Translations under genes and position numbers: made by a program
In this document: positions 1 to 33,137 of the stretch, one piece after another
How the letters are laid out: every line of letters starts with the position of its first letter
Numbering within the stretch: the stretch's first letter is position 1
Notes under the pieces: model-generated
Databases searched by the model: none
What the model saw: the letters and a program-made list of their open reading frames with translations, nothing else
What the model was told of the DNA's origin: nothing
From: Treponema sp.
Lineage (GTDB): Bacteria; Spirochaetota; Spirochaetia; Treponematales; Breznakiellaceae
Assembly (NCBI GenBank): GCA_031268975.1
Contig: JAIRWM010000186.1
Coordinates: 1-33,137, forward strand
DNA: 33,137 nt
Direction: 5' to 3'

Positions 1-122
1 CCCCCTCACCCGTATATAGCGTGGATTTCCCCGTATACACGGCATTTTCCACCACCTATAGCGTCCCCGGCGAGTGGGGATCTTTTCGCCGGGCCGCGGG
101 TGGGGCAGATTTCAGGTCCACA

Positions 123-248
123 GCTACAGACGCCGACTCCACGGCTACAGACGCTGGCTCCGCGGCTACAGACGCTGGCTCCGCGGCTCCAGACGCCGAC
201 TTCGCGGCTACAGACGCTGGCTCCGCGGTTACAGACGCTGGCTCCGCG
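123..248. repeat. 21-bp tandem repeat, six copies
   Basis: Six head-to-tail units of 21 bp begin at 123, 144, 165, 186, 207 and 228. The common unit is close to GCTACAGACGCTGGCTCCGCG, with variants that change GCTGG to GCCGA. Because 21 is a multiple of three, several frames stay open through it. One plus-strand frame reads a heptapeptide repeat (LQTLAPR-like) and runs on into the gene remnant that begins at 265. The array may be non-coding or a repeat-expanded N-terminus. Confidence 0.85.
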
Positions 249-264
249 TCCTGGGATTCTGGCT

Positions 265-411
265 ATGGCGCACGAACAGATTACGTGCCTGACAGGCGGC
301 CGGCGGACAGCCTGGGGCATCCCGGCGGAGAAGTTTACCGAGTACGGAACCGCCTACGCGGCGGCCGGGGCCGCGCTGGAGTTCAGGAAGAAGGAAGAAG
401 GGGAAGGTCCG
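265..411 (+). pseudogene. 5' remnant of an unidentified Treponema-type gene
   Basis: From the ATG at 265 about 49 codons look like genuine protein. They include a stretch reading RTAWGIPAEKFTEYGTAYA followed by an alanine-rich helix and a charged segment. From memory this resembles the N-terminus of a family of roughly 200-residue proteins found in multiple copies in gut treponemes, but I could not check this. The similarity stops near 411, where the frame runs into repeat-like DNA that also occurs at the right end of the window. The same frame is open upstream through the 21-bp repeat. I read it as a truncated gene; a very small intact gene is the alternative. Confidence 0.4.
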
Positions 412-436
412 CGAATTAACGCGAATTTCCGCGGAT

Positions 437-487
437 GGCGAAGATACCGCGCCTCGAGAGGATATAACAGGCGTACGCAGAGGAACG
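437..487 (+). repeat. Dispersed repeat, left copy
   Basis: This copy begins GGCGAAGATACCGCGCC and continues through GATATAACAGGCG to CAGAGGAACGG. Closely similar sequence occurs at 14109-14145 (plus) and 32493-32544 (minus), and a shorter piece lies at 32381-32397 (plus). It is followed by a 7-bp perfect hairpin (CACGGGC, TT, GCCCGTG at 489-504). The upstream purine-rich GAAGAAGGGGAAGGTCC also recurs near the right-hand copy. There is no transposase or coding content, so it is a small non-autonomous or REP-like repeat. Confidence 0.75.
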
Positions 488-508
488 GCACGGGCTTGCC
501 CGTGAAGT

Positions 509-546
509 GCTGCCTGCCATACGGGCAGCTTGTGGTTTTTCTTTTT
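509..546 (+). terminator. Possible rho-independent terminator
   Basis: GCTGCC at 509-514 pairs with GGCAGC at 524-529 around a 9-nt loop. A T-rich stretch follows at about 536-546. The stem is short and the T tract is several bases away, so this is a weak call. It could instead be part of the dispersed repeat that precedes it. Confidence 0.35.
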
Positions 547-558
547 TGGGGGATTAGG

Positions 559-651
559 TTTTATCGCGTGGAATACGCTTATGGTATGCTCATCAATAAA
601 ATTATAGCAGACCTCAAGTAAATTGTTGTTGCCATCGAATATTTTCTCCAT
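559..651 (-). pseudogene. Relic of a small toxin gene, C-terminal half
   Basis: Read on the minus strand from 651, about 31 codons resemble the second half of the intact protein at 767-1018. Both have F-x-x-x-x-N-x-L-E-hydrophobic-x-Y, then an acidic stretch, then V-F-H-A-hydrophobic. The relic lacks the N-terminal half. After the VFHA motif the frame has no stop and runs through the poly-A-like stretch and hairpins into the dispersed repeat, so the 3' end is lost too. It lies head-to-head with the intact gene. I infer an old inverted duplication of the toxin locus, since destroyed by repeat insertion or deletion. Confidence 0.55.
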
Positions 652-732
652 GTGGCAGCTTGGGAGGTCAGTGTAGTCAGACCTCCGGTCTGTTGTGGTT
701 AAATTTGGAATTGTCCGGGCAGACCGGTTTGG

Positions 733-761
733 TTGCTATATCGGAAAGAACAGAGTATAGT
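733..761 (+). promoter_or_regulatory. Promoter for the toxin-antitoxin pair
   Basis: TTGCTA at 733-738 and TATAGT at 756-761 are separated by 17 bp. The -10 matches the sigma-70 consensus at five of six positions. The ATG at 767 lies five bases after the -10, so the transcript would start at or next to the start codon. Confidence 0.55.
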
Positions 762-766
762 AAGGT

Positions 767-1018
767 ATGGTGATAGAGTACAACAAGACGGCGTTTAGAC
801 ATGGTGTCTCAAAGGCCGATATTGAATGGGCTATCAAGACCGCGCTATTTGAGCGGCCTGATGCGGATGAGGATAATGTCTATATAGCCGTTGGCTTCAA
901 CCGTGCGGGAAACCCGCTTGAAATTGGCTATCGTGAATTCGATGATGGAAGCTGTTACGTTTTTCACGCGATGGCTTGTCAGGATAAATGGCTCAAAGAG
1001 GCCAGTATAGGGAGTTAG
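767..1018 (+). CDS. Putative toxin of a type II toxin-antitoxin pair
   Basis: This is an 83-residue protein. Its N-terminus has the pattern Y-x-x-x-A-F-R-H-G-V followed by an acidic, aromatic beta-rich core with VGFNRAGNPLEIGY and a conserved VFHAM near the C-terminus. I recognise this architecture as a small toxin-like family that commonly sits in front of a helical partner, but I cannot give a named family with confidence. The next gene starts two bases after its stop codon, as expected for a toxin-first TA operon. The ATG at 767 lies just behind a -10 box, and the purines directly before it are too close to serve as a normal ribosome binding site. A degraded homologue lies on the opposite strand at 559-651. 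Confidence 0.6.
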   Translation: MVIEYNKTAFRHGVSKADIEWAIKTALFERPDADEDNVYIAVGFNRAGNPLEIGYREFDDGSCYVFHAMACQDKWLKEASIGS

Positions 1019-1019
1019 T

Positions 1020-1262
1020 ATGGCAATGTCAATGACGGACAAAGAGGCAGCCGCGCTGGATGAAAAGTTTACCAACGGGTCTGTCCGCCTGGGTGAAGGA
1101 ATGGGGCCGATTATGCGCCGCCGTGAATTGTTACGGCTTTTGGATGAGGTGAGTGCCAACTATATTATCACCATGGCCGAACAAGGCAACAAAACCCCGG
1201 CGCAGGTGGTGGGCGATATGGTACGCCGCGAAATCGCCGCCCGGTCTCACGCTCCGGCGTAA
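1020..1262 (+). CDS. Putative antitoxin partner
   Basis: This is an 80-residue, mainly helical protein. It opens with a charged helix (TDKEAAALDEKFTNG), and its C-terminal half ends in KTPAQVVGDMVRREIAA, which resembles a dimerisation or DNA-binding helix of small antitoxins. It follows the putative toxin with a one-base gap. GGAG just before the toxin stop codon serves as its ribosome binding site, so translation is probably coupled. The function is inferred from size, position and partner, and no named DNA-binding motif is clear enough to assign a class. Confidence 0.55.
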   Translation: MAMSMTDKEAAALDEKFTNGSVRLGEGMGPIMRRRELLRLLDEVSANYIITMAEQGNKTPAQVVGDMVRREIAARSHAPA

Positions 1263-1331
1263 CCGCGGGGGCAGACGCCGAATGCCTGTGCCGCGCCGGC
1301 TGCCTGAGGCGGTGTCAAACACAAACAGGGA

Positions 1332-1359
1332 TTGCTTTTTCAGGGCAATACGGCATAGT
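1332..1359 (+). promoter_or_regulatory. Weak promoter for the MetF-like gene
   Basis: TTGCTT at 1332-1337 and CATAGT at 1354-1359 are spaced by 16 bp. The ATG is ten bases after the -10 and is preceded by a run of T with no Shine-Dalgarno sequence. Both hexamers are imperfect, so confidence is low. Confidence 0.3.
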
Positions 1360-1369
1360 CTTTTTTGAC

Positions 1370-2170
1370 ATGGCTGTTGATATCTCACTGGAAATTGTAC
1401 CCCGCGGCGCCGCTTCGATCATCGAAGACATGAATACCTGCGCCCGCTATCCCGGGATAACCTTGATCAATGTTCCCGATCTTGTCCGCTTTACCCTGCG
1501 TTCCTGGGAAGCGTGCGGAATATTGCTGCGTGAGCAGAGCCTGTCCGGCCTGCGGGGCATTGTTCCCCATCTGCGGGCGCGGGACTTTTCTCCGGACGAA
1601 CCTTTTCCCCTGACCGGCTTTTTCCGCGAACACCGGATTACAAAGGCGCTGGTTATTACGGGGGACCGTAAAGACGGAACCGGCGGTTCCGGCGAAGGCT
1701 CCGGCCCCGGTGGCAATTCCGGCGGGGAACTCCGGCTTTCCGTGCCGTTTATCAAAAAGCTTAAATTCGAAATGCCGGAACTGGAAATTTACGCCGCCTT
1801 TGATCCGTACAGAACCAATATCCGTTACGAGCTCGATTATCTTGCGCTGAAAGAAGAAGCCGGGGCGTCGGGTTTTATGAGCCAGCCTTTTTTCGATCTC
1901 CGGCTTTTGGAAATATATTCCGAATATTTGGAAAACAAACGGATATTCTGGGGAATTACCCCGGTGCTTTCCTCCGGCAGCCGGGGTTACTGGGAATCGC
2001 GGAACAGGACGATTTTCCCAAAATCGTTCCGGGCGGATATGTTTTGGAATATAAACTTTGGCCGGCAGGTTCTGGATTTCTGCGGCAAAAACAATTTCAG
2101 CGTATACCTTATGCCGGTGCGGGTCGACTTGGCTGAGTATCTTTCGGGACTGTTCACATCATCCCGGTAA
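1370..2170 (+). CDS. Methylenetetrahydrofolate reductase-like protein
   Basis: This is a 266-residue protein of the FAD-linked MTHFR fold. Family-like stretches are an N-terminal LEIVPRG (strand 1 of the barrel), INVPDLVRF, ITKALVITGD at about residues 88-98, YAAFDPY near residue 145, and FMSQPFFDLRLLEIY followed by FWGITPV. The pattern resembles a short MetF-like subgroup of about 260 residues rather than full-length E. coli MetF. A glycine/serine-rich insert at about residues 101-123 replaces the usual short loop after the ITGD motif. The probable role is in one-carbon (methyl-tetrahydrofolate) metabolism. The ECF transporter genes follow within 16 bases, which hints at a vitamin or folate link without proving it. 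The ATG at 1370 has no Shine-Dalgarno sequence. Confidence 0.75.
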   Translation: MAVDISLEIVPRGAASIIEDMNTCARYPGITLINVPDLVRFTLRSWEACGILLREQSLSGLRGIVPHLRARDFSPDEPFPLTGFFREHRITKALVITGDRKDGTGGSGEGSGPGGNSGGELRLSVPFIKKLKFEMPELEIYAAFDPYRTNIRYELDYLALKEEAGASGFMSQPFFDLRLLEIYSEYLENKRIFWGITPVLSSGSRGYWESRNRTIFPKSFRADMFWNINFGRQVLDFCGKNNFSVYLMPVRVDLAEYLSGLFTSSR

Positions 2171-2180
2171 AAACTATACT
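2153..2180 (+). promoter_or_regulatory. Promoter inside the metF-like 3' end
   Basis: TTCACA at 2153-2158 and TATACT at 2175-2180 are spaced by 16 bp, and each matches consensus at five of six positions. The GTG start of the ECF transporter gene is six bases after the -10, so transcription would begin at the start codon. Confidence 0.6.
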
Positions 2181-2186
2181 CCTACC

Positions 2187-4754
2187 GTGAAACGGCGCGT
2201 TGTCATACAGGTTGAAAATCTCTCGTATACGTACCCCGGCGGGGGCCGCGCCGCGCCGGCCCTGAAAAACATACGCTTTACCATTCGGGAAGGGGAACGG
2301 GTCGCCGTTCTGGGCGCGAACGGATCGGGGAAAAGCACCCTCCTGTCCTGCCTTAACGGGCTTGTCATTCCCGAACCGGATGAAGGAACCGCGGGGGCGG
2401 TGCAGATTCACGACAAAGACGGCGCAATCCTTAATCCCGCGAAAAAACAGGACCTTGACAGGATCAGGGGGTTTATCGGAACGGTGATGCAGAATCCTGA
2501 CGATCAGATCATAAGCTCTGTTGTGGAAGAAGATGTCGCGTTCGGCCCGGAAAATCTCGGGCTGACAAAAGATCAAACAGAGAAGCTTGTGGAAATGTCT
2601 CTTGTTCAATGCGGCCTTGAAAACATGAGGACCCGTCAGGTTCGTTTTTTATCGGGCGGAGAAAAACAGCGTCTTGCCCTTGCCGGGGTTCTTGCCCTTG
2701 GAAGCCCCGTCATAGTTTTTGACGAGGCCCTTTCCATGATCGATCCGGCGGGAAGGGAACGTTTTCTCGCACTGCTTGAAAAGCTGAATGGAGAAGGAAA
2801 AACGCTGATTCAGGTAACCCATTCACTGGAAGAAGCGTTCCGCTGCAAGCGCTGCCTTGTCCTTTGCCGGGGGGAACTTGTCTTTGACGGAACGCCTTCG
2901 CTCCTGCTTGAAAGGCCGGAACTCCGGTCGTGGGGTTTTGTTCTTTCGGAGCCGTTTAAGGCGCTGCGGATTTTTTCCCAAAAGCTTCCAGGATTTTCCG
3001 TCTCGACGCCGGACGCGGACAAGACGGCGGAAAAAATCATCGCGCTTGCGGCCGGCATCAAAAACGCGCCGGGCACGGCATCCGCAGCACAAGGCGCCGC
3101 GGCCGCCGGGACTACGGCGGCCGTATCCGCCATCCTGCCCGCGGTATGCTTTTCCGGCGCGTCGCACGAATACCGGGGCGGGAACCCGGCCGTGCGGGGA
3201 ATGAAAGATGTAAGCTTTACCCTTCCTTCCGGGAAAAGTCTTGCGATAATCGGGACAAGCGGATCGGGAAAATCAACTGTCCTCAGGCATATCAACGCCC
3301 TCCTTCTTCCCGGCACAGGCCGTGTTACGGTTCTGGGAAAAGATACGCTGGATAAAAAAAACAGGCTCGTGGAATTGCGGACTCAGGCCGCGCTTTCGGT
3401 ACAAAGTCCCGAAAGCGCCCTGTTTGAAGAGTATGTCGCCGATGACGTGGCTTTCGGGCCCGCCAACGCCGGTCTTTCAGGCGGCGCGCTTAAAGACCGG
3501 GTAAAAGAAGCCATGGAAGCTTCCGGCCTCCCGTTCGCCGAATTTGCCGACAGAAAAACATTTTCGCTTTCCGGCGGGGAAAAGCGGCGGGCGGCAATCG
3601 CCGGAACAGCGGCGATGGACAGTCCCCTGCTGCTGCTTGACGAACCGCTTGCGGGCCTTGACGGTATCCAGCGTGGACGAATCCTCTCGCTGATCAAAAG
3701 CCTTACAGATCGGGGAAAGACGATTATCATTACAACCCATTCCATGGAATGCGCCTCGTGTTTCGACATGGTCGGGGTTATGTCCGGCGGAACCATGGCG
3801 GCCTTCGGCCCTCCCCGCGAAATATTCGGCCCCCGCTGGAACGCCGCCTGGGATCTGGCTCTTCCCTGGCCGGCCGCCGTTGCCCGCCGTCTGGCCGCCG
3901 CCGGCATTGTCCCCGAAAACGCCGTTCCCCTCAGCGCCGGGGAGCTTGACGGGCTGGTCTTCGGAACCGGCGCTCCGGCGGAAGCCCGGCAGGTACTATC
4001 CGCCGGACCGGACATACCCTGCGCACCGGCCGGAAAAAGACCGTGCCGGAAAACCGGAATGGAATTTTTTCACGGCCCCGGTCTGGAGTTTCTGGATCGA
4101 CCGTCGGCCCTGCGCTCCATTTCCGGCCGAATCAAACTGCCGCTGCTTATCGCGGCAATGGCGGCCGCAATCGTCCTGCCGCCGCCCTTTTTCCCCGCCG
4201 CCCTGCTCGCCCTTATATTGGTTACCGGCGCGGCGGCGGGCCGGATCGGGCCGGGGCATCTGCTTCGGGGGCTTGTTACCCTCACGCCCTGGCTTTTGGT
4301 GATAACGGCCCTCCAGCAGCTTTACTCAGGACAGGGCGGTACGGTGATCCTGCCGCTGGGACGGATTTCCATTACCGCCGAAAACCTTGTCAGATCGGCT
4401 TCGCTTTTTGTCCGCGTCGCCCTGCTTACATCCCTGTTCTCGCTCTATTCCGCAGTAACCCCGCTGAGGGAAACTCTTGAAGCGTTTAACTCGGGACTTT
4501 CCCTTTTTCGCCCGCTGGGGTTTCCTTCCGGGGATGTTTCGCTGGGCGTCGGAATTGCCATGCGTTTTGTCCCCGTCCTTGAGGAAGAAGCCGAGCGGAT
4601 CGTTACCGCCCAGCTTTCCCGGGGCGGGAAAAAAAGCCGCGTTGGGATGATGGCGTCAATCATCGTGCCGCTCTTTCTCCGTTCACTTGAACGCATGGAA
4701 AAACTGACGGTGGCGGTTGTCCTCCGGCTTTACGGATACAAAAGCCATGGTTAG
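2187..4754 (+). CDS. ECF transporter energy-coupling protein, EcfA-EcfA'-EcfT fusion
   Basis: This is an 855-residue single chain holding the whole energy-coupling module of an energy-coupling-factor importer. The first ABC ATPase has its Walker A motif (GANGSGKST) at residues 43-51, the LSGGEKQ signature at 155 and Walker B FDEA followed by an H-loop VTHS. The second ATPase begins near residue 325, with Walker A GTSGSGKST at 356-364, a Q-loop QSPES, signature LSGGEKR, Walker B LLLLDEP and TTHS. From about residue 644 a hydrophobic EcfT domain follows with several membrane spans and the basic coupling stretch QLSRGG. The frame is also open upstream to 2058, but that part overlaps the previous gene, and the GTG at 2187 sits behind a good promoter. 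EcfA, EcfA' and EcfT are usually separate proteins. The S component follows. Confidence 0.88.
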   Translation: MKRRVVIQVENLSYTYPGGGRAAPALKNIRFTIREGERVAVLGANGSGKSTLLSCLNGLVIPEPDEGTAGAVQIHDKDGAILNPAKKQDLDRIRGFIGTVMQNPDDQIISSVVEEDVAFGPENLGLTKDQTEKLVEMSLVQCGLENMRTRQVRFLSGGEKQRLALAGVLALGSPVIVFDEALSMIDPAGRERFLALLEKLNGEGKTLIQVTHSLEEAFRCKRCLVLCRGELVFDGTPSLLLERPELRSWGFVLSEPFKALRIFSQKLPGFSVSTPDADKTAEKIIALAAGIKNAPGTASAAQGAAAAGTTAAVSAILPAVCFSGASHEYRGGNPAVRGMKDVSFTLPSGKSLAIIGTSGSGKSTVLRHINALLLPGTGRVTVLGKDTLDKKNRLVELRTQAALSVQSPESALFEEYVADDVAFGPANAGLSGGALKDRVKEAMEASGLPFAEFADRKTFSLSGGEKRRAAIAGTAAMDSPLLLLDEPLAGLDGIQRGRILSLIKSLTDRGKTIIITTHSMECASCFDMVGVMSGGTMAAFGPPREIFGPRWNAAWDLALPWPAAVARRLAAAGIVPENAVPLSAGELDGLVFGTGAPAEARQVLSAGPDIPCAPAGKRPCRKTGMEFFHGPGLEFLDRPSALRSISGRIKLPLLIAAMAAAIVLPPPFFPAALLALILVTGAAAGRIGPGHLLRGLVTLTPWLLVITALQQLYSGQGGTVILPLGRISITAENLVRSASLFVRVALLTSLFSLYSAVTPLRETLEAFNSGLSLFRPLGFPSGDVSLGVGIAMRFVPVLEEEAERIVTAQLSRGGKKSRVGMMASIIVPLFLRSLERMEKLTVAVVLRLYGYKSHG

Positions 4755-4799
4755 TGTTTGCGGTATGGATAAAATATAGTTAGCCTGTAGGAATATTAC

Positions 4800-5444
4800 T
4801 TGACAAAAAAAGATCGTCCGGCTACCCTTGGGAGCATGAATGATGACAGGATTCGCAAAATTGTGACCGCGGGTGTTTTTTCGGCGCTTGTGATTGTTCT
4901 CGGCGTTACAAACCTGGGGTTTATCCTGCTGCCCCTGGGGGCCATTACCGTATTGCAGGTACCGGTTATCATCGGCGCGATACTGGAAGGGCCCGGCGTC
5001 GGCGTTTTTATCGGCCTTTTGTTTGGCATTTTCAGCATTGTCCAGGCGGCGATAATCGGCGTAACCCCGGCAGATTTGGCGTTTCTCCATTATCCCTGGA
5101 TAGCCATCGTCCCCAGAATCCTCATCGGCCCCGCCGCGTGGTTTGTACATTCCCTTATCGGCGGCACTTTGTTCCGCGGCGGCAAATCTTCCCGGCAGTC
5201 CGGCCTGGCCCGGGAAACCGCGGCAGTCGCCGCCGGGGCGGTCACCGGTTCCTTAATCAACACGATTCTGGTACTCAGCTCTTTCGCCCTGTTTCTTCCC
5301 GATGTGATAAGCTGGCAGATAGTGATTGGCCTTGCGTCCCTTAACGGGCCCGTGGAAGCGGGTTTTTCGGCGGCCATATCCCTGGCGGTGATCCTCCCCT
5401 GGAAAGGCATAAGCCGCAGAAAGGGTTCCCGGCTGAACGCCTGA
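4800..5444 (+). CDS. ECF transporter S component
   Basis: This membrane protein of 202-214 residues has about five or six hydrophobic segments. The N-terminal helix reads IVTAGVFSALVIVLGVTNLGF, and GAITVLQVPVIIGAILEGP is typical of the ECF substrate-binding (PF12822-like) family. It would bind the vitamin and pair with the fused energy-coupling protein encoded 45 bases upstream. Two starts are possible. TTG at 4800 has AGGA seven bases upstream, and ATG at 4836 has GGAG almost touching it. I chose the longer form for its ribosome binding site. The substrate is not readable from the sequence. The MetF-like neighbour makes a folate-related compound one option among several. Confidence 0.8.
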   Translation: MTKKDRPATLGSMNDDRIRKIVTAGVFSALVIVLGVTNLGFILLPLGAITVLQVPVIIGAILEGPGVGVFIGLLFGIFSIVQAAIIGVTPADLAFLHYPWIAIVPRILIGPAAWFVHSLIGGTLFRGGKSSRQSGLARETAAVAAGAVTGSLINTILVLSSFALFLPDVISWQIVIGLASLNGPVEAGFSAAISLAVILPWKGISRRKGSRLNA

Positions 5445-5466
5445 CGGGCGGCGGGTGCGGGCGGCC

Positions 5467-5480
5467 GGAAGCCGGCTTCC
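5467..5480. other. Perfect 14-bp palindrome next to a -35 box
   Basis: GGAAGCCGGCTTCC is fully self-complementary and directly abuts the TTGTAT -35 hexamer at 5481. It could be an operator for the following gene or the stem of a terminator for the ECF genes. There is no clean T run after it. Confidence 0.45.
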
Positions 5481-5509
5481 TTGTATAAAATTTCCGCCTG
5501 TGATATAAC
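5481..5509 (+). promoter_or_regulatory. Promoter, extended -10
   Basis: TTGTAT at 5481-5486 and TATAAC at 5504-5509 are spaced by 17 bp. A TG at 5501-5502 forms an extended -10. The -10 matches at five of six positions. The ATG at 5516 is six bases downstream, which predicts a leaderless transcript. Confidence 0.6.
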
Positions 5510-5515
5510 GGGTTT

Positions 5516-5890
5516 ATGGTTCCCTGTTTTGCCAAAAAATGGCCCCGCCTTGTTTTGGCGGCGTATCTTGTTATCGCCACGGCGGGAATATTCACGTTCA
5601 TGGCAACAGAGCCGTTCCGTTCGGTCAATTTGTCGGGGAAAGGGCCCGCTTCGGGCGGTCTGCTCAGCCCGATAGACCATTTCATCGACTATCTGACCGA
5701 AGGTATAACGATAACAAACAAAACAGGCGGACATTCACTTCTTTTCCCGAGCGGCGGATGTATACGCATCCTCCTGCCGTTTGGAATAAGAAATATCGAA
5801 GCGGAACTTTCCGGGCTGTCTTTAAAAGCGGCCGAAAACGTACATCATCTCAATTTGAAAAAAACCATTCCATTAAGACTCCGAATCTGA
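5516..5890 (+). CDS. Small membrane-anchored protein of unknown function
   Basis: This is a 124-residue protein. A basic N-terminus (AKKWPR) and a single hydrophobic helix at about residues 11-30 (LVLAAYLVIATAGIFTFMA) suggest a signal anchor or uncleaved signal peptide. The remainder would then lie in the periplasm. It is followed by a 65-residue domain with beta-like character and a basic C-terminal tail ending KKTIPLRLRI. I recognise no domain. A clear promoter places the transcription start at the ATG. The protein could be a shortened version of a longer one, because the sequence after its stop is non-coding and repeat-like. The ATG at 5600 would remove the hydrophobic segment and is less likely. 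Confidence 0.5.
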   Translation: MVPCFAKKWPRLVLAAYLVIATAGIFTFMATEPFRSVNLSGKGPASGGLLSPIDHFIDYLTEGITITNKTGGHSLLFPSGGCIRILLPFGIRNIEAELSGLSLKAAENVHHLNLKKTIPLRLRI

Positions 5891-6024
5891 TATCTGTTTT
5901 CCCTCCCCTTTTTCCCATGTTGGTTGAGGCAGTTCCAAAGTGTCAAGTTTTGGAATCGGCCCGGTTTTCTCACAACAGGAAACTGTGTGACGAAAGTCGT
6001 CGAATGAAATTTTGAGGGCAGACA

Positions 6025-6495
6025 ATGATGATGCTGAATACTGTATTCGACAAGCAATCAATAAAACTGGACCTTGCAGGCAGAACAAAAAAGGCCGTTT
6101 TTGCGGAGCTTGTCGAAGAAATTGTGTACATTCACCCCGAGTTGAACAAGAACACGGCGCTTGCGGTTCTTTGGGAGCGGGAAAACAAAATGAACACTTC
6201 CGTAGCCGCCGGCGTCGCGATTCCCCACGGCTATTATTCGGGCGCTTCCGGCGTAGTCGGCGCCTTGGGCATTTCGCGGGCCGGCATAGATTACGGCGCG
6301 CCGGATCAGAAGCCGGTTTATTTTGTTTTTTTGATCATTATGGATGAAAAATCCCGGGAAAAACACTTGAATGTTTTAAGCCGGGTTTTGTCTCTAATTG
6401 AGTCCGGAACGCTTGTTGATACGCAGGCGGCCGGGAAACACCGGAACTTCGGCTCACAGCAGGAAGTTTACGACATCCTCACCCGGTTTAACTAA
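6025..6495 (+). CDS. PTS EIIA domain protein, fructose/nitrogen type
   Basis: This is a 156-residue single-domain EIIA of the mannitol/fructose/Ntr superfamily. The phosphorylatable histidine sits in the motif VAAGVAIPHGY. The N-terminal KKAVFAELVEEI helix and the C-terminal LNVLSRVLSLIES stretch also fit the family. GAGGG six bases before the ATG is a good ribosome binding site. The gene has no permease partner nearby. It is the first gene of a cluster with sodium-pump decarboxylase subunits and ends 20 bases before the gamma-subunit gene, so it is probably regulatory (PTS-Ntr-like) rather than transport-related. A phosphate source could be the HPr/enzyme I encoded at 19785-21765. The upstream leader contains an inverted repeat (TTCCAAA at 5933-5939 with TTTGGAA at 5949-5955). 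Confidence 0.8.
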   Translation: MMMLNTVFDKQSIKLDLAGRTKKAVFAELVEEIVYIHPELNKNTALAVLWERENKMNTSVAAGVAIPHGYYSGASGVVGALGISRAGIDYGAPDQKPVYFVFLIIMDEKSREKHLNVLSRVLSLIESGTLVDTQAAGKHRNFGSQQEVYDILTRFN

Positions 6496-6515
6496 ACACC
6501 AATCAAGGAGTATAT

Positions 6516-6764
6516 ATGACTATTTTTGAAATGCTGGAGCAAAGCGCGCTTTTAACGGTGCTTGGCATGATCATCGTTTTTGTCTTCTTGTGGATTATGA
6601 TTATTTGTGTCAATCTGGTAGCGAAGATAATCCACAAGGCCGGATTGGACAAGGATATACTGCCTGTGGAAAACGACCCCCAAAAGAATAAAAGCAGGGC
6701 GGTAAACAGGGGAGTAACCGCGGCAATATCGGCGGCGGTTACAGAGTACCAAAAAAAGGAATAG
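6516..6764 (+). CDS. Sodium-pump decarboxylase gamma subunit (OadG-like)
   Basis: This is an 82-residue protein with one N-terminal membrane helix (about residues 11-35), a charged linker and the C-terminal AAISAAVTEYQ motif typical of the OadG family. That motif is where the gamma subunit contacts the carboxyltransferase. The role is to anchor and stabilise a biotin-dependent, Na+-exporting decarboxylase in the inner membrane. AAGGAG lies five bases before the ATG. The beta subunit gene follows seven bases after the stop. No alpha (carboxyltransferase) or biotin-carrier gene is present in the cluster or anywhere else in the window. Confidence 0.8.
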   Translation: MTIFEMLEQSALLTVLGMIIVFVFLWIMIICVNLVAKIIHKAGLDKDILPVENDPQKNKSRAVNRGVTAAISAAVTEYQKKE

Positions 6765-6771
6765 GCGCGGC

Positions 6772-7908
6772 ATGGGTTTTTTGTTTGAAGGGGTGCTTTC
6801 GGTAACATGGAAACAGATGGTAATGTACGCCGTAGGCATGGCGCTTATTTTTCTTGCCATCAAAAAGAAATATGAGCCCTCCCTTCTGCTGCCCATGGGG
6901 TTCGGGACTATTCTGGTTAATTTTCCGTTGAGCGGCGTGTTAAACCAAATAATGCCCGGCGTCGGCGAAGTCCACGGCATTATCCAGTGGCTGTTTGAAA
7001 TCGGCATTGAAACATCCGAGGCGATACCCATTCTGTTATTCATAGGAATCGGCGCCATGATTGATTTTGGCCCACTTCTTGCCCGGCCGGTATTTTTTTT
7101 GTTCGGCGCCGCTTCGCAGATTGGTATATTTGCCGCCCTCGCCATCGCGATTGTTTTTGGTTTTGATCTCCGGGACGCCGCGGCCATCGGCGTTATCGGG
7201 TCTGCCGACGGGCCGGTGGCAATTCTCGTTTCCCAGATACTAAAGTCAAAATATATCGGGGCAATCGCGGTGGCGGCATATTCGTATATGGCGCTCGTTC
7301 CCATTATCCAGCCCTTTACCATCAAGCTCCTGACCACAAAGGCCGAACGCAGAATAAGAATGGACATTGTTTCCGTAAATGTTCCCAAAAAACTGAAAAT
7401 CATTTTCCCCGTTGCCATTACGATTATCTCCGGCCTTGTTACCCCTTCCGCGGTTTCCCTTATCGGTTGTCTCATGTTCGGCAATCTTATCCGCGAATGC
7501 GGCGTACTGAATTCCCTTTCGGAAACCGCCCAAAAAGAACTTTCAAATTTGCTGACCCTTTTTTTGGGAATTACCGTTTCTTTCAGTATGCAGGCGGAAC
7601 AGTTTGTTACAGTTCAGGTGCTGCAAATTCTGCTTATCGGCCTGGCGGCCTTTATCCTGGATACGGCCGGGGGTGTTTTGCTCGCGAAATTCCTTAACAT
7701 TTTCCTTAAGAAAAAAATTAACCCCATGATTGGGGGCGCCGGTATTTCGGCTTTTCCCATGTCCGCCAGGGTTGTCCAGACAATGGCGCAGAAAGAAGAT
7801 CCCGGCAACATTCTTCTCATGCACGCCATTGGGGCGAATGTTTCGGGACAAATCGCCTCGGTTGTAGCCAGCGGTATTGTACTCACCCTTATCACCCGGT
7901 ACTTGTGA
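6772..7908 (+). CDS. Sodium-pump decarboxylase beta subunit (OadB/GcdB-like)
   Basis: This is a 378-residue polytopic membrane protein that fits the length and pattern of the beta subunits of oxaloacetate, methylmalonyl-CoA or glutaconyl-CoA decarboxylases. Recognisable family stretches are LLPMGFGTILVNFP, the conserved GSADGPVAILVS near residue 143 that carries the acidic residue of the Na+ pathway, and the C-terminal ISAFPMSARVVQ and GANVSGQIASVV. It couples decarboxylation of carboxybiotin to export of two sodium ions. The start has AAGGA in the tail of the gamma-subunit gene. The substrate depends on the alpha subunit, which is not in this window, so I do not assign oad, mmd or gcd. Confidence 0.88.
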   Translation: MGFLFEGVLSVTWKQMVMYAVGMALIFLAIKKKYEPSLLLPMGFGTILVNFPLSGVLNQIMPGVGEVHGIIQWLFEIGIETSEAIPILLFIGIGAMIDFGPLLARPVFFLFGAASQIGIFAALAIAIVFGFDLRDAAAIGVIGSADGPVAILVSQILKSKYIGAIAVAAYSYMALVPIIQPFTIKLLTTKAERRIRMDIVSVNVPKKLKIIFPVAITIISGLVTPSAVSLIGCLMFGNLIRECGVLNSLSETAQKELSNLLTLFLGITVSFSMQAEQFVTVQVLQILLIGLAAFILDTAGGVLLAKFLNIFLKKKINPMIGGAGISAFPMSARVVQTMAQKEDPGNILLMHAIGANVSGQIASVVASGIVLTLITRYL

Positions 7909-7921
7909 CAGGAGAAACAAC

Positions 7922-8047
7922 ATGTCGGAAAATCTGTTAATAGCCCTTGAAATATTCTGGAAAGGCATGGCGGGGACATTTATCATAAGCATTATTGTTA
8001 TCGTGGTGATAAAACTGCTTAAAGCCGTAACCGACAATCCGCGGTAA
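7922..8047 (+). CDS. 41-residue single-span membrane protein in the sodium-pump cluster
   Basis: The ATG at 7922 has AGGAG eight bases upstream and opens a 41-codon frame. It reads a short amphipathic N-terminus, one strongly hydrophobic helix containing TFIISIIVIVVIKLL, and a polar tail ending TDNPR. It starts 13 bases after the beta-subunit stop, so it is almost certainly translated from the same mRNA. Small extra subunits are known in related pumps (for example the delta and epsilon subunits of methylmalonyl-CoA decarboxylase). This may be an analogous accessory or a shortened second gamma subunit, but the sequence itself gives only a membrane anchor. Confidence 0.65.
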   Translation: MSENLLIALEIFWKGMAGTFIISIIVIVVIKLLKAVTDNPR

Positions 8048-8069
8048 ACAACGGCCCGGCCGGCGCGGC

Positions 8070-9194
8070 CTAGAGCCGTATAATCCGGGAACGTGTTAAC
8101 ACTTCTGCCCCGTCCTTGGTAATCAGAATATCATTTTCCAGCCGGCATCCGCCCAGCAGCGGATCGTACAGGCCCGGCTCCAGGGCGATCACCATGCCTG
8201 GTTCCAGAATCCACTGATTGTCGTTCCGGTTCCGCATTGCCGGGCCTTCGTGGGGGTCAAGGCCGATGCCGTGGCCCAGCGCGTGGGGCATTGTTTTACC
8301 GGCCCTGGCGAAAACCTCGTCAACCGCCGAGGCAATCTGCACGGCCGGCGTTCCGGGTTTTGCCCTGGAAAGGGCAAGCTTGGCGGTTTTTTCCACCAGC
8401 GAAAGAAGCTTTTCCTGGGGACGGGACGGGTCCCGGGCGGCGGTAATGGTTACGTCGGTGGTATAACCGGCGTAGACGAGGCCAAAATCCAGGATGGAAA
8501 GACCTTTGCCGCCGAAACTTTCCCCCGAATAGGCGGGAAAAGCGTGTATGGCAAAACTGCGGGAAGGACCGGCGGCAAGGGTTTCAAAGCCTGTCCCTTC
8601 ACAGCCCCGCCTGCGGCTTTCTGTGTCAATAAAGGCCGCGGCGTCGATCTCGGTTTTTAGTTTCCCCTGACGCAGGAGCTTTTCCAGCGAATCAATCAGA
8701 TCGTTTGTTATAGCCGCGGCTTTGCGGTACAGGGCAATTTCGGCGCTGTCTTTTACCGCGCGAAAATGTTCCAGTTCCGGGAAAACGCCGTCTTCCCGGC
8801 ACAGGGTGTCAAAGCCGCCAAGGGCTTCAATAAATTTGAGAAACCGGGGATAGGAAGTTTCAGGCGGAAGTTCTATTTTCGCGCCGGCAGGAATTTTAAA
8901 AAACTCCGCCGCTTTTTTGCAGGCTTTTACCGGCATGCGGTCAAAAGTGGAATACGCGCGGATATGTTCCGCGTCGGCGTAGATCCCGGCGATGTTAACA
9001 TCCCAGGGAACAAGTAAGGACTTTCTGCCCACCGAAAGAAACAACAGCGCGTCTCCCGGCTGACCTGTAAGCCAGCGGATGTTTGAGTCGCGCCGGCCTT
9101 CCGCATCCTCCAGCATGATCATGGCTATGTTTTCTCTGGCCATCCAGTCGTAAATCTGTTCCCGGCGCGGCTTGTATATGTTTTGTTTGATCAT
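8070..9194 (-). CDS. M24 family metallopeptidase (Xaa-Pro aminopeptidase-like)
   Basis: This is a 374-residue cytoplasmic peptidase of the creatinase/aminopeptidase P fold. The N-terminal half is the creatinase-type domain. The C-terminal pita-bread domain shows all five metal ligands in order: Asp in ILDFG, Asp in YTTDVT, His in HALGHGIG, Glu in ALEPGLY and Glu in CRLEND. It probably removes an N-terminal residue preceding proline. The frame extends 12 codons further upstream, but the ATG at 9194 overlaps the TGA of the threonine aldolase gene as TGATG. That fits translational coupling and the usual length. The stop faces the sodium-pump cluster 22 bases away with no clear terminator. Confidence 0.88.
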   Translation of the reverse strand: MIKQNIYKPRREQIYDWMARENIAMIMLEDAEGRRDSNIRWLTGQPGDALLFLSVGRKSLLVPWDVNIAGIYADAEHIRAYSTFDRMPVKACKKAAEFFKIPAGAKIELPPETSYPRFLKFIEALGGFDTLCREDGVFPELEHFRAVKDSAEIALYRKAAAITNDLIDSLEKLLRQGKLKTEIDAAAFIDTESRRRGCEGTGFETLAAGPSRSFAIHAFPAYSGESFGGKGLSILDFGLVYAGYTTDVTITAARDPSRPQEKLLSLVEKTAKLALSRAKPGTPAVQIASAVDEVFARAGKTMPHALGHGIGLDPHEGPAMRNRNDNQWILEPGMVIALEPGLYDPLLGGCRLENDILITKDGAEVLTRSRIIRL

Positions 9195-10303
9195 CAGAAG
9201 GATCCAAAAACTTCGCGGGAAACGGCGCATATCGTTTCCAGCTCTTTATCGCCAATCCAGTAGTGAGTAACAAAACGGAACTTCCAGCGCCGGCTTTTTT
9301 CGTCCCCGGTTCCGGCGGCAGGCTCCGGCGGGTTGATCAGCACACCCCTGTCCCGGAAAAAATCCCGCACCGCACCGCCGGTTTTCCCGCCTGCGTTTTT
9401 CCAGGTGAAAAAGACCATGTTGATGTCGCCTTGTTCGACGCTGATTCCTGGAATTTCTCCAAGACCCCGTTCAAGCTCCCGCGCCCGGACATGGTCCGCT
9501 TCCAGCAGTTGCGTATGACTTGAAAGGGCGAAGATGCCGGCGGCGGCCAATATGCCCGCCTGACGCATGCCGCCGCCCATAATTTTCCGTTTACATCGGG
9601 CTTCTTCAATAAAATCCTTTGGCCCGGCAAGAAGGGAACCTACGGGAGCGCAGAGCCCTTTTGAAAGACAAAACATGACCGAGTCAACGTTTCCCGTTAT
9701 GTCCGCGGCCGGACAGCGGAGCGCGGCGGCGGCGTTAAAAAGCCGTGCGCCGTCCAGGTGGACCGGCAGGGCTTTTTCCCGGGCAAAGGTCCGGACGGCG
9801 TTCATCGCGGAAAGCGGCACGGTACGGCCCGAAGAGTGGGCGTTTTCCAGACAAATTAACGACGTAGCGGGGACATGGGGATCCCGCTCGCGGCGCGGCT
9901 CCCGGCCGGAAACCGGCGCAGTCAGCGGCAGTCCCGGCGTCACCCGGTAACGCCCGGCCAGGGCCTCCACGGTCAGGACGCCGTCCGGCGCGGACACGGG
10001 GCGGGTTTGCACACCGGCAATTATCGACGCCGCGCCGGCCTCATGCTGGATAATGTGGGATTCTTCGCCAAGAAGGACTTCAGTACCCCTTGGGCACCAG
10101 GTAAACAGGGCAAGCTGATTCCCGAATGTCCCCGAAGGTACAAACAACGACGCTTCTTTCGCGGACAGCTGTGCGCCAAGCTCTTCCAGTTTTTTTACGG
10201 TAGGATCATCGCCGTACACATCGTCGCCGACCTCCGCATCTGCCATTGCCTGCCGCATTTCCTTTGTGGGAAATGTTACCGTATCGCTCCGTATGTCTAT
10301 CAT
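9194..10303 (-). CDS. ltaE: Low-specificity L-threonine aldolase
   Basis: This is a 369-residue PLP enzyme of the beta-eliminating lyase family. It cleaves L-threonine or L-allo-threonine to glycine and acetaldehyde. Diagnostic stretches are the N-terminal MIDIRSDTVTFPTKEMRQAM, GDDVYGDDPTV, the HLDGARLFNA motif with the cofactor-binding Asp184, and the Schiff-base lysine Lys215 in CLSKGLCAPVGS. A family-atypical insert of charged residues lies around 127-146. The ATG at 10303 has GGGAG about eight bases upstream; the longer open frame to 10525 runs through the divergent mgtE leader and is not used. It is coupled to the M24 peptidase gene downstream, which may supply free amino acids for it. 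Confidence 0.88.
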   Translation of the reverse strand: MIDIRSDTVTFPTKEMRQAMADAEVGDDVYGDDPTVKKLEELGAQLSAKEASLFVPSGTFGNQLALFTWCPRGTEVLLGEESHIIQHEAGAASIIAGVQTRPVSAPDGVLTVEALAGRYRVTPGLPLTAPVSGREPRRERDPHVPATSLICLENAHSSGRTVPLSAMNAVRTFAREKALPVHLDGARLFNAAAALRCPAADITGNVDSVMFCLSKGLCAPVGSLLAGPKDFIEEARCKRKIMGGGMRQAGILAAAGIFALSSHTQLLEADHVRARELERGLGEIPGISVEQGDINMVFFTWKNAGGKTGGAVRDFFRDRGVLINPPEPAAGTGDEKSRRWKFRFVTHYWIGDKELETICAVSREVFGSF

Positions 10304-10319
10304 TATGCTGCTCCCGGAC

Positions 10320-10348
10320 TTGCAAAAAAAGAAGCCCTGGGCTATTAT
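10320..10348 (+). promoter_or_regulatory. Promoter for the mgtE leader
   Basis: TTGCAA at 10320-10325 and TATTAT at 10343-10348 are spaced by 17 bp. The -10 matches at five of six positions. Transcription from about 10355 would give a leader of roughly 170 nt before mgtE, containing a 33-codon ORF. Confidence 0.5.
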
Positions 10349-10385
10349 CATACATATACCATATTTTTTTCTACAGGAGGTAAGT

Positions 10386-10487
10386 ATGTCCGATTCGGAC
10401 GGCAGTGATAGTTTACTCAGCCATATACCCATATCAAGCAGCTTACCGTCTGCCCAACCGGCGGTAAAGCACATCCGGTTCCTGTAG
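10386..10487 (+). CDS. 33-residue leader ORF upstream of mgtE
   Basis: A consensus Shine-Dalgarno sequence AGGAGG at 10375-10380 lies five bases before the ATG at 10386. The frame runs 33 codons to TAG. The peptide begins MSDSDGSDSLL and is rich in serine, with three prolines and an acidic start. It has no membrane span or known domain. It sits between a plausible promoter and mgtE, whose own ribosome binding site lies 25 bases after the stop. Short leader peptides upstream of Mg2+ transporter genes (mgtL, corL in enterobacteria) regulate expression. A similar attenuating role is possible but inferred only from position. Confidence 0.5.
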   Translation: MSDSDGSDSLLSHIPISSSLPSAQPAVKHIRFL

Positions 10488-10525
10488 AAGCCCCGCGGTC
10501 TCTGCCGGGATCGCAGGAGGAACAA

Positions 10526-11869
10526 ATGCAGGAACAGATACTTTCACTCATTGAAGAAGAGCATATTCCGGTGGCGCATCTTTATTCGCTTTTTGCCGGA
10601 ATGAATGTCGTCGATATAGCGGCGATTTTCGAAGACATCGGCAAAGATAAAATTGTACGGATATTCAGGCTTTTGCCAAAAAGCATGGCGGCGGACGTGT
10701 TCGCCTACATAGAGCCGGAAGAACAACAGATTATCGTTGAAGCGCTTACCGACAGCGAAGCGGGCGATCTTATCAACAGGCTCTTTGTCGATGACGCGGT
10801 TGACGTTGTGGAAGAAATGCCTGCGGACGTGGTGAACCGGGTACTGCAGCGGGTAAACCCGGAAAAGCGCAAACTTATCAACCAACTGCTCCAGTACCCG
10901 GAAGATTCGGCAGGCAGCATTATGACCACGGAGTATGTGGAACTGAAAGCGGGCGATATGATACGCGGCGCCTTTGACCATATACGGAAAATCGGCATCA
11001 ACAAGGAAACGATCTACACAAGCTATGTGATAGGGAAAGACCGGCTTCTTTTAGGCGTGGTTTCGGCCAAGGATCTGCTGCTTGCCGATCCCGACAGAAC
11101 CATAGACGATATTATGGACACAAACGTTGTCTGGGCCAATACCACAGACGATCAGGAATCGGCGGCGGCCCTGTTCAAAAAATACGGCCTGCTTGCCCTT
11201 CCGGTTGTGGACAAGGACAAACATCTGGTGGGAATTATCACCGTTGACGATGTAGTTAACGTTATAGAAGAAGAAAACACGGAAGACTTTGAAAAAATGG
11301 CGGCTCTTAATCCGTCCGATGAACCGTACCTCAAGACAAGCATTTTAAAACTTACGCGGAACCGTATCGTTTGGCTTTTAGTGCTGATGTTGTCCGCGAC
11401 GGTAACCGGGGGCATTATCGCCGGTTTTGAGGACGCGCTGGCCGTGCTGCCTTCTCTTGTTGTGTTTATCCCGATGTTGATGGATACCGGAGGAAACGCC
11501 GGCGCACAGACCTCTACGCTGATTATCCGCGGTATGGCGCTGGGAGAAATCAATATCGGCGACATATTGCGGGTACTTGGCAGGGAAATTTGTATCGCTC
11601 TTCTCTGCGGGCTGGGCCTTGGAGTAATAAACTATGTGCGGATTTATTTTATGTACGGAAAAAGCAGCAGCCTTTCCATTACGGTTACGGCGGCGCTTCT
11701 TATCACCATCGTCATAGCAAAAATCATAGGATGCATACTTCCCATGGTGGCAAAAAAGCTCCGGCTGGACCCGGCGATAATGGCGGCGCCGATCATCACC
11801 ACAGTGGTTGACGGAACAAGCCTTGCGGTTTATTTTTCAATTGCCAGGGTAATTTTCCATTTGGCGTAA
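10526..11869 (+). CDS. mgtE: Magnesium transporter MgtE
   Basis: This is a 447-residue Mg2+ channel/transporter of the inner membrane. It has an N-terminal superhelical MgtE-N domain (about residues 20-125), two CBS domains (about 130-250, with SVVSAKDLLLADP-like segments) that sense cytoplasmic Mg2+, a connecting plug helix and a C-terminal domain of five membrane spans. The selectivity motif GGNAGAQTSTL and the following RGMALGEI helix are clear. AGGAGG lies just before the ATG. The leader with its small ORF and hairpin-prone segment (CCCG at 10492-10495 with CGGG at 10506-10509) may regulate it. No M-box riboswitch motif is visible. Confidence 0.92.
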   Translation: MQEQILSLIEEEHIPVAHLYSLFAGMNVVDIAAIFEDIGKDKIVRIFRLLPKSMAADVFAYIEPEEQQIIVEALTDSEAGDLINRLFVDDAVDVVEEMPADVVNRVLQRVNPEKRKLINQLLQYPEDSAGSIMTTEYVELKAGDMIRGAFDHIRKIGINKETIYTSYVIGKDRLLLGVVSAKDLLLADPDRTIDDIMDTNVVWANTTDDQESAAALFKKYGLLALPVVDKDKHLVGIITVDDVVNVIEEENTEDFEKMAALNPSDEPYLKTSILKLTRNRIVWLLVLMLSATVTGGIIAGFEDALAVLPSLVVFIPMLMDTGGNAGAQTSTLIIRGMALGEINIGDILRVLGREICIALLCGLGLGVINYVRIYFMYGKSSSLSITVTAALLITIVIAKIIGCILPMVAKKLRLDPAIMAAPIITTVVDGTSLAVYFSIARVIFHLA

Positions 11870-11916
11870 GACAGAAAGACACAGCCGGAATCCGGGACAA
11901 AAGGAACGAGGGTAAC

Positions 11917-12402
11917 ATGAAGCGCGAAGAAACAAGACCTCACCGGGCGCTTTTAATTTTGTACCGCGCGCTTATCGCGGTTACCGTTGCACTTGTGCTG
12001 ATACTCGCCGCCGGAACCGTTTACGGACTTGCCAGGAACGCCCTGCGGGAACGGAAAACAGAAACCGCTTCAGGCAATCCGGCGGACCTGTCCGGCGGAG
12101 AAAGCATTTTTTCAGGCATCGGGACAGTACGGGTTTCAACAACAGAGGAAAACCCGGAAACGGTTATCATCACCATCGCTTTCCCTTATGACAGCGCGGA
12201 CGGTCCTTTTTCGGAAGAGCTTGTTTCACGTATCCCGGAATTCAAGGCCCGGACAAGGGAATACCTTGGTTCTTTTACTTCCGAACAGCTCCGCCAGCTT
12301 GACGTTTCCGCCGTAAACAGCGCACTCCTGGAACGCTACAACGCCCTGCTCAGGCTCGGGAAAATCAGGGAATTGTTTCTGATTGACTATATCTGGCTTT
12401 AG
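11917..12402 (+). CDS. FliL-like flagellar basal-body-associated protein
   Basis: This is a 161-residue protein with a basic N-terminus, one membrane helix at about residues 14-37 and a periplasmic domain. That domain has the FliL-family pattern: VIITIAFPYD, a helix SRIPEFKARTREYLGS, a Leu-rich helix containing RYNALLRLGKIRELFLIDY and a terminal hydrophobic residue. FliL proteins form rings around the stator and modulate torque. This one is outside a flagellar operon, so it is probably a paralogue. It has GAGGG before the ATG and follows mgtE by 47 bases. Its stop codon is separated by one base from the stop of the convergent anti-sigma gene, so there is no room for a terminator between them. 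Confidence 0.65.
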   Translation: MKREETRPHRALLILYRALIAVTVALVLILAAGTVYGLARNALRERKTETASGNPADLSGGESIFSGIGTVRVSTTEENPETVIITIAFPYDSADGPFSEELVSRIPEFKARTREYLGSFTSEQLRQLDVSAVNSALLERYNALLRLGKIRELFLIDYIWL

Positions 12403-12403
12403 A

Positions 12404-12877
12404 CTAATGAAGCCGGAAACGTTCGGAAAATTCTTTAAGATGGCTGCCGATAAACAGGGCGCCGTAAGCGCTGACAAGAATCCCAATCATAATGCCCAGC
12501 GGGAGTAAAAACGCCGAACCCTGCGAAACGGCAATGCTGATAAAGTCGCCGCTGAAAAACGAAGTGGACAGCGAAACAAGGATAACAACGCCCGCGATAA
12601 CCCAGCCTTTTGTAGAAAAGCCCCCGGGAATATCAAACGCCGGATCTCCCTCTTCCTCCGCGCAAAGCCTGGCCATGATGGTGTCTTCAAAGTCCACGTC
12701 AACGGGGACAAAAGAATCCGGAATGCCGGCAAGCAGCTCCCGGGCATCCTCAAAACGCCGCAGCTTCGAAGCGCAGCGCTTGCAAAGAAAAACATGAACT
12801 GCCAGACTCAGCCGTTCCTTGAAGGAAAAATCCCCGTCCCTTTCATAAAACATATCCGTAAAATCGTCACACCTCAT
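12404..12877 (-). CDS. Membrane anti-sigma factor, zinc-finger (ZAS) type
   Basis: This is a 157-residue protein. The N-terminal cytoplasmic part contains H-x3-C-x2-C (HVFLCKRC at about residues 28-35), the zinc-binding anti-sigma signature. The second half has two membrane spans (about 91-112 and 122-144). It would hold the ECF sigma factor encoded immediately upstream inactive at the membrane. GGAGG lies five bases before the ATG at 12877. An in-frame TTG twelve bases earlier lies inside that ribosome binding site and is rejected as the start. The gene follows the sigma gene by 18 bases. The sensed signal is unknown. Confidence 0.75.
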   Translation of the reverse strand: MRCDDFTDMFYERDGDFSFKERLSLAVHVFLCKRCASKLRRFEDARELLAGIPDSFVPVDVDFEDTIMARLCAEEEGDPAFDIPGGFSTKGWVIAGVVILVSLSTSFFSGDFISIAVSQGSAFLLPLGIMIGILVSAYGALFIGSHLKEFSERFRLH

Positions 12878-12895
12878 TTTGTCCTCCAACTCCCA

Positions 12896-13501
12896 TTAAA
12901 ACAACTCCAGCCGTTCCCTGAGCAGTTTCTTTGCCCGAAAAACATGGGACTTAACAGTGTTTTCCGGGAAACCGGTAATCATCTCAATCTCCTTGATGGA
13001 TCTGTCGTAAAAAAAGAACAAGTCTACGCAGACCCGGTACTTTTCCGGCAGCTCTTCCACCGCCTTAAGGACAGCTTCTTTGGCGGCGGTTTTTAAGGCA
13101 AGATGCTCCGGCGTTTCTTCTGTACTTAGATCCTCTTCGGCCAAACTCCGGTATTCTTTCCTTCTTGTAACGCCGTTGATCGCCGTGTTGTAGGCAATGC
13201 GGTACAACCACGTGGAAAAACGGCTTCTTCCCCCAAAAGAAGCCAGATTCCGGTATGCCTTTAAAAACACATCCTGGGTAAAATCCGCGGCGTCTTCGGC
13301 ATTCCTGAAAAAACTCAACCCCATACTGTACACCGTCTTCTGGTACCGGCTTATCAAAAGCCGGAACAAATCCTTTTGCCCTTCCACAATCTGGCCGATG
13401 AGCAAAGGCTCATCGTCAGGGATTTCAGACCTGGCGCCAAAACCGGAAAAAAACTTTCGCCCCGGGGGCCCGGCGGCTGTACCGTCGTTCCACTGCGTCA
13501 A
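12896..13501 (-). CDS. ECF-family RNA polymerase sigma factor
   Basis: This is a 201-residue group 4 sigma factor. Region 2 spans roughly residues 38-105, with the DFTQDVFLKAY -10 recognition helix and FSTWLYRIAYN. Region 4 spans about 145-198 and ends in a helix-turn-helix with KEIEMITGFPENTVKSHVFRAKKLLRERL. The likely start is TTG at 13501, overlapping the stop of the upstream membrane protein gene (TTGA). No better ATG or GTG precedes region 2. About 28 residues come before the usual ECF N-terminus. It forms an operon with the anti-sigma gene downstream and probably autoregulates. Confidence 0.88.
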   Translation of the reverse strand: MTQWNDGTAAGPPGRKFFSGFGARSEIPDDEPLLIGQIVEGQKDLFRLLISRYQKTVYSMGLSFFRNAEDAADFTQDVFLKAYRNLASFGGRSRFSTWLYRIAYNTAINGVTRRKEYRSLAEEDLSTEETPEHLALKTAAKEAVLKAVEELPEKYRVCVDLFFFYDRSIKEIEMITGFPENTVKSHVFRAKKLLRERLELF

Positions 13502-13827
13502 TGGGACTTGCCGCGCTTGATAAAGTAAAACGCCAAAAATCCCGCCCCTATCGACAGGGGAATTATCCCTCCCAAAAGGCCGTATCCCGCATTTATCAGC
13601 GCGAAGAAAACAGTCAACGTCGCCCCCACACTTGCCAAAAGCAGCCCGGTAAGCAGACTGAATGTCAAAAGGTCAAATTCCTCCCTATGGAATTGCCCGG
13701 CCTTTATAAGCAGGATTCGGCGGCGGTGGTACCACAACAAGTAAAAAAACACAACCACGGAACTCATGAGTATCCCCGCCATGGGGATAATGGCGATAAT
13801 CACCTGTGCTACGCTGGATCTTTCCAT
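13498..13827 (-). CDS. Small membrane protein heading the sigma/anti-sigma operon
   Basis: This is a 109-residue protein with three hydrophobic segments (about residues 8-32, 54-76 and 80-102). A basic, histidine-rich cytoplasmic loop, HRRRILLIKAGQFHREEFD, lies between the first and second. Similar short membrane proteins with an RRR-x4-KAG-like loop are often found next to ECF sigma genes. I do not know a function. Its stop overlaps the start of the sigma gene by a TTGA arrangement, indicating coupled translation. It may take part in signal sensing with the anti-sigma factor. Confidence 0.65.
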   Translation of the reverse strand: MERSSVAQVIIAIIPMAGILMSSVVVFFYLLWYHRRRILLIKAGQFHREEFDLLTFSLLTGLLLASVGATLTVFFALINAGYGLLGGIIPLSIGAGFLAFYFIKRGKSH

Positions 13828-13863
13828 AAGCCGTCCATCTTAAAAAAGGTATTGCTGTCTTTG

Positions 13864-13893
13864 ATTATACCCCTCAAGACAGTCCCGCGTCTA
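13864..13893 (-). promoter_or_regulatory. Promoter of the ECF sigma operon
   Basis: On the minus strand a perfect TATAAT lies at 13864-13869, preceded by TAGACG (four of six) at 18 bp spacing. Transcription would begin near 13857, about 30 bases before the ATG at 13827. Confidence 0.5.
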
Positions 13894-14108
13894 TGTTTTG
13901 ACTCCGGCTTGCGCGTTAAGTTGCGTCAAAACAGGCTTTTCAGGCAAGATTGTGTGTTTTGCATGCGGTTTTTCCCGTGCGGGCGGTTCTCTCCAATAAG
14001 CGGAAAGACCGTGACAGCGCGGAAAACCTGCGGTACGCTGCAACAATGAACCGCCCCGCAAACAGAAACGGTATGTGAACAAGGAGCTCATTACCGTGAA
14101 CAGGATAC
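13894..14108. other. Intergenic region with no recognisable gene
   Basis: Between the divergent sigma operon and the alsE-like gene there is about 390 bp without a supportable ORF. Apart from the two promoters and one copy of the dispersed repeat at its right end, I see only GC-rich stretches of unclear origin. The codon pattern does not suggest protein in any frame. Confidence 0.5.
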
Positions 14109-14145
14109 GGCGAAGATACAGCGCCCGGAGAATACAACAGGCGCG
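14109..14145 (+). repeat. Dispersed repeat, middle copy
   Basis: The segment starts GGCGAAGATACAGCGCCCGG and continues AGAATACAACAGGCG. It matches the cores at 437-487 and 32493-32544 with a few substitutions and a 2-base shortening in the centre. It lies 73 bases upstream of the alsE-like start codon and just before that gene's promoter. Confidence 0.65.
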
Positions 14146-14167
14146 GGGAAATGCGCTGAAAACCCCC

Positions 14168-14196
14168 TTGTATTTTCCCCACAAGATCGGTATATT
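14168..14196 (+). promoter_or_regulatory. Promoter for the alsE-like gene
   Basis: TTGTAT at 14168-14173 and TATATT at 14191-14196 are spaced by 17 bp. The -10 matches at five of six positions. The transcript would start near 14203, close to the GGGGAGGAG ribosome binding site, giving a very short leader. Confidence 0.45.
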
Positions 14197-14217
14197 GACG
14201 GGGAGGAGTAACATACC

Positions 14218-14895
14218 ATGAGCGCCGAATTTTCCATATCCCTTATGTGCCTGGACTATTTGAAAATTCGGGAACAAATCGAAATACTCAACACGCGGGC
14301 AGACTATTATCATATAGATATCATGGATGGGCATTACTGCAAAAACATTACATTGTCGCCTGATTTTATGCGGGCGGTAAAGAAAATCTCAAAGCTGCCT
14401 CTGGATGTTCATCTTATGACAGAATATCCCGGCGATTTTATTGACGAAGTAAGAAACGCCGGCGCGGAATGGATATCTCCGCATGCGGAAACTATCAATG
14501 TTGACGCGTTCCGTACAATAAACAAAATAAAGTCCCTTGGGGCAAAAGCCGGTGTTGTATTAAATCCCGCGACTCCCCTGGAGTATATAAAGTATTATGC
14601 GGGGAAACTCGACATGGTAACCATTATGACTGTCGATGTGGGCTATGCGGGGCAGCCTTTTATTGATGAAATGCTCGACAAAATACGGCTGGCAAAACAG
14701 TGGAAAAAACAATACGGCTATACATACAAAATTTCAGTGGACGGATCCTGTAATGTCAAAACTTTTAAAAAACTGCACGATGCCGGCGCGGAAATTTTTG
14801 TAGCGGGATCCTCGGGGCTTTTTTCCCTCGACCCGGATCTTTCCGCGGCCTACGACAGGATGCTGCGGAATTTCAAGGCGGAAACCTCTGTCTAA
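14218..14895 (+). CDS. alsE: D-allulose-6-phosphate 3-epimerase
   Basis: This is a 225-residue TIM-barrel enzyme of the ribulose-phosphate 3-epimerase family. It is closer to E. coli AlsE than to Rpe: SLMCLDYLKIREQIE, ADYYHIDIMDGHY, LDVHLM, GVVLNPATPLE, TVDVGYAGQPFIDEMLDKI and VDGSCN-KTFKKLHDAGAEIFVAGSSGLF all align with AlsE by eye. Metal and catalytic residues (His and Asp in HIDIMD, His in DVHLM, Asp in VDGSC) are present. It would interconvert D-allulose 6-phosphate and D-fructose 6-phosphate. It has a strong Shine-Dalgarno sequence and its own promoter, and it is convergent with the PTS operon, whose last gene ends 16 bases away. A short hairpin (CCTCT/AGAGG at 14885-14899) spans its stop codon. 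Confidence 0.85.
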   Translation: MSAEFSISLMCLDYLKIREQIEILNTRADYYHIDIMDGHYCKNITLSPDFMRAVKKISKLPLDVHLMTEYPGDFIDEVRNAGAEWISPHAETINVDAFRTINKIKSLGAKAGVVLNPATPLEYIKYYAGKLDMVTIMTVDVGYAGQPFIDEMLDKIRLAKQWKKQYGYTYKISVDGSCNVKTFKKLHDAGAEIFVAGSSGLFSLDPDLSAAYDRMLRNFKAETSV

Positions 14896-14910
14896 GAGGC
14901 GCAGGCGGCA

Positions 14911-15495
14911 TTATTTCTGCACGATAAACTTTGGTTTTGCCAGGGGAAACTGAATATCCAGCGATGTATTGCGGCTGAGCCGCGCGCTGATAATCGCGGT
15001 ATTGTCCAGGACCACCCCGAGCCTTTCAAACACTCCAACATTCCGCTCTTCCGGTTTTGCGGAAACCTGGGCGCAGATATACCGCGCCATGCCGACAAGC
15101 TCCATCCGTTGTTTTTCCCTGTCTTTTCCGTTCAGGTGGGGACAAAGTTCGGCAAACGTTTTGTACTTTTCACTAAAAAAATCCGCACATCCGGCAAGAA
15201 ACTCTCCATTGCTGCCGTAAATTTCCCGGTAAAAGGCGTCCACGACGGCCAGGCGGACTTTCTCTTTTACCTCCGCCTGCACCTTACAGCCCATCCAAAG
15301 GCGCATCCCTATAACCAATATAACAGACGCAAGCTCCATGGAATATTTGACAAGGGCTTCTTCATCCATATCCAGATCGCCGGTAACAGACTTGTCCAGC
15401 CCCCGTGAATAACATTCCGACAATAAACCGCTCCAGGTTTCGATGTATTCCCCGAATTTCAACTGTAATTTCGCGCTTAGTTCCTGTAACGCCAC
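14911..15495 (-). CDS. Unknown helical protein, last gene of the PTS operon
   Basis: This is a 194-residue, predicted mostly alpha-helical, soluble protein with no signal peptide. It is rich in Glu, Lys and Leu, contains four cysteines, and ends with the hydrophobic-basic stretch QFPLAKPKFIVQK. I recognise no domain. The start is GTG at 15495 with GGAG six bases upstream, ten bases after the SIS-domain gene. Its position as the final gene of a sugar PTS operon suggests a role in metabolism or regulation of the same substrate. The helical character would fit a regulator or a small accessory protein, but this is only inference. Confidence 0.65.
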   Translation of the reverse strand: MALQELSAKLQLKFGEYIETWSGLLSECYSRGLDKSVTGDLDMDEEALVKYSMELASVILVIGMRLWMGCKVQAEVKEKVRLAVVDAFYREIYGSNGEFLAGCADFFSEKYKTFAELCPHLNGKDREKQRMELVGMARYICAQVSAKPEERNVGVFERLGVVLDNTAIISARLSRNTSLDIQFPLAKPKFIVQK

Positions 15496-15504
15496 AAGCC
15501 GCTC

Positions 15505-16074
15505 CTATTCCAGATTTGCGTGTCTGTCCTTTATGGTCTTTTCGTCAAGCCCTTTTATCCGCATAAGTTCCAGGGTGATGATATCTCCCAGCAGGTAAAG
15601 CTGCTGTTCAAACAATGTCGACATCGGCTGGGCCGAATTAAATTCGCCGGGCCTGGCGAATTTTGTCCGCCCGGCCAGCAGCAATGTTTTATCGGAAAGT
15701 TTTGCCGCGGTGCTTTCCGGCGAACATCCTATGTACAGCAAAACGGCTCCTTTTTCCCGGGCAATGTTCGCTATACCCACGGGGAACATACTTTCTCCGG
15801 AAGAAGAAGCGATGATCAAAGCGTCTCCTTTTTTAATGGGCCGCTCCGTTTCACTTCCTACAAAATTGATGTCCAGCCCCAAATGACAAAGCCGTTTTAT
15901 CCAGGCTTTCATGGAAATAAGCACTCTGCCCACAGCAACAACAAGAATGCGCCGTTCCTTGAGAAGCTCTTCCAGAAAGGCTGTGAAAGACTCCGGAGAA
16001 ATCTGCCCAAAGGCGGTTTCCAGCTCGTTTAGAACAAGGTTTCTGCTTGCGGAAAATGTGCTCACCGGCGTCAC
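15505..16074 (-). CDS. SIS-domain sugar-phosphate isomerase, 6-phospho-3-hexuloisomerase-like
   Basis: This is a 189-residue single SIS-domain protein. The phosphosugar-binding loop reads IIASSSGES, and the C-terminal pattern QPMSTLFEQQLYLLGDIITLELMRIKGL followed by HANLE closely follows HxlB of Bacillus, including the terminal HANLE. HxlB converts D-arabino-hex-3-ulose 6-phosphate to D-fructose 6-phosphate. The GTG at 16074 overlaps the stop of the dehydrogenase gene as GTGA and gives the usual length. The frame is open nine codons further to an ATG at 16101, which would overlap by 31 bases. No hexulose-6-phosphate synthase (HxlA) accompanies it, so it probably does not serve formaldehyde fixation. 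The neighbouring dehydrogenase is a possible source of the 3-ketose phosphate. Confidence 0.8.
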   Translation of the reverse strand: MTPVSTFSASRNLVLNELETAFGQISPESFTAFLEELLKERRILVVAVGRVLISMKAWIKRLCHLGLDINFVGSETERPIKKGDALIIASSSGESMFPVGIANIAREKGAVLLYIGCSPESTAAKLSDKTLLLAGRTKFARPGEFNSAQPMSTLFEQQLYLLGDIITLELMRIKGLDEKTIKDRHANLE

Positions 16075-17129
16075 GCTTTCGCGCTGTAAATTGCTTTGCA
16101 TATATTGACGCGCTGTTTGTATATGTCTTCACAAAGCCGGGGAAGATCTTCCAGTGAAGCCCGGTGGGTTACAAGATCCATAACCTGCATCTTTCCCGCG
16201 TCAAGCATGTCTACTGTATATGTCCACTCATTGATGGGAGTCGCGGCAAAATGGGAATTCCACATTCCCTTGAGGATCAATTCTTTTCTGAGTATTTGGC
16301 TGTGCCGGGAAAGTGGAATAGTTGTATCTTTGTGGGGATTTCCCATAAGTACCACGGTCCCGAATGTCCGCGTACAGTCAATCGCCTGGGCGAGCGCGGC
16401 CCCCGTGCCGGTTCCTTCAATTGCGGCATCGGGCAGGGCGCCATTGTTGATCTTCCTGAATTCTCCGGGTACATCCTGGGTTATCCCGTTTACCACAAAA
16501 CGTTCCCCGCGCTCTCTGGCAAAGGCCACTTTCTGATCAACCACATCCACCAGCATAACGGGGCCCGCCCCAAAAAGCCTTGCCCAGCGGGCGGCCATAA
16601 TGCCAATAGGCCCGGCGCCGAAAATCACCACGGAATTTCCCGCCCGAATTTCCGCCTTGCGAATTGCATGCTGGGCCACCGTGCAGGGTTCTACCAGCGC
16701 CAGAGAATCCGGATCCAGAGCGGGGTTTTTTGTTTCCACAAAATGCCAGGAAGACGGCACAAGGCAATATTCGGCAAAACCGCCGTCGCTCCGGGAACCA
16801 AGATAATCGTAATCCAGACACATGGCATAGTCCGCCGTCAGGCAGCTTTCGCACGTGCGGCAGGGGATGCAGGGAAACACCGCTCCCGTTTTTCCCACAA
16901 GGGCCGGATCGGCCAGGGGACCGGCAGCGGTTATTTCGCCGCCGAATTCATGGCCTATTGTAAGGGGGTATTTTTGCTTGCTTGTTCCCAGTTCAAAAAT
17001 ACGGGGAATATCGGAACCGCAGATCCCGCATGCGGCAACTTTTATTAAGAGCTGTTCTCCCCCAGGCTTCGGAACGGGAACGTCAACGGTTTTAAAACTG
17101 CCTATGGCAAATTCCTGTGCTGCTTTCAT
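16071..17129 (-). CDS. Zinc-dependent hexitol-phosphate dehydrogenase (GatD-like)
   Basis: This is a 352-residue medium-chain dehydrogenase. The catalytic zinc site is seen in GICGSDIPRIFELG and GHEFGGE, and the structural zinc cysteines lie in CIPCRTCESC plus a later Cys. The Rossmann motif is VVIFGAGPIGIMAARWA. YDYLGSRSDGGFAEY and ILRKELILKGMWNS match galactitol-1-phosphate 5-dehydrogenase (GatD) by eye better than sorbitol dehydrogenases. It would oxidise a hexitol phosphate, delivered by the PTS, to a ketohexose phosphate using NAD+. Its start overlaps the IIB stop as TAATG. The substrate and the carbon oxidised are not readable from the sequence. Confidence 0.82.
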   Translation of the reverse strand: MKAAQEFAIGSFKTVDVPVPKPGGEQLLIKVAACGICGSDIPRIFELGTSKQKYPLTIGHEFGGEITAAGPLADPALVGKTGAVFPCIPCRTCESCLTADYAMCLDYDYLGSRSDGGFAEYCLVPSSWHFVETKNPALDPDSLALVEPCTVAQHAIRKAEIRAGNSVVIFGAGPIGIMAARWARLFGAGPVMLVDVVDQKVAFARERGERFVVNGITQDVPGEFRKINNGALPDAAIEGTGTGAALAQAIDCTRTFGTVVLMGNPHKDTTIPLSRHSQILRKELILKGMWNSHFAATPINEWTYTVDMLDAGKMQVMDLVTHRASLEDLPRLCEDIYKQRVNICKAIYSAKA

Positions 17130-17605
17130 TATTTTACCAACGTTGCCACATTAACTGTTTTTGAAGCGGGTATTATCTGCACTTCCACGGTAGTACCGGC
17201 GGCGATAAAGTCCTTGAAAATTTTCCTTTCATCATCATTGGCCGAAACATTCTGAAAAAGCTTTTTCCGTCCGGAGGTCATTCCCATGCCGCCTATGTTG
17301 ATCTTGTCAAACTTGATGCCTTGATCGCTCATTCGCTTCAGCGTCATGGGTTCTTTGACGATCATCATTGTCGGTTTTTTGAGCCCCGCCTTGCAAATGC
17401 CCACAGCGGTATCGACACTCTGGACTTCAATGGAAATGCCGGAAGGAACCAGCATTTTGAACATATCCAGCATAAACTGATCTTTGCTGGTCTTGTCGTC
17501 CACCACCATAATGCAGGAGACATTGCTGTATGCATGAAGCCACGCGGCTACCACCTGACCATGTATAAGCCTGTCGTCAATTCTTACGAATTCCAAATTG
17601 TTCAT
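17129..17605 (-). CDS. PTS mannose/fructose/sorbose family EIIB
   Basis: This is a 158-residue cytoplasmic EIIB of the mannose superfamily. The phosphorylated histidine is in the N-terminal signature RIDDRLIHGQVVAAW. The central IMVVDD and a later MMIVKEP strand also fit the fold. It takes phosphate from EIIA and passes it to the sugar in the IIC/IID channel. The ATG at 17605 has AGGAG five bases upstream; an in-frame GTG two codons earlier is less likely. It lies 64 bases after the IIA gene and overlaps the dehydrogenase gene. Confidence 0.9.
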   Translation of the reverse strand: MNNLEFVRIDDRLIHGQVVAAWLHAYSNVSCIMVVDDKTSKDQFMLDMFKMLVPSGISIEVQSVDTAVGICKAGLKKPTMMIVKEPMTLKRMSDQGIKFDKINIGGMGMTSGRKKLFQNVSANDDERKIFKDFIAAGTTVEVQIIPASKTVNVATLVK

Positions 17606-17669
17606 ATACACTCCTGTTTATTTGTTCTGCCTGTATATGGCTCACTTACCGTCTTGCTCCGGGAGAAGG

Positions 17670-18068
17670 TTACTTCTTCTCCATTTTAAATTCCATTATT
17701 TCTCCGGCGCCGGTTTTCAAAAGTCCTTCAACCAGATCCGCCTGGGTTGAAGTTTCCGTGCGTTCCATGGCCGCGGCCATAACCATGGGGAGATTAACTC
17801 CGGTTATAATCCGGACATTTTTTTCCATACTTAAACGGGCAACGTTATTATTCGGCGTTCCACCGTACAAATCAACCAGGGCAACAAGCCCGTCGCCGCT
17901 GTCAACTCCGGATGCCTTTTCCTGTAAATTTTTATAAAACTCTTCGGGGGCTTCCCCGGGTTGTATACCAACCCCGGCAAACTGTTCGGGAACCCCAACA
18001 AGCATATCAACACATTCAAGCATCGACTGGGCCAGATTACCGTGGGAAACAACTAAAATTCCAACCAT
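17670..18068 (-). CDS. PTS mannose family EIIA
   Basis: This is a 132-residue EIIA-Man type protein. The phosphorylated histidine is His9 in ILVVSHGNLAQSML. The ALVDLYGGTPNNNVARL stretch and the VRIITGVNLPMVMAA segment are characteristic. It accepts phosphate from HPr. It sits between IID and IIB and has its own AAGGAA ribosome binding site. A strong hairpin lies upstream, between it and the IID gene. Confidence 0.9.
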   Translation of the reverse strand: MVGILVVSHGNLAQSMLECVDMLVGVPEQFAGVGIQPGEAPEEFYKNLQEKASGVDSGDGLVALVDLYGGTPNNNVARLSMEKNVRIITGVNLPMVMAAAMERTETSTQADLVEGLLKTGAGEIMEFKMEKK

Positions 18069-18094
18069 CGTCTTTCCTTAAAACCATAGGCGGC

Positions 18095-18134
18095 GAAACT
18101 GCCCAAAAAGGCGAAAGCCTCTTCGGGCAGTTTC
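18095..18134 (-). other. Intercistronic hairpin between IID and IIA genes
   Basis: GAAACTGCCC at 18095-18104 pairs perfectly with GGGCAGTTTC at 18125-18134. The 20-nt loop contains a second stem, AGGC at 18109-18112 with GCCT at 18117-18120. It starts 12 bases after the IID stop codon in the transcript and has no T run, so it looks like an mRNA-stabilising or processing element rather than a terminator. Confidence 0.75.
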
Positions 18135-18146
18135 TCTCAATTTCAA

Positions 18147-18971
18147 CTATGCCGCAAGTATGCCCAGCAGAGACAGAACAATACCAACAACAAAGATAAG
18201 CGCGATAATGGTTATCGGCTTGACACGTTTCCGGAGGAGACCCCAAACCCCAAGAACAATCCCCAGGGGCAGAATTCCCGGAAGCAGCATATCCAATACG
18301 CCGGTCTGGAAGTTAAGGACAACTTCCCCCAACTGGTTGGTAAAGGTCCATTCAAGCGGTATTGTTACCGCGACCCGGGATACGGCCATGTTCCCTATTA
18401 CCATTAACCCAATAACGCTGGCTACCTCAATAAGCCGGTTCATAACTCCGCCCTGGAGGAATTCCAGGATGGCGTTCCGGCCTTTTTTGTAACCGAGCAT
18501 ATACATGTTATAACCAAGTACCAGCATGATTACCTTGTAGGCCACTTCAAAAAGAATCGGTCCGAAAAAGTTTCCCGCCAGCGCCAGCTGTATACAAACA
18601 CCCGCCAGAACGGGGTACACAATGGACTGCGAAACTACATCGCCGATACCGGCCAGGGGCCCCATAAGGGCTGTTCGCACCGCGCCGATATCTTCGGCGG
18701 AAATAGGTTCGCCGTTGGCGCGCTTCTCTTCCATGGCAGCCACAATACCGTGGATAACCGTTCCCATAAAAGACGGCTCGGTATTGAAGAATTCCATGTA
18801 CTTTGAAATTTCCTGGGCATACTGGGAAGGATCGTACAGCCGTTTGATGATGGGCTGTATGGAGTTCGCGTTTCCCAGCGCCTGGAGCCGTTCATAGTTA
18901 TAGCAGGTTTCGCTGGAATATCCCAGAAGCCAGTGTTTGACCAGATCGGATTTTTTAAGTTCCTTTGCCAT
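18147..18971 (-). CDS. PTS mannose family EIID
   Basis: This is a 274-residue membrane component of the mannose-superfamily permease. The long amphipathic N-terminal part contains TCYNYERLQALGNANSIQPIIKRLYD, then FFNTEPSFMGTVIHGIVAAMEEKRA and the strongly conserved ALMGPLAGIGDVVSQ. Several C-terminal hydrophobic segments follow and end at SLLGILAA. With IIC it forms the sugar channel in the inner membrane. The start has AAGGAG, encoded in the last codons of the IIC gene, whose stop lies two bases upstream. Confidence 0.92.
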   Translation of the reverse strand: MAKELKKSDLVKHWLLGYSSETCYNYERLQALGNANSIQPIIKRLYDPSQYAQEISKYMEFFNTEPSFMGTVIHGIVAAMEEKRANGEPISAEDIGAVRTALMGPLAGIGDVVSQSIVYPVLAGVCIQLALAGNFFGPILFEVAYKVIMLVLGYNMYMLGYKKGRNAILEFLQGGVMNRLIEVASVIGLMVIGNMAVSRVAVTIPLEWTFTNQLGEVVLNFQTGVLDMLLPGILPLGIVLGVWGLLRKRVKPITIIALIFVVGIVLSLLGILAA

Positions 18972-18973
18972 GA

Positions 18974-19714
18974 TTAGGACTCCTTCGCTTTCGGCGCACC
19001 GAACATATACACAACGACGCCAATAATGATACCGAAGACGGTGATTGCCATTGTGTCAAGGCCCAGATACCTGGTAAGGAAGAACCCCGCAAAGAAGAAG
19101 GGCATGAGCTTCGCTTTCCCGATATAGTTAAGAAGCATTCCGATACCAAGGGCCGGCATCAGCGCGCCGACTACCGCAAAGGCATCCATGACCGGTTTGG
19201 GGAAATTCTGGAGCCATGAACCGAAAACCGATCCGTACATTACAATCAGAAAGGCCGGAATACCATTGATTACAAGGGATACAAGGAAAGACGGGACATA
19301 ATTCATAACCCGAATCATCTTGAGATTTCCCTTTTCCGCGAACTTGTCCGCTGCATGGACCCAGATGGCGTTCAATGACATATACGCATTCCAGGAAAGA
19401 ACCGCGACAGAACCAAGGACAACGCCTACAGAGGTCGCGGTGTAGATATCAAGGCCGGACACCAGCGCGAGGGCGGTACCGACAGGACCGGCAAACATCG
19501 GATTGCCCGGCATTGAACCGCCGGCGGTGATGAACCCGACATAGGGCAGGTTGATCGCCGCGGCGATCATCATTCCCTGAAGCGGCTGTCCCATCACCAG
19601 ACCAACCAGAAAACCTGACCACAATGGATACAACCAGGTTCTGGTGACGACATGACTGAACCACCATGTACTGCATGTGGTAACCAGTGCAACTAAAATT
19701 GCTTGTACAATCAT
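18974..19714 (-). CDS. PTS mannose/sorbose family EIIC
   Basis: This is a 246-residue polytopic permease subunit. The start MIVQAILVALV and the conserved GFLVGLVMGQPLQGMMIAAAINLPYVGF, followed by AGGSMPGNP, identify the mannose-sorbose EIIC family. The ATG at 19714 has AAGGAG seven bases upstream. The open frame extends 42 codons further, but that portion overlaps the enzyme I gene and lacks family character. A 70-bp gap separates it from enzyme I, with no terminator or second promoter that I can recognise. Confidence 0.92.
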   Translation of the reverse strand: MIVQAILVALVTTCSTWWFSHVVTRTWLYPLWSGFLVGLVMGQPLQGMMIAAAINLPYVGFITAGGSMPGNPMFAGPVGTALALVSGLDIYTATSVGVVLGSVAVLSWNAYMSLNAIWVHAADKFAEKGNLKMIRVMNYVPSFLVSLVINGIPAFLIVMYGSVFGSWLQNFPKPVMDAFAVVGALMPALGIGMLLNYIGKAKLMPFFFAGFFLTRYLGLDTMAITVFGIIIGVVVYMFGAPKAKES

Positions 19715-19784
19715 ACAATTACTCCTTCTTGACAAATTTGGAAAACACGTTTTGTAAATGCTTGTACTGCCTTTACCACCCCCT

Positions 19785-21491
19785 TTACGAATAATTACCG
19801 GGCAGCGCCGCCCGGACAAGTCCGGCTGTTTCCTCCGCATCCCGCGCCGAGGCTATCTTCTCCCCGGCTTTGGCGCATTCCGCCGCACTAAGAATACTCA
19901 GGTGCCTTTTGCAGGAAAGGGCCAGGTTCGTGGAAACGCTGAACTTTCTTAAACCCAGGGCGAGCAATACCGCCATGCCCAGAGGATCTCCGGCCATTTC
20001 CCCGCAGAGGGAACATTCAATTCCCGCCTTGCGGGAACTGTCAATAGTTTTCTTTATGAGCCATAAAACCGCGGGATCCATAAAATTATAAAGGTATTCC
20101 ACATTTTTGTTGTTTCTGTCCGCGGCGTAGGTATATTGGATAAGATCGTTGCTCCCGATACTGACAAAATCTATCAGGGGAGCAAGATGTTCAAGCATAA
20201 TCACGGCGGAAGGAATTTCCACCATGATCCCGATTTTCATTTTTTCGTTAAAAGCTTTGCCTTCGGACAAAAGTTCTTTTTTTGCCCCGGATGTTATTTC
20301 AAGCAGCGCTTCAAGCTCGCCAACCGTGGCGACCATGGGAAACATCATCCTGACATCGCCATAGACGCTTGAACGGAGTATTGCCCGCAGCTGGGTGTTC
20401 AGCAAGTCCGGCTGCTTCAGGCAAATTCGCACCGCCCTGAACCCCATAAACGGATTTTCTTCCTTCGGGAGCTTAAGGCACCGGACATCCTTGTCTCCCC
20501 CTATATCCAGTGTTCTGATAACAAGGGGATTCTGCCCGATTTTTTCCGCCGCCTTTTTGTAAATGGCAAATTGTTCATCTTCGGTGGGAAGCTTGCCGCG
20601 GTTCATGTACAGAAATTCCGTGCGGAAAAGGCCGACGCCGTCCATACCGTATTCGGCGGGCCTGCCCAGCGATACCGGATCGATAACATTGGCCAAAAGC
20701 TGAATACGTTCCCCGTCGGCCGTCCGCGCATCTTTCCCGGTAAATCCCCGTAATTCTTTCCGCAGTTCTTTATACTTTTGTATTTTTTCCGCATAGATGC
20801 TTTTTTCTTCCATCCGGATACCGGTTTCAAAAACCCCCGCCTCCACATCAAGATACGACAGGGAACCGTGCTCTACAGACGCGGCGCCCACGCAGCCGAC
20901 AAGCGTGGGAATCTCCAGACTTGACGCAAGAATGGAGACATGGGAAGTTTTCGTTCCCTTTTCAAGAACAATCCCCGCCACATGCTCCATATCGGCGTAC
21001 AAAAGCATGGACGGCATAAGGTCTTCTCCGGCCAGAATACAATTTTCCGGCAGGCGGGAAATATCCGGATACTCCATCCCCAAAACAAGGTAGGCAACGC
21101 GGCTGGCTATATCGTGGACATCATCGGCACGCTGGGACATATATTCGTCTTCCAGAGATCGGAACATTTCTTCCTGGGTTCCGGAAGCCCTCATAATCGC
21201 GGCAGCCGGTTCATAGCCCTGAGAGGCCAGCTTTTCCATTTCTTCCCGAAAGGCCGGATCGAGAATCATGGTTTCCTGCACGTCAAACAGTTCGCCCAAT
21301 TCACTGCCGGCCCCGGCCCGTTCCTTCGACCGGCGAAGCCGGGCAACCGCCTGTTCAACGGCGCGGTCGATGCTTTCCATAATCCTGTTTTTATCCGCGG
21401 AAAGACTTTTTTTATCCAGATCGAAAGTATGTACCTGGGCAAGAAGATGGGCTTTTTCCAAAGCCTGCCCCGGACTAACCGGAGTTCCCTT
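19785..21491 (-). CDS. ptsI: PTS enzyme I (phosphoenolpyruvate-protein phosphotransferase)
   Basis: This is a 568-residue enzyme I of normal length. The active-site histidine is in GTKTSHVSILA. The PEP-binding C-terminal barrel shows TLDIGGDKD, NPFMGFRAVR, the SIGSNDLIQYT block and CSLCGEMAGD with the catalytic cysteine. It transfers phosphate from PEP to HPr. Start choice: ATG at 21491 has TAGGA eight bases upstream and gives the usual MKGTPVSPG N-terminus. ATG at 21500 directly follows the HPr stop. The gene belongs to the sugar operon rather than to a separate general ptsHI locus, so this enzyme I may be dedicated to this regulon. Confidence 0.92.
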   Translation of the reverse strand, partial: KGTPVSPGQALEKAHLLAQVHTFDLDKKSLSADKNRIMESIDRAVEQAVARLRRSKERAGAGSELGELFDVQETMILDPAFREEMEKLASQGYEPAAAIMRASGTQEEMFRSLEDEYMSQRADDVHDIASRVAYLVLGMEYPDISRLPENCILAGEDLMPSMLLYADMEHVAGIVLEKGTKTSHVSILASSLEIPTLVGCVGAASVEHGSLSYLDVEAGVFETGIRMEEKSIYAEKIQKYKELRKELRGFTGKDARTADGERIQLLANVIDPVSLGRPAEYGMDGVGLFRTEFLYMNRGKLPTEDEQFAIYKKAAEKIGQNPLVIRTLDIGGDKDVRCLKLPKEENPFMGFRAVRICLKQPDLLNTQLRAILRSSVYGDVRMMFPMVATVGELEALLEITSGAKKELLSEGKAFNEKMKIGIMVEIPSAVIMLEHLAPLIDFVSIGSNDLIQYTYAADRNNKNVEYLYNFMDPAVLWLIKKTIDSSRKAGIECSLCGEMAGDPLGMAVLLALGLRKFSVSTNLALSCKRHLSILSAAECAKAGEKIASARDAEETAGLVRAALPGNYS

Positions 21492-21504
21492 CATCCTCGG
21501 CATC

Positions 21505-21765
21505 CTATTCTTCCAGTCCATTGATATATTCAAGCATCTGTTTCAGCGCCTCTTCCTCATCGGTTCCGTCTGTTTTGACAACAACCGTCTCACCGATTTT
21601 GAAGTTACAGTGGAGCACCTTAAAAATGCTTTTGGCGTCACAGTTCCGCTCACCGCATGTAATGGTAACGGCGCTCTGAAACCCCTTACTCAGATTAACC
21701 AGTTTTACCGCAGGCCTGGCATGCAGACCGGTGGGATTTTTGATGACAACTTCGGCGCTAACCAC
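21505..21765 (-). CDS. ptsH: PTS phosphocarrier protein HPr
   Basis: This is an 86-residue HPr. The active-site His is in NPTGLHARPAVKLV. AKSIFKVL carries a Ser at the position that HPr kinase phosphorylates in other bacteria. The start is GTG at 21765 with GAGGG seven bases upstream. It is the first gene after a sigma-54 promoter, with a leader of about 137 nt that can form a hairpin close to the ribosome binding site (TTCG/CGAA arms around 21790-21815) and contains the 10-bp palindrome GCCGATCGGC at 21863-21872. Enzyme I follows after 13 bases. Confidence 0.9.
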   Translation of the reverse strand: MVSAEVVIKNPTGLHARPAVKLVNLSKGFQSAVTITCGERNCDAKSIFKVLHCNFKIGETVVVKTDGTDEEEALKQMLEYINGLEE

Positions 21766-21911
21766 GCAATTACCCTCTCATCCATTGTTCTTCGTACGGC
21801 AGACCTGCGAAACAACCAGAGGGACCGTCGAACAGCCTGCAAGCAATGTTGATTAACTTGCGGCCGATCGGCGCCTCTCGTGTGTTTCGCCGGTTTCTGC
21901 ACTGAAAATAG

Positions 21912-21927
21912 AGCAAGAATCATGCCA
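21912..21927 (-). promoter_or_regulatory. Sigma-54 promoter of the PTS operon
   Basis: On the minus strand the sequence is TGGCATGATTCTTGCT. GG at -24 (21925-21926) and GC at -12 (21913-21914) are separated by exactly ten bases, and the flanks match TGGCA and TTGC[AT]. It overlaps the last codons of the activator gene, whose TGA is at 21920-21922, and points to ptsH. The predicted start is near 21902. Together with the adjacent LevR-type activator this is a strong call. Confidence 0.85.
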
Positions 21928-24769
21928 AAACACTTTTTTGAGGCACAAATTCTTTCCCCAAATCCTGATTTTCTTCCACAGGCGCAAAATTTCCCAGTTT
22001 TAACGCGAGAATTTGTTCAAGCATTTTGTATTCTCCGTCTCCTATGCGTATACGGTACATGGTCTCCAGGGTTTTGCACGCATCCACTAAATCCGCCGAA
22101 GCTTTCCGGGGAGCGCTTTGATTCCGTTCCTCGAAGATCAGCCGTTCAAGCATGGACGCCAGGTGAAGCAGCATCATAATCCGCTTGCCCCGATCCAGCT
22201 TCCCCCTGGATTTTTCAATTTTTTCCATACACTCGTTAAGGTACGGGATGGTTTTTTCGGCGGAAAGATAAAAAAGGTAATTTTCCAGGTATTTGCCGGA
22301 CGCGTATTGTTCTTCCAGGAATCCCGGCTGCGCCTGCTGCGGCCCCTGGCGCAGACACCGGTTTTGCAGTATTTCTCCCAGCCTTTGTACCCCGCTGCCC
22401 AGGACAAATTCCATCGCTGAAATAAACGGAAAGCCTATCTCCAGCCCTTCCACCATGCCGATTACACAGATAAGTTCCTGTTCTTTCGCAAGACTGGATA
22501 TCCTCTGCCGTAACTCCTCAACGGACGGCAGATCAAGCGTTAAAATTTCTATGTAATCGGGAAACTTGAAGCAGTCTTCTATGATTTTTTTAAGCTTTTT
22601 CGCCGCCCCGCATCCGGAAATGCAGGCGGTTACTATAAGCCCCTTTTTCGGCTCGGAAAGCAAATTTTTCGTTTCCAGCCTGTAAAGCTCGTTATAGCCG
22701 TGTTCCAGGGTCTTTAGATGGCTGCGTATTTGCTGTCCTGTTGCCCGGTGCTCCACAGCCAAAATGGCGGCCTCTATTACCATGGACGTACTTATATCGC
22801 TGACAAGGTACAGCTTCTTGTTGTATCGGGCTTCCAAATCCGCGCAGAGTCCAAACAACGCCGGGCTGTCGGTAAGCACCACGAGGTGTTCATAGTCGTC
22901 AAGCTCGGCAATTTTTTTAGCCGCGGCGCGGTAAAGATCTTCCGTTGTTATGTCTTCCATTGCCACGTCAAGCCAGGAAACAAATTCCCTGGCGACAACA
23001 CTGTTGGCAAGCCGGGCCATGTTTTTTGCGCTCCCCAGGCCGTGACATACCACCACTATGCCGCAGCGCTCTTTCTGGTTCTTTTCGTCATATATACGGA
23101 GAATAAGATTGGCGATAATGCCCGTTTCGTTTTCCGGCAGTTCCAGGCCGTATTCCTGTTTCATCATTACAACAATCTGGGACGCCGCGTCGAAAACATC
23201 GGGCCTGTCTTCCCTGACTTTGGAAAAAGCGGGATAAATTATCGTGCCGTTTCCCGGAGGGGAACTTTCTCCGCCGGCCCGGCAGGTTCCGGCATGGGAA
23301 ACCGCTGCGTTGATATGCTGGACTATTACCGAACGGCTCCGTTCATCCAGGGCCAGTCCAAGCTCACAGGTTATGATCTCTTCCACATGGCGGGTAATGT
23401 CGTATATTTTGGACGGTACCTCGTTTATGCCCTGCTTCTCAAAAAGTTCCTCGTCTTGATTCATAAAAAGCCGCTGGAAATAGTTTTTAATTTCCGAAGT
23501 CATAACAAACTCAAGATAGTTCTTGCCCATGTCGTCACCGGCAAATTCCTCATACCTGTGGGCGAGGATCCGGTAAATGTCGGGATTTCCGGCTGATGTC
23601 TGGTAGCGCGGATCGGCGGGAACAACGCTGTTTTCCAATTCCAGAGAAATCGAAAAATCCCTGGCGATAAGATTTATGTCGGAATAAATATCTTTTAGTT
23701 TTCGGATTCCTTCCTTTACGTGACCGGGAAAATCCAGCAAACCAACGTTCAGTGTCTGCTGGTTTTCCATCAGGCAGGATACATAGCTCTGGGCGCAGGC
23801 AACCTTAATGTCGTTTTCCAGCTGCCCCACATTCCCCGGGCAGTCATAGCTTAACAGGGCTTTGATTGCCAGAACGTCCACGGTAATGGCCTTGCCCAGC
23901 TTCACCCCTTCCTGGGTAAAAAGCCGCCGGACAAGATCGAGCCGCTCAATGGGGCTCCTCTGATCCAGAGGCGGCAGGGTTACCACAATGGGGATACGCC
24001 GGTTAAACGCGGCAAGAAGGGCAGAGCCGCGATCTTCGGTCGTTGCCATAATGATTATCGGACTGGCCTTGCGGCTGATATCCGCTTCGCCAAGCCGGTG
24101 GTATTTCCCGTAATCCATAAGGAAAAACAGCATTTCCTGGCTTGTCTCGGGAAGCCGGTGAACCTCGTCCAAAAACAGCACGCCCCCATCGGCCGACTGC
24201 ACCAGCCCGTCGCGGCTCGCGTCCGCGCCGGTATACGAGCCTTTGGCGTACCCGAAAAGCTGAGCCATAATAAGCTGGGGGTTATTGGCGTAATCGGCGC
24301 AATTAAAGGAAACAAACCGCGCGTCATCTTTGATTCTGCCGGCTTTTCTGGCATATTCAAACATTAACTTGGCAAAAGTCGTCTTTCCGACCCCGGTTTT
24401 ACCCCCAATCAACAGAGGAAGACCGCTTAGGGGGTACAGGACGGCCGCTTTGGCCTTTTCAATTTCCATCCCCATGCTGCCGTTATAACCGATAAAGCCC
24501 TCAAAAACCTCGTTTGCGGCGTCCACCGTTAAAGAGGCGTCTTTTTCCGGCATCGGCGTCAATACCGCGGCGCTGGCCCGGTACCGAACCGGCCACCCGG
24601 TTAGTTTATCCACCAATTCGGCCTCGAAAAGCCGGTTAAGATCGGAACTTACATTTGCCCGGGACGCACCAACCGCTCCCGCGATCTCCTCAGTGGTATA
24701 AACCGCGTTCATACCACGCTGATTTTTCATTTTTCTCAAAAATTCATAGACTGCCTGTTTGCGAATCAT
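21920..24769 (-). CDS. LevR-type sigma-54 activator with PTS regulation domains
   Basis: This is a 949-residue transcription activator. In order it has an N-terminal winged helix-turn-helix (residues 1-65), an AAA+ sigma-54-interaction domain (about 90-330) with Walker A GGKTGVGKT at 122-130, the sigma-54 contact loop as GSYTGA at 177-182 and Walker B LFLDE at 198-202, a first PRD (about 450-565), an EIIA-Man-like domain with His576 in VVVCHGLGS, an EIIB-like segment with cysteines near GLIVTACISGCG, and a second PRD with MLLHLASMLERL near the C-terminus. In LevR-like proteins, phosphorylation by HPr and by the cognate EIIB tunes activity to PEP and substrate. It has no Shine-Dalgarno sequence; a -10 box lies five bases before the ATG. 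It would drive the operon from the sigma-54 promoter at its own 3' end. Confidence 0.9.
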   Translation of the reverse strand: MIRKQAVYEFLRKMKNQRGMNAVYTTEEIAGAVGASRANVSSDLNRLFEAELVDKLTGWPVRYRASAAVLTPMPEKDASLTVDAANEVFEGFIGYNGSMGMEIEKAKAAVLYPLSGLPLLIGGKTGVGKTTFAKLMFEYARKAGRIKDDARFVSFNCADYANNPQLIMAQLFGYAKGSYTGADASRDGLVQSADGGVLFLDEVHRLPETSQEMLFFLMDYGKYHRLGEADISRKASPIIIMATTEDRGSALLAAFNRRIPIVVTLPPLDQRSPIERLDLVRRLFTQEGVKLGKAITVDVLAIKALLSYDCPGNVGQLENDIKVACAQSYVSCLMENQQTLNVGLLDFPGHVKEGIRKLKDIYSDINLIARDFSISLELENSVVPADPRYQTSAGNPDIYRILAHRYEEFAGDDMGKNYLEFVMTSEIKNYFQRLFMNQDEELFEKQGINEVPSKIYDITRHVEEIITCELGLALDERSRSVIVQHINAAVSHAGTCRAGGESSPPGNGTIIYPAFSKVREDRPDVFDAASQIVVMMKQEYGLELPENETGIIANLILRIYDEKNQKERCGIVVVCHGLGSAKNMARLANSVVAREFVSWLDVAMEDITTEDLYRAAAKKIAELDDYEHLVVLTDSPALFGLCADLEARYNKKLYLVSDISTSMVIEAAILAVEHRATGQQIRSHLKTLEHGYNELYRLETKNLLSEPKKGLIVTACISGCGAAKKLKKIIEDCFKFPDYIEILTLDLPSVEELRQRISSLAKEQELICVIGMVEGLEIGFPFISAMEFVLGSGVQRLGEILQNRCLRQGPQQAQPGFLEEQYASGKYLENYLFYLSAEKTIPYLNECMEKIEKSRGKLDRGKRIMMLLHLASMLERLIFEERNQSAPRKASADLVDACKTLETMYRIRIGDGEYKMLEQILALKLGNFAPVEENQDLGKEFVPQKSVLA

Positions 24770-24774
24770 GCCTC

Positions 24775-24803
24775 AGTGTATCACAGGTCCCGCAAAAAAG
24801 CAA
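24775..24803 (-). promoter_or_regulatory. Promoter of the LevR-type regulator gene
   Basis: On the minus strand TTGCTT (24798-24803) and TACACT (24775-24780) are spaced by 17 bp with TG as extended -10. The ATG lies five bases after the -10. Both hexamers are imperfect. The position fits a leaderless transcript. Confidence 0.4.
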
Positions 24804-24816
24804 AAACATTGTGCTT

Positions 24817-25836
24817 TTAACGCTGCGAAGGTTCCCCGCCTTGGCGGGCGATTTCCGAACGGTTTCTGCCCTGTTCTTTTGCCCGGCGAAGGGCGGAATC
24901 GGCGGCAAATACCAGTTCCCGCTCATTGGAGGCGTGGACCGGGGCAACGGCTATTCCAAAGCTTGCCCTGACGTCCAGTGTTACCGTCTCCCGGGAACCG
25001 GGGCTTTTTGCTACTTTTACCGGGCTGTTCATCACATTTTGCCTGATATGCTCGGCCACACCGAAGGCGCCCCTGCCGTCGGTATCCGGCAGCAATACGG
25101 CGTACTCGTCGCCCGAAAGCCTGGCCGCCATATCGCCCGGCCGGCCTGTGTTTTTAAGAATTTCCGCGACGGCGATAATGACTTTGTCTCCCGCCTGCGT
25201 ACCATAAGCGTCGTTAATCGCGTGAACCCTGTCCAGATCTATCATTATCAGGGACATTTTTCTCGCGCCTACGCTGCCCAGCTTGAATTTGTCCCTGATT
25301 GATTCCTCCAAAAAACTTTTGTTGTAAAGGCCGGTAAGCTCATCGGTAATGGCCCGGCGGCGGGCCGCTTCGCCCCAGGTTGCCAGATCTTTCAGGTGCC
25401 GCGAGGTCTGGTTAAACCAGATGGTCTGAACACTTCCTATGGAGTTAAGAATCCTGACCCCGATCATGGGGTGTTCAAAGATGATGCGGTAAAAATCAAT
25501 ACCCTGAAGTACCATGATGTCGGAAATCTCTTTCGCGATAATTGTCGCCGAACGGGGTTCATTGGCAATTATCGACATTTCCCCGAAAAACGCCCCCGGG
25601 GCTATGGAAAACATCAGGCGCTGGGTTCCGTCCGACTGGGCCCGGTGGGCGCTTAACGAACCGGAAAGCAGCACAAACATATCTTCGCCCTTGTCACCTT
25701 CCTCAAAAACTTTCTCTCCCTGTGCCAAGCGGCGCCGCTCCATAAAGGCCAGTACGGCATTGAATTCCAGAGCGCTTAATCCGTTAAAAAAAGGGGAGTT
25801 TATCAGTACGGGATCGACATTGGGCGCCGGGTTCAC
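24817..25836 (-). CDS. Cyclic-nucleotide-binding diguanylate cyclase
   Basis: This is a 339-residue protein. An N-terminal cNMP-binding beta-barrel (about residues 15-130) includes FFGEMSIIANEPRSATIIA, which resembles the phosphate-binding cassette with its Arg. A helical linker and a GGDEF domain (about 165-335) follow. The active-site loop reads SGDEY, a permitted variant of GGDEF. MIDLD and the following DAYGTQAGDKVI have the metal-binding Asp and family residues. It probably makes cyclic di-GMP under control of a ligand at the N-terminus. The GTG at 25836 overlaps the stop of the upstream paralogue as ATGTGA, with a G-rich ribosome binding site. It ends 47 bases before the LevR-type gene. 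Confidence 0.8.
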   Translation of the reverse strand: MNPAPNVDPVLINSPFFNGLSALEFNAVLAFMERRRLAQGEKVFEEGDKGEDMFVLLSGSLSAHRAQSDGTQRLMFSIAPGAFFGEMSIIANEPRSATIIAKEISDIMVLQGIDFYRIIFEHPMIGVRILNSIGSVQTIWFNQTSRHLKDLATWGEAARRRAITDELTGLYNKSFLEESIRDKFKLGSVGARKMSLIMIDLDRVHAINDAYGTQAGDKVIIAVAEILKNTGRPGDMAARLSGDEYAVLLPDTDGRGAFGVAEHIRQNVMNSPVKVAKSPGSRETVTLDVRASFGIAVAPVHASNERELVFAADSALRRAKEQGRNRSEIARQGGEPSQR

Positions 25837-26858
25837 ATCGCCCCCTTTCCGGCCGGAACGGCATGGCAACGGGTAATTTTGCCGCCGCCCTGTTTCCAGG
25901 CATCAAGCAAAAGTGAATAACACCCTTCAAAAAGCTTATCCCAGTTATGGCCGTCTTCGGGCCAAAGGGCATAGCAGATGGTTCCGGAAAAGGAAAACGC
26001 GGGTATATCGCCCTGGGCGGGAACGGGCGGCAGGGAAGCAATGGCGCGGGAAAGCTCTTTGGCTACCTTTTCCGCGAGGGAAACCCCGCATTTGTTGATC
26101 AGTATCCCGGTTTCGTTGCTTTTGAAACGGAGCGGCCAGCCCCGGCCTATACGGCGGGTAATGTTTTTAAGCATCATGGCAATTTTTACCATAGCCTCGT
26201 CCCCCGCAGCATGACCGCGGGAATCCACCAGTATTTTGAAACGATCCGGCTTAAGCATGATAAGCGCTGTAGGAACTTCGAGAATACGGTCAATTTCGTC
26301 GGACAGAAATGTCTGTTTCCAGAGGCCGGTTCCGGGATCTTCATAAGCCCGGCGGTGTAGTTCATTTACCCAGGAAAGGTTTTCCAGAAGCATCTTTTGA
26401 GTGCTTTTTATCCGGCTTGTCATCATCACAATGGAATTAAGAAGAATACGCGACACGATATGGGGCTCTTCGGCAATAAAATCTTCCATCGAAAGCCCCA
26501 TCGCGGGAAACATGATAAGCACGGAGTCTTCCGACGCTTCGGCGCTGGCATCGTATTCGGCTTTCCGGGCAAAGTCAAAATCGCCGATGGTATCGCCGGG
26601 AGCGAATTGAGCCATTTCGTCACTGCCCCCGTCGTCCCTGGGCTTAAAAACCCGGATGTTGCCTTCGGTGAGCATATAGAAGTGTTCGGCTTTCTGCCCG
26701 ATGGAAAAAAGCCGGGCTTTTTTCCTCAAATGGATAACGCTGGACCGTTCGGCGACATAATCAACCTCACGCTCCAGAAGTGAGCTGAACAATTCCGTCT
26801 TTTTTATCGGAGCAGGATCCAGTATCTGCTTTAAGGCTTGCTGTTCCAAAAACACCAC
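25833..26858 (-). CDS. cNMP-binding protein with degenerate GGDEF domain
   Basis: This is a 341-residue paralogue of the next gene, with the same plan: a cNMP-binding barrel (about residues 35-130, with a cassette region GDTIGDFDFARKAEYDASAEA) and a GGDEF-like domain (about 170-330). In place of GGDEF the loop reads SNETG, and the first metal-binding aspartate pattern (MIDLD in the paralogue) is MLKPD here. It is therefore expected to lack cyclase activity and may act as a c-di-GMP effector, GTP-binding protein or partner of the intact enzyme. Start codons at 26858 (GTG) and the next codon are both GTG. A TATATA-like -10 lies upstream, but the promoter is unclear. Confidence 0.72.
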   Translation of the reverse strand: MVFLEQQALKQILDPAPIKKTELFSSLLEREVDYVAERSSVIHLRKKARLFSIGQKAEHFYMLTEGNIRVFKPRDDGGSDEMAQFAPGDTIGDFDFARKAEYDASAEASEDSVLIMFPAMGLSMEDFIAEEPHIVSRILLNSIVMMTSRIKSTQKMLLENLSWVNELHRRAYEDPGTGLWKQTFLSDEIDRILEVPTALIMLKPDRFKILVDSRGHAAGDEAMVKIAMMLKNITRRIGRGWPLRFKSNETGILINKCGVSLAEKVAKELSRAIASLPPVPAQGDIPAFSFSGTICYALWPEDGHNWDKLFEGCYSLLLDAWKQGGGKITRCHAVPAGKGAM

Positions 26859-26971
26859 CTGTGTCCACGGTATATAGTAGTAATGATAATGATACTAACG
26901 GATTTATTCACGAATTTCCAGTATAAAAGCGGCGTCCGGCACATCCGGCGGAGGCAAAGATTCCTGCCCGG

Positions 26972-28486
26972 CTATTCCTTTGTCCAGTACCGGAAGAAAA
27001 TTCCCGGCAGCCGGGGCATTGCCCGGATTTTCCGGCCAATGCCGCCCGACGCGAATTCCGTAATGGCTTTCATGCCGGCAAAAACCCTGTCCGAATAGGG
27101 CTGCCAGAACAAATCCCGCTTTACCCCGGGGAGCGTATCATCCACTACGACCAGAGGCTTAAGCATTTCCATAAAACCGTTTTCGCCGTGGGTGCGGCCG
27201 ATCCCGGACGCGCCAAACCCTCCCCAGGGGGTCTCCGCGAGGCCGTGGGACATGAGGTGATCGTTAATCATCACCGCCCCGGCGTTGACACGCGCCGCGA
27301 GAGAACGGGCCCGGCGGCGGTTTTTCGACCACACAGATCCGGTCAGCCCGTAAGGGGATGAGTTGGCAATCGCCAGCGCCTCGTCATCGCTGTCCGCGGA
27401 AACCACGGCGACTACGGGAGCGAAGACCTCATCTTTCATTACCGGCATATCCGGCTTTACATTGGTAAGAACCAGGGCGGGAACATCCGGCGTTTTTTCA
27501 TCCGTAAAATACGCTCCCGGACTAATGGCCGAAATTACCGCCCCTCCGGAAAGACATTCCTCCACCTGCCCGCGCGCCGTCTTTTTTTGTTTAACGGACG
27601 CCATAGGCCCCAGATCTGTCCCGATACGGAGCTTTTCTGTCCGCGAGCAGAGTTTTTCAAGAAATTTCCCGTAAACGGAGGAATGTACGATAACCCGCTG
27701 TACGCCGCCGCAGGATTGGCCGGCGTTTGAAAAGCCCGCCCATACAACACCCGACGCGGCCCGGTCCAGATCGGCGTCGGCGCAGACAATGGCCGCGTCC
27801 GCTCCGCCCAGTTCCAGTACCAGGGGAAGAAGCCGCCGGGACGCGAGGGCCATAAGCTCCCTGCCGACCGCGCTGGAACCAGTAAAAAACAGTTTGTCCA
27901 CTCCCGGCCTTTCGACAGTGCCGATAAACTCAGGCCCGGCGTTTTTGCCCGCCATCTCCACATAATTAAAAATTCCCGGAGGAAGCTCAGCGGCGGTAAA
28001 TATTTTTTCCAGAAAAGCGCCCACGCGGGGAGTAAGGGATGCCGTTTTCAGCAGAACCGCGTTTCCCGCAAGCAGCGCCATTACCACTTCGGAAAAGGGA
28101 ATGGAAAAAGGATAATTCCAGGGTGATATAATGCCCACCACTCCCCAGGGTTTATGGACAAGGGAACTTTTTTTGTTGAACATGAGCAGGTTTCCGCCCC
28201 GGACGCGGCGCGCCTTCAGAAAGCGTTTTCCCCGCCGTATGTAATACCCCGCCGCCAAAAACGCCGGAAGCACTTCGGCGGTAAGGGCGTCCATGGGAAG
28301 TTTCCCGTTATCCGCGTGGATAACTTCGATCACCTCGTCCAGATCCGAAGCAAGCGCCCTGACCGCCCTGCGCAGACAGGCGGCCCTTTCCCGGTACGGC
28401 TTTTCTTCCCATACCTTCTGCGCCGCTCTGGCTTTCCCGATAATGGCGTTTACGTCTACTTTCACTCCCCCGCGCCGCCCGCTCAT
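26972..28486 (-). CDS. Aldehyde dehydrogenase family protein
   Basis: This is a 504-residue NAD(P)-dependent aldehyde dehydrogenase. Landmarks are GIISPWNYPFSIPFSEVVMALLAGNAVLLKTA (cofactor and oxyanion region), FTGSSAVGRELM (Rossmann), the general-base Glu in LELGGADAAIV and the catalytic Cys in NAGQSCGGVQRV, then DEVFAPV and PWGGFGASGIGR. It converts an unidentified aldehyde to the carboxylate. A C-terminal extension of about 40 residues follows the last family motif and ends in a basic, aromatic tail. The ATG overlaps the stop of the short-chain dehydrogenase gene as ATGA, so the two are co-translated and may act in sequence (alcohol to aldehyde to acid). Confidence 0.85.
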   Translation of the reverse strand: MSGRRGGVKVDVNAIIGKARAAQKVWEEKPYRERAACLRRAVRALASDLDEVIEVIHADNGKLPMDALTAEVLPAFLAAGYYIRRGKRFLKARRVRGGNLLMFNKKSSLVHKPWGVVGIISPWNYPFSIPFSEVVMALLAGNAVLLKTASLTPRVGAFLEKIFTAAELPPGIFNYVEMAGKNAGPEFIGTVERPGVDKLFFTGSSAVGRELMALASRRLLPLVLELGGADAAIVCADADLDRAASGVVWAGFSNAGQSCGGVQRVIVHSSVYGKFLEKLCSRTEKLRIGTDLGPMASVKQKKTARGQVEECLSGGAVISAISPGAYFTDEKTPDVPALVLTNVKPDMPVMKDEVFAPVVAVVSADSDDEALAIANSSPYGLTGSVWSKNRRRARSLAARVNAGAVMINDHLMSHGLAETPWGGFGASGIGRTHGENGFMEMLKPLVVVDDTLPGVKRDLFWQPYSDRVFAGMKAITEFASGGIGRKIRAMPRLPGIFFRYWTKE

Positions 28487-29598
28487 GTTTTACTTCGCCC
28501 CCTTCCGCCCGCGGGATTTGCCGGACGGCCGCGCCGTTTCCCGGAAGCGGCCTTTTCCGCGGGAGCTTTCGCACCGCTGCCCGCAGGACGGCCGCGCCGT
28601 TTCCCGGAGGCGGCTTTTCCCGCGGACGCTTTCGCACCGCCCGCCGGGCGGCCGCGCTTTCCCCCGGAAGCGGCCTTTTCCGCGGGCGCTTTCGCGTTGC
28701 CCGCAGGACGGCCGCGCCGTTTCCCGGAGGCGGCTTTTTCCGCGGGCACTTTCGCCGGACCGGCGGCCGGTCGCGGTTTTTCCCTGCCGGTAAAAGTGTC
28801 CATGGCGCGGCTTATCCCGAACAAATCCGCCAGAAAATCCATGAATCCCGGCGGAAACAGGCGGGCGATGAGAGTAGTGTATACAAACGATGGCATGATA
28901 TACCGCTTTTTATTTCTCAGCACCGCTTTGACAATACGCTCCGCCGCTTTCTCCTCCGGAAGGATTGGCAGCAGCAGGGGGAAACGGGTTTTTACTCCCT
29001 CGAACATTCCGGTATCGATAAAATAGGGACAAACAACGGTGGTCTTTACACTGCTCTTTATGCGCCGCAGTTCCATACGCACCGATTCGTCAAAACCCAC
29101 GGCGGCGAATTTTCCCGCGCAGTAGTCCGCAAGGCCCTGCACGCCGATAAGCCCCGCGGCGGAGGCTATTGTTACAATGTGGCCGCTGTTTCTTTCCAGC
29201 ATGGATGGAAGAAAAGCCCTCGTCATCCAAAAAAGGGAAAGGACGTTGGCATTGAGCGTTTGGATAATGTCTTCATCCCGGATTTCAAGAAGTTTTTTTC
29301 CCGACACGATTCCCGCGTTGTTGATAAGGATATCAACAGGGCCGTGTTCTTTAATCAGCGCTTTCGCCTGTTTGTCAACGGCGGCCCTGTCCGCAATATC
29401 ACACATATTCGAGGCGACAGAAAGCCCTTCGGCGGCGGCTTCTGTTTCCAGCGTTTTAAGCGCGGCGGCATTTACATCCCACACCACAACCCGGCTTCCC
29501 CGGCGGGCAAATTTAAACGCCATGCACCGGCCGATACCGGAAGCGCCGCCCGTGATAAGGATAAGATTATTGGTAATATCTTTCATGGCAAGCATCAT
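28483..29598 (-). CDS. Short-chain dehydrogenase with AT-hook/histone-H1-like tail
   Basis: This is a 371-residue protein. Residues 1-270 form a classical SDR resembling 17-beta-HSD/retinol-dehydrogenase types: cofactor loop ITGGASGIGR, ILINNAGIV, catalytic Ser in TIASAAGLIG and Tyr/Lys in DYCAGK. From about residue 272 the chain becomes a Lys/Arg/Ala/Pro-rich, probably disordered tail. It contains four copies of a unit with AEKAASGKRRGRPAG; each holds an RGRP core like an AT-hook. The tail is encoded by a 60-63 bp DNA repeat. Such tails are unexpected on an SDR and could bind DNA or another polyanion. The start may be ATG 29598 or 29586. The gene is coupled to the aldehyde dehydrogenase gene. 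Confidence 0.82.
   Translation of the reverse strand: MMLAMKDITNNLILITGGASGIGRCMAFKFARRGSRVVVWDVNAAALKTLETEAAAEGLSVASNMCDIADRAAVDKQAKALIKEHGPVDILINNAGIVSGKKLLEIRDEDIIQTLNANVLSLFWMTRAFLPSMLERNSGHIVTIASAAGLIGVQGLADYCAGKFAAVGFDESVRMELRRIKSSVKTTVVCPYFIDTGMFEGVKTRFPLLLPILPEEKAAERIVKAVLRNKKRYIMPSFVYTTLIARLFPPGFMDFLADLFGISRAMDTFTGREKPRPAAGPAKVPAEKAASGKRRGRPAGNAKAPAEKAASGGKRGRPAGGAKASAGKAASGKRRGRPAGSGAKAPAEKAASGKRRGRPANPAGGRGRSKT
28526..28768 (-). repeat. Four 60-63 bp tandem repeats encoding the basic tail
   Basis: Units begin at 28526, 28589, 28649 and 28709 with CGGCCGCGC on the plus strand. They share TTTCCCGGA-GCGGC and CGCGGGCGCTTTCGC blocks. All length changes are multiples of three, so the reading frame is kept. 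Copies 2 and 4 and copies 1 and 3 are alike at an A/G position, which suggests unit duplication. Confidence 0.85.
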
Positions 29599-29636
29599 AT
29601 CCGCTTTTCGCCGTAACGTCCACGGGGCCGCCGCGA

Positions 29637-30050
29637 TTACGGCAGCGGTTTTATCCCGGCGGAACGGCAGGCGGTACGGAGGGTTCCGTTCAGGCTTCCG
29701 ATTCTGGCTTTTTTCCGTACCGCGAGTTCCAGGTACGCGGCCGCCGCGGGAGGCAGGTTGTACAGTCTGACCAAATCCAGGATACGTCCGCTGTAATCGG
29801 CGCCGAAAGAAACATCGGTACCAAAATGATAGCGATCCAGCAGCCGTATAATTTCCAGAACGTCGGAATATTTAAGCCGTTTGTGGGCCAGCGCGGCGGA
29901 AAGAAGCTCTGTCATTTCATCCCAAAAGCGGACGGGAACCAGCACTTCGGCGGCGTCATCAAACGATCTGAATATTTCCAGCACCCCGCCCGACTTTTCG
30001 TGGGGAAGAAACAGCGCGGCGCAAAACGAACAGTCCAGAACGGTAATCAT
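29637..30050 (-). CDS. VapC-like PIN-domain protein, two catalytic acids missing
   Basis: This is a 137-residue protein with the PIN-domain layout: N-terminal VLDCSF with Asp6, Glu45 in WDEMTELL, and the C-terminal AYLELAVRKKARIGSLNGTL segment. In active VapC toxins the third and fourth acids sit in (Y)DAxYLELA and TLDxxL. Here those places are Ala103 and Asn121. RNase activity is therefore doubtful, although Asp6 and Glu45 are kept. It starts inside the stop of the Phd-like antitoxin gene (ATGA). It may be an inactivated toxin kept as a repressor partner, or a PIN variant with different metal ligands. Confidence 0.75.
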   Translation of the reverse strand: MITVLDCSFCAALFLPHEKSGGVLEIFRSFDDAAEVLVPVRFWDEMTELLSAALAHKRLKYSDVLEIIRLLDRYHFGTDVSFGADYSGRILDLVRLYNLPPAAAAYLELAVRKKARIGSLNGTLRTACRSAGIKPLP

Positions 30051-30232
30051 ACCAGGGTTTGATAGCTGAAAAGCCGTTCGGTTATTTCGGCCCGCGTGGG
30101 GGCGTCTTCAAAAACGGGAACGATACGGGCAATGGCCTTGCCGTGCCTCAGTATAAAGTACTCCCTTCCGTTTACCACTTCATCCATCATTTCCATAAAG
30201 TAGTTTTTGGCGCTGTCGATATTTATGTCCAT
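30047..30232 (-). CDS. Phd/YefM-type antitoxin
   Basis: This is a 61-residue protein. Its pattern INIDSAKNYFMEMMDEVVNGREYFILRHGKAIARIVPV matches the Phd/YefM fold: an N-terminal DNA-binding dimer and a short C-terminal toxin-binding tail. It should repress its own operon and neutralise the VapC-like partner. The ATG at 30232 has no Shine-Dalgarno sequence but lies six bases after a TACAAT -10, which suggests a leaderless message. The toxin gene overlaps its stop by four bases. Confidence 0.82.
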   Translation of the reverse strand: MDINIDSAKNYFMEMMDEVVNGREYFILRHGKAIARIVPVFEDAPTRAEITERLFSYQTLV

Positions 30233-30238
30233 GGCGGC

Positions 30239-30244
30239 ATTGTA
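30239..30244 (-). promoter_or_regulatory. -10 box of the antitoxin gene
   Basis: TACAAT on the minus strand matches consensus at five of six positions and is followed by six bases (GCCGCC) and the ATG. No convincing -35 is seen at 16-18 bp. Confidence 0.4.
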
Positions 30245-30320
30245 CTACACCGGCCCAAATTTAACAGGCCCGTTCACAGCCCCGGCGCGGAGAAAGCCAA
30301 AATACGCCGTAAACCGCGCC

Positions 30321-30350
30321 TTGCCAGAACAAGGCCGGATAAAGTATGCT
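30321..30350 (+). promoter_or_regulatory. Promoter of the symporter gene
   Basis: TTGCCA at 30321-30326 (five of six) and TATGCT at 30345-30350 (four of six) are spaced by 18 bp. The ATG is seven bases after the -10, with no Shine-Dalgarno sequence between. Confidence 0.5.
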
Positions 30351-30357
30351 CTAAACC

Positions 30358-31587
30358 ATGAAAATATGGGTAAAATTGCTTATCGGTTCGGGCCTGGGCG
30401 CGATACTGGGCTTTTTGCTTCCGTATGAAAACGGGAGCGTTCTTGGAGTCCTGAAATGGTTTGAACAATTCGCCCTGCATTTGGGCAGATACAGCGCCGT
30501 ACCGCTTTTGTTTTTTGCCCTTGTCATAGCGGTTTATGAATTGCGGATGGACAGGGAATTTTGGCCGCTGGTGGGGAAAAGCTTTCTGGTAATGATCGGA
30601 GGGGCGGCTTTTATCATCCTTTCGGGCATTATCGTAACCCTGCTTTTCCATCCCGCGCGTATTCCCATCCAGGAAGAACAAATTGAAACGATAGCCCTGG
30701 ACATACCCCAGGCGATTCTCCAGGTTTTCCCGGACAATATGTTCAGATCCCTGCTTACCGAGGGTATGTTTCTTCTCCCCCTCTGCGTGCTGGCGTTTTT
30801 TATCGGCATGGGGCTTTCGTATGAAAGAAATTATTCCAAACCCATTATCAGCCTGGCAGACTCTCTTTCCAGAATTGTCTACCACATATCTGTCTTTTTT
30901 ACGGAGATCCTCGCCCTGGCGCTTATAGCCCTGTCGGCGTACTGGGCCGTGCGTTTTCACGCCGCACTCAGCGCCAATGTTTTCCTGGGCCTGATACTGC
31001 TTCTGGGAATATTCAGCGTTGTTCTGGTCTTCGGCATATTTCCGCTTTTTCTGTATCTGTTAAAACCCCAGACAAACCCCTGGGCCCAGCTGTACGGTTC
31101 CCTGGGGCCGGTCATCGGCGCGTTTTTTTCCGGGGACATTAACTTTACCCTGCCCCTGCTTATCCGCCATGTCAAGGAGAATCTCGGCGTGCGCCGAAGG
31201 GCCAACTCGGTCAGCTTAAGTCTTTTCGCGGTGTTCGGCAGGGCCGGGAGCGCCATGGTGGCGGCGGTTTCCTTTATCGTGATCCTCAAATCGTATTCCA
31301 ACCTGGGTATCCACCCGGTAGATGTGCTGTCTATCGGGGTCAAGGCTTTTTTGATTTCCTTCCTGCTGGCCCGGTATCCCGGAACAGGGGCTTTTACCGC
31401 CCTTGCCGTATTAAGCATGAGTTATGGCCGGGGCTTTGAGGCGGGTTACCTTATCCTCAGGCCGCTGGCGTTTTACCTTATCGCCATAGGAGCCTTTGTC
31501 GATACCGCGTTTGCCTCCTTTGCCTCGTACGCGGCCGGAAAAATGAGCGGTTTCCAGGAAGACAAGGATATACGGCATTTTATATGA
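30358..31587 (+). CDS. Dicarboxylate/amino acid:cation symporter (DAACS family)
   Basis: This is a 409-residue inner-membrane transporter of the sodium:dicarboxylate symporter family (PF00375). About eight hydrophobic segments are evident. Family features include LGRYSAVPLLFFALVIAVYEL near the N-terminus, a middle FPDNMFRSL (commonly PxNxxxxL) and the hairpin/serine-rich segment FSGDINFTLPLLIRH. The C-terminal AVFGRAGSAMVAAVSF replaces the NMDGT-type motif of canonical glutamate carriers, and DTAFASFASYAAG lies near the end. The substrate may therefore differ from glutamate or dicarboxylates. It has its own promoter and probably a leaderless mRNA. rsmG follows after 36 bases. Confidence 0.85.
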   Translation: MKIWVKLLIGSGLGAILGFLLPYENGSVLGVLKWFEQFALHLGRYSAVPLLFFALVIAVYELRMDREFWPLVGKSFLVMIGGAAFIILSGIIVTLLFHPARIPIQEEQIETIALDIPQAILQVFPDNMFRSLLTEGMFLLPLCVLAFFIGMGLSYERNYSKPIISLADSLSRIVYHISVFFTEILALALIALSAYWAVRFHAALSANVFLGLILLLGIFSVVLVFGIFPLFLYLLKPQTNPWAQLYGSLGPVIGAFFSGDINFTLPLLIRHVKENLGVRRRANSVSLSLFAVFGRAGSAMVAAVSFIVILKSYSNLGIHPVDVLSIGVKAFLISFLLARYPGTGAFTALAVLSMSYGRGFEAGYLILRPLAFYLIAIGAFVDTAFASFASYAAGKMSGFQEDKDIRHFI

Positions 31588-31623
31588 CGCCCCTGCCGTG
31601 ATTTTTGCCGCGGGCGCCTGTTT

Positions 31624-32421
31624 ATGACCGCCCTTTTAACGAAGGGACTTGCCGCCCTTTGCCGGGCCGATCCCGTTGTATCGGACCTGGTACTGCCGAG
31701 GCTTCCCGAAATAACGCTCCTGCTTGACGCATACATAACCGAGATTGAAACCTTCAACCCTGTCTACGGCCTGGTAAAAGTGTCCGGCCGGGAAGAGCTC
31801 GTCGTAAAGCATATCCTGGATTCACTTGCCGCGCTTGGCTGTATCGCGCGGCTTCTCCAAGCGCCCGCCCGCCCGGCGGCCGGTTCCCCGCCTGCCCGCC
31901 CGGCGGCGGCCGGCCCCGTGAACAGCCCTGCCCGGCTTGCGGATGCCGGTTCCGGCGCGGGGCTGCCGGGAATACCGCTGGCGATATGCCTGCCCGGCGC
32001 GGAAGTAACCCTTATTGAGCGCATGACAGGCAGGGCGGATTTTCTGCGGAACGCCGCGGCGGTTTTAGGGCTTGCCAACGTTGCCATAGCCGAAACGGAA
32101 ATGGAAAAAGCCCCCGGCGGTTATACCGCCGCCGTTTTCCGGGCTTTCCGGCCCCTGGAACCCCGAATCCTCAAGGGCCTTTTCCGGCTGCTGGCGCCGG
32201 GCGGATACCTTGCGGCCTACAAGGGAAAGCTTGAAAACATTGAGCGCGAAACCGCGTGGATGGGCTCTTCCGCGCTTTTCCCCGCCGGATTTTCCCCGGA
32301 AATCCACCGGCTCCGCGTCCCGTTTCTTGATGAAGAGCGGCATCTGGTGATTATCCAGGAAGCTTCCCCCGCTACTGCCCCGAAGATACCGCGCCCGTGC
32401 CTGGGACAGGCGCACGGGTAA
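31624..32421 (+). CDS. rsmG: 16S rRNA (guanine527-N7)-methyltransferase
   Basis: This is a 265-residue Rossmann methyltransferase of the RsmG/GidB family. It uses SAM to methylate G527 of 16S rRNA. The sequence shows ETFNPVYGLVKVSGREELVVKHILDSLAAL, the SAM-binding ADAGSGAGLPGIPLAI and VTLIERMTGRADFLRNAA, and RAFRPLEP. It is longer than usual (about 210-240) for two reasons. An Ala/Pro-rich insert at about residues 80-104 contains a tandem PARPAA duplication just before the SAM motif. The last dozen residues are encoded by a piece of the dispersed repeat plus a hairpin. There is no obvious ribosome binding site at the ATG. It may be read from the symporter transcript. Confidence 0.85.
   Translation: MTALLTKGLAALCRADPVVSDLVLPRLPEITLLLDAYITEIETFNPVYGLVKVSGREELVVKHILDSLAALGCIARLLQAPARPAAGSPPARPAAAGPVNSPARLADAGSGAGLPGIPLAICLPGAEVTLIERMTGRADFLRNAAAVLGLANVAIAETEMEKAPGGYTAAVFRAFRPLEPRILKGLFRLLAPGGYLAAYKGKLENIERETAWMGSSALFPAGFSPEIHRLRVPFLDEERHLVIIQEASPATAPKIPRPCLGQAHG
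32381..32397 (+). repeat. Partial dispersed repeat inside the rsmG 3' end
   Basis: CGAAGATACCGCGCCCG is identical to the first part of the repeat core at 32493-32544 but in opposite orientation. The two face each other across a 133-bp spacer, making a long inverted repeat around the rsmG stop codon. The piece encodes the last residues KIPRP of RsmG. Confidence 0.65.
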
Positions 32422-32436
32422 GAAGCTGGCGGGGCC

Positions 32437-32482
32437 TGTCACCGGGAAGGGCGCGGGCATGCCCGCGTCCTTCCCGGTGACA
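32437..32482. other. Strong 23-bp hairpin downstream of rsmG
   Basis: The arm 32437-32459 pairs with 32460-32482, with GCATGC at the centre and a single G-T pair (32451/32468). It begins 15 bases after the rsmG stop. No T run follows on either strand, so it may be a repeat-derived palindrome, an mRNA-stabilising end or a rho-dependent end point. A smaller stem (CCCGTG with CACGGG) flanks the stop codon at 32394-32418. Confidence 0.8.
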
Positions 32483-32492
32483 CCCGCCTTCG

Positions 32493-32544
32493 CCGTTTCT
32501 CTGTGTGCGCCTGGTATATTCTCTCCGGGCGCGGTATCTTCGCC
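32493..32544 (-). repeat. Dispersed repeat, right copy
   Basis: On the minus strand it reads GGCGAAGATACCGCGCCCGG, then AGAGAATATACCAGGCGC and ACACAGAGAAACGG. It is the copy most like the left one at 437-487. As there, a GC-rich perfect hairpin follows its 3' side (32437-32482), and a purine-rich GAAGAAGGGGAAGGTCC is found upstream (about 32670-32686, minus). Confidence 0.75.
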
Positions 32545-32860
32545 GTTCCCGGTTTACGGATGACGCACTTTAGGGCGTATGCCGTTCGTCCGTGTCGTTC
32601 CTGACGATCCGCCTCTCCCTTTCTTAATCCGTGAAATCCGCGTCGAACTTTAGTTCGCCATCTGTGGACCTTCCCCTTCTTCCTCCCCGTTCGTGTTCTT
32701 TGTCCGTCCTGTTCGCGAGGTTCCCGGTGATCTTCCTCTCTGTTTACGGTAAATTTTTTCTTGCGCCCACGCGATACCTTGACAGCCCGCCCCTCGGAGT
32801 ATACCACAACCGCTATGGAACGTTCAAAAGCCGCCGGTAACGGACGAAGACCGCGCGGCA
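32545..32860. other. Repeat-derived intergenic DNA without a gene
   Basis: No frame here has convincing protein character. The stretch holds palindromes with an ACTTTAG core (a perfect one at 32644-32657, CGAACT/TT/AGTTCG, and an imperfect one near 32563-32578) and purine/pyrimidine-rich blocks resembling those around the left-hand repeat. Confidence 0.55.
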
Positions 32861-33006
32861 ATGGGCATTCCCAACCACGACAGTAAGCCTACCCCGGTTC
32901 CCAAGCCCAAGGACATTCCCGAAGTGGAGGCCCGGACCCCCAAACCGCGGGTACTCTCTTTCCGGTTCCGCCGGGTGAACTCCAAACGCTGGGGAAAGCC
33001 GGGGCA
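32861..33006 (+). pseudogene. Remnant of an unidentified gene
   Basis: From the ATG at 32861 about 48 codons look protein-like: a proline-rich start (PTPVPKPKDIPEVEARTPKPR), then FRFRRVNSKRWGKPGQ. From memory it recalls a family of repeated treponemal proteins, perhaps related to the remnant at 265-411. After GKPGQ the frame enters a nested palindrome (33008-33048) and becomes arginine-rich nonsense. I infer that a repeat truncated the gene. An upstream in-frame part was not recognised. Confidence 0.4.
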
Positions 33007-33007
33007 G

Positions 33008-33048
33008 CGCCGATTGCGGACTTTAGTCCGGCGTCAAGTTAATCGGCG
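33008..33048. repeat. Nested palindrome with ACTTTAGT core
   Basis: CGCCGATT at 33008-33015 pairs with AATCGGCG at 33041-33048. Inside, CGGACT (33017-33022) pairs with AGTCCG (33025-33030) around TT. The same core appears at 32644-32657. It interrupts the remnant at 32861. Confidence 0.7.
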
Positions 33049-33066
33049 TTACCCTATCATTTTTCT

Positions 33067-33094
33067 CGTTTTCCTGCGGAAAACGCGCTTTTTC
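33067..33094 (+). terminator. Rho-independent terminator
   Basis: CGTTTTCC at 33067-33074 pairs perfectly with GGAAAACG at 33078-33085 across a TGC loop, and a CTTTTT run follows at 33088-33093. It would end plus-strand transcription through the right-hand remnant. Confidence 0.5.
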
Positions 33095-33137
33095 AAGTCG
33101 GCGAAAAATCCACAGTAAGGTAGTACTAATTTATTCT

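Follow-up and report, generated by a model that had tools for sequence, protein, structure and literature searches.

The window analysed here is the whole 33,137-nt contig JAIRWM010000186.1 of Treponema sp. (assembly GCA_031268975.1), a draft MAG of 92.95% completeness and 4.5% contamination. An ORF check and profile search showed that eleven genes of this contig are real open frames, with family matches for all but U194 (Table 1). The starts of two were corrected, EI to ATG 21503 (a longer TTG-started frame begins at 21533) and IIC to ATG 19714.

Table 1. Genes and other features of the PTS locus, with their positions in the window
Feature	Position	Strand	Basis
LevR-type sigma-54 activator	21920..24769	-	Pfam and sequence
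Predicted -24/-12 promoter, TGGCAT-N5-TTGCT	21912..21927	-	motif scan; equivalent site in 7 relatives
Operon-specific HPr	21505..21765	-	PF00381, 87.5 bits; alignment to E. coli HPr
Operon-specific enzyme I (EI)	19785..21503	-	TIGR01417, 514 bits; tree
Man-family IIC	18974..19714	-	PF03609, 188 bits; alignment with Enterococcus IIC
Man-family IID	18147..18971	-	PF03613, 278 bits; 84% identity to Calditrichales IID
Hairpin in IID-IIA gap	18095..18134	-	18-bp stem, 4-nt loop; folding energy
Man-family IIA	17670..18068	-	PF03610, 91 bits
Man-family IIB	17129..17611	-	PF03830, 142 bits
Zn-dependent MDR dehydrogenase	16071..17129	-	ADH_N/ADH_zinc_N; best PDB match 4a2c (GatD)
HxlB-like SIS isomerase	15505..16074	-	TIGR03127, 141.4 bits; PDB 1m3s YckF
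U194, 194 residues, last operon gene	14911..15495	-	conserved in relatives; no known family
AlsE, D-allulose-6-phosphate 3-epimerase	14218..14895	+	NF007266, 335.6 bits; best PDB match 3ct7 AlsE

Judged by gene overlaps and spacing, the minus-strand genes from 24769 to 14911, activator to U194, form one predicted operon. A TAATG overlap joins the IIB and dehydrogenase genes, a GTGA overlap joins the dehydrogenase and HxlB genes, and the remaining junctions have gaps of 1-80 nt. The HxlB start is probably GTG 16074, overlapping the dehydrogenase stop as GTGA, with ATG 16101 a possible alternative. Relatives were found by an IIC-based scan and divided into clades A and B by an IIC+IID tree; the block is conserved in 36 other loci and is hence beyond chance. 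The order LevR-HPr-EI-IIC-IID-(epimerase)-IIA-IIB-dehydrogenase-HxlB-U194 is identical in a Calditrichales locus (L044) and kept from HPr onward in a Ruminococcaceae locus (L047). Gene content, order and junctions therefore agree with the earlier note, which had described a single sigma-54-controlled unit that brings along its activator, HPr, EI, permease and sugar enzymes, and had proposed the gene-order comparison. Its inclusion of AlsE did not hold, since that gene is convergent (stop codons ~15 nt apart), probably has its own promoter, and therefore lies outside the operon. The 78-nt IID-IIA gap folds at -34.1 kcal/mol (z -5.5) and holds a hairpin without a U tail; there was no Rfam match anywhere in the window. 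The same gap is the site of the epimerase gene in relatives.

The activator has the domains of a LevR-type (type II EBP) protein, with Sigma54_activat, PRD and EIIA-man all above the Pfam cut-off. Pfam resolved one PRD and no EIIB-like domain, and gave a weak N-terminal HTH (TrmB) hit that does not reach the cut-off. In the AAA+ motif GSYTGA replaces GAFTGA, and the DagR model gives 418.7 bits against a cut-off of 1400. Between the activator and HPr genes lies TGGCAT-N5-TTGCT, the predicted sigma-54 promoter of the operon, which has one mismatch to TGGCAC-N5-TTGCW and retains GG-N10-GC. It scores best of nine -24/-12 matches in the window, a count below chance, and the call therefore relies on position and on conservation in relatives, equivalent sites being present at seven related loci (L044, L047, L068, L038, L071, L072 and L075). 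An RpoN gene is present elsewhere in the genome.

All four permease components (families EIIA-man, PTSIIB_sorb, EII-Sor and EIID-AGA) exceed their Pfam cut-offs, as expected of a Man-family permease, but fall below the curated NCBIfam ones (TIGR00822, 97.7 against 339.85; TIGR00828, 213.2 against 292.75; TIGR00854, 96 against 163.6; TIGR00824, 76.4 against 98.35). By sequence the permease is a divergent Man subfamily. The MDR enzyme is likely a polyol-phosphate dehydrogenase: it keeps its catalytic and structural Zn ligands and its best PDB match, 4a2c, is the galactitol-1-phosphate 5-dehydrogenase GatD. It reaches 199.8 bits against the GatD model NF007642 (cut-off 550), and the operon here, unlike a GatD system, has no tagatose-6-phosphate genes. 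The SIS protein, at 141.4 bits against an HxlB cut-off of 160 (TIGR03127), is best called HxlB-like, with a predicted function of the 6-phospho-3-hexuloisomerase type. It was thus too much to say that the block encodes all the parts needed between PEP and fructose 6-phosphate, a claim that hinges on an unproven substrate and on these two below-threshold enzymes. AlsE is well above its cut-off (335.6 against 271 bits), and its type also occurs in Enterococcus and Pectinatus. Most clade-A relatives have a different, Rpe-like epimerase instead, those within clade-A operons scoring 204 and 195 bits against an Rpe cut-off of 212.6. Accessory genes in other loci (DeoC, class II aldolase, SDR) hint at other end points.

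General PTS proteins are usually viewed as common to all permeases and, in Firmicutes, as mostly passed on by vertical descent (PMC2405797). In this operon HPr has His15 and Ser46 intact (alignment to E. coli HPr), and EI, at 514.4 bits against the TIGR01417 equivalog cut-off of 341.7, has an intact SH motif and Cys loop. The EI falls in one clade, with support of 100/100, with EIs encoded by the same operon in three other genomes: one of the Calditrichales, one of a Ruminococcaceae isolate and one Clostridia MAG. In the latter two (G295 and G296) the operon EI is the only EI found. The HPr is 49-52% identical to the operon HPrs of L044, L047 and L062 versus 28-45% to the genome's own other HPrs. 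By tree for EI and by pairwise identity for HPr, the pair is part of the cassette and apart from the genome's other sets; the EI is phylogenetically tied to the operon and not a spare copy, which bears out the proposal of an own EI/HPr pair. The genome holds four EIs and four HPrs, operon pair included, and two of the extra sets adjoin EIIC-GAT permeases, so the picture of a genome poor in PTS genes, with this as its sole wired system, is not supported. The three other sets could cross-talk with the operon chain. A private chain is also not essential to the cassette, because clade-A operons of Erysipelotrichia and Coriobacteriia are without EI and HPr.

No other sampled genome of the family carries the cassette, the nearest IID there being 41% identical, and the site that it occupies varies between sister genomes. 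Its proteins match those of Bacillota and Calditrichota operons at up to 84% identity (IID). These three observations point to a horizontally spread cassette, and this genome probably acquired it. Loci with a Man-family IIC elsewhere in the order were considered as a source of the gene order and rejected, none being syntenic with the operon. The operon also occurs in unrelated bacteria of the gut and is commoner in Bacillota and Coriobacteriia, which does not support reading it as specific to treponemes.

U194 had been suggested as a new component, and it is, as judged from its relatives, a conserved uncharacterised family of this operon type, present in 20 of the 21 clade-A loci covering its place and in none of 13 in clade B (17 members gathered). 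A single-sequence search found no relative, neither among 294 genomes from the order nor among GTDB contigs, a miss that reflects limited sensitivity, because the IIC-based scan recovered relatives at the same operon place; we therefore rejected the idea of an orphan. No family match was found in Pfam or NCBIfam and no sequence match in the PDB, and weak Pfam matches, each limited to one member, were set aside as chance. The protein is predicted to be alpha-helical (AF2 model, pLDDT 92.1), and Foldseek gave no fold match in the PDB or among the viral folds of BFVD, all matches having been rejected for E above 0.1 and low TM-scores. The gene stays with those for IIC, IID and the dehydrogenase in loci that lack EI, HPr, the LevR activator or HxlB, and for this reason we take U194 to be, probably, an accessory protein without catalytic activity that serves the permease or dehydrogenase step. 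The operon gives a functional address to a well-folded, unannotated family.

Taken together, we consider it probable that the locus is a self-contained PTS cassette for polyol catabolism that has spread horizontally and has a phosphoryl chain private to it. Among substrates a hexitol is the likeliest, a call we would give about an even chance. The presence or lack of substrate would set the phosphorylation of the activator's PRD/EIIA domains via the same HPr and EII proteins, and the activator would then switch on E-sigma54 at 21927-21912. Phosphate from PEP would pass through the private EI to HPr, IIA and IIB and on to the polyol entering through IIC/IID. The Zn-dehydrogenase would oxidise the phosphorylated polyol. 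Fructose 6-phosphate would then arise as the HxlB-like isomerase and an Rpe/AlsE-superfamily epimerase shift the keto group and invert the configuration at C3. We can be only tentative about a bolder version, which we are inclined to doubt, in which U194 founds a family with a fold absent from the PDB and serves as a dedicated permease/dehydrogenase accessory subunit, and the EI-HPr pair is insulated from host chains, so that a complete PTS moves between phyla and works at once.

Other substrates have to be weighed against the hexitol. PTS arabitol routes served by an arabitol-phosphate dehydrogenase are described (PMC6685057), and the cassette might take up D-arabitol or ribitol, the dehydrogenase yielding ribulose- or xylulose-5-phosphate, the epimerase being Rpe and the HxlB-like protein doing something else. 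The near-Rpe scores of the epimerases inside clade-A operons suit this, as does an L. salivarius plasmid locus (L041) in which a mannose-type PTS stands beside genes for a Zn-dehydrogenase, Rpe, a transaldolase-like Fsa and transketolase. The L041 dehydrogenase, however, is just 27% identical, the operon is without a transketolase or transaldolase gene, the HxlB gene adjoins the dehydrogenase gene in many loci, and the epimerase of the window is AlsE; we regard a pentitol as unlikely. Sor operons have an SDR beside the MDR enzyme, and so do the Enterococcus operons, which could suggest an L-sorbose-like route in which a ketose is taken up, with the MDR enzyme as ketose-phosphate reductase and an SDR for the remaining step. 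The window operon and most clade-A operons are without an SDR, GatD is the best MDR match, and HxlB and the epimerase would stand idle, all of which leaves this route improbable.

It could also be argued that the genome's general sets energise the permease, leaving the operon's EI/HPr as a redundant paralogous pair, given the three other EIs and HPrs and the same-permease operons that do without. Against this stand the kept active-site motifs, the separate EI clade co-inherited with the operon and its position as sole EI found in two carrier genomes, and we give redundancy only a slim chance. Assembly or binning could have brought in an operon from another organism, as the genome is a draft MAG and the nearest relatives of a cassette missing from the family lie in other phyla. 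Yet the same contig carries native flank genes 76-88% identical in genus-mates (which have other genes beside the flank), and the operon's codon use is close to the host's, unlike that of L044 (distance 0.05-0.06 versus 0.14), making an artefact very improbable. The private, horizontally spread cassette remains our preferred reading. An EI clade bound to one transporter operon would have moved with it among Bacillota, Calditrichota and this spirochaete-like lineage, and a recipient cell would therefore gain functional uptake in a single step. How specific parallel EI/HPr pairs are within the same cell becomes directly testable.

The closest known loci, in Calditrichales MX18-03 (L044) and Ruminococcaceae Marseille-P2935 (L047), share the own HPr and EI, the isomerase and U194 (IIC 74-79%, IID 82-84% identical), but carry an Rpe/AlsE-like epimerase between IID and IIA, with no convergent AlsE seen adjoining. 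The Enterococcus operon LevR-IIA-IIB-IIC-IID-MDR-HxlB-SDR-AlsE (E. raffinosus plasmid NZ_CP104765, L038; also L071-L078) has the same activator type and a -24/-12 promoter, at identities of 48-50% for IIC, 53-54% for IID, 42-44% for the dehydrogenase, 36-39% for the isomerase and 47-49% for AlsE. It differs in being without HPr, EI and U194, in its extra SDR, in having AlsE inside the operon and in its gene order. The literature searched yielded neither a functional study of the Enterococcus operon nor a paper on the operon type described here. The lev operon of B. subtilis transports fructose and is without EI or HPr. Its likeness lies in a mannose-family PTS that is expressed from a sigma-54 promoter and coupled to an activator of the LevR kind (PMC3162934). 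An operon-dedicated phosphoryl chain has parallels where transporter or kinase operons encode EI and HPr, as in Mesorhizobium loti, in which an HPr-EI fusion accompanies a glucitol-class PTS, and in dihydroxyacetone kinase clusters (PMC2405797), although those systems involve another transporter class, partly fused proteins and other lineages. On our best reading, PTS cassettes of this general kind are known, and what is new is this variant and one unnamed protein family.

As its genes are read here, the operon is a Man-family PTS under LevR control, with a private phosphoryl chain and a protein of an undescribed family. Along the minus strand it runs from a LevR-type sigma-54 activator through HPr, EI, IIC, IID, IIA, IIB, a Zn-dependent MDR dehydrogenase and an HxlB-like SIS isomerase to U194, an uncharacterised 194-residue protein. 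EI starts one base past the HPr stop, the dehydrogenase overlaps IIB at TAATG and the HxlB-like gene at GTGA, and the widest gaps downstream of HPr are 70-80 nt, junctions that agree with a single transcript. The activator has sigma-54 AAA+, PRD and EIIA-Man-like domains, and its AAA+ carries GSYTGA at the GAFTGA position, where substitutions have been reported in LevR (A-to-S) and in a different activator (F-to-Y) (PMC3162934). A lone -24/-12 site of the type found between activator and HPr is not significant by itself; seven related loci have such a site at the equivalent position, upstream of their first PTS gene, and RpoN is encoded in the same genome as the window. The earlier note's observation of one operon holding activator, its own HPr and EI, permease and enzymes was right, and its interpretation partly so.

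Positions of features (in the window unless another locus is named)
Feature	Position	Strand	Remark
Tandem cNMP-binding/GGDEF proteins	24817-26858	-	two, kept across family
Operon	24769-14911	-	activator to U194
-24/-12 site	21927-21912	-	TGGCAT-N5-TTGCT
12-nt arms	21894-21803	-	ACCGGCGAAACA / TGTTTCGCAGGT, 68 nt between
IID-IIA hairpin	18134-18095	-	perfect 18 bp (G-U pairs counted), 4-nt loop, no U tail
AlsE	14218-14895		convergent to operon
DeoC-like aldolase + SDR, L047	16348-17969		immediately 3' of U194
PTS locus L012, same genome	3254-7566		EIIC-GAT permease, own EI and HPr
PTS locus L013, same genome	5170-10160		EIIC-GAT permease, own EI and HPr

The paired arms, in the HPr leader 3' of the -24/-12 site, are a candidate operator or RNA stem. 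The hairpin fills its gap, has no second copy within the window, and may be the scar of a deletion, a stabiliser of the RNA or a repeat element; relatives have an epimerase gene in its place.

Searching GTDB contigs with an IIC profile gave 35 loci, the cassette being common to loci of Bacillota, Actinomycetota and Calditrichota; a related Enterococcus form had come earlier, from a plasmid search. The Calditrichales locus L044 keeps this gene order all the way from activator to U194, with the epimerase gene added between IID and IIA; its proteins are identical to those of the window operon at IID 84%, IIC 74%, dehydrogenase 68%, HxlB 63-65%, IIB 64%, IIA 58%, activator 54%, HPr 52%, EI 49% and U194 42%. 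L047 (Ruminococcaceae) shares this order from HPr onward, and the contig of L062 (Clostridia) still includes HPr and EI before it ends. Three loci (L063-L065) have the operon with HPr and without EI, and the Erysipelothrix-like and Olsenella-like loci lack both. A second HxlB-like and MDR dehydrogenase pair (36-40% identical) adjoins the cassette in five loci, upstream on the minus strand in L049, L051 and L052 and on the IIC strand in L068 and L069, and so recurs as a module. Downstream of U194, where L047 has an aldolase and SDR, other relatives (L045) have a class II aldolase.

A tree built from 19 EIs groups the EI of the window with its operon counterparts from L044, L047 and L062 in one fully supported clade on a long branch, 48-49% identical within it against 34-38% to the genome's other EIs, which fall outside. 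No EI besides that of the operon was found in the L047 and L062 genomes, which do hold additional HPrs, and catalytic residues are intact in operon EI and HPr. This comparative evidence, the strongest we have, suggests a self-energising cassette. That part of the self-contained system proposed earlier is supported. Genome-wide there are four HPr and four EI genes, with EIIC-GAT, IIB, IIA, EI and HPr consecutive on contig C172, EIIC-GAT, IIB, EI and HPr on C108, an EI adjoining another dehydrogenase on C57, and HPr kinase, HPr and a sigma-54 activator on C164. Private EI/HPr is therefore a habit of this genome and not peculiar to the block. The genome's EIIC-GAT loci with their own EI and HPr are tabulated (L012, L013); the operon IIC is its sole EII-Sor permease. 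Most genomes of the order have one or two EIs, a sampled genus-mate five. A Man-family IIC was found in 16 of the order's 294 genomes, and of these only the present one shows this operon.

How the block arrived can be judged from its surroundings. The second-best IID among 200 family genomes is 41% identical, and the IIC+IID tree places the window within a clade mostly of Bacillota and Actinomycetota; by sequence, the system appears to spread horizontally. Genus-mates carry the flanking GGDEF/cNMP-binding genes at 76-88% identity, with other neighbours there, and the site adjoining them holds different genes in every sister genome. Codon use in the operon is near that of the rest of its own genome and unlike that of L044. 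Since the flanks are conserved, their neighbours vary and codon use is host-like, the block is most likely an insertion that has settled into a variable site, and a contaminant origin is disfavoured by the genus-like flanks and that codon use.

U194 appeared an orphan in single-sequence searches; relatives were later found through the IIC profile loci, and it is an undescribed protein family. Its sequence had no match in Pfam, NCBIfam or PDB, nor its fold among PDB and viral folds at E <= 0.001; the AlphaFold2 model (pLDDT 92.1) has seven helices, with short strands near both ends. The 17 aligned members have few invariant residues (Glu16, Phe190) and keep an N-terminal (F/S)DEY region and a C-terminal F-(I/Y)-V strand. 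Among 196 genomes around the Erysipelothrix locus, a profile search picked up U194 in three, two of them new and known from that match alone. The earlier idea that this protein is a component gains from its presence in 20 of the 21 clade-A loci whose contig covers its place (clade B, 0 of 13). Some U194 loci lack EI/HPr, some the LevR activator and some HxlB, so none of these is an obligatory companion of U194; its constant partners in the loci seen are IIC/IID and the dehydrogenase. Its fast divergence and the near absence of invariant polar residues favour a structural or accessory role over a catalytic one.

The dehydrogenase keeps its Zn ligands and has GatD as its nearest family, scoring far under the GatD cut-off; its presence would point to a polyol, a substrate in the reduced state. 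By the established chemistry of their families, HxlB-like isomerases and AlsE work on the C2-C3 portion of hexulose 6-phosphates and lead to fructose 6-phosphate; here the former scores slightly under the HxlB cut-off and AlsE above its own. As this chemistry ends in fructose 6-phosphate, we favour a hexitol. A pentitol may be the substrate instead, given the Rpe-like epimerases of relatives and a mannose-type PTS adjoining Rpe, Fsa and transketolase genes in locus L041.

A literature search turned up no publication on the operon. LevR-controlled PTS of the Man family are already known; the variant described here adds to them a private phosphoryl chain and the U194 family.

Follow-up and report, generated by a model that had tools for sequence, protein, structure and literature searches.

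A sigma-54 promoter overlapping the end of a LevR-type activator gene in Treponema sp., with a probable activator half-site at its -24 element

The locus and its genes

The stretch of DNA analysed here (the window, 33,137 nt of a Treponema sp. contig) carries on its minus strand the gene for a LevR-type sigma-54 activator and, directly downstream, an operon of PTS genes. The sigma-54 promoter TGGCATGATTCTTGCT lies at their junction, and is followed by ptsH, ptsI, IIC, IID, IIA, IIB, a dehydrogenase gene and two more genes, the last of which ends at 14911. The main features are as follows.

21920..24769, minus strand: LevR-type sigma-54 activator, 949 aa, with an N-terminal helix-turn-helix, a sigma-54 interaction domain, PRD, EIIA-man, an EIIB-like domain and a PRD2-like region
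21912..21927, minus strand: sigma-54 promoter TGGCATGATTCTTGCT, GG at 21926-21925 and GC at 21914-21913, with 0-mismatch counterparts in family relatives
21766..21901, minus strand: leader of 136 nt with a long hairpin (fold prediction) and, inside it, a degenerate copy of a dispersed palindrome
21505..21765, minus strand: ptsH (HPr), GTG start, GLHARP site, PTS-HPr match of 87.5 bits
19785..21533, minus strand: ptsI (enzyme I), start codon uncertain, profile match
18974..19840, minus strand: PTS IIC, sorbose/mannose family, Pfam match
18147..18971, minus strand: PTS IID, Pfam match
17670..18068, minus strand: PTS IIA, Pfam match
17129..17611, minus strand: PTS IIB, Pfam match
16071..17129, minus strand: zinc alcohol dehydrogenase, nearest to galactitol-1-phosphate 5-dehydrogenase and below the cut-off of that model
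15505-16101, minus strand: SIS-domain-like protein with a homolog in the L084 relative described below
14911-15495, minus strand: protein without Pfam match, also with a homolog in L084

All four components of the mannose/sorbose family (IIA, IIB, IIC and IID) score above their Pfam cut-offs. Elsewhere in the genome further HPr and EI genes are found, giving four matches to each, so that the operon is not the sole source of HPr and EI. The stretch covering the leader (21902-21740, 163 nt) is predicted to fold at -64 kcal/mol (z -3.5), and the palindrome within it, of the form GCTGATTNNCNNCAAGTTAATCAGCG, recurs at other places in the same genome (loci L164-L174). The sole Rfam match in 21400-22100, to mir-1253, was discarded as chance (20.8 bits where the gathering score is 103, E 0.21).

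A reading of the sequence made without database searches (the sequence-only reading) had placed a LevR-type activator next to the promoter, and the domain content agrees: Sigma54_activat (118.8 bits), PRD (39.2 bits) and EIIA-man (23 bits) each exceed their cut-offs. Against the DagR model (NF047795) the protein reaches 418.7 bits, below the curated cut-off of 1400, and it is therefore LevR-type yet not DagR. Its sigma-54 contact loop reads GSYTGA and not GAFTGA; among 85 activator rows the loop is GAYTGA in 65, GAFTGA in 11, GSYTGA in four, GTYTGA in three and something else in two. The phospho-acceptors H485, H576, C716 and H869 are conserved in 83 to 85 of these 85 rows, with H576 (EIIA-like domain) and H869 (PRD2) each present in 83. 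These two correspond by domain to the phosphorylated histidines of B. subtilis LevR, given as His-585 and His-869 in the available part of PMC10864463. H576 is replaced by Y and Q in L083 and L084, the closest named relatives among the best 80 of 391 loci.

Sigma-54 itself is encoded in the genome, the absence of which the sequence-only reading had named as an argument against its proposal: there is one PF04552 match (179.8 bits), with an intact open frame of 469 aa containing ARRTVAKYR. The genome also contains ten Sigma54_activat matches, six of them strong. A search of viral_contigs for relatives of the activator returned four stretches that fit a pattern, none of which encodes one.

Two neighbouring arrangements may be recorded here. 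Two genes for cNMP-binding/GGDEF-domain proteins (window 24817-26858) lie on the same strand, 47 nt 5' of the activator gene, and co-transcription with it is possible. Elsewhere in the genome (C164:1772-2563, loci L049 and L035), an HPr match is followed at once, on the same strand, by a match to a sigma-54 activator, the two perhaps forming an HPr-bearing activator.

The sigma-54 promoter and its conservation

TGGCATGATTCTTGCT occurs once in the window (21927-21912, minus strand, exact 16-mer search). It agrees at every defined position with TGGCAYRNNNNTTGCW, which we take to be the sigma-54 consensus and which served as the scan pattern. Together with the T in front of it, it also fits the Clostridiales consensus TTGGCATNNNNNTTGCT given in the available part of PMC6615313. 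Since it matches both, the site is a full-consensus promoter: the earlier label "near-consensus" was right about the promoter type and too modest in its "near". The coordinates confirm a spacing of exactly ten bases between GG and GC, and the site points, as had been proposed, at ptsH, whose GTG is at 21765 on the minus strand. The predicted transcription start is 21901 (counting the C of the -12 element as 21913), adjoining the 21902 expected previously. No sigma-70 promoter was called at TGGCATGATTCTTGCT on the minus strand.

When the window was scanned for the consensus, a check that the sequence-only reading had suggested, TGGCATGATTCTTGCT was the sole match at 0 or 1 mismatch in 33 kb; the other seven of the eight matches obtained when up to 2 mismatches were allowed all had 2. 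In 600 first-order Markov simulations, exact sites arose at a mean of 0.03 per window, equal to about 7e-5 for a stretch of 156 nt on one strand. A candidate second site 5' of the activator gene (TGGAATAGCCGTTGCC, 24958-24943) was rejected, having 2 mismatches in a window where eight matches at this level compare with 13.5 expected. The genome-wide count at up to 1 mismatch was likewise abandoned as evidence of enrichment (38 matches versus 89 for the reversed pattern). The reversed pattern is unusable as a control because its base composition differs, and weight was therefore placed on the nine exact sites of the genome and their locations.

Relatives of the activator were found at E <=1e-40 in 6 of 98 same-family genomes, own included, and at E <=1e-60 in two of the 392 genomes of a phylum-wide draw, namely the own genome and G038. 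At four family loci (L043, L044, L046 and L048) a 0-mismatch site lies between the same type of activator and ptsH-ptsI, and at L043, L044 and L047 a second 0-mismatch site is located 5' of the activator gene, pointing away from it toward IIA-lac and IIB-lac.

A wider comparison used the best 80 of 391 confirmed LevR-family loci, all from named organisms. The closest relative in this set is L083, from Calditrichales bacterium MX18-03 (activator identity 54%), where the elements are arranged as in the window: activator, the site GTGTTTTGGCACTTAAATTGCA with 1 mismatch, ptsH, ptsI, IIC and IID. The same spot in L083 scores 11/12 as a sigma-70 type promoter, and may be readable as both types. L084, from Ruminococcaceae bacterium Marseille-P2935 (51% identity), lacks any site within 2 mismatches downstream of its activator; directly 5' of that activator an RpoN-like frame (999-2297) was recognised by eye. 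Among these best 80 of 391 loci, a site with no more than 1 mismatch falls between -200 and +350 of the activator stop in 57, offset from it by 20 to 313 nt (median 131), and the remaining 23, L084 included, have none in that range. The proposal of a sigma-54 promoter for the ptsH operon is thus supported by the full consensus, by syntenic sites in relatives and by the presence of rpoN.

A probable half-site joined to the -24 element

Two further elements on the minus strand are candidates for binding by the activator.

21927..21934, minus strand: probable activator half-site AGTGTTTT, whose last T is common to the -24 element
21881..21888, minus strand: possible inverted half-site GAAACACA, 9 nt beyond the usual place and doubtful, because it lies inside the stem of the leader hairpin

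To judge from its distribution, AGTGTTTT, which went unnoticed in the sequence-only reading, is in all likelihood a half-site for the activator itself that overlaps the promoter. The motif [G/C]TGTTT stands directly 5' of TGGCA at all eight LevR-linked sites of the family that were examined, own included. Over 75 sites, it is found at the -24 element in 18 of 21 sites linked to activators with an SRANVSxDL recognition helix, versus 2 of 54 others (Fisher 2.4e-12, in a test that ignores relatedness and with a helix grouping defined after the motif was noticed). The two exceptions (L103 and L104) have activators whose helix reads RANVSNDL. With the looser definition RANVSxDL the counts become 20/26 versus 0/49, or 17/22 versus 0/49 when one site is taken per locus; with the strict definition and the rows of family f1 left out they are 8/11 versus 2/54. 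The half-site is thus missing in 3 of 21 SRANVSxDL sites, and in 6 of 26 under the looser definition.

An inverted AAACAC occurs 5-35 nt past the site in 11 of 21 SRANVSxDL sites versus none of the 54 others. It is usually at index 28-33 from the first T (about +3 to +8), and here at index 40. Further upstream, GTGTTT and AAACAC add up to 33 occurrences in 6594 nt in the SRANVSxDL group versus 14 in 16956 nt in the others; L123 has four copies of AAACAC spaced 20 bp. In the window, by contrast, neither exact motif is present within 320 bp 5' of TGGCATGATTCTTGCT, a range that includes the 100-150 bp typical of the LevR UAS, and a single 8-mer with 1 mismatch to the half-site (AAAACCCT) is found at 22075. 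The usual remote enhancer is therefore not recognisable here, and a UAS of another sequence is possible.

The same association was seen in searches across genomes. GTGTTT is present at one of the nine exact sigma-54 sites of the own genome, TGGCATGATTCTTGCT alone. Sites of the form GTTTTGGCAYRNNNNTTGCW number 24 in 19 of 195 family genomes: ten of them, from the six genomes that carry the activator, lie before ptsH or IIA-lac, and in each of these GTTTT is preceded by [G/C]T, as it is in none of the other 14. For one of the ten (L062), the contig itself carries no activator. A search for the pattern TGTTTTGGCAYRNNNNTTGCW then covered the genomes belonging to 24 loci, of which 14 are RANVSxDL-like (counting L084, with the helix RPNVSSDL) and ten CelR-type or other; it gave 19 matches in 9/14 versus two matches in 2/10. 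Eight of the 19 had been seen before and 11 were new. Nine of the new sites lie directly before IIA-lac, IIB-lac or HPr genes (one HPr), and the other two before a HAD-type gene and a glycerol-facilitator-like gene, all these genes being named by eye; AAACAC is at index 30-32 in four of the 11. The five RANVSxDL-like genomes with no match are those of L083 (whose site has a mismatch), L084, L160, L161 and L162.

The helix and the half-site also recur at a distance. An activator tree was built from 35 of 83 long rows, comprising all 23 RANVSxDL rows, own included, and 12 others, with L134 left out. The own activator forms a fully supported clade with L083 and L084 on a long branch, far from a 19-row clade that holds most RANVSxDL rows, and the RANVSxDL helix needs four changes on the tree. 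From these positions, the same helix and the promoter-fused half-site occur together in two deep branches.

The locus could nevertheless be a plain LevR-sigma-54 promoter, in which GTGTTTT would merely lengthen the -24 element in this lineage or be an inherited flank, and the activator would act from an unrecognised upstream enhancer inside its own gene. Known systems would fit such an arrangement, in that LevR and CelR have their UAS upstream, B. subtilis LevR binding at -125 (PMC10864463, available part), whereas the candidate half-site here is fused to the -24 element. Likewise, the UAS of Clostridiales regulons lie mostly 100-250 bp upstream, and promoter-fused half-sites are not described in the available part of that study (PMC6615313). 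Direct repeats of AAAACACT upstream of several SRANVSxDL loci, and the one degenerate half-site AAAACCCT, can be cited on the same side. It is hard, however, to reconcile a mere flank with the absence of GTGTTT from the other eight exact sigma-54 sites of the genome, with the presence of [G/C]TGTTTTGG at 10/10 GTTTTGGCA sites before ptsH or IIA-lac in activator-carrying genomes and at 0/14 other such sites, or with a half-site that follows the helix type of the activator in deep lineages. We consider this explanation unlikely.

The overlap with the activator stop codon

The promoter does overlap the stop codon of the activator gene, as the sequence-only reading had stated: TGA at 21922-21920 forms bases 6-8 of TGGCATGATTCTTGCT, and the last codons of the activator are AGT GTT TTG GCA TGA. 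They belong to a terminal extension of the protein.

21923..21988, minus strand: C-terminal tail of the activator, 22 codons, absent from the two closest relatives L083 and L084

The tail is probably former intergenic DNA, and its absence from both relatives suggests that the stop drifted into the promoter through loss of an earlier stop. In L083, 81 nt separate the activator stop from the promoter, and this interval can fold into a hairpin of 15 pairs (-27.7 kcal/mol, z -4.5) with a U-run at its end, although a consensus terminator scan of the interval called none. Most simply, this genome would have lost both an earlier stop and such a hairpin, so that the frame would now end at the TGA inside the promoter. 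None of the 57 LevR-family loci with a near-end site (among the best 80 of 391) has an activator stop that overlaps it; a sigma-54 promoter 3' of the activator is therefore common, and the overlap is not. In the family relatives L043 and L044 the site starts 5 and 7 nt past the activator stop, and tight packing of activator and promoter thus recurs in the family without overlap. The overlap itself looks accidental, and a special design is not supported.

No terminator was called between the activator gene and ptsH on the minus strand, which makes transcription reading through from the activator into ptsH plausible. Could the overlap then be a selected device, by which activator transcription interferes with the promoter or feeds the operon with its HPr and EI? 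The lack of a called terminator, the closely packed promoters of L043 and L044, and the phosphorylation of LevR-type activators by HPr, as set out in the available part of PMC10864463, would all suit it. An arrangement under selection would scarcely be expected to be absent from all 57 relatives (best 80 of 391 loci), to rest on a tail added relative to L083 and L084, or to have as its counterpart in the closest relative a hairpin with a U-run between stop and promoter; moreover, with four HPr and four EI genes the operon is not the only supply. Selection for the overlap thus appears quite improbable.

Other sigma-54 promoters in the family

Several further groups of sigma-54 sites came to light during these searches. 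In the own genome, four sigma-54 promoters (L002, L004, L009 and L010) are joined at -11 to (CT)n microsatellites. The pattern GG-N10-GC-(TC)7 matches 126 times, in 42 of the 195 family genomes, and with N10 left free all but three of them (in G025) read GGC at the start, nearly all being full consensus. Of 53 CT tracts collected from 13 genomes, under the condition that two upstream places are free of A, 51 begin at a sigma-54 site; the other two are interrupted tracts, and five of the 13 genomes had none. The tracts measure 16-69 nt in 33 loci, many of which precede genes that look by eye like lipoprotein genes, and in 15 of the 33 the tract is followed by a motif like ACTCACCGYCATCT. The junction could be a dispersed, length-variable promoter cassette, and nothing on it was found in literature searched by title and abstract start.

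Full sigma-54 sites also stand directly before sigma-70 family genes (by eye), at C13:34081 (L003) and C62:20787 (L006) in the own genome and likewise in four relatives (L060, L066, L068 and L069). Their placement suggests a cascade from sigma-54 to the sigma-70 family, much like that of RpoN-RpoS in Borrelia (PMC3037356, available part). Other sites precede Hsp20-like genes (L008 and L057), an ammonium-transporter-like gene (L061) and a nifH-like gene (L074), again named by eye.

Two more elements were noted near promoters. At CelR-like loci (helix DRANxSRYL), a downstream GTGTAA is found in 15 of 27 sites, 13 of which have it precisely at +1 (index 26), and from this position it is taken as another element fixed at the start site. 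In seven Chloroflexota loci (L091, L135, L137, L145, L150, L152 and L154), the -24 element is preceded at a distance of a few bases by a palindrome like AGTGTGCTAT...TAGCACACT, which is a candidate for another LevR-type operator near the promoter.

Interpretation

With consensus, gene order, conservation, rpoN and the dependence of the half-site on helix type all observed, TGGCATGATTCTTGCT is very probably the promoter of the mannose-family PTS operon, where the LevR-type activator encoded just upstream would bind the fused AGTGTTTT and open the complex, the overlap having arisen from a lost stop. That TGGCATGATTCTTGCT is a chance match and no promoter is highly improbable: an exact site did arise in about 3% of simulated windows, but position, direction and conservation in relatives all oppose it.

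In the mechanism that we propose, E-sigma54 would occupy the -24 and -12 elements, the activator would bind AGTGTTTT half-sites, one of them fused to the -24 element, and its AAA+ domain would open the complex once PTS phosphorylation permits. The half-site spans -33 to -26 and is mirrored at about +5 to +12 in many relatives, and the same protein would most likely both hold and activate the promoter. As this promoter has no exact upstream copies, the fused half-site would be its main activator site. Judged by its position, a protein on the fused half-site would clash with sigma-54 at -24, and holding or hand-over is for this reason likelier than plain recruitment; the activator on AGTGTTTT may keep the promoter from opening until PTS phosphorylation changes. 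The activator frame, having lost an earlier stop, would have run into the promoter and so produced the stop overlap. The fullest form of this scheme is put forward tentatively: in a branch of LevR-type activators, the half-site would be built into the -24 element and mirrored just past the start, inverted around the -12 element, and the activator would occupy its own promoter while idle and open it once activated, with no need of a remote enhancer. It is an equally tentative suggestion that operator, promoter and the activator's last codons have about 15 bases in common in this genome.

FleQ-type activators bind at or downstream of the promoter. They resemble the activator proposed here in binding near the start and not at a remote enhancer, and belong to a different protein family. 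Closer parallels are B. subtilis LevR/lev and B. thuringiensis CelR/cel, which have the same N-terminal DNA-binding, AAA+ sigma-54, PRD, EIIA-man and EIIB-like domains and a sigma-54 promoter driving a PTS operon (PMC10864463, available part); unlike them, the operon here opens with its own ptsH-ptsI. The Clostridiales sigma-54 regulons share the promoter consensus, the location of the activator beside its target operon and PRD-containing activators (PMC6615313, available part). The promoter-activator pair is therefore ordinary. The fusion of the operator to the -24 element looks new as a variant, in that no description of it was found in the literature searched by title and abstract start; it may already be contained in the CelR motifs of Nie et al. 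2016, the source named in the available part of PMC6615313 for its PRD-type motifs.

The half-site tracks the recognition helix across Bacillota, Calditrichota and the lineage of the window itself. Sigma-54 activators are taught as remote enhancer binders; if the present proposal is true, an activator of this type could, right at the promoter, either compete with the polymerase or be handed over to it. SRANVSxDL together with GTGTTTT beside TGGCA would then offer a usable recognition code for predicting PTS regulons.
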